Below, piece by piece: positions 1-45,706 of a DNA stretch of 45,706 nt. The notes under the pieces were generated by a model. The model saw nothing but the letters and a program-made list of their open reading frames with translations, had not been told where the DNA came from and searched no databases. The translations under genes were made by a program, and so were the position numbers. The stretch comes from Nitrospirota bacterium (GTDB lineage Bacteria > Nitrospirota > Nitrospiria > SBBL01 > JAADHI01). The stretch lies in NCBI GenBank assembly GCA_029261135.1, contig JAJDBX010000040.1:1-45706 (forward strand). The letters are read 5' to 3'. The stretch's first letter is position 1, and each line of letters begins with the position of its first letter.

Positions 1-82
1 GGTTCGTGCTTTTTCCGCTCTTTTTGACCAGATCAACCACTTCTTCTTTGAATGATGAACTGAATTTTCTGCGTGTTTTCAT
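1..82 (-). CDS. IS3-type transposase OrfA, N-terminal fragment (cut by window edge)
   Basis: Only the first 27 codons are visible, starting at an ATG whose first base is position 82, with GGGAGG upstream. The peptide opens MKTRRKFSSSFKEEVVDLVK, which is the usual start of IS3-family OrfA proteins: a basic N-terminus leading into the first helix of a helix-turn-helix that recognises the inverted repeats. In this family OrfA is normally joined to the DDE-containing OrfB by a -1 translational frameshift; that part is beyond the window. The assignment rests on the N-terminal pattern and the adjoining terminal repeat only. Confidence 0.65.
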   Translation of the reverse strand, partial: MKTRRKFSSSFKEEVVDLVKKSGKSTN

Positions 83-141
83 CCTTTACCTCCCTCAGCA
101 TTTTATGCTAAATCGGTGTCCCTGAAAACAGGGGAAGGTCA
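1..141 (-). mobile_element. IS3-family-like insertion sequence, one end only
   Basis: Read on the minus strand, this edge begins with a terminal sequence TGACCTTCCCCTG at 141-129, followed by a short leader with a GGGAGG ribosome site and the start of a small basic transposase ORF. That layout (terminal repeat, about 60 bases, then OrfA) is typical of IS3-family elements. The rest of the element, including OrfB and the other inverted repeat, lies outside the window, so the group and the target duplication cannot be determined. The outer end abuts an HD-GYP-like coding remnant, which suggests that the element landed in that gene. Confidence 0.65.
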
Positions 142-149
142 CTCTTGGG

Positions 150-305
150 ATGGTGAGTATTCCAAGCAAGATTTTATCGAGGCAGAAACCCTTGATCGTT
201 GAAGAAAGGAAAGTGATTCAATCTCACCCCAGCCTGGCGAAACTGATGGTTGAGCATTCAGAGGAGTTGAAAGAAGTGCTCCCCGGCGATCTTATCCCAT
301 CATGA
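150..305 (+). pseudogene. HD-GYP-like domain remnant, truncated by the insertion sequence
   Basis: A 51-codon open frame directly beyond the IS end. It contains IPSKIL, then a conserved-looking EE, then a HP pair (IQSHPSLAKLM), which resembles the IP.KIL....L..EE...I..HP segment following the HD motif of HD-GYP c-di-GMP phosphodiesterases. The HD motif itself and the downstream HHE..DG.GYP segment are absent, and the frame ends after LIPS. I read it as debris of an HD-GYP gene whose 5' part was separated by the IS. The fragment is short, so the family call is tentative; it could be an unrelated helical remnant. Confidence 0.35.
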
Positions 306-318
306 ACACGATGAAGCG

Positions 319-858
319 CTATTCCGCGAGAGCCCCTATTTTTCTAAAGACCGTCATAATAGTTTCACCTGGATAGCCTTTACGTCGCAAAAAATCATAT
401 GCTCTGCGGCGATACTTGGGTGTTTGAAGGGTTTCAAGGTTTTTATAACGACGGACGAGAACGCTTTCGGCCTGATGCGATAAATTATATTGACCTGATA
501 GATCGTGAATGAGGGTGCTGACTTCAGTAGAGGGAAGCCCTTTTTTGAGCAGTTCTTTTCTTATACGAATCGGCCCGAAATAGTCCTGTTCTATACGATA
601 CTGAGACCAGGCTCTAGCATATTTCTGATCGTTAATGAGTTTGAACTGTTTAAAAAAAAGAACTGTTTTTGAGATGGTTTTCTCTGAGAATCCTTTCCGT
701 GCAAGCTTTTGTGTCATCTCATGGGAAGTATGATCCCGGTAGGATAAGATTTTGTAGCCGGCTTTTTTTGCCGATGGGACGGAATCCTCAAAAATGCTCG
801 ACCCCAAATTCACTTTCTCCTGAGGTGTTTTCTTCTTGTGAATTTTCCCAACCATCAC
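319..858 (-). CDS. recX: Regulatory protein RecX
   Basis: RecX binds RecA filaments and dampens strand exchange and the SOS co-protease activity. The 179-residue product has the family pattern of repeated three-helix units: A..ILSYRDHTSHEMTQKL followed by KGF, then YA..W...R....YGP-like (DYFGPIRIRKELLKKG), and a C-terminal unit ending RRKGYPGETI. The annotated ATG lies 71 bases inside the end of pilT. A later TTG (codon LGSSIFED), eight bases after AGGAG, would remove most of the overlap and give about 163 residues, so the start is uncertain. It lies downstream of recA, but pilT is inserted between the two. Confidence 0.88.
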   Translation of the reverse strand: MMVGKIHKKKTPQEKVNLGSSIFEDSVPSAKKAGYKILSYRDHTSHEMTQKLARKGFSEKTISKTVLFFKQFKLINDQKYARAWSQYRIEQDYFGPIRIRKELLKKGLPSTEVSTLIHDLSGQYNLSHQAESVLVRRYKNLETLQTPKYRRRAYDFLRRKGYPGETIMTVFRKIGALAE

Positions 859-1936
859 TGGTGCTTTGGATGCCTTTCACTTTCAGCGCAAAATCATCGG
901 GGTTGCTGGTCCATTTTAGGGCTTCATCATAAGAAATGATGCCATTTTGATGGTGTTCATAAATGGATTGGTCAAATGTCTGCATCCCATATTGTGATTT
1001 TCCTGCGGCAATAATATCATGAATGTTACGCGTTTTATCTGAATCGATAATGGCTTCAGCGATGGTTTGTGTCCCAACCATGATCTCGACGGCCGGGACA
1101 CGCCCTCCTTTATCCGAGCATGGGATGAGGCGCATTGAGATAATCCCTTTCAAAACGCTGGCCAGTTGCATCCGGACTTGATCATGATGATAAGGCGGAA
1201 AAACAGAAATAATACGGTGAATCGTTTCAGCCGCATCAAGCGTATGGAGTGTGCTTAAAACAAGATGTCCGGTTTCTGCGGCGGTCAGTGCAGTGCTGAT
1301 GGTTTCAAAGTCACGCATCTCTCCGACCATGATGACATCAGGATCTTGTCGGAGTGCAGAACGAAGTGCCCCGCCAAATGTATTCGTATCCTGTCCGATT
1401 TCCCTTTGACTGATCAGCCCTTTTTTATCCCGATGAAGGAATTCAATCGGATCTTCAATGGTAATGATGTTTGCCGTACGTGTGGAATTAATGATATCGA
1501 CAATCGCAGATAAAGTGGTCGATTTTCCGCTTCCTGTCGTCCCGGTCACAAGTAGAAGGCCTCGATGCTCGAGGGAAAGCTTCTGTATCACTTCCGGTAA
1601 AATAAGATCTTTCAGAGATAACATTTTGCTGGGAATGACACGAAAGACGGCGCCGATTGTTCCTCGTTGCATAAACACACTGACACGGAAGCGGCCGAGA
1701 CCCGGAGAACTATAAGCCGAGTCAATCTCATGGTTTTGTTTAAAGGTTTCCCGCTGCGAAGGGTTTAGGACAGAAAAAATCAAAGCGGCAACCTCTTCTT
1801 TGGTCATTCTGTGGGCCTCCCTTAAGGGGCCCAGTAGCCCATCGACACGGACCATTGGAGCCGCACCGACTTTTATGTGAAGATCAGATGCGCCTTTTTC
1901 CACAGAGGCCTTCAGCAGGGTATCCACATTCATCAC
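788..1936 (-). CDS. pilT: Type IV pilus retraction ATPase PilT
   Basis: PilT is a cytoplasmic hexameric AAA+ ATPase that depolymerises the type IV pilus and powers twitching motility. The 382-residue length is normal. The start is typical (TLLKASVEKGASDLHIKVG). It shows a Walker A GTTGSGKST at about residues 132-140, an Asp box around IITIEDPIEF, a Walker B DVIMVGEMRD at about 200-209, and the His box TGHLVLSTLHT at about 222-232. The AIRNLIREGK-type region typical of PilT tails appears as NIHDIIAAGKSQYGMQTFDQS. It lies 48 bases after recA and overlaps recX, so it is probably co-transcribed with both. No other pil genes are in the window. Confidence 0.95.
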   Translation of the reverse strand: MMNVDTLLKASVEKGASDLHIKVGAAPMVRVDGLLGPLREAHRMTKEEVAALIFSVLNPSQRETFKQNHEIDSAYSSPGLGRFRVSVFMQRGTIGAVFRVIPSKMLSLKDLILPEVIQKLSLEHRGLLLVTGTTGSGKSTTLSAIVDIINSTRTANIITIEDPIEFLHRDKKGLISQREIGQDTNTFGGALRSALRQDPDVIMVGEMRDFETISTALTAAETGHLVLSTLHTLDAAETIHRIISVFPPYHHDQVRMQLASVLKGIISMRLIPCSDKGGRVPAVEIMVGTQTIAEAIIDSDKTRNIHDIIAAGKSQYGMQTFDQSIYEHHQNGIISYDEALKWTSNPDDFALKVKGIQSTSDGWENSQEENTSGESEFGVEHF

Positions 1937-1984
1937 AAATCTCCATTTACAGTATAGATTGCGTAGCAGGTTTGAAAATGAAGA

Positions 1985-3031
1985 CTAAACCTCGACCTTT
2001 TCTTTGGAAATAGGTTCGGCACTTTTCAAGCCAGCCTCTTCTCGGATTGCTTTTTCAATTTCTGTTGCGAACGTGGGATTTTCTTGCAAAGATTTGATGG
2101 CATTTTCTCTCCCTTGGCCCAAGCGCTGCCCTTTATAGGAGTACCATGCGCCACTACGATCCGCAATCCGGTTTTCAATGGCGAGATCTAGTAATTCTCC
2201 CATCTTTGAGATCCCCACATTAAAGAGTACATCAAATTCTGCTTTCCGGAAAGGGGGTGAGACTTTGTTTTTGACCACTTTGACCCGAACCCGGTTTCCT
2301 GTTGCGCTTTGACCGTCTTTGATCGTCTCAATTCGCCGAATATCCAGACGCACCGATGAATAAAATTTAAGGGCATTTCCACCTGTGGTTGTTTCTGGAT
2401 TGCCAAACATGACGCCGATTTTCATTCGAATCTGGTTGATAAAAATAACACATGTTTTTGATCTTGAAATAGCAGAAGTGAGTTTTCTGAGCGCTTGAGA
2501 CATCAGCCTGGCCTGGAGGCCCATGTGAGAATCACCCATCTCTCCTTCAATTTCTGCTCTCGGCACCAGTGCGGCAACGGAGTCAATGACCACGACATCC
2601 AGTGCCCCACTTCTCACCAGGGTTTCAGTAATTTCGAGGGCCTGCTCTCCCGTGTCGGGTTGAGAGATGAGGAGTTCATCTGTTTTTACGCCCAGTCTTG
2701 AAGCATAGTGGATATCTAAAGCGTGTTCTGCATCAATGAATGCCGCCGCGCCTCCGCTTTTTTGCGCTTCTGCAATAATGTGGAGCGTGAGTGTCGTTTT
2801 TCCGGAGGACTCCGGCCCAAAGATCTCGATAACACGCCCACGTGGAACGCCGCCGACCCCTAAAGCGATGTCGAGTCCGAGCGAGCCCGTTGGAATAACG
2901 GCGATGCCCGCAGTTACGTCATCTGCCCCGAGCCTCATGATGGAGCCTTTGCCGAACTGCCGCTCAATTTGAGCCATGGCGACATCAAGTGCTCCTTGCC
3001 GATTGTTCTCATTTATGATTTTTCCAGCCAT
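1985..3031 (-). CDS. recA: Recombinase RecA
   Basis: RecA forms ATP-dependent filaments on single-stranded DNA, pairs homologous duplexes and triggers LexA cleavage. The 348-residue product has the Walker A GPESSGKT at about residues 72-79, the catalytic Glu segment following ([10 protein letters not shown]), the Walker [11 protein letters not shown], loop L1 ([22 protein letters not shown] region), [21 protein letters not shown] leading into loop L2, and an acidic C-terminal tail. The ATG follows AAGGAG by six bases. A perfect 12-base palindrome lies 22 bases upstream and could be an SOS operator. An intrinsic terminator separates it from the broken thpR gene upstream. Confidence 0.98.
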
Positions 3032-3052
3032 TTTTTCTCCTTAAATAAATAA

Positions 3053-3064
3053 ACACGATCGTGT
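3053..3064. promoter_or_regulatory. 12-base palindrome upstream of recA, candidate SOS operator
   Basis: The perfect palindrome ACACGATCGTGT lies between the recA start and the upstream terminator. This is where LexA boxes normally sit, but the sequence matches neither the gammaproteobacterial CTGT-N8-ACAG nor the Gram-positive GAAC-N4-GTTC box. LexA motifs are lineage-specific, so this remains a candidate only. No second copy was noticed in the window. Confidence 0.3.
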
Positions 3065-3093
3065 CATTGCAGTGAATAATAGGGACCTTATTG

Positions 3094-3117
3094 TAAAAAA
3101 AGGTGCTTTTCAAGCCT
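3094..3117 (-). terminator. Intrinsic terminator between broken thpR and recA
   Basis: On the minus strand the stem AGGCTT / AAGC(A)CCT with a GAA loop and one bulged base is followed by seven T residues (positions 3100-3094). The plus strand also has T residues after the stem, so it may work in both directions. It overlaps the last codons of thpR and would insulate recA from the pgpA-pncC-thpR transcript. Confidence 0.55.
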
Positions 3118-3686
3118 CTTTTTTGAAAGTGTGCACAAGGCGTGGGATATGATGTGGGTCTTGTGCGCTGAGTTGGCTTTCCATGAGGATCATCGCATCC
3201 ATTGTGCTGCGACCTATTTTTGTCGATGCTTCTTGTTTCATCCAAGCGAGCAAGTCGGGCACCACGATCTTCCCCTTAATTCTCCCAAGGGTTAAGTGAG
3301 GTTGGAAGGGGAAGGAAGGTGAATCGACTTGAAAAGGAATTTTCGAAATCTGAAGGGAAAGTTTATGTTGTAATGACATTAATGGTGTTGTTTCAGTGTT
3401 TCCAGCCCAAACCACTTTTGTGGGATTGGGGCCGATGGAACACGCCGATTCCTGAGATTTTAAGGGTAAAGGGTGAAATTTTTTTTGCACTTTCATGAAT
3501 AATGGTTTCGATCTGAATTTAGCGTGAGACATCAACTTTTCCAAAAAAAAGCGTCAAATGCATCTGATTGGGGTCACACCATTTAACCCCATGAACCTGC
3601 TCTCGCCCTCGGTCTTGTAGCGCGGTACAGCGCTTTTTGACTGTATCTGAAAAAGGGAGGGCGATAAAAAGCCGCAAGGTAATCAT
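3110..3686 (-). pseudogene. thpR: RNA 2',3'-cyclic phosphodiesterase (2'-5' RNA ligase family), broken
   Basis: The two-histidine phosphoesterase ThpR hydrolyses 2',3'-cyclic phosphate ends of RNA and is often found next to cinA and recA. The N-terminal half starts at the ATG at 3686 (MITLRLFIALPF) and contains the first catalytic motif HLTL (MHLTLFFGKVD). It then meets an in-frame TAA at 3521-3519, but the same frame continues with family-like sequence (IQIETIIHESAKKISPFTLK). A +1 shift near the A4 run at 3419-3416 is then needed to reach the C-terminal half with the second motif HLTLGR. With one base removed the total is about 191 codons, the normal family length. One stop plus one frameshift argue for a real pseudogene. 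Confidence 0.85.
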
Positions 3687-3744
3687 TAGTATTGGAACGC
3701 CCCTGCATATTTTCGTTACTTTATATCACTTTTGACTGAGTTTT

Positions 3745-4242
3745 TTAAGCACTCAGATATTGTTTGAGTATCTCAAGGGCTTTTTCCGTGGCTTTTGCCT
3801 GGATCGTTTCCCGATTGCCTTGAAAATGACAAGACATGACCCGTGTTTGCTTGGCGTCAGAGAGGGATATGTAGACCAATCCCACAGGTTTTTCAACGTT
3901 GCCTCCCTCAGGGCCGGCTATGCCGGTCACTGCCAAGCCGAGGTCAACGCCTGCATTTTTTCTAATGCCTTCTGCCATGGCTGTGGCGACCTCTGGAGAA
4001 ACAGCCCCTTTTTCTTCGAGAAGTGACTTGGGGACTGATAGCAGATGCTCTTTCGAACGATTGCTATAGGTGACGCAGGCCGATTCAAAATAGTGGGAGC
4101 TTCCGGGGATCCGGGTCACGCGACTGGCAATACGACCTCCGGTGCAGGATTCTGCAATAGAAAGAAGCAGTCCTCTTGCTTTGAGGGATTTCCCGATGAC
4201 TTCTTCTAAGGAGTTTTCTTCAGTGTGCTCAGGGTTACCCAA
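3745..4242 (-). CDS. pncC: Nicotinamide-nucleotide amidohydrolase PncC (CinA C-terminal type)
   Basis: PncC deamidates nicotinamide mononucleotide to nicotinate mononucleotide in NAD salvage. The product has the hallmark AESCTGGRIASRVTRIPGSS near the N-terminus (Ser and Lys/Arg active site region), VTYSNRSKEHLL, GAVSPEVATAMAEG and AVTGIAGPEGG. An upstream ATG at 4320 would overlap pgpA by 86 bases; the TTG at 4242, nine bases after GGAG and overlapping the pgpA stop, gives 165 residues, the usual length, and is preferred. The CinA N-terminal domain is a separate gene at 37007, so cinA is split in this genome. Confidence 0.9.
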   Translation of the reverse strand: MGNPEHTEENSLEEVIGKSLKARGLLLSIAESCTGGRIASRVTRIPGSSHYFESACVTYSNRSKEHLLSVPKSLLEEKGAVSPEVATAMAEGIRKNAGVDLGLAVTGIAGPEGGNVEKPVGLVYISLSDAKQTRVMSCHFQGNRETIQAKATEKALEILKQYLSA

Positions 4243-4702
4243 TTTTAAACGCTCCGAAATGAAGCAGTGCTTCCATGAATCGGAGCAGTCCAACGGTATA
4301 CAATGCAGCGATGATATCATCGACCATGACCCCTAAACCTCCAGCCATTTTTTCAAACCTTTGAATTGGAAAAGGTTTTTTGATGTCGAAAAAGCGAAAG
4401 ACAATGAATCCGGCGATCCACCAGCCATAAACCGGTGGGAGCAGGAAGCAGACGAGCAGCATTGCAACAAGTTCGTCAATAACGATCTGGCTGGCATCTT
4501 TTCGTTTAAAATAAGGTTCAGACTGTGTCGAGGTATAAACGCCGAGCACAAATAGCGTAACCAAGAGGACTGTGTATGGCAGTGTGGGAAGCCTATGCAG
4601 AGGGAAGAAGAGAAAGAGTCCCAGCAGGCTCCCCATCGTTCCCGGGCAACGTGGAAAATATCCGATGCCACCGCAGGTTGAAATCCAGACCGTCCACCTC
4701 AT
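4235..4702 (-). CDS. pgpA: Phosphatidylglycerophosphatase A
   Basis: PgpA is an inner-membrane phosphatase that dephosphorylates phosphatidylglycerophosphate to phosphatidylglycerol. The protein has the family's N-terminal GIGYFPRCPGTMGSLLG, followed by hydrophobic helices, the acidic motif KDASQIVIDELVAM, and FRFFDIKKPFPIQRFEK, ending with GGLGVMVDDIIAA where the aspartates are expected to coordinate metal. I prefer the ATG at 4702, eight bases after AAGGA, over the ATG at 4711 that directly abuts the same Shine-Dalgarno sequence. The stop codon overlaps the pncC start, implying translational coupling. Confidence 0.92.
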   Translation of the reverse strand: MRWTVWISTCGGIGYFPRCPGTMGSLLGLFLFFPLHRLPTLPYTVLLVTLFVLGVYTSTQSEPYFKRKDASQIVIDELVAMLLVCFLLPPVYGWWIAGFIVFRFFDIKKPFPIQRFEKMAGGLGVMVDDIIAALYTVGLLRFMEALLHFGAFKIG

Positions 4703-4760
4703 ACAGTACATCCTTTACCAGTATGAATTTAAAGAGAAAAATGAAAGGCTACGAAGGAAA

Positions 4761-4790
4761 AGTATCACTGTTTCATCGCCTTGAAGTCAA
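4761..4790 (-). promoter_or_regulatory. Sigma-70-type promoter for pgpA-pncC
   Basis: On the minus strand TTGACT at 4790-4785 is followed after 18 bases by GATACT at 4766-4761. The predicted start is about 50 bases before the pgpA ATG. The assignment is by eye from consensus matches. Confidence 0.45.
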
Positions 4791-4871
4791 GAAAACAGCC
4801 CGATGTTTGTTTGTTGTGTTATGAGGGTTGTGTCTTTCTTGCGCACTTTAAAGACTAAGCCAATATGATCA

Positions 4872-4901
4872 TTGATATTTTATTCTGGATAAGGGTAGAA
4901 T
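4872..4901 (+). promoter_or_regulatory. Sigma-70-type promoter for the PPIase gene
   Basis: TTGATA, an 18-base spacer and TAGAAT. The predicted transcript start near 4908 lies downstream of the first in-frame ATG (4865), which supports choosing the GTG at 4934 as the start of the following gene. Confidence 0.5.
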
Positions 4902-4933
4902 GCCACCGTCTTTATTCAAAATTGGAGGTTTCA

Positions 4934-5800
4934 GTGCAAACTTTGAGAATTAACAATACAGTTTTTATATTGGTAGCCCTATTCTTTTTTTCTTCAATGC
5001 CGGAATCGGGTTTTGCTGCACCTTCAGATGAAATTGCGAATGTAGACGGCGCTTCAATTTCTACTGAACTTTTCGAGAAACGGATGAGTCGCCTGACCCG
5101 AGAAGGGCAGGGGGATTTTACTTCTCTTGAAATGAAGCAAGAATTGTTGGATATGCTGATTGCAACCGAGGTGCTTCACCAGGAGGGGAAACGTCGTGGT
5201 TTACTCAAAAACCCCGAGGTAATGTCTCAAATCAAAGAATTCACTGAATCGCTCCTGGTGAGAGAGATGGTGAATATGATTAGAAAAGACCGGACAACGA
5301 ATACGGCGATGAAAGACTTTTATGTGAAAAAGCAAGCTGATTTTGGAGAGGTTCGTGCAAATCATATTTTAGTCAAGACAGAACAAGAAGCGCTGGATGT
5401 GAAGAAAAAATTGGGAGAAGGTGGTGACTTTGCAGCGCTTGCCAAAGAGGTTTCCAATGATCCTGCCAGTGCTGCACGGGGTGGGGACTTAGGGTTTTTT
5501 ACCAAGGATCGCATGGTGAAACCTTTTTCAGACGCCGCATTTGCGATGAAAAAAGGTGAAATCAGTTCACCTGTAAAAAGCCCGTTTGGCTATCATATTA
5601 TTCAAATGCTCGAAATGCGTGCACCTGGCGCGTTTGAGACCTTGACTCCAGCGCAACTTCAGAATATTCAAGGGATGCTTATTAATGATGAAATTGACCA
5701 ACTTAAAGCAAAAGCAAAGGTGAGAGTGAACGAAGATGCACTAAAGAAAGCATCTCCCCCCTCTCCACCGAAAATGTCAATGCCTGGCATGGGGCATTAA
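4934..5800 (+). CDS. Periplasmic peptidyl-prolyl cis-trans isomerase, parvulin/PpiC type
   Basis: This is a SurA/PrsA-like foldase that isomerises prolyl bonds in exported proteins. From the GTG at 4934 (GGAGG five bases upstream) the 288-residue product has a signal peptide with a hydrophobic run ([11 protein letters not shown]) ending near FAAP, and an N-terminal helical chaperone region with an ELL..LI..E.L..E pattern. The parvulin domain is then clear: [60 protein letters not shown] and SPFGYHIIQ. The C-terminus is proline- and methionine-rich. It ends 14 bases before glmM and is probably co-transcribed with it. Confidence 0.9.
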
Positions 5801-5814
5801 TTTTAAGCGGGTTT

Positions 5815-7173
5815 ATGCGTAAACTTTTTGGGACAGATGGTGTTCGAGGCATCGCAAATGTTGAACCGATGACAGTCGAGACCGCGATGAAACTCGGTCG
5901 CGCCGCCGCTCATGTCTTTAAACATAAAGACGGGCGACACCGAATTGTCATTGGAAAAGATACGCGTCTTTCCTGCTACATGATCGAGTCGGCCTTAACT
6001 TCCGGGATCTGTTCTTTGGGGGTTGATGTTATTTTGGTGGGCCCACTTCCGACCCCGGCTGTGGCCTTTATGGCCCGGAGTCTTCGGGTGGATGCGGCGG
6101 TCATGATTTCAGCTTCTCATAATTCCTTTCAAGATAACGGGATTAAATTCTTTTCAAAAGAGGGATTTAAATTACCCGATCATGTCGAGCATGAGATTGA
6201 GAATCTGCTCTTTTCTGGTGAGATTGATGCGATTCGTCCTACAGCCAAAGAAATCGGAAAAGTCTTTCGATTAGATGATGTTGAAGGACGTTATATTGAA
6301 TTTGTGAAACGTTCTATTCCAAAAGGGCTTGATTTACAGGGCTTGAAAATTGTTGTGGACTGTGCCAATGGGGCCGCATACAAAGTTTCACCCACCGTAC
6401 TCAAAGAGTTGGGGGCGAAAGTGATTGTACTCAACAACGACCCCAGCGGTACAAATATTAATGAAAATTGTGGATCGATGCATCCCGAAGGTTTACAAAA
6501 AGCGGTGTTAGAACATCAGGCCCACGTAGGGATTGCCCATGATGGGGATGCAGATCGAACGACCTTTGTCGATGAGAAAGGCGATGTGATTGATGGCGAT
6601 GCCCTCTTGGTGACATTTGCTCTTGCCATGCATGATGAGCGCTGTTTAAAAGGGGAGACCCTGGTGACAACGCTGATGAGCAATATGGGGGTTGAGCTGG
6701 CCCTCAATCCGAAGGGGATTCATGTGCTTCGCACTCAGGTGGGAGATCGCTATGTGATTGAACGTATGGTTAATGGTGCCTATAATCTGGGTGGGGAACA
6801 ATCAGGCCACTTGATCTTTCTCGATTACAATACAACAGGTGATGGGGTTATTACGGCGCTTCAATTCCTTACGCTCATGGTTCGGACGGGAAATTCAGCT
6901 TCTAAATTGACAGATTGTATGACTGCTCTGCCTCAAGTTTTAAAAAATGTGAAGGTGAAAGAAAGGCGAGATTTGGCTGAAATCCCTGAAATACAAGCGC
7001 TCATCTCAGATTATGAGCAAAAGTTATCAGGATCTGGCCGAATACTGGTACGTTATTCGGGGACTGAGTTTCTTCTGCGCATTATGATTGAAGGGGAAGA
7101 GAAGTCGGTGATTTCAGAAATGGCAGACACCTTGTCCGCCATCGTTCAGAAAAAAATAGGGGCAAAGAGATGA
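5815..7173 (+). CDS. glmM: Phosphoglucosamine mutase
   Basis: GlmM converts glucosamine-6-phosphate to glucosamine-1-phosphate, a step towards UDP-GlcNAc for peptidoglycan and LPS. The 452-residue protein begins with the family signature [12 protein letters not shown]. It has the phosphoserine loop [16 protein letters not shown] with the active Ser at about residue 101, the Mg-binding loop DGDADR at about 243-248, the sugar-binding loop GGEQSGH at about 326-332, and a phosphate-binding [12 protein letters not shown] near the C-terminus. Length and all motifs are normal. Its stop overlaps the start of the cytochrome gene by four bases (ATGA). Confidence 0.97.
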
Positions 7174-7979
7174 CGAAACGAAGTGCTCAAATTGCGCTTA
7201 TCGTGTTTCTTTTTACAAGCCTTTCTGTGGATATCGAACAGATCAAAGCCTCTCCTCTCGAAGAGGTCAAACACACCCGGCACAATCTTATTGTGCCAAT
7301 GGCAGAAGATGGAAATAGCTGCACGGTTTGTCATACTGAAGCGATTCCTTGGCGGGCGACATCGAAACAAAAAAAGGGAGAGACTCAGGCGGGTAAGAGA
7401 AAAAAGGTAAGTCAGGCACCATTATGGGGTAATAGCCCTTCGAAAAATATGTTTTACCGTGCGACACAAACCGCTCCACTCAGCGAGCACCCCTATAATC
7501 ATCCCACTGGTGGGTCCCTGGTTTGTCTTTCATGTCATGATGGTGCCCTTGGCACAGACATGCATGGCATTAATGTCGGAAATCCTCGAGTTGGTGCGGC
7601 GGCAAATGTGACTTTCGATGGCATGGCGGGACCGCGTGGCGCACCCCCCTTAAGCCGCGTAGACCATCCGATTTCTATCCGCTATCCAAGAACACCGGAC
7701 GGAAAATTTACACCCTTAAATCCAACCATTACCCGTTCCCGTTATTGGGCGCTTCCTGATCGGCAAGCTCAGGGTTTGGTTTTACCGACCTCTGACATCT
7801 CCTCTTATCTTGATCTTCCAAAAGGAAACCTTTCAAGTCCAGAGCATCTCGATACGCTGGTTCGTACTACTGGTGGAATGCTTGAATGTGATAGCTGCCA
7901 CAATCCCCATAGCGAAGCGGTGCGACCTTTTTTGAGAGTGCCTTCAGCGACGCTTTGTCTTGTTTGCCACGACCGATAA
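7170..7979 (+). CDS. Secreted tetrahaem cytochrome c family protein
   Basis: The 269-residue product has an N-terminal hydrophobic export signal ([11 protein letters not shown]) and four CXXCH haem-binding motifs: CTVCH at 51-55, CLSCH at 119-123, CDSCH at 240-244 and CLVCH at 263-267. The spacing is wide in the middle, and extra His residues could be distal haem ligands. The CHDG and SCHNPHS patterns resemble doubled-CXXCH and NapC/Nir-associated periplasmic cytochromes, so an electron-transfer role in the periplasm is expected; no specific partner can be named. It overlaps glmM by four bases, which ties an energy gene to a cell-wall gene in one transcript. Confidence 0.85.
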
Positions 7980-8078
7980 TTTCTTCTTCTTGAAAAGAAC
8001 CCACTAGCCGAATGAGGGGTCTTATGATATCTTTTTGTACGTGAAAGTCTCTTCAAAATCTCTTGAAAGAGCCTTCGT

Positions 8079-9365
8079 ATGAAGGCTCTGGTTATTGAAC
8101 CGACAAAAACATATCAAATCCTTCTTGATGTGCTATTAAAAGACCGTTCTTTTGAAACCACTTTGACCTCCTCAGGAAAAGAAGGGCTTGAACTCATACA
8201 AAAGGAGTCCTTTGATCTGGTTTGCACTGCCCTCTATTTATCGGATATGAGGGGCATTGATTTTTGTCAATCTCTACGCGCCGAAAATAACACAGGTATG
8301 ACTGTTGTGATGTTTACTTCAGAAGATAAAAAAGTAGTTTTTTCCGAAGGAAAGGCCGCAGGGATGACAGAGGTCTTTTTTAAAGAGGATCTTTTGTCGA
8401 TTACAAAATACCTCAGTACCTTCAAACCCCAGTCTTTGTCGGCCGATTTGCTGAGTGGGAAAATTTTATATCTTGAATCGGATCTTATCACTGCTGATTC
8501 AATACGAGATCAACTTTCTTCTCTTGGCCTAGAAATAGATCATGAAAAAAGTGCGAAAGCCGCGTACAAACGGTTCACTCAAATTGATTATGACCTATTG
8601 ATTGTAGATGTTTTACAGGATGGCCCTATGACCGGGGCAGAACTTGTCCGAGAAATCCGTCATAGTGATCTCGGCAATAAAAGCCTCTCAATTCTGGCGG
8701 TATCGCGTTTTGAGGATCAGACTCAAAAAGAAGAGGCATTTCGGACTGGCGTGGATGATTATGTGACGAAACCCATCATCAAAGAAGCCTTGTTTGCACG
8801 TGTTAAAAATTTGCTTACTTCTAAACAACTCCTTGAGCAAATTGAGACGCAGCAAGAAGACATGGAACAGATGGCGATGAAAGACATCCTCACTTCTTTG
8901 TACAGTCGAACTTACTTATCTGAGGTGGCACCGAAGTATATCAGTGAAGCGATTCGTCATCACTTTCCTTTAAGCATTATCCTGATTGACTTAGAGAATT
9001 TTAACCAGGTGAATCAGGTTCATGGCAAAAAAGAAAGTGATTTGGTTCTGGTTGCCGTGTCTGATCTCCTCAAAAAATTCTCTCGACAAGGGGATGTTGC
9101 GGCACGGCTGAAAGGAGAATTATTTCTCCTCATGCTCCCTTACTGTAGTGGGGAAAATGCGGCAGAAAAAGCGGATCTGCTCCGTCAGAAGATTGAAGGT
9201 TTGCACCCAAAGGAGATGACAATTACAGCGAGTTGTGGTGTTGTTCAGCTTTCCCTGGAAGGTCCATTGACTTCTGAAACGCTTTTTATGATGGCAGAAC
9301 AGGCACTTCAGGAAGCCAAAGAAAATGGCGGGAATCTCGTGATCTTAAAAAGTGACGTCGAATAA
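8079..9365 (+). CDS. REC-REC-GGDEF-like response regulator with degenerate signature
   Basis: Three domains are visible in 428 residues. Receiver 1 (about 1-120) lacks the phospho-acceptor Asp: the usual DLVLLD strand reads DLVCTA. Receiver 2 (about 127-250) keeps DLLIVDV and a KP pair (DDYVTKPI). A linker coiled coil (LLEQIETQQEDMEQMAMKD) leads to a GGDEF-fold domain (about 268-425) in which the signature is replaced by LKGELF. The start of that fold (DILTSLYSRTYL) and its last conserved block (ASCGVV...A..AL..AKENGGN) are intact. It is therefore unlikely to make c-di-GMP and may act as a ligand-binding or scaffolding regulator. It is convergent with the PilZ gene, four bases away. Confidence 0.85.
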   Translation: MKALVIEPTKTYQILLDVLLKDRSFETTLTSSGKEGLELIQKESFDLVCTALYLSDMRGIDFCQSLRAENNTGMTVVMFTSEDKKVVFSEGKAAGMTEVFFKEDLLSITKYLSTFKPQSLSADLLSGKILYLESDLITADSIRDQLSSLGLEIDHEKSAKAAYKRFTQIDYDLLIVDVLQDGPMTGAELVREIRHSDLGNKSLSILAVSRFEDQTQKEEAFRTGVDDYVTKPIIKEALFARVKNLLTSKQLLEQIETQQEDMEQMAMKDILTSLYSRTYLSEVAPKYISEAIRHHFPLSIILIDLENFNQVNQVHGKKESDLVLVAVSDLLKKFSRQGDVAARLKGELFLLMLPYCSGENAAEKADLLRQKIEGLHPKEMTITASCGVVQLSLEGPLTSETLFMMAEQALQEAKENGGNLVILKSDVE

Positions 9366-9369
9366 AAAC

Positions 9370-9705
9370 CTACTCGAATTGGTCCGCATATTGTAAATAA
9401 GAATAAAGCAAGGGATGGGCATCGTTTTTCAGTGAAGAAAAACGAATGCCGAATGCTGTAAAATTGCCATCTTGTTTCTCCCAGATAATTTCCCCATCCA
9501 CTGATTCGATGGCTTCTTTTCCTGAGCGTTGAGAAAAATGAATCTGAACCGAGGCCTTGCCCGCATCGACCAGATCTCGTGTAAATCCGCCGATTCCCCC
9601 AAAGGCAATATTCCCCCGCAGCAGGCTGATTTGTTGTTGATTCTCAAGGAAAACTTCCGTTCTGAGATGAAAGTTGCTCCGTATGCTCTCGCGTCGTTCA
9701 TTCAT
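9370..9705 (-). CDS. PilZ-domain protein (c-di-GMP receptor)
   Basis: PilZ proteins bind c-di-GMP through an RxxxR motif and a (D/N)xSxxG motif. This 111-residue protein opens with RRESIR, matching RxxxR, and has GNIAFGGIGGF in the position of the second motif, in which the Ser is replaced by Ala/Phe. The C-terminal half (GEIIWEKQDGNFTAFGIRF) matches the PilZ barrel strands. The Shine-Dalgarno GGGAG lies nine bases before the ATG. It is last in an apparent minus-strand cluster after the DUF420 membrane gene and faces the degenerate GGDEF gene. The nearby cyclases and pilT suggest motility or surface control, which is inference. Confidence 0.8.
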   Translation of the reverse strand: MNERRESIRSNFHLRTEVFLENQQQISLLRGNIAFGGIGGFTRDLVDAGKASVQIHFSQRSGKEAIESVDGEIIWEKQDGNFTAFGIRFSSLKNDAHPLLYSYLQYADQFE

Positions 9706-9728
9706 GCATCATGACTCCCTTGTCAGGT

Positions 9729-10433
9729 CTATGTTTCGATGACCGGATAGATATAATAAAGCATGACATAGGTGGCGGTGCTTGTAATCAGCGCGATGAC
9801 ATAGAGTATCATGGTGAGTGTCCCAATTTTACGGTGGCGGTTTGCCCCATCGGGGAGTAAGCGCTCGACAGTCCGTTCCAATAATAAGACGCCTGCAATA
9901 ATAACAAAGGCGGACACCCAAACCAGAATTCGCCCTAAAGGGCCTCCGCGCGCGATGGCGATGATCCCGCAAATCGCTGCGGCCCCTCCCAAGACTCTCT
10001 TGAATGTTTTGGATTCCATTTTGAGCAGGCCGGGAATCAGAAGGCGTGCTTGGTCTTTTTTATTGGAGGAGCGGAAGCCTAGGATAATCATGTAAATGGC
10101 CAGAATGAGTCCGATAGATATTACAACAATATGAATCAGGAGTATGGGTGAGAAGATGTAATCGTAAACCCAGTCGGGTCCACCGAAACCTTCCTTGCCC
10201 TCAACAGAAAGGGCGCCTAAACCGCGAGCAAGGTAGTAAATTGTAAAATAGGCCAGCATCGCAAGCATGCCCCACAGGGTCACAAGGTGATGACGCTGTC
10301 CTTGGTGTTTTCGACCTTGCTGCCAACCATAAATAAAAAGAATAGTGAAAGACCATGACATGATTGTGGAAAAATCTGCGCCAAAGGTGCCATAAGGGGA
10401 GAGAAACCCAGGGGCCGTTAAAAAGTCTTTCAT
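9729..10433 (-). CDS. DUF420-type integral membrane protein
   Basis: Hydrophobic segments in this 234-residue protein suggest six or seven membrane helices. Features shared with DUF420/YozB-like proteins are RHHLVTLWGM in an early helix, ILLIHIVVISIGLILAIYMI, and a C-terminal HRKIGTLTMILYVIALIT followed by ATYVMLYYIYP. Scattered conserved His residues in such proteins have led to suggestions of metal or haem binding, but the function is not established. I use the ATG at 10433, five bases after GGAGG, rather than the ATG at 10472, which has no ribosome site. It follows the methyltransferase gene and precedes the PilZ gene. Confidence 0.7.
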   Translation of the reverse strand: MKDFLTAPGFLSPYGTFGADFSTIMSWSFTILFIYGWQQGRKHQGQRHHLVTLWGMLAMLAYFTIYYLARGLGALSVEGKEGFGGPDWVYDYIFSPILLIHIVVISIGLILAIYMIILGFRSSNKKDQARLLIPGLLKMESKTFKRVLGGAAAICGIIAIARGGPLGRILVWVSAFVIIAGVLLLERTVERLLPDGANRHRKIGTLTMILYVIALITSTATYVMLYYIYPVIET

Positions 10434-10490
10434 GAATACCTCCAATTGGTTCTGTGTTGATGTGGTAGACATAAAAAAATAAACATCTGT

Positions 10491-11474
10491 TTAAATCCCT
10501 TTTGTTGCGGCTAAAATCGTATTTTTCTCAATCTCGACAATATTATCGAATCCCGCTTTTGTGAGCCATTCTCTTATCTTTTTCCCTTTGAAGCAACGTC
10601 CTTTTTCAGAGTAAACCATCATGTGAATTGAAAAGACGGCATTCCAGCCGGGTTCAGCATCGTCATCCCCGATAAACATATCTTTAATAATGACCACGCC
10701 CCCAGAATTTGTGGCTTCATAAAGTCTTTGCAATAGTGCTGCATTTTCGGCATCTGTCTGGTAGTGGAGGATATCAGAGGCAAAAACCACGTCATAGGTG
10801 TCGGGAAGTGAGCCTTGATTAAAATTACCTTCGCTTAAGTGAATTTGATCGCTTAGGCCTTCTTGTTCGATATTTTCCAGGGCTATTTTAAGGGTTTGAG
10901 GCAAATCAAAGAGCGTTGCTTTTAAATGAGGATACCGTTTACTAAATGCGATCGAAAAAGCACCACCGCCACCGCCTACATCGATAAATGTTTCATAGGA
11001 AGAGAGATCAATCTTTTCAGCCAAGGCAGGGGCGACCCGGTTTGCCATGCGATGGAGCACCCTTGAAACCGTCGCCCCCATTTCAGGGCGGCTGATAAAG
11101 ATGTTGTCTTTAACTGCGGGTCTCCCTGTTTTGACAATTTCTTCCAGTTTTCCCCAATGATCCCACTCTGCGTCTTGCAGCAACATCAATTCCCCCATGT
11201 AAAATCGACTTGTTTTCACGAGGAATTCGGCGAGCTGAGGGATGTTGGCGTAGGCGTCCTCCTCTTTTTTTAGTAGGCCGATTGAAACCAAAGCATCCAT
11301 GAGCCGAGAAAGCGCATCTGTATCGACTTTTATTTCTGAGGCAAGCTGTTCTGCGGATTTCGAACCATTGGCCAGAGGGGTATAAAGATCCAGCTTGACC
11401 GAAGTGAGAAAAATTTTGGCCTCCCAGTAATATCCGAGTTGAAAAAGGGAGGGGACTGAGACTTCAGGGGGCAT
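10491..11474 (-). CDS. SAM-dependent O-methyltransferase (family 2, with dimerisation domain)
   Basis: The 327-residue protein has an N-terminal winged-helix dimerisation domain (about 10-90; LYTPLANGSKSAEQLASEI, then DALSRLMDALVSIGLL). A class I methyltransferase fold follows, with the SAM loop FIDVGGGGGAFS at about 163-174, an acidic ribose contact (LFDLP), and DVVFASDILHY further on. This architecture is shared by acetylserotonin/hydroxyneurosporene-type O-methyltransferases and by C- or O-methyltransferases of bacterial small-molecule pathways. The substrate cannot be read from sequence. It is transcribed divergently from the Rossmann-GGDEF gene and leads the DUF420-PilZ cluster. Confidence 0.85.
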   Translation of the reverse strand: MPPEVSVPSLFQLGYYWEAKIFLTSVKLDLYTPLANGSKSAEQLASEIKVDTDALSRLMDALVSIGLLKKEEDAYANIPQLAEFLVKTSRFYMGELMLLQDAEWDHWGKLEEIVKTGRPAVKDNIFISRPEMGATVSRVLHRMANRVAPALAEKIDLSSYETFIDVGGGGGAFSIAFSKRYPHLKATLFDLPQTLKIALENIEQEGLSDQIHLSEGNFNQGSLPDTYDVVFASDILHYQTDAENAALLQRLYEATNSGGVVIIKDMFIGDDDAEPGWNAVFSIHMMVYSEKGRCFKGKKIREWLTKAGFDNIVEIEKNTILAATKGI

Positions 11475-11574
11475 ATTGAGCGCCTTTTATGACCATAACA
11501 CTTGCCAGATTCAAGGGAGGAGTATACCCAGTCCTGCGTACGAAGGTCAATACGCGGAATAATGGTCTGATGTC

Positions 11575-11602
11575 TTGACAGGGGGAGGGGCTGAGCTAAA
11601 CT
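11575..11602 (+). promoter_or_regulatory. Promoter giving a predicted leaderless mRNA for the Rossmann-GGDEF gene
   Basis: A consensus -35 TTGACA (11575-11580), a 16-base spacer and TAAACT (11597-11602) lie only six bases before the ATG at 11609. Transcription would begin at or next to the start codon. There is no Shine-Dalgarno sequence before that ATG, which agrees with leaderless translation. Confidence 0.5.
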
Positions 11603-11608
11603 AACACT

Positions 11609-12961
11609 ATGGTGAAGGTCTTTATTATTGGTGCCGGAGAGGGAGGCAAGGCCGTACTCGGCCGTCTTCTTCAGTTTGACTGGTTCCAAATTGTCGGGGT
11701 GGCCGATCTCAACCCGGAGGCTCCCGCGATTCAGCTTGCGCGCGACGCACAACTCCCTATTTTTATAGAAGATCCCATTCCTCTCCTTCAGACCATGACG
11801 ATTGATCTTGTGTTTGATCTAACTGAAAATCCGAGAATCAGTCGCCAACTGGTTCAAATTTCAGAAAATAATTTTGATGTGGCAACGGGTGAGGTCGCCC
11901 ATGTCTTGTGGGATGTGATTCGAGAACTCGAAGAGCGAGAAAATCGCCTCAAACAAAAGTTGGGCGAAAACCAAATATTGCTTGATACGAGTCTCGTGCT
12001 TTCCCGCTCAGAAACGCCGGATGAAATTTTTGAGGCCATTGTTTCAGGCGGAATGCGGATTACAGGGATGCCGGCAGGTTCTCTCTCGGTGTATGACAAA
12101 CAAAAAAAACAACTATTTTTAGTGGCAACGAAAGGGCTGTCCTCTGAATTTTATAAAAATGCTGTTTATCCTGTTCGTACAGGGGGCTTGACCGAACATA
12201 TCCTTGCCAATAAAGATCCTCTCCTTATTCCAGATCTTGCAGATTTCCCCTCGTTTAACAACCCTGTTGTTTTGAAGGAAGGTATCCGTTCGCTGATCGC
12301 CATTCCCCTCATCGCAGAGAAAGGCCCGATTGGTATCTTATATAGCGATGATTTTGAACCGAAGCAATTTCCGCCGACATTGACAAATAGTCTTAAAATG
12401 CTGTCAACACAGGCTGTGATCGCCATTCAAAAACAGCAGGCATTTGAAAAGATCAAAGACCTCTCCATCCGTGATCCCTTGACCGGGCTTTACAATCGGC
12501 GATATTTGAATAAGGTACTCGCTTCAGAAATTGGCAGGGCCTCACGACTCAAGCATCCATTGTCGCTTTCCTTGTTTGATATTGATAACTTCAAGCAGGT
12601 CAATGATCGATATGGACATGTCACTGGAGATCATGTCCTGAAAGGTCTTTCAGAGTGTTTTGAATCGATGTTACGGCCCTACGATATCTTGTCCCGTTTT
12701 GGAGGAGAAGAATTTTTGATTCTGATGTCAGAGACTGGAAAAGAAGAGGCCATCGCATCTGCAGAGCGATTACGAAAAGCCGTCTCGGGTTTATCGCTTT
12801 TGCCTGATGGAGAAAGGGTGACCTGTAGTTTCGGCGTATGTACCTTATGGGATATTAAAAAAACCCCAACGACGCCGAAAACATTTATCGACTGTGCCGA
12901 TAAGGCGCTCTATCAAGCAAAACATGAAGGCCGAAATCGGGTCTGCCTCTACACGGATTAG
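11609..12961 (+). CDS. Diguanylate cyclase with N-terminal Rossmann domain and GAF domain
   Basis: The 450-residue protein should make c-di-GMP from GTP. Residues 1-105 form a dinucleotide-binding domain (VFIIGAGEGGKAVL, then QIVGVADLNPEAPAIQLAR and DLVFDLTENP) followed by a short coiled coil. A GAF sensor spans about 125-280. The GGDEF domain (about 285-450) is intact: DPLTGLYNRRYL, FDIDNFKQVND, the signature GGEEF at 365-369, and an inhibitory I-site RPYD five residues before it. The N-terminal domain aligns well with that of the sigma-54 activator at 24464-25771, so both may read the same signal, perhaps NAD(P)(H) or redox state (inference). Confidence 0.88.
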   Translation: MVKVFIIGAGEGGKAVLGRLLQFDWFQIVGVADLNPEAPAIQLARDAQLPIFIEDPIPLLQTMTIDLVFDLTENPRISRQLVQISENNFDVATGEVAHVLWDVIRELEERENRLKQKLGENQILLDTSLVLSRSETPDEIFEAIVSGGMRITGMPAGSLSVYDKQKKQLFLVATKGLSSEFYKNAVYPVRTGGLTEHILANKDPLLIPDLADFPSFNNPVVLKEGIRSLIAIPLIAEKGPIGILYSDDFEPKQFPPTLTNSLKMLSTQAVIAIQKQQAFEKIKDLSIRDPLTGLYNRRYLNKVLASEIGRASRLKHPLSLSLFDIDNFKQVNDRYGHVTGDHVLKGLSECFESMLRPYDILSRFGGEEFLILMSETGKEEAIASAERLRKAVSGLSLLPDGERVTCSFGVCTLWDIKKTPTTPKTFIDCADKALYQAKHEGRNRVCLYTD

Positions 12962-12976
12962 TACATGTTTGTACTA
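12959..12976. repeat. Short perfect inverted repeat at the stop of the GGDEF gene
   Basis: TAGTACA and TGTACTA flank a four-base loop, and the first arm includes the stop codon. It could form a hairpin at the 3' end of the GGDEF mRNA. There is no U-tract, so I do not call it a terminator; it may be an operator or a stability element. Confidence 0.4.
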
Positions 12977-13051
12977 GGTAGAATCATCGATTCCTCTTTT
13001 AGACTAAACCCCAGACAGATCACGCACTCCCTGAAAGAAAAGGCCTTATCC

Positions 13052-13080
13052 TTGACAAGGCTCTTTCATTTTAATAGGAT
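13052..13080 (+). promoter_or_regulatory. Sigma-70-type promoter for tRNA-Val
   Basis: TTGACA (13052-13057), a 17-base spacer and TAGGAT (13075-13080) lie 20 bases before the mature tRNA 5' end. The predicted transcript start is near 13087, leaving a short 5' leader for RNase P. Confidence 0.65.
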
Positions 13081-13100
13081 TGTTGCAGTTAGGCCTCAGA

Positions 13101-13175
13101 AGGCGCGTAGCTCAGGGGGAGAGCGCTTGCTTGACACGCAAGAGGTCGGCGGTTCAAAACCGCCCGTGCCTACCA
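13101..13175 (+). tRNA. tRNA-Val (anticodon GAC), CCA encoded
   Basis: A 75-base cloverleaf can be drawn by hand. The acceptor AGGCGCG pairs with CGTGCCT (one G-U), the D arm is GCTC/GAGC, the anticodon stem CTTGC/GCAAG encloses loop TTGACAC with anticodon GAC, and the T stem GGCGG/CCGCC encloses TTCAAAA. It ends with discriminator A and a genomic CCA. GAC reads the valine codons GUC and GUU. It has its own promoter and lies between the GGDEF gene and thrS. Confidence 0.93.
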
Positions 13176-13190
13176 TAAGAATTACTGGAG

Positions 13191-13199
13191 TGATATAAT
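13191..13199 (+). promoter_or_regulatory. Extended -10 promoter for thrS-infC-rpmI-rplT
   Basis: TGATATAAT is a perfect extended -10 element (TGnTATAAT). It has no clear -35, which is usual for this promoter class. The predicted start near 13206 leaves a leader of about 80 bases before thrS. I saw no T-box specifier structure in that leader. Confidence 0.5.
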
Positions 13200-13285
13200 C
13201 TAATTAAATATGCCTGTGTTAATGATATCTTTAAACACGCCCACTCAATTGAAAAGCCTTTTCATCTTATCCCCCTAGGTCTGCA

Positions 13286-15202
13286 TTGAGCAAAGAAATT
13301 ACCCTTCGATTAAATGGAGGCATTGAGAAAAGTGTTCCCGCTGGAACGACATTTCTAGATGTCCTCAAAACTTATGGAAAGCCAAAAGAAACGATTGGGG
13401 TTCGTGTGGATGGCTCCCCGAAAGATCTTTCTGCAACCATTGATGGGGATGCTGAAATAGACTTTCTCTCATTTGATTCTCGGGAGGGTCGTGAAATTTA
13501 CAGGCATAGTTCTGCGCACATCATGGCGCAGGCAGTCAAAGAACTTTTTCCTACCGCAGAAGTGACGATCGGGCCGGCGATCGACGAGGGGTTTTATTAC
13601 GATTTTGATTTTGAACGCCCTTTTACACCAGAAGATCTTGAAAAAATAGAGCTTAAAATTAAAGAAATTATCAAGCGAAATCTCCCTATTTCAAGAATGG
13701 AATTGACAAAAGAAGAAGCCATTTGTCTTTTTGAAGCACGAGGCGAATCTTATAAAGTTGAATTGATCAAGGGGGACATGGCTCCGCCCATTACGGCATA
13801 TCAACAGGGGGAATTTATAGATTTGTGTCGGGGGCCTCATGTGTCGTCCACCGGAAAAATCAAAGCGATTAAATTGCTTTCGACGGGTGGTGCGTATTGG
13901 CGTGGTGATGAAAAGAATAAAATGCTTCAACGGATTTATGGCACCTCCTTTTCCAGGCGGATCGATCTTGATGCACATCTTAAAAAATTAGAAGAAATTA
14001 AAAAGCGAGATCATCGAAAATTAGGAAAAACCTTAGATCTTTTTTCAACCTCAGATCAAATTGGTGCAGGGCTTATTCTATGGCATCCAAAGGGAGCGAT
14101 GATTCGAAAAGTGCTCGAAGATTTTTGGCGCGAAGAACATCTGAGAGCCGGTTATGAATTTGTTTCAACGCCTCATATGGCAAAACAGGATCTGTGGAAG
14201 CAGAGCGGACATCTCTCCTTTTATAAAGAAAATATGTACAATGCCGTTGATGTGGATGGCATACCCTATCAAGTCAAACCGATGAATTGTCCTTTTCACA
14301 TCATGATCTATAAATCCAAACTCAGAAGCTACAGAGATTTGCCGCTTCGATGGGGAGAACTTGGAACAGTGTATCGCTACGAACGTTCAGGTGTGTTGCA
14401 TGGCCTGATGCGTGTCAGAGGATTCACCCAGGATGACGCACATCTTTTTTGTCGACCTGATCAGATCGAATCTGAAATATTAAAGGTACTTGATTTTACA
14501 ACTCATGTGCTCGGGACCTTTGGTTTTGAAGCTTATGACATTTATCTTTCCACACGACCGGAAAAATATGTGGGGGATCTCGAGCACTGGGAACAAGCCA
14601 CTTCCGCTTTGGAGGGGGCTTTAAAACAAAAAGGACTGCCTTACGAAATCGATCCGGGAGAAGGGGTTTTTTATGGCCCTAAGATCGACATGAAAATTAA
14701 AGATTCATTGGGGCGATCCTGGCAATGTACGACCATTCAAGTTGATTTTAATTTGCCTGAACGATTTGAGATGTCCTATCGAGGGAATGATGGTAAAGCG
14801 CATCAGCCGATTATGATTCATCGGGCCTTGATGGGGTCGATTGAACGGTTTTTTGGTGTTTTAGTTGAGCATTACGCCGGTGCTTTTCCCACGTGGCTGG
14901 CTCCGGTTCAGACAAAAGTGATTCCAATCACGGATCATCATCAGGCTTATGCAAACGTGCTTCACGAGAAGCTTCGTGAAGCCGGTATTCGGAGTGAAGT
15001 CGACCTTCGTAGTGAAAAAATGGGACTTAAGATACGGGAAGCGCAGTTGATGAAAATTCCCTACATGCTCATTGTCGGGGATCGGGAGGTGGAGGAAAAG
15101 ACCGTTGCTGTCCGAAATCGGCAAGGTGAAAACCGTGTGACGTCTTTTGATCTTTGTATCAACCAAATTAAAGAAGAGATTGCTTTGAAGCAGTCGGCTT
15201 AA
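13286..15202 (+). CDS. thrS: Threonyl-tRNA synthetase
   Basis: This enzyme charges tRNA-Thr with threonine and edits mischarged serine. All four domains are present in 638 residues. TGS is at about 1-62 (ITLRLNGGIEKSVPAGTT). The editing domain carries HSSAHIMAQAVKELFP and RGPHV. The class II catalytic core has motif 2 (RYERSGVLHGLMRVRGFTQDD) with zinc ligands around KPMNCPFH, and motif 3 lies near HRALMGSIERFFGVLVEHYAGAFP. The C-terminal anticodon-binding domain follows (VDLRSEKMGLKIREAQ). The start is a TTG with only a weak AGGT upstream. It heads the classical thrS-infC-rpmI-rplT cluster. Confidence 0.96.
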   Translation: MSKEITLRLNGGIEKSVPAGTTFLDVLKTYGKPKETIGVRVDGSPKDLSATIDGDAEIDFLSFDSREGREIYRHSSAHIMAQAVKELFPTAEVTIGPAIDEGFYYDFDFERPFTPEDLEKIELKIKEIIKRNLPISRMELTKEEAICLFEARGESYKVELIKGDMAPPITAYQQGEFIDLCRGPHVSSTGKIKAIKLLSTGGAYWRGDEKNKMLQRIYGTSFSRRIDLDAHLKKLEEIKKRDHRKLGKTLDLFSTSDQIGAGLILWHPKGAMIRKVLEDFWREEHLRAGYEFVSTPHMAKQDLWKQSGHLSFYKENMYNAVDVDGIPYQVKPMNCPFHIMIYKSKLRSYRDLPLRWGELGTVYRYERSGVLHGLMRVRGFTQDDAHLFCRPDQIESEILKVLDFTTHVLGTFGFEAYDIYLSTRPEKYVGDLEHWEQATSALEGALKQKGLPYEIDPGEGVFYGPKIDMKIKDSLGRSWQCTTIQVDFNLPERFEMSYRGNDGKAHQPIMIHRALMGSIERFFGVLVEHYAGAFPTWLAPVQTKVIPITDHHQAYANVLHEKLREAGIRSEVDLRSEKMGLKIREAQLMKIPYMLIVGDREVEEKTVAVRNRQGENRVTSFDLCINQIKEEIALKQSA

Positions 15203-15212
15203 GTGGAGGGGA

Positions 15213-15764
15213 ATGGCTATAAGAGATAAAAGGAAACCCCAAGGCCCGCCTAAAATGAGGGTCAATGAAGATATTCGGGATAGAGAAATCCGTGTCATTG
15301 GTGCTGAAGGGGAACAGTTGGGCATCATGTCTCCACAAGATGCTTTAGCCGAAAGCAAGGAAAATGGATTGGATCTTGTTGAAGTCGCGCCAACAGCCAA
15401 GCCACCCGTTTGCCGAATTATGGACTACGGCAAATACAAATATGAACAGAGCCGAAAAGAACGTGTGCTTAAATCGAGTCAAAAAGGAGGGCATCTCAAA
15501 GAGGTTAAGTTTCGCCCCTATACGGGAGAACATGATCTTGAATTTAAAATAAAACACGCGAAGGACTTTCTTGAGGCAAGAAATAAAGTTAAAATAACAC
15601 TCATGTTTCGGGGACGGGAGATGGCTTTTCGGCAAAAAGGTTGGGAAATTATGGCTCAGGTGCAAAAACGACTTGAAGATGTGGGCCAAGCAGAGTATGC
15701 TCCTAAGTTTGAAGGTCGCAATATGATCATGGTTTTGGCTCCGAAATCGGTTAAGGGAGAATAA
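15213..15764 (+). CDS. infC: Translation initiation factor IF-3
   Basis: IF-3 binds the 30S subunit, prevents premature joining of the 50S subunit and proofreads the initiation codon. The 183-residue protein has the N-terminal domain signature (RVNEDIRDREIRVIGAEGEQ, then GLDLVEVAP and PPVCRIMDYGKYKYE), a lysine-rich linker helix, and the C-terminal domain (KEVKFRPYTGEHDLEFKI, KVKITLMFRGREM). It starts with ATG after GGAGGGG, rather than the AUU used by many bacteria for autoregulation. It ends directly against rpmI. Confidence 0.97.
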   Translation: MAIRDKRKPQGPPKMRVNEDIRDREIRVIGAEGEQLGIMSPQDALAESKENGLDLVEVAPTAKPPVCRIMDYGKYKYEQSRKERVLKSSQKGGHLKEVKFRPYTGEHDLEFKIKHAKDFLEARNKVKITLMFRGREMAFRQKGWEIMAQVQKRLEDVGQAEYAPKFEGRNMIMVLAPKSVKGE

Positions 15765-15965
15765 ATGAAAAATAAGATTAAAACGCATCGGGGGGCTGCA
15801 AAACGCTTTAAAAAAACCGGTTCTGGGAAATTAAAGCGAAATAAGGCAGGAAAAAGGCATTTATTGACCCACCAATCCAGAAAACAGAAACGTAATTTAA
15901 GAGGGAGCACCTTGGTCTTTAAGGGAGAAGCAAAAGGACTTATACGCGCTTTACCGTATATCTAG
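15765..15965 (+). CDS. rpmI: Large-subunit ribosomal protein bL35
   Basis: A small basic 66-residue component of the 50S subunit. The typical start [19 protein letters not shown] and the block [19 protein letters not shown] are present. The ATG begins on the base after the infC stop codon, and GGGAG lies within the infC tail, so the two genes are translationally linked. The length is normal for the family. Confidence 0.97.
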
Positions 15966-16001
15966 CAATTTTTATTACTTGTAGTACCTAAGGAGTAAGT
16001 C

Positions 16002-16370
16002 ATGCCAAGAGCACGAGGAGGCCCAAAGACCCGGCAACGTCGCAAAGCCCGTCTTAAGATGGCCAAGGGATATTTTGGGGCAAAGAGTAAGCTTTTTAGG
16101 ACAGCCACGGAAGCGGTTGATAAATCGTTGCTGTATGCCTATCGAGACAGAAGAAATAGGAAACGTGCATTTAGAAGGCTATGGATTACACGAATAAATG
16201 CTGCCGCACGCTTGAATGGTCTCACCTATAGCCGTTTCATGGAAGGTTTGAAAAACGCAGGTTTCGATTTAAACCGAAAAATATTGGCTGAAATTGCAGC
16301 ACATGATCCAAGCGCGTTTACACAGCTTGTTCACGAAATGCAGGAAAAAACAAAGGCGATGGGCGAATAA
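16002..16370 (+). CDS. rplT: Large-subunit ribosomal protein bL20
   Basis: A 122-residue basic protein of the 50S subunit, needed early in assembly; in several bacteria it also represses its own operon by binding the mRNA. It shows the long basic N-terminal helix ([21 protein letters not shown]), the core [22 protein letters not shown] and [21 protein letters not shown] lies nine bases before the ATG. It is the last gene of the thrS cluster and is followed by an intrinsic terminator. Confidence 0.97.
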
Positions 16371-16403
16371 ACCCCTAGATATTCCATCAGTTTTTAAAAA
16401 AAT

Positions 16404-16451
16404 GCGGTTGGCGGATCTTTTTCTAAAGGGAGTGAGTCAGCCGCTTTTTTT
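16404..16451 (+). terminator. Intrinsic terminator after rplT
   Basis: The stem GCGGTTGGC (16404-16412) pairs with GTCAGCCGC (16436-16444), nine pairs with two G-U, and is followed by seven T residues. It closes the thrS-infC-rpmI-rplT transcript. Confidence 0.75.
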
Positions 16452-16514
16452 GTTTTCAACAAACCCTTCATATCAAATACCTTCTCATAGAGTTATTTTT
16501 TATTTTTCACGACA

Positions 16515-16543
16515 TTGATTTGAATATAAGATCGGTGTATCGT
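16515..16543 (+). promoter_or_regulatory. Possible promoter for the cupredoxin gene
   Basis: TTGATT, a 17-base spacer and TATCGT, with a predicted start about 50 bases before the GTG at 16600. The match is moderate and made by eye. Confidence 0.35.
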
Positions 16544-16599
16544 TTTTCTCTACAGCTCAAATTCTTTGAAGTCCGCAGTTCCGTCTTAAGGAAAATAAT

Positions 16600-16983
16600 G
16601 TGTCGTCTGACGACTATTTTCGAAGGCAATATTCCGCCATTATTTTCAGTTGCATCCTTATTATAAGTTTATCAGCCTGTGACCTTTTTCCTAATCCACA
16701 ACAAAAAGATATTTCGATTGTTTTGGGAGCCTCAGATTTAGGGGATGCGGCGTTTTTTCCTAATCTAGCAGTCGTTCATTTTGGGGGAAGTGTTGTGTGG
16801 AAAAATAATGATAAGCTGACTCATTCTATTGTGGGTGATGCGAAACATGGTATCTGTGCATTTAAATCTGATGGCATTGCCCCAAGAGGGACATTTAAAA
16901 AAACATTTTCTAAACGAGTGACCTGTGATTATTACTGCGGCATCCATGGCCGCGCCATGCGCGGGCGGATTATTGTTCGCTGA
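16600..16983 (+). CDS. Cupredoxin-like lipoprotein
   Basis: A 127-residue small blue-copper-type protein. A basic N-terminus, a hydrophobic stretch (AIIFSCILIISL) and a lipobox LSAC with Cys27 indicate a lipoprotein anchored after signal peptidase II cleavage. The cupredoxin fold carries a type 1 copper ligand set: His75 (KLTHSIV), then Cys113, His116 and Met120 in YYCGIHGRAM. Two more Cys (86, 109) could form a disulfide. Plastocyanin-like proteins carry electrons or bind copper in the periplasm. The GTG start follows AAGGA by seven bases. It stands alone between two terminators. Confidence 0.85.
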   Translation: MSSDDYFRRQYSAIIFSCILIISLSACDLFPNPQQKDISIVLGASDLGDAAFFPNLAVVHFGGSVVWKNNDKLTHSIVGDAKHGICAFKSDGIAPRGTFKKTFSKRVTCDYYCGIHGRAMRGRIIVR

Positions 16984-17014
16984 TCAATAGAGGTGGATTC
17001 GGGCAAAAGCACTG

Positions 17015-17061
17015 GAATCCCTCAAACAATGTGGTTTCTTCCCGCCTTGTTTGAGGGATTC
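17015..17061. terminator. 15-bp perfect inverted repeat between cupredoxin and hsp20 genes
   Basis: GAATCCCTCAAACAA (17015-17029) and TTGTTTGAGGGATTC (17047-17061) form a 15-pair stem with a 17-base loop. It lies between two convergent genes, as expected for a shared bidirectional terminator. The T-tracts on both sides are poor, so the termination role is inferred from position and stem strength. Confidence 0.55.
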
Positions 17062-17073
17062 GACTAAACTTCT

Positions 17074-17574
17074 TTAAGCGGCCTTTACGGCAATGTGGCG
17101 GATTTTTTTCTGTGTTTCTTTTGTTTTTGGTAGTGTAATTTTTAAGATCCCTTTATTAAAAATCGCATTAATTTTTTCTTCTTGAACCTCTGCGGGTAAG
17201 GGAATTGTCCGTAGAAATGTCCCGTAGGCACATTCTCGACGATATACATTATCTTCTTTTTTCTCTTCTTCGTGCTTTTTTTCACCACGAATTGTTAAAA
17301 CGCCTTCATTGATTGAAAGGTCGATATCTTTTTCACTCATTCCAGGCAACTCGACTGAGACTTCAAGTATTTTTTCTTTTTCAACGACATCAAGATGTGG
17401 ATTTAAAAACCCATCGCGTTTTTCTTCTAATCGAAAGGGCATCGCATGAAATCCTCGTATCATATCGTCGAACAAGGTGTTCATTTCTGGAAAAATTGCG
17501 TCTGACAAAAATCCTTCTCTAAATGGAACAACTTTTCGTCCCCATTTCCAAGGGGTCATCGCCTTGATTGTCAT
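17074..17574 (-). CDS. Small heat-shock protein Hsp20
   Basis: An ATP-independent holdase of the alpha-crystallin family that keeps unfolding proteins soluble. After a variable N-terminal arm (WKWGRKVVPF), the alpha-crystallin domain spans about residues 50-150: LDVVEKEKILEVSVELPGM, DIDLSINEGVLTIRGEKK and the conserved GTFLRTIPLP. The C-terminal NKGILKITLPK and a short tail follow. The ATG at 17574, eight bases after GGAGG, is preferred to the ATG at 17589. A TATAAT lies upstream at 17620-17615 on the minus strand. No CIRCE element was seen. Confidence 0.93.
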   Translation of the reverse strand: MTIKAMTPWKWGRKVVPFREGFLSDAIFPEMNTLFDDMIRGFHAMPFRLEEKRDGFLNPHLDVVEKEKILEVSVELPGMSEKDIDLSINEGVLTIRGEKKHEEEKKEDNVYRRECAYGTFLRTIPLPAEVQEEKINAIFNKGILKITLPKTKETQKKIRHIAVKAA

Positions 17575-17808
17575 TTTGTTTTCCTCCATTTCCTTTTCAA
17601 GTTTATTATTCTTAATTATAAAATAAGTTGAAATTTGTCTTTTTCAAGGGGTTCTTAAGATGTCCGTGAGTAAAACAGCGGATGAGATCTTGCTTGGATC
17701 ATAGTCGGCAAGGCATCCTATTGCTATTGCCCAAACCTAAATAGGGTACAGAAGAAAAGGAAAGTAGTCTCAAGGGATGCACCCGCCAGGTTCAATCCCC
17801 GACTTACC

Positions 17809-18570
17809 CTAGTTTTTACAGATAATTTCTTTCGCTAAGGCAAGATAAGCCTGAGATCCTCGTGAGACCGCGTCGTAGAAAAGAACGGGTTTCCCATGGC
17901 TGGGTGCCTCGGCAAGGGTAATATTGCGTGGAATGATACTTTGAAAAACTTGATCTCCAAAGTGGGCGCGGACTTCATCTGAAACTTGATTATTCAGGTT
18001 GTTTCTTTTGTCAAACATGGTTAAGAGAATACCTTCAATGAATAAAGAAGGATTAAGGGATTTTTGGATTAGCTGCATTGTCCTCAGCAGAAGCTTGAGC
18101 CCTTCCAGTGCATAGTATTCACACTGAATTGGAATGAGCAGTGAATCGGCCGCGGTTAAGCTATTCAAGGTTAAAAAGCCAAGAGAGGGAGGACAGTCGA
18201 TCATTACATAATCATATTGGTCGACGATTCCCTTTAAACCCTCTTTTAAGAGGGTTTCACGGCTGTTCATTGTGGCCAACTCAACTTCTGCTCCCACCAA
18301 ATCGATATGTGCCGGAAGAAGATCTAAGTAGGGAATTTTTGTTTGAATTTTAATTTCAGAAAAAGGTTTTCTCGCAATAATCAGATCGTAAACGCTTCCA
18401 TCAAGGTTGTCATAATCGATGCCCACACCACTGGTTGCATTTCCCTGAGGGTCGAGGTCGATCAGTAAAACAGACTTTTCGGCTACGGCCAAAGATGCAG
18501 CCAAATTGATGGCGGTTGTTGTTTTTGCGACGCCTCCCTTTTGGTTGGCAATCGCGATGGTTTTTCCCAT
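17809..18570 (-). CDS. ParA/Soj-family ATPase, without a ParB partner
   Basis: A deviant-Walker ATPase of the ParA/Soj/MinD superfamily. The P-loop KGGVAKTTT with the signature Lys is at the N-terminus (IAIANQKGGVAKTTTAINLA), Walker A' is LLIDLDPQGNATSG, and Walker B is VMIDCPPSLGFLT. The 253-residue length fits chromosomal Soj. AAGGAG precedes the ATG by five bases. In most genomes soj sits directly before parB/spo0J and after gidAB; here the downstream neighbour is hsp20 and no ParB is in the window. It may be an orphan ParA that positions another cargo, or parB may be elsewhere. Confidence 0.9.
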   Translation of the reverse strand: MGKTIAIANQKGGVAKTTTAINLAASLAVAEKSVLLIDLDPQGNATSGVGIDYDNLDGSVYDLIIARKPFSEIKIQTKIPYLDLLPAHIDLVGAEVELATMNSRETLLKEGLKGIVDQYDYVMIDCPPSLGFLTLNSLTAADSLLIPIQCEYYALEGLKLLLRTMQLIQKSLNPSLFIEGILLTMFDKRNNLNNQVSDEVRAHFGDQVFQSIIPRNITLAEAPSHGKPVLFYDAVSRGSQAYLALAKEIICKN

Positions 18571-18668
18571 AAACGCTCCTTAGTGAAGTCGATCATCCTA
18601 ACATAAAGACTTTTTGAAAGGAAGAAATGGGCGTCTCAAGGTGAAAAAGTTTGAGTCCTTTGATCGTA

Positions 18669-20447
18669 TTAAAAGGGGAAAATTTGAGGGATTAACCAGG
18701 TCAGTAATAACCAAAAGATAATGTTCAATGGCGTGCCGACTCGGAGAAAATCAGAAAATTTGTATTGTCCGGGGCCATAAATTAAGATATTGGTTTGATA
18801 GCCAATCGGGGTCATAAAACTGAGAGATGCCCCGAACATGACAGCAATCAAAAAAGGACGCGGACTCCAACCTTGAGATTGGGCTGCGAAAATGGCAACC
18901 GGGGCGAGCAATACGGCAGTGGCGTTGTTTGACATGACATTGGTGAGCAGGGTTGTAAAAAAGAAAAAAGTTGAAAGCATGACAAGGGGGCCCCATTGGC
19001 CAATATAATGAATAAAGATATTGGCTGTGAGCGCGGCAGCACCGCTTTTTTCTAATGCGACCCCGAGTGTCATGAGGCCGGCCAGTAAGAAGATGACTTT
19101 CCAGTCAATTGCTTCATAGGCTTCTTCTAAAGTTAAGCATCCGATCAAAATGAGGAGAATTGCGCCAACAATGGCACTGACCACGATGGGTAAGATACCT
19201 AAAGCACTGATCAATACGACGCCGGCAACAATAGTCACGGCGGGTACGAGCTTACGTTTTCTAAAGATTGTTTGTTCGACCTCTGAAATAAAAACAAAGG
19301 CGGGATGTTTTTTAAGCTGTAGAAGGTGATCCCGCTTTACTTCTATCAGTAGCGCATCTCCCCCGCGGAGTTTTGTTGTCTCAAGTTTTTCATGCCGGAC
19401 GGCGCCACTGTGCCGGATGGCAAGTGGAGAGGCTCCGAATTGGTCACGCAGGCCAATCTCTTTCAGTGATTTTCCGTCAAGCATTGAATGGGGCGCAATC
19501 ACGGCCTCGACTAAAACGGCATTTTCGGATTCAAGGTCTTTATCACGCCATTTAAGTCCTGATTTGATGACAATACCTTCACGCTCTTGGATTTTCCGAA
19601 TTTTGCTCACATCCGCCCGGACACGGAGCACATCATATTCTTGAAGGATGACTTCCTGGTAAGGGATAGGAAGACGTCGCCCGCTTCGCGTTACTTCTAA
19701 AATGTCGATATCAAGGTCTTGAACCAGGGGTGACTCTCTCAAGGTTTTGCCAACTGATTTGGCTTTTTTCAAGAGGATCAATTCTGTTAAATAGTCGCCC
19801 ATCCCAAATTTTTCAGTGAGGTCTTCCTTGATTTTTTGCCCTGGAATCATTTGGACGCCAAAGAGTAACATGTAAATCACGCCAACAATTAGAATGATGA
19901 TCCCGATGGGAAGGAATTCAAACATCCCAAAAGAAGGAATTCCGTCACGCTCTGCAATCGAATTGACCAAGATATTTGTTGATGTTCCAATGAGTGTACA
20001 TGCGCCACCAAACATTGAAGCGAAAGAAAGCGGCATTAAGAATTTAGAAGGGCTGACCTTTGCTTCACGGGCGACATTCAAAACAATAGGGATAAAGATT
20101 GCGACTGTTGCCGTGTTGTTGAAAAAGGCCGAAATAACGGCGACGGACAACATCATGGCAATGAGGGCCACCCAAAAACTATGTTGCGCAACCTGCTCAA
20201 GATAAAATCCGACAACATTGAGTGCCCCCGTTTTGAAAAGCGCGGCACTAATGACAAACATCGCTGCGATCGTGACGGTTGCTGTATTGCTAAACCCTGA
20301 AATTCCTTCTTCAGGCGTAATAATCTGGCTGACGAGCAGACTGGCCATCACCATCAATGCAACAAGATCTACTGGAAATTTTTCTGTAATAAAAAGCAGA
20401 ATCGTTGCAAGAACAAGAAGAAAGACAAATGCTATTTCAAATGTCAT
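18669..20447 (-). CDS. SLC13/DASS-type permease with two central TrkA-C (RCK_C) domains
   Basis: An integral membrane anion transporter of 592 residues. The N-terminal helices carry GFSNTATVTIAAMFVIS and SAFFNNTATVAIFIPIV, with SFASMFGGACTLIGTSTN, the repeat motif of CitT/ArsB-fold carriers. Two cytosolic TrkA-C domains follow (about 210-300 and 300-385; RESPLVQDLDIDILEVTR and GKSLKEIGLRDQFGASPLAI). The C-terminal half repeats the transporter motif (TNVMSNNATAVLLAPVAI, TPIGYQTNILIYGPG). Such proteins carry sulfate, dicarboxylates or other anions; the substrate is not evident. It is a stand-alone gene. Confidence 0.88.
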   Translation of the reverse strand: MTFEIAFVFLLVLATILLFITEKFPVDLVALMVMASLLVSQIITPEEGISGFSNTATVTIAAMFVISAALFKTGALNVVGFYLEQVAQHSFWVALIAMMLSVAVISAFFNNTATVAIFIPIVLNVAREAKVSPSKFLMPLSFASMFGGACTLIGTSTNILVNSIAERDGIPSFGMFEFLPIGIIILIVGVIYMLLFGVQMIPGQKIKEDLTEKFGMGDYLTELILLKKAKSVGKTLRESPLVQDLDIDILEVTRSGRRLPIPYQEVILQEYDVLRVRADVSKIRKIQEREGIVIKSGLKWRDKDLESENAVLVEAVIAPHSMLDGKSLKEIGLRDQFGASPLAIRHSGAVRHEKLETTKLRGGDALLIEVKRDHLLQLKKHPAFVFISEVEQTIFRKRKLVPAVTIVAGVVLISALGILPIVVSAIVGAILLILIGCLTLEEAYEAIDWKVIFLLAGLMTLGVALEKSGAAALTANIFIHYIGQWGPLVMLSTFFFFTTLLTNVMSNNATAVLLAPVAIFAAQSQGWSPRPFLIAVMFGASLSFMTPIGYQTNILIYGPGQYKFSDFLRVGTPLNIIFWLLLTWLIPQIFPF

Positions 20448-20568
20448 GGATGGATTTTCCTTCCAGTCATGTGACAGGGGGGTGTTTATCCCGTCTACTC
20501 TACCTTATTTTGATTTGTTGGGACAAGGGTTTGACAGGATGCTCGAATAGTGGGAGAAAAGAAAGGGA

Positions 20569-21210
20569 TTATCGGAAAGATGCAGTGCTGTCTATTTTTT
20601 TTAGAAGGTTTTGGCAGTGGTGTTTAACGTTGCTTGCACGGGTGATGTTTGAAATAATCGCGATGCCGTCTGCTCCGGCGGCAAATACATTGTCCACGCG
20701 GGAGGAATTGATGCCTCCAATCGCGAATAGGGGCAAGGTCGTTTGGCGTTTTATGGCCCGAAAAGTATCAAGCGTCAATGGGAGTCCGTAAGGACGTTTG
20801 GAAGGGGTGTCGTAAATGGGCCCCAATACCGCAAAATTCGCACCCATCGCTTCAGCATTTTTGACTTCTTTTTCAGAATGACAAGAAACAGCGATGAGTT
20901 TCTTATCCCCCAAAAGTGTTCTTGCGACATTGACGGGCAGGCCTGACGCGGGAAGATGCACCCCATCTGCATCGATTGAAAGGCAGAGATCCACCCGATC
21001 ATTGATCAGAAATTTCATTTTGTATTCTTTAGTAAGGGTTCTGATCTCTGTCGCCAGATCAAATTGTACGCGGGGCGAAAGGTCTTTTTCTCGAAACTGA
21101 AAGGCTGAAACCCCGGCTTCTGCAGCGGCGCGAATGACATCGGTTAAGGGCCGACCATTGGTTTGATGTCGGTCGCCGATGAAATAGAGTTTAAAATCGA
21201 CCGTGGCCAT
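20569..21210 (-). CDS. thiE: Thiamine-phosphate synthase
   Basis: ThiE couples the hydroxymethylpyrimidine diphosphate and thiazole phosphate moieties into thiamine phosphate. The 213-residue TIM barrel has FIGDRHQ near the start, AGVSAFQFREKDL, FLINDRVDLCLSIDADGVHLP, SCHSEKEV, GPIYDTPSK (pyrophosphate-handling loop) and LFAIGGINSSRV. The GVHLP and GGI motifs favour ThiE over the regulatory paralogue TenI. It lies 23 bases after thiG and is the last gene of a thiS-thiG-thiE cluster. No TPP riboswitch was recognised upstream of the cluster. Confidence 0.92.
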   Translation of the reverse strand: MATVDFKLYFIGDRHQTNGRPLTDVIRAAAEAGVSAFQFREKDLSPRVQFDLATEIRTLTKEYKMKFLINDRVDLCLSIDADGVHLPASGLPVNVARTLLGDKKLIAVSCHSEKEVKNAEAMGANFAVLGPIYDTPSKRPYGLPLTLDTFRAIKRQTTLPLFAIGGINSSRVDNVFAAGADGIAIISNITRASNVKHHCQNLLKKIDSTASFR

Positions 21211-21233
21211 AACGGGAATGGAAAAAATCGAGG

Positions 21234-22013
21234 CTATTCAATCATGCCTTCAATGGGACTGCTGGCTTGTGCGTAAAGTTTTCTAGGAATGCGTCCGGCA
21301 AGGTAGGCCAAACGACCGGCCTTTGTCCCAAGGTTCATCGCCTCGGCCATTTGAATGGGGTTTTTAGCGCCTGCAATGGCCGTGTTCATTAAAATGCCGT
21401 CAACACCCAATTCCATCGCAATCGCCGCGTCAGAAGCCGTGCCAACCCCTGCATCGACAATGATCGGTACAGATATCGTCTCCATGATGATTTGAATGTT
21501 GTAAGGATTTCGGATGCCCAGGCCGGAGCCAATCGGTGCCGCCAAAGGCATCACGACGGCCGCGCCGGCATCCACCAATTTTCGAGCCATAATGGGATCG
21601 TCATTGGTGTAGGGCAGTACGATGAAGCCCTCTTTTGCCAAGACTTCAGTGGCTTCGAGTAGGGCTTCATTGTCGGGGAACAAGGTACGCTTATCCCCGA
21701 TGACCTCTAATTTTACCATGTCAGAAACACCTGCAGCCCGTGCCAATCGCGCAGTGCGAATGGCTTCTTCAGCGGTATAACAGCCTGCGGTATTCGGGAG
21801 AATTTTATAGATTTTTGGATCGAGATAGTCGAGTAAGTTTTCCTCGGATTGATCGAGAATATTGACTCGTCGCACTGCAACTGTCACGCAATCGGCACCT
21901 GATGCTTCAACCGCTTTTTTTGTTTCCTCAAAGGAGGCGTACTTTCCAGTCCCTACAATCAAGCGTGAGCGAAATTCAATCTCTCCGATAAGCAATGGTG
22001 TGTCAACTGGCAT
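21234..22013 (-). CDS. thiG: Thiazole synthase
   Basis: ThiG builds the thiazole phosphate ring from deoxyxylulose phosphate, dehydroglycine and ThiS thiocarboxylate. The 259-residue barrel shows [53 protein letters not shown] with the Schiff-base Lys, [19 protein letters not shown] and [23 protein letters not shown]. The ATG at 22013 follows GGAGGAGCGC and gives the standard length; an upstream in-frame ATG at 22061 would lie deep inside thiS. The start overlaps the end of thiS by 11 bases. Confidence 0.95.
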
Positions 22014-22215
22014 GCGCTCCTCCCCCCATAAAACTGATAATTTCGATTTGATCTCCCTCATTCAGGGTGTGCGTATGATAAGCTTCTGCATTGATTACAG
22101 TCAAATTAATCTCAATCGCAATCTGTTTTGGAGAAATTTGGAGGTGTTTTAATAGATCAAGCAGGCTCAGTTCTGAGGGGAGATCCTGTTTGATGCCATT
22201 AACGATAATCTGCAT
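22003..22215 (-). CDS. thiS: Sulfur-carrier protein ThiS with a short C-terminal extension
   Basis: ThiS is a ubiquitin-like carrier whose C-terminal Gly-Gly is adenylated and converted to a thiocarboxylate for thiazole synthesis. The protein begins [13 protein letters not shown] and has the fold pattern LLKHLQI...[11 protein letters not shown] and [14 protein letters not shown]. Unusually, the frame does not stop after the glycines but adds AHAS before TGA, because the stop lies inside thiG. A mature Gly-Gly end would then need proteolytic trimming or a different stop. The extension sits on a G6 run, so a sequence or slippage effect is possible. Shine-Dalgarno GGGAG precedes the ATG by six bases. 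Confidence 0.88.
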
Positions 22216-22250
22216 CCGACACTCCCAGATTATAAAGTCGATTAAAAAAA

Positions 22251-22281
22251 GAAACCTCCCTTAAAAAAACAAGGAGGTTTC
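22251..22281 (-). terminator. Intrinsic terminator after erpA
   Basis: The perfect nine-pair stem GAAACCTCC / GGAGGTTTC with a 13-base loop is followed by TTTTTTT on the minus strand (22250-22244). It separates erpA from the thiS-thiG-thiE cluster. Confidence 0.75.
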
Positions 22282-22364
22282 TTTGCAATGCTACGAAAAG
22301 AAGGGCAAGTACTGGACGATGCATCGGATAAGCTTAAGATAAATAACGTGGGAAAGCAGTTCTC

Positions 22365-22685
22365 TTAATTAAAGGATTGTCCACAACCGCAGGTTGTTTT
22401 TGCATTCGGGTTTTTAATCGAAAACCCGGCATTCTGCAGATCATCAAGATAGTCCACTTCTGTGCCCGTCAACATTGGCGCACTGAATGGATCGACAAAA
22501 AGCTTCAAGCCATGCATTTCAACGACATCATCTTCCTCATTGTTACTTTCTTCAAAGGCCATTCCGTATTGAAAGCCCGAACAACCCCCGCCCTCGACGT
22601 ATACACGTAGGCCAAAACCGGCCTTGTCTTCAGCAGACATAATCTCTTTCACCTTCTCGCTGGCACGCTCAGTAATAATTACCAT
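22365..22685 (-). CDS. erpA: Iron-sulfur cluster insertion protein, ErpA/IscA family
   Basis: An A-type carrier that delivers [4Fe-4S] or [2Fe-2S] clusters to target enzymes. The 106-residue protein has the three conserved cluster cysteines: Cys35 in EGGGCSGFQYGM, and Cys99 and Cys101 in TTCGCGQSF. FVDPFSAPMLTGTEVDYLDDLQNAGF is the usual central block (DP...L.G...DY). AGGAGG precedes the ATG by five bases, and an extended -10 promoter lies just upstream. Many Fe-S enzymes in the window (MiaB, MtaB, NuoF-like, ferredoxin) are plausible clients, though that is general inference. Confidence 0.93.
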   Translation of the reverse strand: MVIITERASEKVKEIMSAEDKAGFGLRVYVEGGGCSGFQYGMAFEESNNEEDDVVEMHGLKLFVDPFSAPMLTGTEVDYLDDLQNAGFSIKNPNAKTTCGCGQSFN

Positions 22686-22722
22686 AACTTCCTCCTAATA
22701 ACTTTATAGTGTTTATTGCTTA

Positions 22723-22731
22723 ATTATAACA
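22723..22731 (-). promoter_or_regulatory. Extended -10 promoter for erpA
   Basis: TGTTATAAT on the minus strand matches TGnTATAAT exactly. Transcription would start about 30 bases before the erpA ATG, just after the terminator of the NuoF-like gene. Confidence 0.5.
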
Positions 22732-22748
22732 AAATAAGAATGAATCCC

Positions 22749-22799
22749 TAAAAAAATCTCTCAAGCCTAGATTTTACTTAAGAAACGGGCTGAGGGATT
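22749..22799 (-). terminator. Intrinsic terminator at the end of the NuoF-like gene
   Basis: On the minus strand AATCCCTCAGCC (22799-22788) pairs with GGCTTGAGAGATT (22767-22755), with one mismatch and one bulge, then runs into TTTTTTA. The stem includes the last codons of the gene. Confidence 0.6.
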
Positions 22800-24082
22800 A
22801 ATGGACATTGGCCTGCTTCCACATGTGTTTCAAATTCGTTCCGGAAATGTTTCAAAATGCTCTCAACCGCTATGGCCGCACCGGTTAGCAGAAAGCATTG
22901 TCCTCTTCCTTTGACCATGCCGCAGGCTTGATCGACTTGGGCGATATCTGCTGCATCGCCTTGGCCTGCTTCTATCTTTTCAAGAATTTCTGCAATATGA
23001 ACTGTGCCCAGTTTACAAGGAGGGCATTGCCCGCAACTCTCTTTCGCAAAAAAACGGGCATACTGAATCGCAACTTGAAGCATGCAAACGTCTTCTGATA
23101 TCACAATGACCGCGCCTGTGCCAAGACCTGTTCCTGCTGCTTTTAAAGCATCAAAATCAAGTGGTATATTGACTTGATCTCTTGGAATGACAGGCACAGA
23201 AGGCCCTCCCGGAAATACTGCTTTCAGAATTTTCCCTTCTTTAATCCCACCCCCGCAGTCTGTGATGAGTGTTTGAAGGGATGTGCCCAGCGGGCGTTCA
23301 TAAAGACCAGGACGATTTACATCACCAGTTAATGTGAAAATCATCGTGCCCGGAGAGGTTTCGCTTCCTATGGCCTTAAATGCTTTGCCGCCGTCTCGAA
23401 CAATAAAAGGCACATTGGACAAGGTTTCTGCATTGTTGACCACCGTGGGCTTCCCATAGAGTCCGTGCATTGATGGGTAATACGGTGGTTTTTGGCGCGG
23501 CGCTGCAACCTTACCTTCAATGACCTCCAGCAATGCCGTTTCTTCCCCGGCGACATAAGATCCCGGGCTTTGGCAGATCTTTAATGTGATCCCTGTGTCT
23601 GATTTTTCAGAGGCCTCACCCCAATGTCCCTGGGCTTTTGAAATCTGAAGGGCCTCTTCCATAAATTGAATCTCTTCAGGGTAACGACAATTGATAAAAA
23701 GGTAGGCCTCATCGGCCCCTGTTGCATATGCAGAAAGAAGTACCCCTTCAATCAGCTGATGTGGACTGGAACGGAGCAGATAACGATCTTTAAATGTGCC
23801 GGGTTCATCCTCTGCGGCATTGCAGCAAAGATAACGTTTCCCTGGCTTTTGCTGGATGACCATGTCCCACTTTTTCCAAGTAGGAAAACCCGCCCCGCCC
23901 CGACCACGAAGCGCGGAAGTCTTCACGGCGTCTCTAACGCCGGAAGGTCCCAATACTTTGATCGCCTTCCTTAGGCTGCCATAACCTCCCTTTGTGACAT
24001 AATCTTCATAAGACAAAGGAGAGACAGAGAGCAGCGCATCTAAGGGGACATCACGCTCCGTTAAGATCCTTTTTTCTTCCAA
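22778..24082 (-). CDS. NuoF-like NADH-oxidising flavoprotein with one [4Fe-4S] site
   Basis: This is the FMN/NADH-binding diaphorase subunit type found in complex I (NuoF), NAD-linked hydrogenases and formate dehydrogenases. The 434 residues have the FMN/NADH loop GRGGAGFPT at 60-68, NAAEDEPGTFKDR, GSYVAGEETALLEVIEG, and the SLBB-type region. The Fe-S motif is CGQCPPC (Cys350, 353, 356) with the fourth ligand Cys396 in GRGQC. No NuoE or NuoG lies nearby, and the gene follows a zinc-ribbon gene behind a sigma-54 promoter. An accessory diaphorase rather than core complex I seems likely. The TTG start is six bases after AAGGA. Confidence 0.9.
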   Translation of the reverse strand: MEEKRILTERDVPLDALLSVSPLSYEDYVTKGGYGSLRKAIKVLGPSGVRDAVKTSALRGRGGAGFPTWKKWDMVIQQKPGKRYLCCNAAEDEPGTFKDRYLLRSSPHQLIEGVLLSAYATGADEAYLFINCRYPEEIQFMEEALQISKAQGHWGEASEKSDTGITLKICQSPGSYVAGEETALLEVIEGKVAAPRQKPPYYPSMHGLYGKPTVVNNAETLSNVPFIVRDGGKAFKAIGSETSPGTMIFTLTGDVNRPGLYERPLGTSLQTLITDCGGGIKEGKILKAVFPGGPSVPVIPRDQVNIPLDFDALKAAGTGLGTGAVIVISEDVCMLQVAIQYARFFAKESCGQCPPCKLGTVHIAEILEKIEAGQGDAADIAQVDQACGMVKGRGQCFLLTGAAIAVESILKHFRNEFETHVEAGQCPLIPQPVS

Positions 24083-24110
24083 AAAGCTTCCTTCGTAAAA
24101 AGTAATGTCT

Positions 24111-24302
24111 TTAATAAGACATCAACTTCCGATTTCTTGCTTGGTGGTGAGGTCGATTTTCTCGATTTGAACAGATCTCAGGATCAAGGATTTCTCCACA
24201 GGACATGCAGCGATATCCGCTAAAAGAAAGCTCTCCTGTGTCACTTCTCAAATCTTCGAACTTCTGAGGCACCATAAAACCACTGCACCTTGGACAACTC
24301 AT
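24111..24302 (-). CDS. Small zinc-ribbon protein
   Basis: A 63-residue protein with two CXXC knuckles: CPRC at residues 3-6 and CMSC at about 32-35, the second in the context RCMSCGEILDPEI. This suggests a single zinc-ribbon fold with a basic tail (NRENRPHHQARNRK) that might bind nucleic acid or a protein partner. AGGAGG lies six bases before the ATG, and a consensus sigma-54 promoter is 47 bases upstream. The NuoF-like gene begins 28 bases after its stop, so the two are probably co-expressed. The function is unknown; it could help maturation or regulation of the diaphorase. Confidence 0.8.
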   Translation of the reverse strand: MSCPRCSGFMVPQKFEDLRSDTGELSFSGYRCMSCGEILDPEICSNRENRPHHQARNRKLMSY

Positions 24303-24348
24303 TTTAAACCTCCTATTTTGGTTAATGAATGTTCTGTCCTAAAATAAA

Positions 24349-24364
24349 AGCAAATAACGTGCCA
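24349..24364 (-). promoter_or_regulatory. Consensus sigma-54 (-24/-12) promoter for zinc-ribbon and NuoF-like genes
   Basis: On the minus strand TGGCACG-TTAT-TTGCT matches the RpoN consensus TGGCACG-N4-TTGCW at every defined position. The predicted start is near 24338, about 36 bases before the zinc-ribbon ATG. A sigma-54 activator gene ends 100 bases upstream. No clear inverted-repeat enhancer site was recognised between them. Confidence 0.8.
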
Positions 24365-24463
24365 TAAATAAAACAAAGCGATTCCCTATAAAATCAAACG
24401 CTTCTGGTTATTATTTCAAGATACATTGTTTTAAAGTGAAACACAAGCCTTAATATTGTTCAG

Positions 24464-25771
24464 TTATGAAACGATATTTGGTTTTGTTAAGCCGTAGACT
24501 TTAATCTTTCTCCAGAGTGTTGTTCGGCTCATTTTTAGTTTTTCAGAAGTTTTTTTATAGTTCCATTTTGTCTGATTGAGTACATTTACAATCAGCTCCT
24601 CTTCCATGGCTTGCAGAGGATCTTCATTTTCTACGACTTTGTTGATGACATTTTGGGCGGTCGGCTGAATTTCTTTTTGTAAATGTTCTGATTCGAGGAT
24701 GTCTCCATCGCAGAAGACCATTGCATGCTCAACGATATTTTCTAGCTCTCGAATATTCCCGGGAAAGTCATATCCGAGTAGGATATTCATGACATCCGGT
24801 GCAACCTGTCTGACCTTTCTTCCCATTTCTTTATTGAACCGAAGAATAAAGTGATCCACGAGAAGCGGGATATCGTCTTTCCGCTCTCGTAAAGGCGGGA
24901 GTAAAATGGGGACGACTTTGAGTCGATAGTAGAGATCATGTCGAAATTCCCCGGCTTCGACGGCTTTTTTCAGATCTTTATTTGTTGCCGCGATCATACG
25001 AACATCCACCTTAATCCGCCGTGCATCTCCTACCTTTTCAATTTCCCCATCCTGCACAACACGCAGTAGTTTGGCCTGTGTTGCCAATGTCATTTCAGCA
25101 ATTTCGTCCAAAAATATTGTTCCGCCATCCGCTAACTCAAATCGCCCAAGCTTATGTGAAATGGCTCCGGTAAAAGCACCCCGGACATGCCCGAAGAGCT
25201 CACTTTCCAGTAGGTTTTCTGCTAAGGCAGCGCAATTGACGCGAATAAAGGCTTTGTCTTCACGTGTGCTGTACTGATGGATGGAATGTGCGACCAATTC
25301 TTTGCCGGTGCCGCTTTCTCCTCCAATTAACACGGTGGCTTTTGTCTTTGCAATCTTCGGAATCAGGTCATAGATTGCCTCCATTTTTTCATTCTTCCCG
25401 ATCATGTTCTCAAAAGAATAACGTTGCCGAATGGTCTCCCGCAGCATCTTGCTCTTGATGCGTTCCTCAATCAATTGCCACATGAATTTAGCGGCAAGGC
25501 CACCTATGACTTCAATGCCATCGCTTTCTTTCTCAAGGGCGTCTCGAACGGTGTTGTTGCCGGTGACATCGATAATCAGGTCGACGTCACCTTGCAGGAG
25601 ATCGTGATAATCGCCCACGGCTCGAATTTTGTGGCGACGCGCAAGGTCAAGCCCGGGTGCTTTTACATAGGGATCCGCAATCCCAACAATTTGAACGAGG
25701 GGATCTTTGTGTAGGATCTCGATGAGTGCAGTGCCTCCTTTTCCGGCACCGATAATAACGAGTTTGGTCAA
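24464..25771 (-). CDS. Sigma-54-dependent activator with N-terminal Rossmann sensor domain
   Basis: A bacterial enhancer-binding protein that remodels RpoN polymerase. Residues 1-105 form a dinucleotide-binding Rossmann domain (LVIIGAGKGGTAL, QIVGIADPYVKAPGLDLAR, DLIIDVTGNN) where a receiver or GAF domain is usual. The AAA+ domain follows (about 120-360): Walker A GESGTGKE at 151-158, the sigma-54 contact loop GAFTGA at 198-203, and Walker B GTIFLDEI at 217-224. A Fis-type helix-turn-helix ends the protein (KTSEKLKMSRTTLWRKIKVYG). The TTG start follows AAGGA by nine bases. It lies 55 bases after mdh, upstream of the sigma-54 promoter it probably controls. Confidence 0.92.
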   Translation of the reverse strand: MTKLVIIGAGKGGTALIEILHKDPLVQIVGIADPYVKAPGLDLARRHKIRAVGDYHDLLQGDVDLIIDVTGNNTVRDALEKESDGIEVIGGLAAKFMWQLIEERIKSKMLRETIRQRYSFENMIGKNEKMEAIYDLIPKIAKTKATVLIGGESGTGKELVAHSIHQYSTREDKAFIRVNCAALAENLLESELFGHVRGAFTGAISHKLGRFELADGGTIFLDEIAEMTLATQAKLLRVVQDGEIEKVGDARRIKVDVRMIAATNKDLKKAVEAGEFRHDLYYRLKVVPILLPPLRERKDDIPLLVDHFILRFNKEMGRKVRQVAPDVMNILLGYDFPGNIRELENIVEHAMVFCDGDILESEHLQKEIQPTAQNVINKVVENEDPLQAMEEELIVNVLNQTKWNYKKTSEKLKMSRTTLWRKIKVYGLTKPNIVS

Positions 25772-25826
25772 ATGAGATAATCCTTAAAATAAGATGAAAA
25801 AAATGAAGCCAGTTTTGGAGGAAGAA

Positions 25827-26765
25827 CTAGAGGACTTCGTCAACAACTTTACAAAGGCCCTGCACGGTTTTTGCGGAAGACAGAAGTCCCTCTGCTTCTT
25901 CCGTTGTCAGATTGATTTCAAGGATATGCTCTATCCCTTGATTGCCCAGCTTGACGGGAACCCCGACAAAAACATCTTCAAGTTTGTATTCCCCTTTGCA
26001 CAGAGCCGAACAAGGAAGGATTTTTTTCTTGTCTTTTAGAATCGCTTCGATCATTTCGATAATGGCCGCAGAGGGGGCATAGTACGCCGAGCCGGTTTTC
26101 AGCAGTTTAACGATTTCCGCCCCACCATCTCGCGTGCGTTGAACTATTGTCTCCAGGCGGTCTTTTGAAATCAGCTCCAGAATCGGTACCCCCGACACCG
26201 TTGTATAACGTGTGAGTGGTACCATGCTGTCGCCATGTCCTCCTAGTACAAGGGTTTGGATATTCTCGACCGAAACATTCAGTTCCATGGACAAAAAAGC
26301 GCTAAAACGTGCGGCATCGAGTACCCCGGCCATCCCAATGACTCGTTCTTTATTAAAACCGCTGACCTTATGTGCAACGTAAGTCATGGCATCCAGCGGG
26401 TTCGAAACCACAATCAAGATCGCATCCGGTGATTTTTCGACTGTTTTTCCCGTGACCTCTTTTACAATTTTTGCATTGACACGCAAAAGATCATCCCGGC
26501 TCATTCCGGGCTTTCTGGGCAGACCCGAGGTAATCACGACGATATCTGAATTTGTTGTGGCCGCGTAATCGGCGTCACCGATTACGCGGCTATTGTATCC
26601 ATAAATGGGTGCGGTTTCAGAAAGATCAAGCGCCTTCCCTTTGGGCATATCCGAATCGAGATCGATCAGAACAACATCCGCTATTTCTTTTTCTGCGAGA
26701 CGTTGGGCTGCGGTTGCGCCAACATGTCCTGCCCCAACGATGGTGACCTTATTTCGTTTTAGCAT
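25827..26765 (-). CDS. mdh: Malate dehydrogenase
   Basis: NAD-dependent oxidation of malate to oxaloacetate in the TCA cycle. The 312-residue protein belongs to the LDH-like MDH group. It has the NAD loop GAGHVGATAA at about 11-20, the ribose-binding Asp (VLIDLDSD), the substrate loop GLPRKPGMSRDDLL in which Arg, rather than the Gln of lactate dehydrogenases, indicates dicarboxylate specificity, VVSNPLDAMTYVA, and the catalytic His in LGGHGDSMVP. GAGGG precedes the ATG. It heads a probable operon with the Rossmann-sigma-54 activator, and a DASS-type carrier gene lies 1 kb upstream. Confidence 0.95.
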   Translation of the reverse strand: MLKRNKVTIVGAGHVGATAAQRLAEKEIADVVLIDLDSDMPKGKALDLSETAPIYGYNSRVIGDADYAATTNSDIVVITSGLPRKPGMSRDDLLRVNAKIVKEVTGKTVEKSPDAILIVVSNPLDAMTYVAHKVSGFNKERVIGMAGVLDAARFSAFLSMELNVSVENIQTLVLGGHGDSMVPLTRYTTVSGVPILELISKDRLETIVQRTRDGGAEIVKLLKTGSAYYAPSAAIIEMIEAILKDKKKILPCSALCKGEYKLEDVFVGVPVKLGNQGIEHILEINLTTEEAEGLLSSAKTVQGLCKVVDEVL

Positions 26766-26820
26766 ATCCCTCAGATCTCTCAGATTGTAAAAAAAACGTT
26801 CATAAATTAAACAACTTTAA

Positions 26821-26849
26821 ATTGTACCTGAAACAAGGGATTGAAGCAA
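26821..26849 (-). promoter_or_regulatory. Sigma-70-type promoter for mdh
   Basis: On the minus strand TTGCTT at 26849-26844, a 17-base spacer and TACAAT at 26826-26821. The predicted start is about 50 bases before the mdh ATG. Confidence 0.45.
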
Positions 26850-26874
26850 TACTGGAAGAGAAAGTTAATAAAAG

Positions 26875-27747
26875 TTAAACCTTGAGAAGCGGTTTGTCGC
26901 GATGACAAACCGCTTCTAGCGGACAAACCTGGCATTTTTGTGGATCGTACGCGATGGGGCAGGCTTCAGAGATCCCCAGATGGCAGAGTGAAAAGTCATA
27001 TTTAAGTGGGTCGTGAGGATCACATCTTTTCAAAAAATTCGTAATCTCTTTAGCCATTTTCCAGTCTGGGCTTTTTCGGGATGTGAGTTCAAGATATTGA
27101 GCAATCCGAATAATATGTGTATCAAGCGGAATGATCAGTTTATCCGCTGGGATTTCCTTCCAAAGTCCGAAATCGACCCCATCATTTGGCCGGATCATCC
27201 ATCTTAGAAAAAGGTTCAAACGTTTACAGGCGCTCCCAGAATTCGGGGACGGGAGCAGATAAGACAAGCCGCGCGAAATGGGTTTTGACAAATATTTACG
27301 TAATGCGGCAACAAAACGTGAGAGCGTTGGCCCGATATCTTCATCGGCCTCGTGATAAAGCGACAAAAATAATGTGCCAATGGAACCATGATCTTGTATG
27401 ACTCGGCTCATCAAAGCCATCAAATAAAATAAATCTTCTTCCGTGTTAAACCGATAATAAATACCTTTAAAGCGAGGGCGTTCTTGATTTGCTATGAAAT
27501 GATTCATGTACCGATACAGCTTTCCTTCGGACAAGGCGAATAATTTTTCAAGGGTCTGTTTAAAGAGCTCAACGCGGCCATAAGCCAAAACGGAGGCAAC
27601 GAAGCCTGCAATTTCGATTTCTCTTTGATCTTGATAACGACGTGGAAATTCAATGGGGTCGGCTTTTATTCGCTGATGTGCCGGGCTTATTTTTAAAAGA
27701 CGTTCAAGACAATGCGTTAATTTTTTAGCGCGACGTGAATTAGACAT
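26875..27747 (-). CDS. TIGR02757 (DUF2400) family protein, HhH-GPD-like
   Basis: The 290-residue protein matches the uncharacterised family often annotated TIGR02757: DPIEFPRRYQDQREIEIAGFVAS with YGRVELF, a helical middle with LDTHIIRIAQYL, and a C-terminal cysteine set C-x8-C-x2-C-x5-C (CPIAYDPQKCQVCPLEAVC). That end resembles the [4Fe-4S] loop of endonuclease III-type DNA glycosylases, suggesting a nucleic-acid-binding Fe-S protein. No activity is established. Its ATG overlaps the stop of the DASS carrier gene (TAATG), so it is the last gene of the ten-gene run. Confidence 0.85.
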   Translation of the reverse strand: MSNSRRAKKLTHCLERLLKISPAHQRIKADPIEFPRRYQDQREIEIAGFVASVLAYGRVELFKQTLEKLFALSEGKLYRYMNHFIANQERPRFKGIYYRFNTEEDLFYLMALMSRVIQDHGSIGTLFLSLYHEADEDIGPTLSRFVAALRKYLSKPISRGLSYLLPSPNSGSACKRLNLFLRWMIRPNDGVDFGLWKEIPADKLIIPLDTHIIRIAQYLELTSRKSPDWKMAKEITNFLKRCDPHDPLKYDFSLCHLGISEACPIAYDPQKCQVCPLEAVCHRDKPLLKV

Positions 27748-29207
27748 TACGGCAGGAGGATGCGGGCGAGTCGGACGATGAGCACGATAACAATAGCCAT
27801 GACGAGGTTAAGTTTGATCCCTGCTTTCATCATCGCCTTCATCGGGATACGGTTTGTGCCAAAAACGATAGCATTAGGCGGGGTCGCAACGGGCAACATA
27901 AAAGCGCAAGAGGCTGAAAGGGTGGCTGTGACCAGGAGCAAAATAAGATCATGGCCACTTCCCACAGAAACTGCCGCTAAAATGGGGAGAATCACCTGGG
28001 TCGTCGCAGTATTGCTTGTGATTTCGGTGAGAAAGGTCATCACTAAAGCAATAAATATCATCATGACAATGGGTGAAACTCCGGTCAGAAATGCCATTTG
28101 ATTCCCGATGCTTTCTGAGAGACCGGAACGCTGCATGCCCATCGCCATCGCAAACCCGCCGCCAAACAAGAGGAGTATTTGCCAGGGAATATGACCAAAG
28201 GCATCGGCATCTAAAATAGGGGTGTTGTTTTTGATCGGGATTAAAAATAACAAGAAAGCAGCAGTCATGGCGACGGTGCCATCGTCCACACCTTTATAAG
28301 GCAGAAGAGCGGACCATCCCGGAATTGAAAATGTATCGCCTTTGATGCCCTGCCGCGTCATCCAGGCCATTGCGGTCATAAAAAGAATGGAGGCCACAAA
28401 TTTCTCTTCACGCGTCATCTGACCGAGTTGTGTGATTTCCGCTTTAATAGGGTCAACAGACGCATGGGACCAGGGGAGCTGGCGCACTATTTTTGCGAGA
28501 AAAAAGTAGAGGACGGCTAAACCTGCAAAGACCATCGGTACCCCAACGGCCATCCATTGCAAAAAACTCGGGGTTTGATCCAATTGGACATTGCGCATGG
28601 TCTCTAAAAAAATCAAATTGGGAGGACTCCCGACCGGGGTTCCCATGCCTCCGATATTTGCAGAATAGGCGATAATCAGCAAGAGCGTTGTAGAAAATAC
28701 CTGCCGTTCTTTTTCATTAAATTGCTGATCCAATCGTGAAATCACCGCCACTGCAATGGTGACCATTAACATGGTCGTGGCGGTATTTGAAATCCACATG
28801 GAGAGAAAAGCGGTTGCCCCTGCAAATCCAGCGACAATTTGGATGAGACTCGCATGCCACTGAGAAAGAATAAATAGGGCGATGCGGCGGTGTAAGCCTG
28901 TCTTTTCCATTGCTTGTGCGATCAGGAATCCGCCCAAAAAAAGAAAAACCGTACTGGTCATATAACGGGGGGCGGTTTCTTTGCCTGTCGCAATTCCGGT
29001 TAAGGGAAAGGCGATTAGAGGAATGAGGGCTGTGACAGAAAGAGGGATACATTCCGTCATCCACCAAAGTGCCATCCAAAGGGCAACGCCCAGCATGAAG
29101 GGTGCTTTTTGATGCTCAGGAATGGTGAGAAAAATCGGGACGAATATCGCCAGCAAGGGACCCAAAATGAGAGCGATGGGTTTGATGTGCGCCTGAGAAA
29201 ATCGCAA
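27747..29207 (-). CDS. DASS/SLC13 family anion (dicarboxylate) transporter
   Basis: A 486-residue membrane carrier with about a dozen hydrophobic segments. DASS motifs are visible: ALWMALWWMTECIPLSVTALIPL near the N-terminus, STVFLFLGGFLIAQAMEKTGL, and the two Na+/substrate-binding helix pairs SMWISNTATTMLMV and TEITSNTATTQVILPIL, with PVGSPPNLI and PVATPPNAI. The SNT repeats are the family's substrate signature. Malate, succinate or sulfate are plausible substrates; nearby mdh favours a dicarboxylate (inference). The TTG start has GAG six bases upstream. It lacks the TrkA-C domains of the SLC13 protein at 18669. Confidence 0.88.
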   Translation of the reverse strand: MRFSQAHIKPIALILGPLLAIFVPIFLTIPEHQKAPFMLGVALWMALWWMTECIPLSVTALIPLIAFPLTGIATGKETAPRYMTSTVFLFLGGFLIAQAMEKTGLHRRIALFILSQWHASLIQIVAGFAGATAFLSMWISNTATTMLMVTIAVAVISRLDQQFNEKERQVFSTTLLLIIAYSANIGGMGTPVGSPPNLIFLETMRNVQLDQTPSFLQWMAVGVPMVFAGLAVLYFFLAKIVRQLPWSHASVDPIKAEITQLGQMTREEKFVASILFMTAMAWMTRQGIKGDTFSIPGWSALLPYKGVDDGTVAMTAAFLLFLIPIKNNTPILDADAFGHIPWQILLLFGGGFAMAMGMQRSGLSESIGNQMAFLTGVSPIVMMIFIALVMTFLTEITSNTATTQVILPILAAVSVGSGHDLILLLVTATLSASCAFMLPVATPPNAIVFGTNRIPMKAMMKAGIKLNLVMAIVIVLIVRLARILLP

Positions 29208-29218
29208 TGTTGACTCGC

Positions 29219-29842
29219 CTATTTTTTCTGATGTTGCTTGGGCATGGGTTGGAGTTTTTCAACATCAGGGATAAAGGGTATCTCTGGTTTTTCCAATTCG
29301 ACTTTTTCCATCAGGGGGATATTCCAATGAACGATGGCAAGATGGTCGGAGGGTGTGGGATGTCGCGGAGAGACGGTGTGGTAAGTGAGTTCAATATGCG
29401 TATCGCCCACGATCCAAACGACCTTGGGGCCAGGGAGCCGTTCTTTCGGTTGCCCTAAACGAGCCGTCCATTTGGGGAGTAGTTTATCGACAAAACCCGG
29501 ATCATTCGCATTGTTAAAACGGATATGCGCTATGACCAAGCCATATTTTTTATGGATGCCGAAACTTACGGAGCGGATATCTTTTTCGCCGAGTGCCTCC
29601 CCGGATACAGTCAACTCTCCCTGGGAAGGTCCCTCAAAGGCCCAGATGCCTCCGGGTTCAGGCGTAAGCGGATTTTTTAAAACAACCTGATAGGCCGAGA
29701 TGACCTCTTCCCTGTTCATACCCCACTTGACCTTGCCAAAGCCTTGTTTCAGTGAAGGGGCATCTTTCGCGAGCGCTGTTACTGGCAAGAGGAAAAGGGT
29801 CATTAAAATCGGGATGATTATTTTAAAATGAAATGGTTTCAT
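29219..29842 (-). CDS. Secreted protein of unknown function
   Basis: I do not recognise the family. The 207-residue product begins with a clear Sec signal peptide (basic KPFHFK, a hydrophobic run of about 15, and a probable cleavage after ALA-K). The mature part has GFGKVKWGMNREEVISAYQ, a pattern seen in small periplasmic proteins with a WGM..EV start, mixed beta strands, and a proline-rich C-terminus (EKPEIPFIPDVEKLQPMPK). It lies 12 bases before the carrier gene and 19 after the lipase gene, so it is part of the ten-gene run. A soluble periplasmic role is all that can be inferred. Confidence 0.7.
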   Translation of the reverse strand: MKPFHFKIIIPILMTLFLLPVTALAKDAPSLKQGFGKVKWGMNREEVISAYQVVLKNPLTPEPGGIWAFEGPSQGELTVSGEALGEKDIRSVSFGIHKKYGLVIAHIRFNNANDPGFVDKLLPKWTARLGQPKERLPGPKVVWIVGDTHIELTYHTVSPRHPTPSDHLAIVHWNIPLMEKVELEKPEIPFIPDVEKLQPMPKQHQKK

Positions 29843-29860
29843 TTAAGCATCGATGCTTTT

Positions 29861-30718
29861 CTAATTTTCAGGAAGCATTTCCTCAAGCCACTGAATTAAA
29901 TCTGTCACCACTTTTTTCCGGGCGATCTCGTGGAAGACCTCATGATAAAAACCATCGTACCATACTAACTTTTTTTTCGGATATTTTAAACGTTCAAATA
30001 GGATCTTTGCCCCTTCGGGTGAAACAATGGCATCATCCCCGGCCTGTAGGATCAATGTGGGCAGATCGATTTTTTCTACATTTTTTTGGAAATAGTGGTT
30101 CATTTTTCTAAATTGGATGTAAAACCGGGGGGTCGCTTGCACAATAATCAATGGATCCTCGAGAACGGAATTGACCACCGCAGGGTCATGACTCCGCTTG
30201 TGATGTAAACTCGGATAGCGAATTGAAACTGTCGGCATGAGAAAATACAAGAGGTATCCCAGTAGCTCCAAATGAAAAGGGAGTGAAGGGACTTCAAAGG
30301 CGGGTGATGAAAGCACCAATCCATCGACCACTCCTGGATTATCGATGCAATAGGTTGCCGAGATTAAGCCCCCAAGACTGTGTCCCAGTATAAATACCGG
30401 CGCATCAGGGTATTCTGTTCGGAGAAAAAGCAGAACCGCTTTTAAATCATCATGATAGTCTTGGTAGCGGGCAACATCTGCGTGTTTTCCACCCGAAGTG
30501 CCAAAGCCTCGCTGATCGTAGGCCAAACTACTAAAATCTGCTTCAGCCAGATTCTCTTGAAGCAAGGCATAGCGTCCCCTGTGGTCATTAATCCCATGAA
30601 TAATCAGGACAATTGCTTTAGAAACAATGGGGTTGACCACAGAAAAAGAGAGTGAGATTTCTCCCTGCTGAATGCGTCCCTCTGTCTTCGTCGTCACTCC
30701 GTTTTGAGGAGTTTTCAT
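29861..30718 (-). CDS. Alpha/beta hydrolase, monoacylglycerol lipase-like
   Basis: A serine hydrolase of 285 residues in the COG2267 lysophospholipase/monoglyceride lipase group. Motifs: the oxyanion-hole strand IIHGINDHRGRY, YDQRGFGTSGG, the nucleophile elbow GHSLGG with the catalytic Ser, the acid in ILQAGDDAIVSPEGA, and the His in GFYHEVFHE near the C-terminus. A longer start at 30793 would overlap miaB by 74 bases. The ATG at 30718, just after the miaB stop, gives the normal family length and is preferred, implying translational coupling. The likely job is hydrolysis of a lipid ester in the cytoplasm or at the membrane. Confidence 0.88.
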   Translation of the reverse strand: MKTPQNGVTTKTEGRIQQGEISLSFSVVNPIVSKAIVLIIHGINDHRGRYALLQENLAEADFSSLAYDQRGFGTSGGKHADVARYQDYHDDLKAVLLFLRTEYPDAPVFILGHSLGGLISATYCIDNPGVVDGLVLSSPAFEVPSLPFHLELLGYLLYFLMPTVSIRYPSLHHKRSHDPAVVNSVLEDPLIIVQATPRFYIQFRKMNHYFQKNVEKIDLPTLILQAGDDAIVSPEGAKILFERLKYPKKKLVWYDGFYHEVFHEIARKKVVTDLIQWLEEMLPEN

Positions 30719-30719
30719 T

Positions 30720-32066
30720 TCAAGTCTGGGTGAGTACAGGAATGGTAAGTGTTTGACCCAAAAGGGTCGCGGTTGTTGCATTTTTGATCTCAAGGGGAAT
30801 CAATTCGCCGGGAAGATGTGGTGTTGATGGAAAAATAACCGTCATATTGCCGTCACTTTTGCCCATTTGAAAACCGGGGCGCTTGTCTGTTTCCCCTTCG
30901 ACCATCACATTTATGGTTGATCCAATTTTGGCTTGATTCTTATTCAGAGAAATTTCATGTTGAAGATCAAAAAGGGCCACGATACGTCTTGTCTTGACTT
31001 CAGGTGGTACATCGTCTGGATATTTTTTTGAGGCGATGGTGCCTTTTCGCTCAGAATATTTAAAGATGTAAGCACTGTCGAATTCGACTGTTTTGATCAG
31101 ATCAATTGTCTCTTGCTGGTCGGCTTCTGTCTCTGTCGGGAAACCGACAATGATATCTGTTGTGATTGAAATATTGGGAATGATCTGCCGTATTTTTTGT
31201 GTGAGTTGGATAAATTCATTTTTCGTATAGGTCCGATTCATCAGCTCAAGGATACGGTCACTGCCGGATTGTAAAGGGAGATGAATATGTTTACATATGT
31301 TGGGATGTATCGCAATGGCTTCTAGGAGAGGTTCTGGGAAATCTTTGGGATGGGGCGAAGTAAAACGTACCCGCTCAATGCCCGGCACATTGGCCACTTC
31401 AAGAATGAGATCCGCAAAGGAGATCCCATTGGCCTGATAGGAATTTACATTTTGTCCCAGCAGGGTGACTTGTTGAAACCCTTGCAAAACAAGGGCGTGT
31501 ACTTCACCGAGGATATCATCTAAGGCACGGCTGCGTTCCCGGCCACGGGTATAGGGCACCACACAAAAGGTACAGAAATTATCACAACCCCGCATGATAA
31601 CCACCCAGGCATTGACGCCATCGAAGCGGTTCGGATCAATGCCTTGATAGGTCTCATATTCAGAAAGGTCTGCATCGATGACTTGCAAGTTTTTATTTGT
31701 GTCTGTTTCAGAAACTTTTGCAATTAACTCGGGCAAGGCCCGATAATTATCCGGCCCGACGACCATGTTCACCACCGGATGTTTCAGTATCGTTTCTTTG
31801 AGGTTCTGCGCCATGCATCCGAGTAGGCCCACAACAAAATGTCCTTTTTCTTGTTGCATTTTCTTCCGAAGGGGACGCAGTGTGTCGAGGCGACCATAGA
31901 TTTTTCGATGGGCATTTTCACGAATCGCACAGGTATTGATCAGAACGACTTGGGCCTGATCAATCACCGGGACAAGGGTATAACCCGCATTGCTTAAGAC
32001 AGATCGAATCACTTCCGAATCGGAAATATTCATCTGGCAGCCGTATGTTTCTAGAAAGACATTCAT
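30720..32066 (-). CDS. miaB: tRNA-2-methylthio-N6-dimethylallyladenosine synthase MiaB
   Basis: MiaB adds a methylthio group to isopentenyl-A37 of tRNAs reading UNN codons, using two [4Fe-4S] clusters and SAM. The 448-residue protein shows all three domains. The UPF0004 domain holds three Cys (ETYGCQMNISDSE, INTCAIRENA, GLLGCMAQ). The radical-SAM core has CDNFCTFC followed by PYTRGRERSR and IHLPLQSGSD. The TRAM domain has VMVEGETDKR. It directly follows mtaB, giving two related methylthiotransferases in tandem, and precedes the lipase gene. Confidence 0.95.
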   Translation of the reverse strand: MNVFLETYGCQMNISDSEVIRSVLSNAGYTLVPVIDQAQVVLINTCAIRENAHRKIYGRLDTLRPLRKKMQQEKGHFVVGLLGCMAQNLKETILKHPVVNMVVGPDNYRALPELIAKVSETDTNKNLQVIDADLSEYETYQGIDPNRFDGVNAWVVIMRGCDNFCTFCVVPYTRGRERSRALDDILGEVHALVLQGFQQVTLLGQNVNSYQANGISFADLILEVANVPGIERVRFTSPHPKDFPEPLLEAIAIHPNICKHIHLPLQSGSDRILELMNRTYTKNEFIQLTQKIRQIIPNISITTDIIVGFPTETEADQQETIDLIKTVEFDSAYIFKYSERKGTIASKKYPDDVPPEVKTRRIVALFDLQHEISLNKNQAKIGSTINVMVEGETDKRPGFQMGKSDGNMTVIFPSTPHLPGELIPLEIKNATTATLLGQTLTIPVLTQT

Positions 32067-32085
32067 CGCAAGCGCTCATTCTACC

Positions 32086-33465
32086 TCAAACAAGGTGGGC
32101 GATCGCAAGTCCTTCTTCAATTGCTTTAATTTTTACTTCTCGGAGGGAACCGGAAAGATCTTCTGTGGCCTCAAGACCCACACGAATGTAGTTGTCGGTC
32201 AGCCCCGTGAAAAAGCCTTTTTTGTTTTGTGATTCAAACAAAACAGAGACCTTTTGGCCCAGTGCTTCTTGGTAGAAATGGGAGCGCATGCTTTTACTGA
32301 GATCGCATAGATATTTCGTGCGTTGTTTGATGACCGTGGGGTGTACGGGCGGAAGATCAGTTCGCGTCACGCGTGTCCCTTTCCTGCGGGAATAAGGGAA
32401 GACATGCAGGTATGAAAAGGGGAGCGATTTGAGCAGGGAAACGGTTTCTTGAAATGCAGACTCCGTTTCTCCGGGAAAACCGACCATCACATCCGTGCCA
32501 AGCCCCAGCTTAGGAACCAAAGCAATCGCCTCTTGCGCAAAAGAGAGGTATTCTTTTCGTGAATAACGTCGATCCATACCGGAAAGGGTTTGATTGCTCC
32601 CACTTTGTAGGGGGAGATGCAGATAAGCACAGAGTTTTTTTGATGACTTCATTAAGTGAAGGAGGGATCGGGAAACCGTGGTCGGTTCAATCGAAGAAAT
32701 ACGTATCCGCTCGAGTCCGTTTATGGCCTCAAGGTTCTGAATTAAATTAACCAAGTCTTTCCCGTCCGAAGAATAATCGCCCAGATTGACGCCGGTGAGG
32801 ACAATTTCCTTATGGCCTCTTGCCACCCACAGATTGACCTCTAGCAGCACATCGTCAAAAGCACGGCTTCGTGACCGTCCACGTGTATAGGGAATGATGC
32901 AGAAAGTACAAAAAAAATCACAGCCATCCTGAATTTTGACATTGGGACGCGTGGCATGATCAAACACACTTAGGTTCGGAATGGTAAATTCATCCCGATT
33001 TATTTGGGGGGAATGAAAGACCATCGGTTCTATCCGTTTTTGAAGTCTTCCCTTTTGTCCTGACTCTTTTCCTAAAAGACGCGTAATAAGTGAGGGCAGG
33101 GACATTTTATGATCTGTCCCGGCGATCAGATCGATACCTTTGATCTGTTTCAGTGCATCAATGCCTATCTGTGCGTAACAGCCCGTGACGGCAATGAAGG
33201 TTTGTGGATTTTTTTTAAGAATACGGCGAATGAGGGCACGACATTTGGATTCTGCTTGTGCCGTAACGGAACAGGTATTGATCACACTGAGGTCTGAAGC
33301 CCTGCTTTCATGCACAACCTGAAAGCCCTCGGCATCAAATCCTCCGGCCAAAGCCCCACTTTCTGACTGGTTCAAGCGGCAACCCAGTGTTTGAAAAGAA
33401 ACCGTGGGGGAGGGGTCTTTATGTGTAATTTGGATGAGTGCTTCTGAACTGGAAGGGCTGTTCAT
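32086..33465 (-). CDS. mtaB: tRNA (t6A37) methylthiotransferase MtaB
   Basis: MtaB converts t6A37 to ms2t6A37 in ANN-reading tRNAs. The layout is as in MiaB but with subgroup features: the N-terminal start VSFQTLGCRLNQSESGAL, INTCSVTAQAESK, AVTGCYAQ, the radical-SAM triad in CDFFCTFCIIPYTRGRSRSR, and a TRAM-like C-terminus. TLGCRLNQ.E is typical of MtaB as opposed to MiaB or RimO. The ATG at 33465 overlaps the ferredoxin stop (ATGA), giving 459 residues; an upstream TTG at 33501 is less likely. It is the first of two tandem methylthiotransferase genes. Confidence 0.93.
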   Translation of the reverse strand: MNSPSSSEALIQITHKDPSPTVSFQTLGCRLNQSESGALAGGFDAEGFQVVHESRASDLSVINTCSVTAQAESKCRALIRRILKKNPQTFIAVTGCYAQIGIDALKQIKGIDLIAGTDHKMSLPSLITRLLGKESGQKGRLQKRIEPMVFHSPQINRDEFTIPNLSVFDHATRPNVKIQDGCDFFCTFCIIPYTRGRSRSRAFDDVLLEVNLWVARGHKEIVLTGVNLGDYSSDGKDLVNLIQNLEAINGLERIRISSIEPTTVSRSLLHLMKSSKKLCAYLHLPLQSGSNQTLSGMDRRYSRKEYLSFAQEAIALVPKLGLGTDVMVGFPGETESAFQETVSLLKSLPFSYLHVFPYSRRKGTRVTRTDLPPVHPTVIKQRTKYLCDLSKSMRSHFYQEALGQKVSVLFESQNKKGFFTGLTDNYIRVGLEATEDLSGSLREVKIKAIEEGLAIAHLV

Positions 33466-33815
33466 CCTTCTATTTTTAGCCCATTGAAAGGTTTCGCCCA
33501 AGGTTTTGGGATGAGCAATCGATCCACAATTTCACCGCCCTCGACATGTTTTTCAATGACCTCAAGAACATCGGCCTCGGTTTTCAGGCTGTACCAGACT
33601 TCTTCGGGGTAGATCACCACGGTGGGTCCAAATGCACAGGCATCCAGGCAGCCGGCCTGATTTGCCCGAATCTTTCCTTTGTGCCCCCGCATATAGAGGG
33701 TTTTTTTGAGAAAATCCCTGATATGGGCTGAGCCCCTTTTGGCACAGCTTCCGCGTTCGTCATCGTCAGCGCGTTGATTGGTGCAGATGAAAATATGATA
33801 TTGATATTTACCCAA
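33462..33815 (-). CDS. Thioredoxin-fold [2Fe-2S] ferredoxin
   Basis: A 117-residue ferredoxin of the NuoE/Clostridium-type thioredoxin fold. The four cluster ligands are CTNQRADDDERGSC in the N-terminal half (C-x12-C) and GCLDAC in the C-terminal half, followed by the family motif AFGPTVVIYPEEVWY. Such proteins pass single electrons to Fe-S and radical enzymes. The gene overlaps mtaB by four bases and starts 11 bases after the repaired reading frame of the FMN reductase, so the encoded electron carrier may serve MtaB and MiaB (inference). The start codon is TTG. Confidence 0.9.
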   Translation of the reverse strand: MGKYQYHIFICTNQRADDDERGSCAKRGSAHIRDFLKKTLYMRGHKGKIRANQAGCLDACAFGPTVVIYPEEVWYSLKTEADVLEVIEKHVEGGEIVDRLLIPKPWAKPFNGLKIEG

Positions 33816-33826
33816 TGATGAACCTG

Positions 33827-34421
33827 CTAGATTGGATTAGAGCGAACCATCTCTTCCAATGCGATGTTCGGACAAATGGTTTTTTGAATATAATCAATCA
33901 ATTCAGTGCCCAAAAAAACGGATGCGCTTTTCCATATTTGGGTCGAGGCAGTTTCCTGCATCATCAAAAAGGGTATGCACTTGTGCCACGGATACCGGCC
34001 CAGGCAATACGATTGCACCAACATGTGAGCAAATACTCCGCAAGCTTTCGAGGGACTTTATGGCCCCAATTTGTCCAGAGGCCACGCCCAATAGGGCGAT
34101 GGGCTTTCCTGATAACGCAGATGGAAAACCCAAGTTTTCAACAACCAATTTGATGACACTACTATAACCTCCGTGATATTCGGGGGTCGAGAGCACTACA
34201 CCCGAAGCTATGGAAACAGCTGCCTGGAGTCTTTCTGAATCATCAGAAAGACTCTCTCTTCCAGGAAAGGGTAAATCCATCATCGCAGGATCAAAAAGGT
34301 CTACTGTGACATTATCCATTTCTCTCATTTCATCTGCAACAAGCGCGAGGGTTTTCCCTGTAAAATTACTGGGCCGGACACTTCCATTAATGGCAACAAT
34401 ATGAATTTTCCCAGTTCCCAA
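33827..34421 (-). pseudogene. NADPH-dependent FMN reductase with a single-base frameshift
   Basis: A flavodoxin-fold reductase: the N-terminal part has HIVAINGSVRPSNFTG (FMN phosphate loop), STPEYHGGYSSVIKLVVEN and GKPIALLGVASGQIG, all family hallmarks. The frame ends early after MEKRIRFFGH, inside a run of seven A on the plus strand (33912-33918). Removing one base joins it to a 26-residue C-terminus (TELIDYIQKTICPNIALEEM) that completes the usual family length of about 197. Coordinates cover the repaired gene; the uninterrupted frame alone is 33903-34421. The start is TTG, seven bases after GGAGG. Sequencing error, slippage or true mutation are all possible. Confidence 0.85.
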
Positions 34422-34445
34422 GGGTCGTCCTCCAATTGTGACTTG

Positions 34446-34805
34446 TTATTTCTCTACTGGAAAACCAGACTGCAACCAGCTTCCGAAACCACCCTCCATT
34501 GAAGCCAGATTGATGTAGCCCATTTTTTTGAGTGATTGGGCTGCGAGCGCGCTTCGCCCTCCGCCGGCACAGTAAATGATGATGGATTTGTTGCGTTCAG
34601 AAAAATGTTGAGCCACAGTCATTTCAATGACCCCGCGTGGAATGAAAACGGACTGTGCAATTTTTCCGTTCTGAACCTCTTCTGCCTTTCTGCAATCGAT
34701 GAGAAGCAGGTCTTCTTCTTGATCTAATTTCTCTTTGACCTGCTCAGGTTGAAGCAGGACGATCTCCCTTTTTGCTTCGTCGATCATCTCTTTCCAGCTA
34801 AGCAT
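34446..34805 (-). CDS. Rhodanese-like sulfurtransferase domain protein
   Basis: A single-domain rhodanese of 119 residues. LLLIDCRKAEEV and FIPRGVIE give the fold, and the active-site loop YCAGGGRSALAAQSL carries the catalytic Cys that would hold a persulfide. EGGFGSWLQSGFPVEK is the typical C-terminal block. It lies 8 bases after the MoeA-like gene and 24 before the FMN reductase. Single-domain rhodaneses can act as sulfur donors; in this operon a role in sulfur supply for tRNA methylthiolation or molybdopterin chemistry is plausible but unproven. Confidence 0.9.
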   Translation of the reverse strand: MLSWKEMIDEAKREIVLLQPEQVKEKLDQEEDLLLIDCRKAEEVQNGKIAQSVFIPRGVIEMTVAQHFSERNKSIIIYCAGGGRSALAAQSLKKMGYINLASMEGGFGSWLQSGFPVEK

Positions 34806-34813
34806 TAGATCCT

Positions 34814-35818
34814 TTACTCTTCGGAGTCAATGTCTTCTCCCATGAGGTGTGAAATGGCGGGTTGCGCAAAAAGTTTAAATCCTCGCGCGGCTTCAGGCGG
34901 ATGTCCTGCGACGCAAACGATGGGTTTTCCCTCGGCGAGGCCAAGCACAATGGGTTTCCCGGAGCGCATCGGGATACCATTGACTAATGTTCCGGGGGGC
35001 CCAAGTTGATTGATGAGGTTGGCTGTGAAATCTTCTCCGCCAATGGCCGTACCGCCAGAAATGACAGCCATATCGGCGGCTTGCAGTCCTGTCTTTAATT
35101 TTTCTGTGAAGTTTTCAAAATCATCTTCCATAATGCCCTGAAATAGAGGATGGCCGCCAGCCTCTTCGATTAAGCTTGAAAGGCCGTAGCGATTGCAATC
35201 CCAAATCGCCCCCACTTTAAAAGGTTCTGTCGGGGGAATGACCTCATTCCCGGACGAAAAAAGGGCGATGCGTGGCGCACGTGCAACCGATACGCCTAAA
35301 ATTCCTTGGCTGGCCAAGAGAAAAATATCATCGGAAGAAATACGATGTCCTTTTTTGAGTAGGATTTCCCCCTTTTTTCTCATCTCTGCTTGACGTTCAA
35401 TGTTATCGCCCGGTTTTGAAGGTTTAGAGACGGAGATTTTATCTCCGTCTCGTTTAACATCCCAGGCACGAACAACGGTGTAGTCGCCGGGAGGAATGAA
35501 ACTGCCCGTTGTGACTTGTAATGCTTTGCCGGGTGCGAGTCCCACTGCTGAACTTTGGCCGACGGCGATTTCTCCCATCACATCAAGCAACACAGCATTG
35601 CTTTCGGATGCTGAATTGAGGTCAGAGGCGGCGAGAACAAATCCTTCCATAATGGAACGGCTGAAAGGAGGATCGTCGATTTCTGCCTGGACATTCTCTC
35701 CCAAAACCCGTCCTCTGGCGTTTAATATTGGAATGGTTTCAAGTAATGGCATATTTTTAGGGATTGCATCTATAAATAGTTTGAGTGCTTCAGAAATAGG
35801 ATTATCACTACTTGCCAC
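34814..35818 (-). CDS. MoeA-like molybdopterin-binding protein, short variant
   Basis: MoeA inserts molybdate into adenylylated molybdopterin. This protein has the MoeA N-terminal fold (LLETIPILNARGRVLGENV, VGQSSAVGLAPGKALQVTTGSFIP) and the molybdopterin-binding domain (ALFSSGNEVI, WDCNRYGLSSLIEEAGG, MAVISGGTAIGGEDF). It is short (334 residues against about 400) and lacks the C-terminal domain IV. Key motifs are altered: PPFDNSAMDGYA reads PPFSRSIMEGFV and GLPGNPVS reads VAGHPPEA. It may have a different role. The GTG at 35818, five bases after AGGAG, is preferred to the ATG at 35845. It leads the ten-gene run and is divergent from mogA. Confidence 0.8.
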   Translation of the reverse strand: MASSDNPISEALKLFIDAIPKNMPLLETIPILNARGRVLGENVQAEIDDPPFSRSIMEGFVLAASDLNSASESNAVLLDVMGEIAVGQSSAVGLAPGKALQVTTGSFIPPGDYTVVRAWDVKRDGDKISVSKPSKPGDNIERQAEMRKKGEILLKKGHRISSDDIFLLASQGILGVSVARAPRIALFSSGNEVIPPTEPFKVGAIWDCNRYGLSSLIEEAGGHPLFQGIMEDDFENFTEKLKTGLQAADMAVISGGTAIGGEDFTANLINQLGPPGTLVNGIPMRSGKPIVLGLAEGKPIVCVAGHPPEAARGFKLFAQPAISHLMGEDIDSEE

Positions 35819-35924
35819 CGGCTCTCCTTTTTTTGACGAGTACATCTCTGTTTCGTTGAGGCTAAAAATTCAAACAGATACATATCATGAACACTCTGTG
35901 GATTCAAGACGGGAGTGATAACGG

Positions 35925-35953
35925 TTGGATTATGGCCAGTTCTCGTTTATAGT
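35925..35953 (+). promoter_or_regulatory. Sigma-70-type promoter for the mogA operon
   Basis: TTGGAT (35925-35930), a 17-base spacer and TATAGT (35948-35953). The predicted start is near 35960, about 25 bases before the ATG at 35985. Confidence 0.55.
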
Positions 35954-35984
35954 ATTAAAGTCTTTTTAATCTTAGAGGGTGGGT

Positions 35985-36464
35985 ATGAACTGGACGGTGG
36001 GTATTTTATCTGTGAAAGAAAGGGGCATTCTCCCCGGGGAAGATCGTGTGACCAATGACCTCAAAAAAATGATCACGGATGCCGGAGGCACGGTGACCGT
36101 GGCGGAAGTCATTGAAGCAGATCAAAAGAAGATCGAAAAGAAATTGATTTCTTGGACGGATCAGCTCAAGACCGACGTGATCCTGACCGCAGGTGGATCA
36201 GGGCTGGGCAAACAGGATTGTACGCCAGACGCGACTCAGGCTGTCATTGAGCGAGAAGTCCCCGCGATTTCTGATGTCATGCGTTTAGAGGTTTTTAGAA
36301 AAAGCACGAAAAAAGCAGTCATTTCTCGTGCGATCTGTGGTATTCGAGAGGACACTTTAATTATCAATCTGCCAGGCAGCCCTGCACCAGCGCGTGAAAA
36401 CTTGGAAGTTATTCTAGATACCTTGGGGCATTTTGTCACGATGATTCGGCCAAGGGTGGTTTAA
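35985..36464 (+). CDS. Molybdopterin adenylyltransferase, MogA/MoaB family
   Basis: Adenylylates molybdopterin before metal insertion. The 159-residue protein has VGILSVKERG, a central DVILTAGGSGLGKQDCTPDATQ that is the conserved GGxGxxxxDxTPEA phosphate-binding loop, and the C-terminal INLPGSPAPARENLEVIL. I place the start at the ATG at 35985, five bases after GAGGG. Whether it is MogA or MoaB in the narrow sense cannot be told by eye. It is divergent from the MoeA-like gene and begins a four-gene plus-strand operon that also carries a CinA-type MoCF-domain gene. Confidence 0.9.
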   Translation: MNWTVGILSVKERGILPGEDRVTNDLKKMITDAGGTVTVAEVIEADQKKIEKKLISWTDQLKTDVILTAGGSGLGKQDCTPDATQAVIEREVPAISDVMRLEVFRKSTKKAVISRAICGIREDTLIINLPGSPAPARENLEVILDTLGHFVTMIRPRVV

Positions 36465-36665
36465 ATGACTTTCGGCAGCCCTGTTGCGTTAGTTTTCCTT
36501 TTTTCACTTATTGCGCTCTGTTGTGTTTTTTTTGCCATCCCAGCTTTACGCAGTGCACCTCCCGGTTATAGAAAATGTCTTCAATGTAAAGCATTAAATT
36601 CAAACGAATTAAAAAAATGCAAAAAATGCGAGAATCCCTTCCCAGCGCTCAATGATCCCTCCTGA
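36465..36665 (+). CDS. Small membrane-anchored zinc-ribbon protein
   Basis: A 66-residue protein starting on the base after the mogA stop codon. An N-terminal membrane helix (ALVFLFSLIALCCVFFAI) is followed by a cytoplasmic zinc ribbon with two CXXC pairs (KCLQCKA and KCKKCENPFP). The family is unnamed as far as I can tell. The tight coupling to the molybdopterin adenylyltransferase gene suggests co-expression, but nothing in the sequence shows its task. Confidence 0.75.
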   Translation: MTFGSPVALVFLFSLIALCCVFFAIPALRSAPPGYRKCLQCKALNSNELKKCKKCENPFPALNDPS

Positions 36666-36706
36666 TTTTAAACCGATGAATGAGAAGGACTGAAAGGATA
36701 GACAGC

Positions 36707-37003
36707 ATGCTCAAGCACATTGTGATGTGGCAGCTCAAACCAGAAGCTGAAGGACGGTCGATGCGGGAAAATGCTCAACTTTTAAAGGATAAGCTAGAAG
36801 TGCTTTCTGGGAAAATTCCTGGCTTGTTGAAAATAGAAGTGGGGTTTGATTTTTCTTCAGATGCCCCGGATATTGTCCTGTATTCAGAATTAGAAAATCG
36901 GGAGGCCTTGGAATTCTATCGCACTCACCCCGAACACCAGGCAGTGATCCCCTTTGTGAAAGCCGTTAGTGCGACCCGGCAAGTCGTGGATTATGAGGTC
37001 TAA
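36707..37003 (+). CDS. Dabb (stress-responsive alpha/beta barrel) domain protein
   Basis: A 98-residue protein of the dimeric alpha/beta barrel Dabb family. It has the typical start LKHIVMWQLKPEA, the middle LLKIEVGFDFSSDAPDIVLYSELENREALEFYRTHPEHQAV, and the end VDYEV. Members are linked to stress responses and include plant polyketide cyclases; bacterial roles are mostly unknown. The ATG at 36707 follows AAAGGA by eight bases and is preferred to the one at 36680. It is directly followed by the CinA-type gene. Confidence 0.88.
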   Translation: MLKHIVMWQLKPEAEGRSMRENAQLLKDKLEVLSGKIPGLLKIEVGFDFSSDAPDIVLYSELENREALEFYRTHPEHQAVIPFVKAVSATRQVVDYEV

Positions 37004-37006
37004 AAT

Positions 37007-37759
37007 ATGAATGGGAAAAAGGCAAGCATTCTGATCATCGGAAATGAGATTTTATCGGGGAAGGTGGCTGATCAGAATGCACCCTATTTAAGTACTGAAC
37101 TTCGGAAGCTCGGGGTCTTAGTCGATCGGGTGACAATAATTCCAGATGAAATTGAGACCATCGCCGATGAAATTCGTGCTAGACGAGATCGATCCGACCT
37201 CATTTTTGTGTGCGGCGGGATGGGGCCGACATTTGATGATGTGACCATGGAAGGGATCTCCTTAGGGCTTGAACGGCCTTTGATTCTACACACTGTGTTA
37301 CGCAAACAGATGGAAGAAAGTTATGGAACCGTCTTAAATGGCGCACAGTTGAAGATGGCCTCCGTTCCTGAAGGCACAGAACTCATCATGACGGAATCAC
37401 TTCGCATTCCTGTCCTTCATTATGAGCAGATTTATATTTTTCCCGGTATTCCAAAGCTTGTGGTCAAAAAATTTGAGGCGATAAAAGAACGGTTTCGCGA
37501 AGCACCTTTTTATTTAGTGAAAATTTCCCTTAAGGAGAGAGAAGACCATATTGCGGAAGATTTAACAAAAACGCTGGCAACTTTTCCTGGACTTGCGCTG
37601 GGGTCTTACCCTATCTTGCATCAATCGAAGCATCGAACCCTGCTGACCCTGGAATCAAAAGAAAAGGACTATTTGGAAAAGGCTTTGAAATATCTACTGG
37701 ATCGACTTCCAAGAGATGTGATGGTTGAACCTGATCCGAACTTCCTCAGCGCTTCCTAA
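37007..37759 (+). CDS. CinA N-terminal-type (MoCF_BD, COG1058) protein
   Basis: The 250-residue protein is the stand-alone COG1058 half of CinA. It begins ASILIIGNEILSGKVADQN, then VDRVTIIPDEIETI, and has the molybdopterin-binding-like loop VCGGMGPTFDDVTMEGI and IYIFPGIPKLV. In two-domain CinA this part hydrolyses ADP-ribose or FAD-type pyrophosphates, and the C-terminal part is the NMN deamidase; here the latter is encoded 33 kb away at 3745-4242. The gene overlaps the convergent secreted-protein gene by four bases. Proximity to mogA may be functional or reflect the shared fold only. Confidence 0.88.
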   Translation: MNGKKASILIIGNEILSGKVADQNAPYLSTELRKLGVLVDRVTIIPDEIETIADEIRARRDRSDLIFVCGGMGPTFDDVTMEGISLGLERPLILHTVLRKQMEESYGTVLNGAQLKMASVPEGTELIMTESLRIPVLHYEQIYIFPGIPKLVVKKFEAIKERFREAPFYLVKISLKEREDHIAEDLTKTLATFPGLALGSYPILHQSKHRTLLTLESKEKDYLEKALKYLLDRLPRDVMVEPDPNFLSAS

Positions 37760-38325
37760 GGTCGAATCGTCTTTCCGACAACTTGTGAAATGACCTCGAA
37801 TAGAGGAATCGTCTTCTCATTGACGATTAAAAGATCGAGTGTGCGAAGATCTTCGTAAGATCCCAAATCAGTCTTTTTTGAGATGAGTTTTTTCTGGACT
37901 GAATCGCCAAACCCCTTTAATTCGAGTCCTTCTTCAAGGACATGCAATGTCCACACCTTCGATCGAATCGTTTGTTTTGAAGATTGGGTGATGAGTAGAT
38001 TGGTTGTGATTCTGGCGTTTTTAAGGAGGAGCATGGGGATGTCGCTCATAAAAATGACCATTTTTGATCTGTTTAGCCGGGTCACCATTTTTTGTTTCCC
38101 GGAGTAATCGGCAAATGCCAGAAAATTGATATTAAAGGCTTTTGCCGAAATATTTTTCGGCAGCGCTGCCATCAATTTATTTTTTCCTAAATTACCCTTC
38201 CCTGCATAAACAACGTAGACCTCTGTCTCAGCCTGCACTTTTGATTGTGCAAGGGTGAATAATAGAATGGAGGAGAAGAGAAAGACCCAGATCCATTTCG
38301 CTGTTCGTTGCTGAAGTGCTATCAT
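37756..38325 (-). CDS. Secreted protein of unknown function next to a porin
   Basis: The family is not recognised. The 189-residue product has a Sec signal peptide (WIWVFLFSSILLFTLAQ, cleavage near VQA-E). The mature part contains EVYVVYAGKGNLGKNKLMAAL and VWTLHVLEEGLELKGFG, with a Rossmann-like strand-helix alternation, suggesting a small periplasmic alpha/beta domain. AGGAG lies eight bases before the ATG. The stop of the porin gene is 17 bases upstream, so the two are co-transcribed, and a periplasmic partner role for the porin is the simplest inference. It shares four bases with the convergent CinA-type gene. Confidence 0.7.
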   Translation of the reverse strand: MIALQQRTAKWIWVFLFSSILLFTLAQSKVQAETEVYVVYAGKGNLGKNKLMAALPKNISAKAFNINFLAFADYSGKQKMVTRLNRSKMVIFMSDIPMLLLKNARITTNLLITQSSKQTIRSKVWTLHVLEEGLELKGFGDSVQKKLISKKTDLGSYEDLRTLDLLIVNEKTIPLFEVISQVVGKTIRP

Positions 38326-38342
38326 ATTGTGCGCTCCTGCTA

Positions 38343-39602
38343 TTAAAACGAGAAGATGAGGGAGGCCATATTCATATTGATTTTTTCCTTGCCTCCTGCA
38401 TTGATGAATGGTGTTGGCGCCAGTTGGAAGTCATCAATTTTGCTCCTTTGCCATTCATAGCGAATTCGGGCGTTGCGTGCAACCTGAAACTCCATGCCGC
38501 CTGTGATTCTTGAACGATCCCAAGGGGTAAAGCGCGCCTTGTCATTTGTATCCACATCATCGTAACGGGCAATCAGACGAAGATACTTCTCGGCACTGTA
38601 TCGAGCAACAACATAGGAGATCTCGGCATACCAAGCCAGCATGGTATAGTCGCCTGTTGTGGTATTGATTGCAGCAGGACCCGTTATTCCTGTCCCTGCA
38701 AGAGGATCAAACCCTGCATCTTGTTCGACCTTCGCCGTAACATATTCCCCTTTCAAAGACCAGTTTTTTTCCAGCCAATTGAGGTGTCCGCCGATCATTT
38801 CGAGATTTTTTGATGATGCATTGTCCCACTTTCCTTGATACCAGGACGCCCCGATATCAAAAGGTAAAGTCATTGCCATGAAAGTGAGTTTTGCAACCAC
38901 GGCTTTGTTGTTGTTGTTGTCTGTGAGTTCTGTTGTCTCTTCATTCTGAAGCAGTCCGTCTCTGGGTCGAACTGTGGGTGTGGCAGCACCCCCGGCCAGT
39001 TGTACGGTATTATCATCTAAGACCGTAGAATCAGAACCCAGGCCATTCATGACGCCGAGTTTTAAATTGAGAAAGCCCGCTTCGGTACCCAGACAGCATA
39101 AATCCACGACAGCACCGGCGTCCGACCAACCGAACCCGTGATTTAAAATGGGAGTGCCAATGACCGGGGCGATGTTAAATGCGGTGAAGGGTTGGCTCAT
39201 GAGAAACTGAGTAAAGTTTGGTTTGTTTTCATTGTATGAAAGAAATGGGACGAGGATTTTACCGGCCCGGATGTTAATTGTGTCAGTTGCTTGGATAGAA
39301 ATGTAGGCATAGTTTGCCGTATAGAGATTGCCACTATCCCCGGCTTCAAGTTCGGTTGATGCGATGATGGTGTCTGTTAGGGTAAAGTCAAGGAAAAGTG
39401 AGAATTCCCTGATTTGGAAAAATCCATTATTGAGTGAATTTTTACCCACAAAATCCGCTGTTCCAGAATGATCCATATAGTGTGTATTTCCGTATCCGCT
39501 AACTTGGAGTTTTTCCTCAGCAAGGCTTGATTGGAGTATGACAAAAAATGTAACGAAGATGAAAACGAACCCCCCTATGAGAAGTCTTAATTCACGGAGC
39601 AT
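38343..39602 (-). CDS. Outer-membrane beta-barrel porin
   Basis: A 419-residue exported protein with a signal peptide ending at SSLAEEK. The mature chain is a series of alternating hydrophobic strands with many aromatic and Asn/Gly residues (FQIREFSLFLDFTLTDTIIA, YISIQATDTINIRAGKI, LRLIARYDDV, RIRYEWQRSK) and ends in IFSF; a C-terminal Phe is the outer-membrane assembly signal. It resembles phosphate-selective or short-chain porins of the OprP/Porin_O type, but the substrate is unclear. AGGAGG precedes the ATG by six bases. A promoter lies at 39753-39725. Confidence 0.85.
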   Translation of the reverse strand: MLRELRLLIGGFVFIFVTFFVILQSSLAEEKLQVSGYGNTHYMDHSGTADFVGKNSLNNGFFQIREFSLFLDFTLTDTIIASTELEAGDSGNLYTANYAYISIQATDTINIRAGKILVPFLSYNENKPNFTQFLMSQPFTAFNIAPVIGTPILNHGFGWSDAGAVVDLCCLGTEAGFLNLKLGVMNGLGSDSTVLDDNTVQLAGGAATPTVRPRDGLLQNEETTELTDNNNNKAVVAKLTFMAMTLPFDIGASWYQGKWDNASSKNLEMIGGHLNWLEKNWSLKGEYVTAKVEQDAGFDPLAGTGITGPAAINTTTGDYTMLAWYAEISYVVARYSAEKYLRLIARYDDVDTNDKARFTPWDRSRITGGMEFQVARNARIRYEWQRSKIDDFQLAPTPFINAGGKEKINMNMASLIFSF

Positions 39603-39724
39603 TGGATTCCTCCTAGTTCAAAAAATAGATGAGTGAGCGATTGGGTCGACCTTGTTAAGGCAAGGAACCCAAAGAATTTCTATCCACTCTACGGATAAAT
39701 AAGCAAAAGGTCAATATCCTTTTA

Positions 39725-39753
39725 CTATAGCATAAGTCTTTAAATTTGTCGGG
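39725..39753 (-). promoter_or_regulatory. Promoter for the porin operon
   Basis: On the minus strand CCGACA at 39753-39748, a 17-base spacer and TATAGT at 39730-39725, with TGC before the -10 giving an extended -10 (TGnTATAGT). The leader is about 115 bases long. Confidence 0.5.
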
Positions 39754-39778
39754 TGACACATTGAAAATGTCCCGTGGG

Positions 39779-40393
39779 TTATTGTGAAGATTTTTGTGTT
39801 GAAGACTGCATTAAGGCGTTGGCCTGATCTGGATAAAAACCAGTGTAGCCATTTCGTTCTGTTAATTCAAGTACGGTGTAGGCTGCGCCGTCTCTGACCT
39901 CGGCTGCCGTAAATATTTGACGCAGCCGAGAGCCGGGGCTGCCAATCGCCGCACCGGAAAATGGGATCTTTTTGTTTTCCATGACTGAAATCGCTTGTTC
40001 TATGTTATCGACGAGTACGGCCACATGATGTAGGTTTTGTTCTCCAAAACGAGAAACCCAATCTGGGATGATACTTTGTTCTCCTTTTTCCCCTTCATAG
40101 GCCTGATCGACAAAAAGAACAGGCAGGCCGGGTTTTCGGTAGACTTTTGCCCACCACCCTTGGTCGGGATATTCAACCTGCTCATCTTCGAAACGGTAGC
40201 CCTTTTCTAAAAACACTTTTGCGCGTTCTTCCACATTCATACAGCGAAGGGCGGCATGATCGATGACCACGGGCCACCCTTGCTCCTGGCAGACTTCGAG
40301 AAAAACCTGGGCAGCATGGTTCCCTTCAAAATAATCAAAAAGTAATGGATCAATGAGTGGGTCGTTGTATATGGGGAATTTTATTTCTTTCAT
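39779..40393 (-). CDS. VOC-superfamily protein, possible metal-dependent dioxygenase
   Basis: A 204-residue vicinal-oxygen-chelate protein. VIDHAALRCMNVEER provides the first His (DHAALR), ENLHHVAVLVDNIEQAI the second (HHVA), and YTVLELTERNGY the final Glu, the 2-His-1-Glu metal triad spread over two paired beta modules. The DHAALR context recalls DUF1338/HglS-type 2-oxoadipate dioxygenases and HPPD-like enzymes, but this protein is shorter, so substrate and reaction remain open. The ATG at 40393, seven bases after GAAGG, is preferred to the TTG at 40411. It is a single-gene unit. Confidence 0.75.
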   Translation of the reverse strand: MKEIKFPIYNDPLIDPLLFDYFEGNHAAQVFLEVCQEQGWPVVIDHAALRCMNVEERAKVFLEKGYRFEDEQVEYPDQGWWAKVYRKPGLPVLFVDQAYEGEKGEQSIIPDWVSRFGEQNLHHVAVLVDNIEQAISVMENKKIPFSGAAIGSPGSRLRQIFTAAEVRDGAAYTVLELTERNGYTGFYPDQANALMQSSTQKSSQ

Positions 40394-40458
40394 AGAAAGG
40401 CCTTCACTCAAGTATACCCGCCCCTTTTCTCACGTAAAGCGGGTCTTTCCCTGTTTTG

Positions 40459-40487
40459 TTGACTTGGTTTTGTCCCGATATTAGAAT
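40459..40487 (+). promoter_or_regulatory. Promoter giving a predicted leaderless mRNA for the SUMF1-like gene
   Basis: TTGACT (40459-40464), a 17-base spacer and TAGAAT (40482-40487) end six bases before the ATG at 40494. The gene has no Shine-Dalgarno sequence. The geometry equals that at 11575-11609. Confidence 0.55.
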
Positions 40488-40493
40488 TGCCTT

Positions 40494-41267
40494 ATGTTTC
40501 GTTATTCTAAACCCTTTCTGCTAAAGCTTCTATCGAATTTTGTGCTCGGATTTTTATTCCTCACAGAATCGAGTTTTGCGGGAAAAAAAACTTTGCCCGA
40601 AGGCATGGTTTTAATTCCTGCAGGATCTTTTTGGATGGGTCTTGATGAGCTGCCGCCGGACAGCCCCTGGGGACAAAAGGACGCACGACCGAGACACGCA
40701 CGCACGCTGCCCGATTTTTTTATTGATCGATATGAAGTGACCTACGGGGCCTATCTCCATTTCGACCAAAAACACAAAATTACAGATCGATCCGCCGAAA
40801 TCCCCGTGACGCACGTGAGTTGGACAGATGCCGATAGTTATTGCCGTTTTGTCGGAAAACGTCTCCCGACAGAATCCGAGTGGGAAAAATCTGCGAGAGG
40901 CACAGACGGACGCGCTTATCCCTGGGGAAATACCTTTGATCCCAAAAAGTCGAATATCGGCTCTTCTCCGAAACCCGTCGGCAGTTTCCCTGAAGATCGG
41001 AGCCCTTATGGTGTTTTTGATATGGCAGGCAATGTTTCAGAATGGACGGACACTTGGTACAAAGCCTATCCGGGCAATACCTATGCTTCGTCTGATTATG
41101 GTATTTTTCAAAAAGTGGTGCGCGGGGGCTCGTTTAATACCAGTCGCCATTTTGCCGATGAAATGTTTGGACAAGTGACTTTTCGCAATTACAACCGCCC
41201 CGACCGTTTAGGTCCGGATGCCGGATTTCGCTGCGCAAAATCGATCCCTTTATCCTCCGGAAAATAG
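40494..41267 (+). CDS. Secreted SUMF1/formylglycine-generating-enzyme-like protein
   Basis: The 257-residue protein has a signal peptide (LKLLSNFVLGFLFLTESSFA) and a complete FGE-sulfatase fold: GMVLIPAGSFWMG, PDFFIDRYEVTYGAYLHF, VTHVSWTDADSYCRFVGKRLPTESEWEKSARG, YPWG, GVFDMAGNVSEWTDTWY, VVRGGSFN and AGFRCAK. I do not see the paired active-site Cys of true formylglycine-generating enzymes (only YCRF and FRCA), so it is more likely one of the many SUMF1-like proteins of electron-transport or surface systems. A predicted leaderless promoter precedes it. Its stop abuts the convergent DUF971 gene. Confidence 0.85.
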   Translation: MFRYSKPFLLKLLSNFVLGFLFLTESSFAGKKTLPEGMVLIPAGSFWMGLDELPPDSPWGQKDARPRHARTLPDFFIDRYEVTYGAYLHFDQKHKITDRSAEIPVTHVSWTDADSYCRFVGKRLPTESEWEKSARGTDGRAYPWGNTFDPKKSNIGSSPKPVGSFPEDRSPYGVFDMAGNVSEWTDTWYKAYPGNTYASSDYGIFQKVVRGGSFNTSRHFADEMFGQVTFRNYNRPDRLGPDAGFRCAKSIPLSSGK

Positions 41268-41594
41268 TCAGTCTGTTTTCCGGCAAAGATCGCAGGGACA
41301 AATTTTTCTCAGATAGTCGAAGGGATAGATGCCGGTACCATGGCCATCACTCCAATGGATAGAAATTGCATACCGACCTTTCGCCTCGATGTGTTTGGTG
41401 TGGATGTCGTCATCGATTTGGCTTCGGGTAATCTTTTTTTCTCCACTCCATTCGTCAACACAGGAAGCACACTGGCAGGCTTCACGAAGGGCGGGAAAAG
41501 GATAGATCATTTCATGTTGATCCGTCCATCGAATGCGGAGTCCTTTGTTTTTCAAACTTTCAATTTCCGTGGGTGTTGCTGAGGGTGTGTTCAT
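41268..41594 (-). CDS. DUF971 (GBBH-like N-terminal) domain protein
   Basis: A 108-residue single-domain protein. The family marks are GLRIRWTDQHEMIYPFPALREACQCASCVDEW, HIEAKGRYAISIHWSDGHGTGIYPFDYLRKIC and a final CDLC. The domain is a zinc-binding fold that forms the N-terminus of gamma-butyrobetaine hydroxylases and also occurs alone or linked to Mrp/ApbC Fe-S proteins in bacteria. The Cys sets CQCASC and CPCDLC probably bind metal. A possible role in Fe-S assembly is inference from family associations, not from the neighbours here. Confidence 0.85.
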   Translation of the reverse strand: MNTPSATPTEIESLKNKGLRIRWTDQHEMIYPFPALREACQCASCVDEWSGEKKITRSQIDDDIHTKHIEAKGRYAISIHWSDGHGTGIYPFDYLRKICPCDLCRKTD

Positions 41595-41758
41595 TATTCC
41601 TTCTCTTTCATCAGAGATCGCAATGGGTGATGAGAAACCCGTTTTTTTTGATTGCCGAATCTCAATGAATCATAAGCCAGACCTATTTGACAGTGCAAGA
41701 TTAAAGTGTTACTGAATTACAATAAAAGTGTATTGATTGTGGTAATTTAGGAGGAAAG

Positions 41759-42193
41759 ATGCGTTTGATTGTTTATTTTGTTGTCCTGTCACTGTCCTTT
41801 TTTGCGATGTCTGGTCTTGGTTTTGCCGGATCTGCAATGCATGTCAAGATCGCAAAAGGGCACTGTAATGAAATGATTTTGGCTGGAGAAAAAGGGCTGG
41901 ATTCCGGGAGTCAGGGCGATGAAGATCTTGCTGTAAAACATTTTAAGAAAATGATTCATGAAGCGAAAGAATGTGTTGTTCATGGGCAAGGGGGAATGAA
42001 TGCTCCCGATGTCAGTCAAGCGACCCAAATGCATGGCCCCGAAGCAATGGAACACATTAAAGAGGCCATCTCCCATGCAACAACATCGGTCAAGCATGGG
42101 GAACTGGGACATCTTGATATTTTGATGGACCATGGAAAGTCTGCCCTGGTTCATGCGACTGAAGGCGATAATCATGCCCGGAAAATGAATTGA
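41759..42193 (+). CDS. SmbP-like small metal-binding protein
   Basis: A secreted, histidine-rich helical-bundle protein of 144 residues. The signal peptide is IVYFVVLSLSFFAMSGLGFAG. The mature chain contains repeated AxxHxxxAxxH-type segments (MHVKIAKGH, VKHFKKMIHEAKECVVHGQG, AMEHIKEAISHATTSVKHG, LMDHGKSALVHATEG), like the SmbP protein of Nitrosomonas europaea that binds copper and other metals in the periplasm. AGGAGG lies four bases before the ATG. It stands alone. Together with the cupredoxin lipoprotein it hints at notable periplasmic copper handling. Confidence 0.8.
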   Translation: MRLIVYFVVLSLSFFAMSGLGFAGSAMHVKIAKGHCNEMILAGEKGLDSGSQGDEDLAVKHFKKMIHEAKECVVHGQGGMNAPDVSQATQMHGPEAMEHIKEAISHATTSVKHGELGHLDILMDHGKSALVHATEGDNHARKMN

Positions 42194-42401
42194 ATAAGGG
42201 CTCTCTCAAAATAAACCAGTCGCGGAAAGACGGATCGTTCCAAGCTTTTCTCCGAAATCTCTTGATTTTTTAAAGCCATGTTGAGTTCTATCTTGTTCTC
42301 AAGTATTTAAGTTTGATATCTTACCTGCTGGCAAATTTTTAGAATTTTAAATTAAAGGGCCCTCTTGGCCTTAGCATTGATCCGTTTTAAAGGAGTATTG
42401 T

Positions 42402-45400
42402 ATGGAGAAGGAAGCCCTTTATCAAGAAAGTAATGACCTCTTCCCACTGGGTATTGATGGGTTTTCCTATCCAGACCTCTATGATCCGGCACAACTGAAA
42501 GCGCTCACCACACGCTTTGATGAAACACTCAAAAAAAGTGACCCCTCTCTTTTCGACCACTTAGACGTTTACCGTAACGATCCTGAAAATTCCCTTTCAC
42601 CTCCCGAGGTGTCCGAACTTTTAATTCAAGTGGCTTTTCACCAAAGTAAGTTTATCTCCCGGATTTTTAAAATTACTGAAGAACGCCAGGAAGTCATAAA
42701 CACCATTCAATCGCAAAAACCGATTTTTCGATTTAAAAAGGAGTTTGTACAAAAACGTGCACTCAAAAACTTCTCTGAAGCAGACTTAAGTTCACTCGAC
42801 TATGAAACATTAAATGAAAAGGCAGGTCTTCTCATTGAACTCATGCTTGCACCCATTCCATCACCACAGGACAGCGAGCTCCTTTTTGCAGAAGTGACCT
42901 GTGTCTTGCTTGATGCCGAAAAAGCATTTACCCTGAAAATAAAACGCAATGAAGCGGTTCCCGGAGAAATATTTCAGAATATCTGTGATCTTCATGAAAA
43001 GATCACAACCCACCCCGAAGCAAAAACCATCTTTGCCGAATTATTAGAACGTTCTGTTGATCCGACAAGTGAAACAGATCTTTTGGCTTTGACACAATCT
43101 CTTTTGGTTTTTCTTGAAAAGTGGGTCTTTATTTCCCAGCACTTATCTGATGGAGAAAATGTGACTGAGGGTTGGGAAGCCTTTCATGTCCCGCATAAAG
43201 TGGACTTTCAGCATTTGGTTCAAATCGAACGCCCGAAAACAGATGACCCCGATTTTATGATCGGGCCGGAAGAACGGCTCAGAAGGCGAGACGGTTTTGA
43301 ATTGACGGATCGGCGCTATTCTGAGAAACAGGTTCTAGCGGAGATTGATTATTGCGTCATCTGCCATCCACGTGAAAAAGACAGCTGCAGCATCGGGTAT
43401 AAAAATCGAAAAACGAAAGAATTAGAAAAAAATCCTCTGGGCATTGAACTGACCGGTTGTCCCTTGGATGAAAAAATTTCAGAGATGAATTACCTGCATG
43501 GAGAAGGTGACCCGATTGCTGCCCTTGCGGTGATAATCATTGATAATCCCATGTTGCCTGCCACGGGTCATCGTATTTGTAACGACTGTATGAAAGGCTG
43601 TATTTATCAGAAAAAAGAACCGGTCAATATCCCTCAAATCGAAACCCGCATCCTTACCGACGTTCTCGACATGGATTACGGGTTTGAAATTTACAGTCTC
43701 TTGACGCGATGGAATCCGGTCAACGTGAAGCGCCCTTATGCGCTGCCTTATAATGGGAAGAAAATCATGGTTGTGGGCATGGGCCCCGCCGGATTTACAC
43801 TGGCTCAGTTTTTATTAAACGAAGGTTTCGGGGTCATTGGTGTCGATGGACTCAAAATAGAGGCGCTCCCGAAGGCCCTGGTTGGAGACGATACGACCCC
43901 TCCTAGCCCCGTCAAAGATGTGAACACCCTTTATCATGAGCTGGACGAACGGGTGCTGGCGGGATTCGGCGGCGTGGCGGAATATGGCATTACAGTACGA
44001 TGGGACAAAAACTTTCTAGATTTGATTCACTTGACCCTTGCGCGACGGAATCGATTTAAGGTGTATGGCGGCACGCGTTTCGGCGGAACCATTACTGTGG
44101 ATAAAGCATGGGATTTGGGTTTCGACCATATTGCCATCGCCGCAGGTGCAGGAAAACCCACTGTGCTCTGGATGAAAAACAACCTGATTCGCGGTGTAAG
44201 AAAAGCATCTGATTTTTTAATGGCACTTCAATTGACGGGTGCTTCGAAAAAATCCTCACTGGCCAATTTACAACTTCGCCTGCCCACCATTATCATCGGA
44301 GGAGGCTTAACGGCTATCGATACCGCCACTGAGGCGATGGCTTATTATCCAGTCCAAGTGGAGAAAGCCCTCGATCAATATGAAAAATTGACTGAAGCCT
44401 TTGGGGAAGAATCAATTTGGGGCATGTTTGACCCTGAAGAAACCGAAATACTGCAAGAATTTGTCGATCATGGCAAGCAGGTGCGTGCAGAGCGTCAGCG
44501 TGCGGCCGAAGCGGAAGAAGCGCCGAACTTTGTGCCTTTGCTTCGCTCATGGGGGGGGGTCTCTCTTATTTATCGCCGCGATATCCTCAACTCTCCAGCT
44601 TATCGCCTGAACCATGAAGAAATCATCAAATCTTTAGAAGAAGGCATTTATTATATTGAATTGCAAAGCCCGACAGAAGTGATTCCAGATCAGTACGGGG
44701 CGGCAAAGGCCTTGAAGTTTGAAAAGCAGATCTTGACCGATGGAAAACTTCGGGGCTCGGGTGAGTTTGTTGTTCATGCGGCCAAATCCATCCTCGTTGC
44801 TGCGGGAACCAGTCCGAATATCGTTTATGAAAAAGAACATCCTGGGACTTTTGAAATGGATGATCGGAAAAAGTTTTTTCAGAGATACCAGCCGACTTGG
44901 AACGGCTCGGATACCCCAAGCCTCGCCCCATCGACGGATTGGAAAACACCGGCTGTTTTTACCTCTTATGAAAAAAATGGAAAATACATCACTTTTTATG
45001 GGGACAATCACCCGGTTTATGCAGGAAATGTTGTTAAAGCCATGGCTTCCGCAAGGGAAGGTTTTTCTTATATTACCCGTCTTTATAAAGAGGAACTGGC
45101 CCAGATCTCACAATCCGATCAGGCTGCTCGCGTTGAAGCATTCAAGTCCTTTACGCATGGACTGGATGAAAACCTAAAGGCGACGGTAGTAGATGTTGTC
45201 CGCTTGACGCCGACAATTATTGAGGTGATTGTCAAGGCCCCGATGCAAGCGAGGCAGTTCGAGCCGGGGCAATTTTATCGCCTCCAAAATTTTGAAAATG
45301 GTTCTGAAATTATTGATGGCATTTCAATGAGTACTGAAGGCATCGCATTGACTGGTGCTTGGGTGGATAAAGAAAAAGGACTGCTTTCGATGATTGCACT

Positions 45401-45706
45401 CGAAATGGGTGTCGGTTCACGCCTTTGTGCCTCCCTTAAACCGGGGGATCCGGTTGTGGTGATGGGGCCGACAGGAGAACCGACCGAAATTAAATCAGGT
45501 GAAACGGTTCTGCTTGCGGGCGGTGGGCTTGGAAATGCGGTCTTGTTTTCGATCGGCAAAGCTATGCGGGACAAAGGGAACAAAGTCATCTATTTTGCCG
45601 GTTACAAAAAACCTCAAGATGTCTACAAAGTGGAAGAAATCGAGGCGGCTTCTGATGTCATTATATGGAGTGTTGATGCCGGGGAAGCCATCCAACCGAG
45701 ACGGGC
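42402..45706 (+). CDS. Nfn/GltD-like NAD(P) oxidoreductase fused to an FNR-type domain (runs off the window)
   Basis: The frame is open from the ATG at 42402 (AAAGGAG eight bases before) to the window end, 1,101 codons. Residues 1 to about 300 are mostly helical and unrecognised. A GltD-type [4Fe-4S] domain follows: CVICHPREKDSC at about 318-329, GCPL near 353, and CNDCMKGC near 393-400. Next come an FAD loop VGMGPAG near 456 and an NAD(P) loop IIGGGLTAIDTA near 631, with AAGTSPN later. From about 925 a ferredoxin-NADP reductase-like domain starts (FEPGQFYRLQNF, GPTGEP, VLLAGGGLGNAVL). This joins NfnB- and NfnA-like parts in one chain. Electron bifurcation is possible but unproven. Confidence 0.85.
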   Translation, partial: MEKEALYQESNDLFPLGIDGFSYPDLYDPAQLKALTTRFDETLKKSDPSLFDHLDVYRNDPENSLSPPEVSELLIQVAFHQSKFISRIFKITEERQEVINTIQSQKPIFRFKKEFVQKRALKNFSEADLSSLDYETLNEKAGLLIELMLAPIPSPQDSELLFAEVTCVLLDAEKAFTLKIKRNEAVPGEIFQNICDLHEKITTHPEAKTIFAELLERSVDPTSETDLLALTQSLLVFLEKWVFISQHLSDGENVTEGWEAFHVPHKVDFQHLVQIERPKTDDPDFMIGPEERLRRRDGFELTDRRYSEKQVLAEIDYCVICHPREKDSCSIGYKNRKTKELEKNPLGIELTGCPLDEKISEMNYLHGEGDPIAALAVIIIDNPMLPATGHRICNDCMKGCIYQKKEPVNIPQIETRILTDVLDMDYGFEIYSLLTRWNPVNVKRPYALPYNGKKIMVVGMGPAGFTLAQFLLNEGFGVIGVDGLKIEALPKALVGDDTTPPSPVKDVNTLYHELDERVLAGFGGVAEYGITVRWDKNFLDLIHLTLARRNRFKVYGGTRFGGTITVDKAWDLGFDHIAIAAGAGKPTVLWMKNNLIRGVRKASDFLMALQLTGASKKSSLANLQLRLPTIIIGGGLTAIDTATEAMAYYPVQVEKALDQYEKLTEAFGEESIWGMFDPEETEILQEFVDHGKQVRAERQRAAEAEEAPNFVPLLRSWGGVSLIYRRDILNSPAYRLNHEEIIKSLEEGIYYIELQSPTEVIPDQYGAAKALKFEKQILTDGKLRGSGEFVVHAAKSILVAAGTSPNIVYEKEHPGTFEMDDRKKFFQRYQPTWNGSDTPSLAPSTDWKTPAVFTSYEKNGKYITFYGDNHPVYAGNVVKAMASAREGFSYITRLYKEELAQISQSDQAARVEAFKSFTHGLDENLKATVVDVVRLTPTIIEVIVKAPMQARQFEPGQFYRLQNFENGSEIIDGISMSTEGIALTGAWVDKEKGLLSMIALEMGVGSRLCASLKPGDPVVVMGPTGEPTEIKSGETVLLAGGGLGNAVLFSIGKAMRDKGNKVIYFAGYKKPQDVYKVEEIEAASDVIIWSVDAGEAIQPRR

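Follow-up and report, generated by a model that had tools for sequence, protein, structure and literature searches.

The window, i.e. the whole 45,706-nucleotide stretch of the Nitrospirota bacterium contig JAJDBX010000040.1 analysed here, carries two signalling genes whose products begin with similar domains, a Rossmann-GAF-GGDEF protein and a Rossmann-sigma-54 activator, both found at the positions and on the strands given in a preliminary description of this DNA (Table 1). The activator, in which Pfam also detects a lid domain at residues 295-373, has the features of a sigma-54 enhancer-binding protein, namely an AAA+ domain with Walker A motif and GAFTGA loop, a Fis-type helix-turn-helix (HTH) and, upstream of the -24/-12 promoter of a linked gene, a conserved dyad. 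The other protein bears the GGDEF/GGEEF signature in its GGDEF domain and is a predicted diguanylate cyclase, with an intact RxxD site (RPYD) read from the sequence five residues ahead of GGEEF. Its gene is adjoined by genes for REC-REC-GGDEF and PilZ proteins (window positions 8079-9705), with DUF420 and O-methyltransferase genes in between; this gene order is kept in another locus (L035), suggesting a c-di-GMP neighbourhood.

Table 1. Features of the two Rossmann-sensor genes and of the activator locus (positions are those of the window).
Feature	Position	Strand	Remarks
Rossmann-GAF-GGDEF protein, 450 aa	11609..12961	+	GGEEF active-site motif read from sequence
Rossmann sensor domain, N-terminus of the GGDEF protein, residues 1-111	11609..11941	+	Mean pLDDT 88.6, pTM 0.82
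GAF domain, residues 135-274	12011..12430	+	Pfam GAF_2 5.5e-15
GGDEF domain, residues 287-444	12467..12940	+	Pfam 8.9e-43
Conserved Fe-S_biosyn (ErpA/IscA-like) protein, encoded downstream of nuoF-like	22365..22685	-	
NuoF-like NADH/FMN/4Fe-4S flavoprotein, 434 aa, predicted target	22778..24082	-	NuoF family, below equivalog cut-off
First gene of the predicted target operon, for a zinc-ribbon-like protein of 63 aa (CxxC...CxxC)	24111..24302	-	
Predicted sigma-54 promoter (-24/-12) TGGCACGTTATTTGC, between the activator and Zn-ribbon genes	24350..24364	-	
Predicted upstream activating dyad TGTTTCACTTTAAAACA, which begins 79 bp ahead of the -24 element; consensus TGTTTC-N5-GAAACA	24427..24443	-	
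Rossmann-sigma-54 activator, 435 aa	24464..25771	-	TTG start, AAGGA upstream
Fis-type DNA-binding HTH, residues 388-426	24494..24610	-	HTH_8 2.7e-10
AAA+ sigma-54 interaction domain, residues 123-289	24905..25405	-	Sigma54_activat; Walker A and GAFTGA loop intact
Rossmann sensor domain, N-terminus of the activator, residues 1-108	25448..25771	-	Mean pLDDT 91.2, pTM 0.85
NAD-dependent malate dehydrogenase, 55 bp upstream of the activator, conserved	25827..26765	-	TIGR01763 above cut-off

The preliminary description had claimed that the first ~105 residues of the two proteins align, and every motif that it listed was found. By BLASTP, the two N-termini share 38 of 106 residues (36%) with an E-value of 5e-16 over their full length. 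Knowing that Rossmann domains are abundant and commonly possess a GxGxxG loop, and that many NAD families score weakly against both N-termini, one might attribute this likeness to the generic fold or to the shared glycine-rich motif, without kinship. This explanation is hardly credible in view of the full-length pairwise E-value and of a non-circular test, in which one HMM was built from sigma-54 activators outside Nitrospirota only, another from Bacillota chemoreceptors only, and both were searched against all window open reading frames of at least 60 residues. The first HMM retrieved the activator (4.2e-34) and the GGDEF protein (1.4e-23), the second did likewise (2.3e-25 and 1.6e-22, respectively), and neither matched any other window frame, including that of the malate dehydrogenase, a true Rossmann enzyme. 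Chance resemblance of glycine-rich loops is ruled out by these non-circular profiles, which select exactly these two proteins and assign them to one family, not to two unrelated ones. On the strength of this sequence evidence, we regard the two N-termini as homologous copies of a single family of soluble Rossmann domains of ~105 residues, the last helix of which continues, in both window proteins, into the signalling output.

A third copy of the domain occurs in the same genome, on another contig, where it is fused to HisKA_3 and HATPase domains (a NarX-type kinase) and followed by a NarL-type regulator. Within Nitrospirota, matches at 1e-6 occur in 75 of the 148 genomes, a count whose lowest-scoring rows are not sensors and should not be counted. 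One weak match of this phylum, a 309-residue protein (L107), was rejected as a sensor, as it looks like a true Gfo/Idh enzyme. A scan of contigs yielded 60 loci, the records of which are labelled Nitrospirota, Rokubacteria, Methylomirabilota, Acidobacteria, Calditrichaeota, Deltaproteobacteria, Nitrospinota, Hydrogenophilales and Syntrophomonadaceae, and deeper sampling found the domain in the phyla of the Syntrophomonadaceae record (61/199 genomes), the Rokubacteria record (24/95), the Hydrogenophilales record (93/249) and an Acidobacteria record (10/199). The domain recurs in at least six phyla.

The kinase outputs comprise NarX-type kinases, HisKA kinases and GAF/PAS-HisKA-REC-REC-GGDEF hybrids; the others are sigma-54 activators with or without PAS, GGDEF proteins with or without GAF or PAS, soluble chemoreceptors of ~300 residues, a Fis-HTH form devoid of AAA+ and stand-alone forms (L099, L108, L106 and L089), the outputs of distant members being assigned partly by motif patterns with hand corrections, and those of representatives being confirmed by Pfam. 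On a tree of 101 domains, which is short (107 columns) and has many unresolved forks, the output label requires nine changes (minimum 5), and one clade, starred in the tree, joins the kinase and sigma-54 copies of Nitrospiria and separates them from the sigma-54 copies found in other phyla. The nine output changes and the mixed clade mark this as domain shuffling, not as a single protein lineage. We consider it nearly certain, from these comparisons, that the domain is a modular Rossmann sensor, one input domain serving many signalling outputs. The earlier suggestion of a modular input domain with different outputs, drawn from the two window copies, has strong support in this one family with at least five output classes in several phyla. 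A recent local duplication as the source of the two window copies is unsupported, since the domain tree places them on separate branches; for this reason, and as the third copy resides on another contig, the 14-kb closeness of the two genes seems incidental.

AlphaFold models of the two domains, built on alignments of 52 (activator) and 31 (GGDEF copy) sequences, predict a Rossmann domain, in which strands alternate with helices and a long final helix leads into the output. The glycine-rich loop that had been likened to those of NAD(P)-binding folds is thus seen in predicted structures that are complete Rossmann domains, together with an acidic residue at the end of strand 2. The best structural match of the activator domain is the acylating acetaldehyde dehydrogenase 4lrs (Z 12.8, 2.1 A over 100 residues), which also matches the GGDEF copy (Z 12.0); Gfo/Idh enzymes in complex with NAD are also among the best matches, and Rex proteins match the sensor-domain models with Z 10.1-10.6. 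The matches of the GGDEF copy include formyltransferases and PurK/PurT-type folds, so that the ligand cannot be read from the fold alone. Among 52 diverse members, G8, G10 and T70 are invariant (52/52 each), G13 and W98 are each present in 51/52, and position 33, which ends strand 2, is always acidic (D in 32, E in 20); the GGDEF copy has a glutamate at the conserved G71 (TEN vs TGN). In Rossmann enzymes, the GxGxxG loop and an acidic residue ending strand 2 fit NAD(H) better than NADP(H), and this D/E residue binds the adenosine ribose in NAD enzymes.

The nearest Pfam and NCBIfam families of the N-termini are Gfo/Idh/MocA, homoserine dehydrogenase, DapB and acylating acetaldehyde dehydrogenase, mostly with scores below cut-off. 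The activator copy exceeds a single curated NAD-binding cut-off, that of NAD_binding_3 (24 bits), and does so as a full-length protein (26.9 bits) but not as an isolated domain (19.5 bits); the GGDEF copy lies under every curated Pfam NAD-binding cut-off; and, among the relatives, the kinase copy (27.1 bits) and a chemoreceptor (L142, 33.1 bits) exceed the GFO_IDH_MocA cut-off (24 bits). The best relatives by sequence and structure, i.e. acylating acetaldehyde dehydrogenases (DmpF/BphJ) and Gfo/Idh/MocA proteins, share with the domain a D-x-x-[AS]-x-G-[LI]-x-x-A motif after strand 2. Unlike these enzymes, the window proteins score far under the enzyme-model cut-offs, and in place of the C-terminal catalytic domain of Gfo/Idh/MocA, homoserine or acetaldehyde dehydrogenases they have signalling outputs, GAF-GGDEF or AAA+-HTH. 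These resemblances indicate that the sensor domain is derived from dehydrogenase-type domains.

Rex, a redox-sensing repressor whose Rossmann domain responds to NADH/NAD+, resembles this sensor family in using an enzyme-free Rossmann domain as regulator input, and the two are linked by a weak sequence match (5zz5, 6.8e-4). They differ in that the Rossmann domain of Rex is C-terminal to a DNA-binding winged helix, whereas that of the sensor family stands at the N-terminus, ahead of a kinase, GGDEF, chemoreceptor or AAA+ output; in neither window protein is a winged-helix domain (PF06971) joined to the Rossmann domain. The outputs and plug-in logic are those of the PAS-, GAF- or receiver-domain sigma-54 activators, kinases and diguanylate cyclases, which differ in the fold of the input. 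A Rossmann-type input had been called unusual; the inputs listed in a survey of 431 Clostridiales activators comprise PAS, GAF, HPr, PrpR_N, ACT, CBS, Fe-S, V4R and receiver domains, with no Rossmann domain (PMC6615313). There is nevertheless a precedent on a sigma-54 activator: RtcR possesses a Rossmann-like N-terminal CARF input, which was reported to bind the RtcAB proteins (PMC9650030), though CARF is a different family, with no detected relation to the sensor domain. A full-text search of the open-licence literature returned no published description of the sensor domain, on which the sigma-54 regulon surveys consulted are silent. The domain therefore apparently constitutes an as yet undescribed family of modular inputs on known outputs, though superfamily-level labels (NAD(P)-binding Rossmann) for it may exist in other databases.

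As regards the genes that the activator may control, the activator gene is immediately preceded by the malate dehydrogenase gene in 10 related loci, in eight of which it is followed by the Zn-ribbon and NuoF-like genes, in that order; of the other two, one ends inside the activator (L083) and one has a broken order (L080). The promoter pattern TGGCAY-N5-TTGC is kept in 8/9 orthologous intergenic regions, and a TGTTTC-N5-GAAACA dyad, or a degenerate variant of it, occurs ~80-100 bp upstream of the promoter in 9/9. The order malate dehydrogenase gene, activator, predicted dyad and sigma-54 promoter, Zn-ribbon gene and nuoF-like gene is thus a conserved arrangement as read from these sequences. 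Taken alone, the sigma-54 promoter could be due to chance (0.27 expected in the window), but its combination with the dyad is not. The genome contains 27 promoter-like sites vs 10 in the control; a dyad with 11 of the 12 positions, starting 78-79 bp upstream, accompanies only two of these 27, the others reaching at most nine positions; and the combined pattern has two matches in the 3.2-Mb genome vs none in the control. The second genomic site (G000:C56:8423-8515, + strand) precedes a gene for an 87-residue membrane-type protein (L198:8565-8828), which matches no family. In 15 relatives, the strict combined pattern occurs twice (G158 and G161), each time ahead of a gene for a homologue of this 87-residue protein (59% and 36% identity). 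We read this as a putative two-operon regulon of the Rossmann activator, composed of the nuoF-like operon and the small membrane protein gene, and we infer from the linkage that the activator binds the dyad. The matches of the predicted NuoF-like target (1e-105 to 1e-95) are NADH-binding subunits, namely those of bifurcating hydrogenases, NfnB and complex I; the 63-residue CxxC protein (MSCPRCSGFMV...) has no Pfam or NCBIfam match. A paralogue of the latter is encoded upstream of the malate dehydrogenase gene in another locus (L082, position 2591).

We propose that the Rossmann sensor binds NAD(H), a reading to which we assign a probability of roughly 0.6. The acidic residue at the end of strand 2 speaks for NAD(H) rather than NADP(H), and indirect support comes from the gene context of the activator and from the absence of Rex. 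Indeed, the N-terminal family of Rex (PF06971) was found in 0/40 Nitrospiria genomes, vs 7/14 control genomes positive in the same search, so that Nitrospiria seem to lack this standard NADH sensor; it was also not found in the source genome. Against NAD(H) stand the scores of the two window copies at the Pfam NAD-binding families, the varied structural matches of the GGDEF copy and its glutamate at G71. Moreover, the genes next to the kinase versions (glyA-nrdR) and the GGDEF versions (methyltransferase-DUF420) are not NAD genes. More broadly, the genes near the kinase copies (glyA, nrdR, NarL regulator and glycogen enzymes) and the GGDEF copies (O-methyltransferase, DUF420 and PurK/PurE-like) give no NAD-specific clue to the ligand, and those near the activators of Methylomirabilota and Acidobacteriota include no informative shared gene.

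The same modular domain might instead sense another ligand, such as CoA or acyl-CoA, another nucleotide or a metabolite. The Rossmann pocket of DmpF-type enzymes (acylating acetaldehyde dehydrogenases) accepts both NAD and CoA, and these enzymes are the closest sequence relatives of the domain (7z3s, 1.9e-8; TIGR03215 matches 43/52 members), 14/52 members also matching the CoA_binding family. We judge this rather unlikely, as the acidic, ribose-binding residue of NAD enzymes is invariant at the end of strand 2, and as the neighbours and predicted targets of the activator are NAD(H) proteins, not acyl-CoA enzymes. It is less likely still that the domain binds no small molecule and serves for dimerisation or for docking a partner protein, in the manner of the RtcR CARF domain docking RtcAB (PMC9650030), even though this precedent also concerns a sigma-54 activator, the segment AKFMWQLIEER, which contains W98, is highly conserved, and the domain exists in stand-alone forms. 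The glycine-rich loop and D/E33 are kept over several phyla and all outputs, which would be needless for pure docking, and kinases, GGDEF proteins, chemoreceptors and activators would all need to share the same partners.

From the observed family relationship, fold, conserved residues and promoter architecture, we infer the following mechanism, in which the ligand, the dimerisation, the sign of the response and the target binding are the proposed elements. The domain would bind NAD(H), probably as a dimer, and the NADH/NAD+ state would shift the setting of its last helix (residues 91-107, AKFMWQLIEERI), which would pass on the signal by continuing without a break into the output's signalling helix. 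For the activator, such a helix change would free or block the AAA+ ring, which would bind the TGTTTC-N5-GAAACA dyads and drive sigma-54-dependent transcription of two targets, the small membrane protein gene and that for the nuoF-like flavoprotein. In the GGDEF protein, the NADH state would tune c-di-GMP synthesis via the GAF domain; the output tuned by the third copy would be a NarX/NarL-type phosphorelay.

The intracellular NADH/NAD+ ratio is a central signal, for which, to our knowledge, few dedicated sensors are known. More tentatively, at somewhat less than even odds, the domain could be a general bacterial NADH/NAD+ module, the equivalent of PAS where the dinucleotide pool is concerned, which would connect redox state to sigma-54 regulation, two-component systems, c-di-GMP and chemotaxis, replace Rex in Nitrospiria and control the adjacent gene for an NADH-binding flavoprotein. 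If true, such a plug-in sensor would explain how seemingly Rex-less lineages, e.g. Nitrospiria, couple their gene expression and behaviour to redox state. The activator, for which two targets are predicted and the dyad is defined, makes this idea directly testable.

Several other members of the family are worth describing. The Rossmann kinase gene follows glyA and nrdR in many Nitrospirota genomes (e.g. L048, L052 and L071), and it is paired with a gene for a NarL-type regulator in 26/27 loci. Two further Nitrospirota proteins (L094:393-3848 and L105:1168-4506) are single chains of ~1,100 residues, in which the Rossmann domain is followed by GAF, PAS, HisKA, HATPase, two receivers and GGDEF. 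In L166:1180-2052, the domain is directly fused to a Fis-type HTH, with no AAA+ domain, making this protein an apparent direct transcription factor. Finally, the chemoreceptors from the phylum of the Syntrophomonadaceae record (L134-L152) and from that of an Acidobacteria record (L228, L230 and L233) are soluble proteins of ~220-310 residues, in which the Rossmann domain is the only visible input, while two chemoreceptors of ~490 residues (L142 and L149) have an extra, unassigned middle part.
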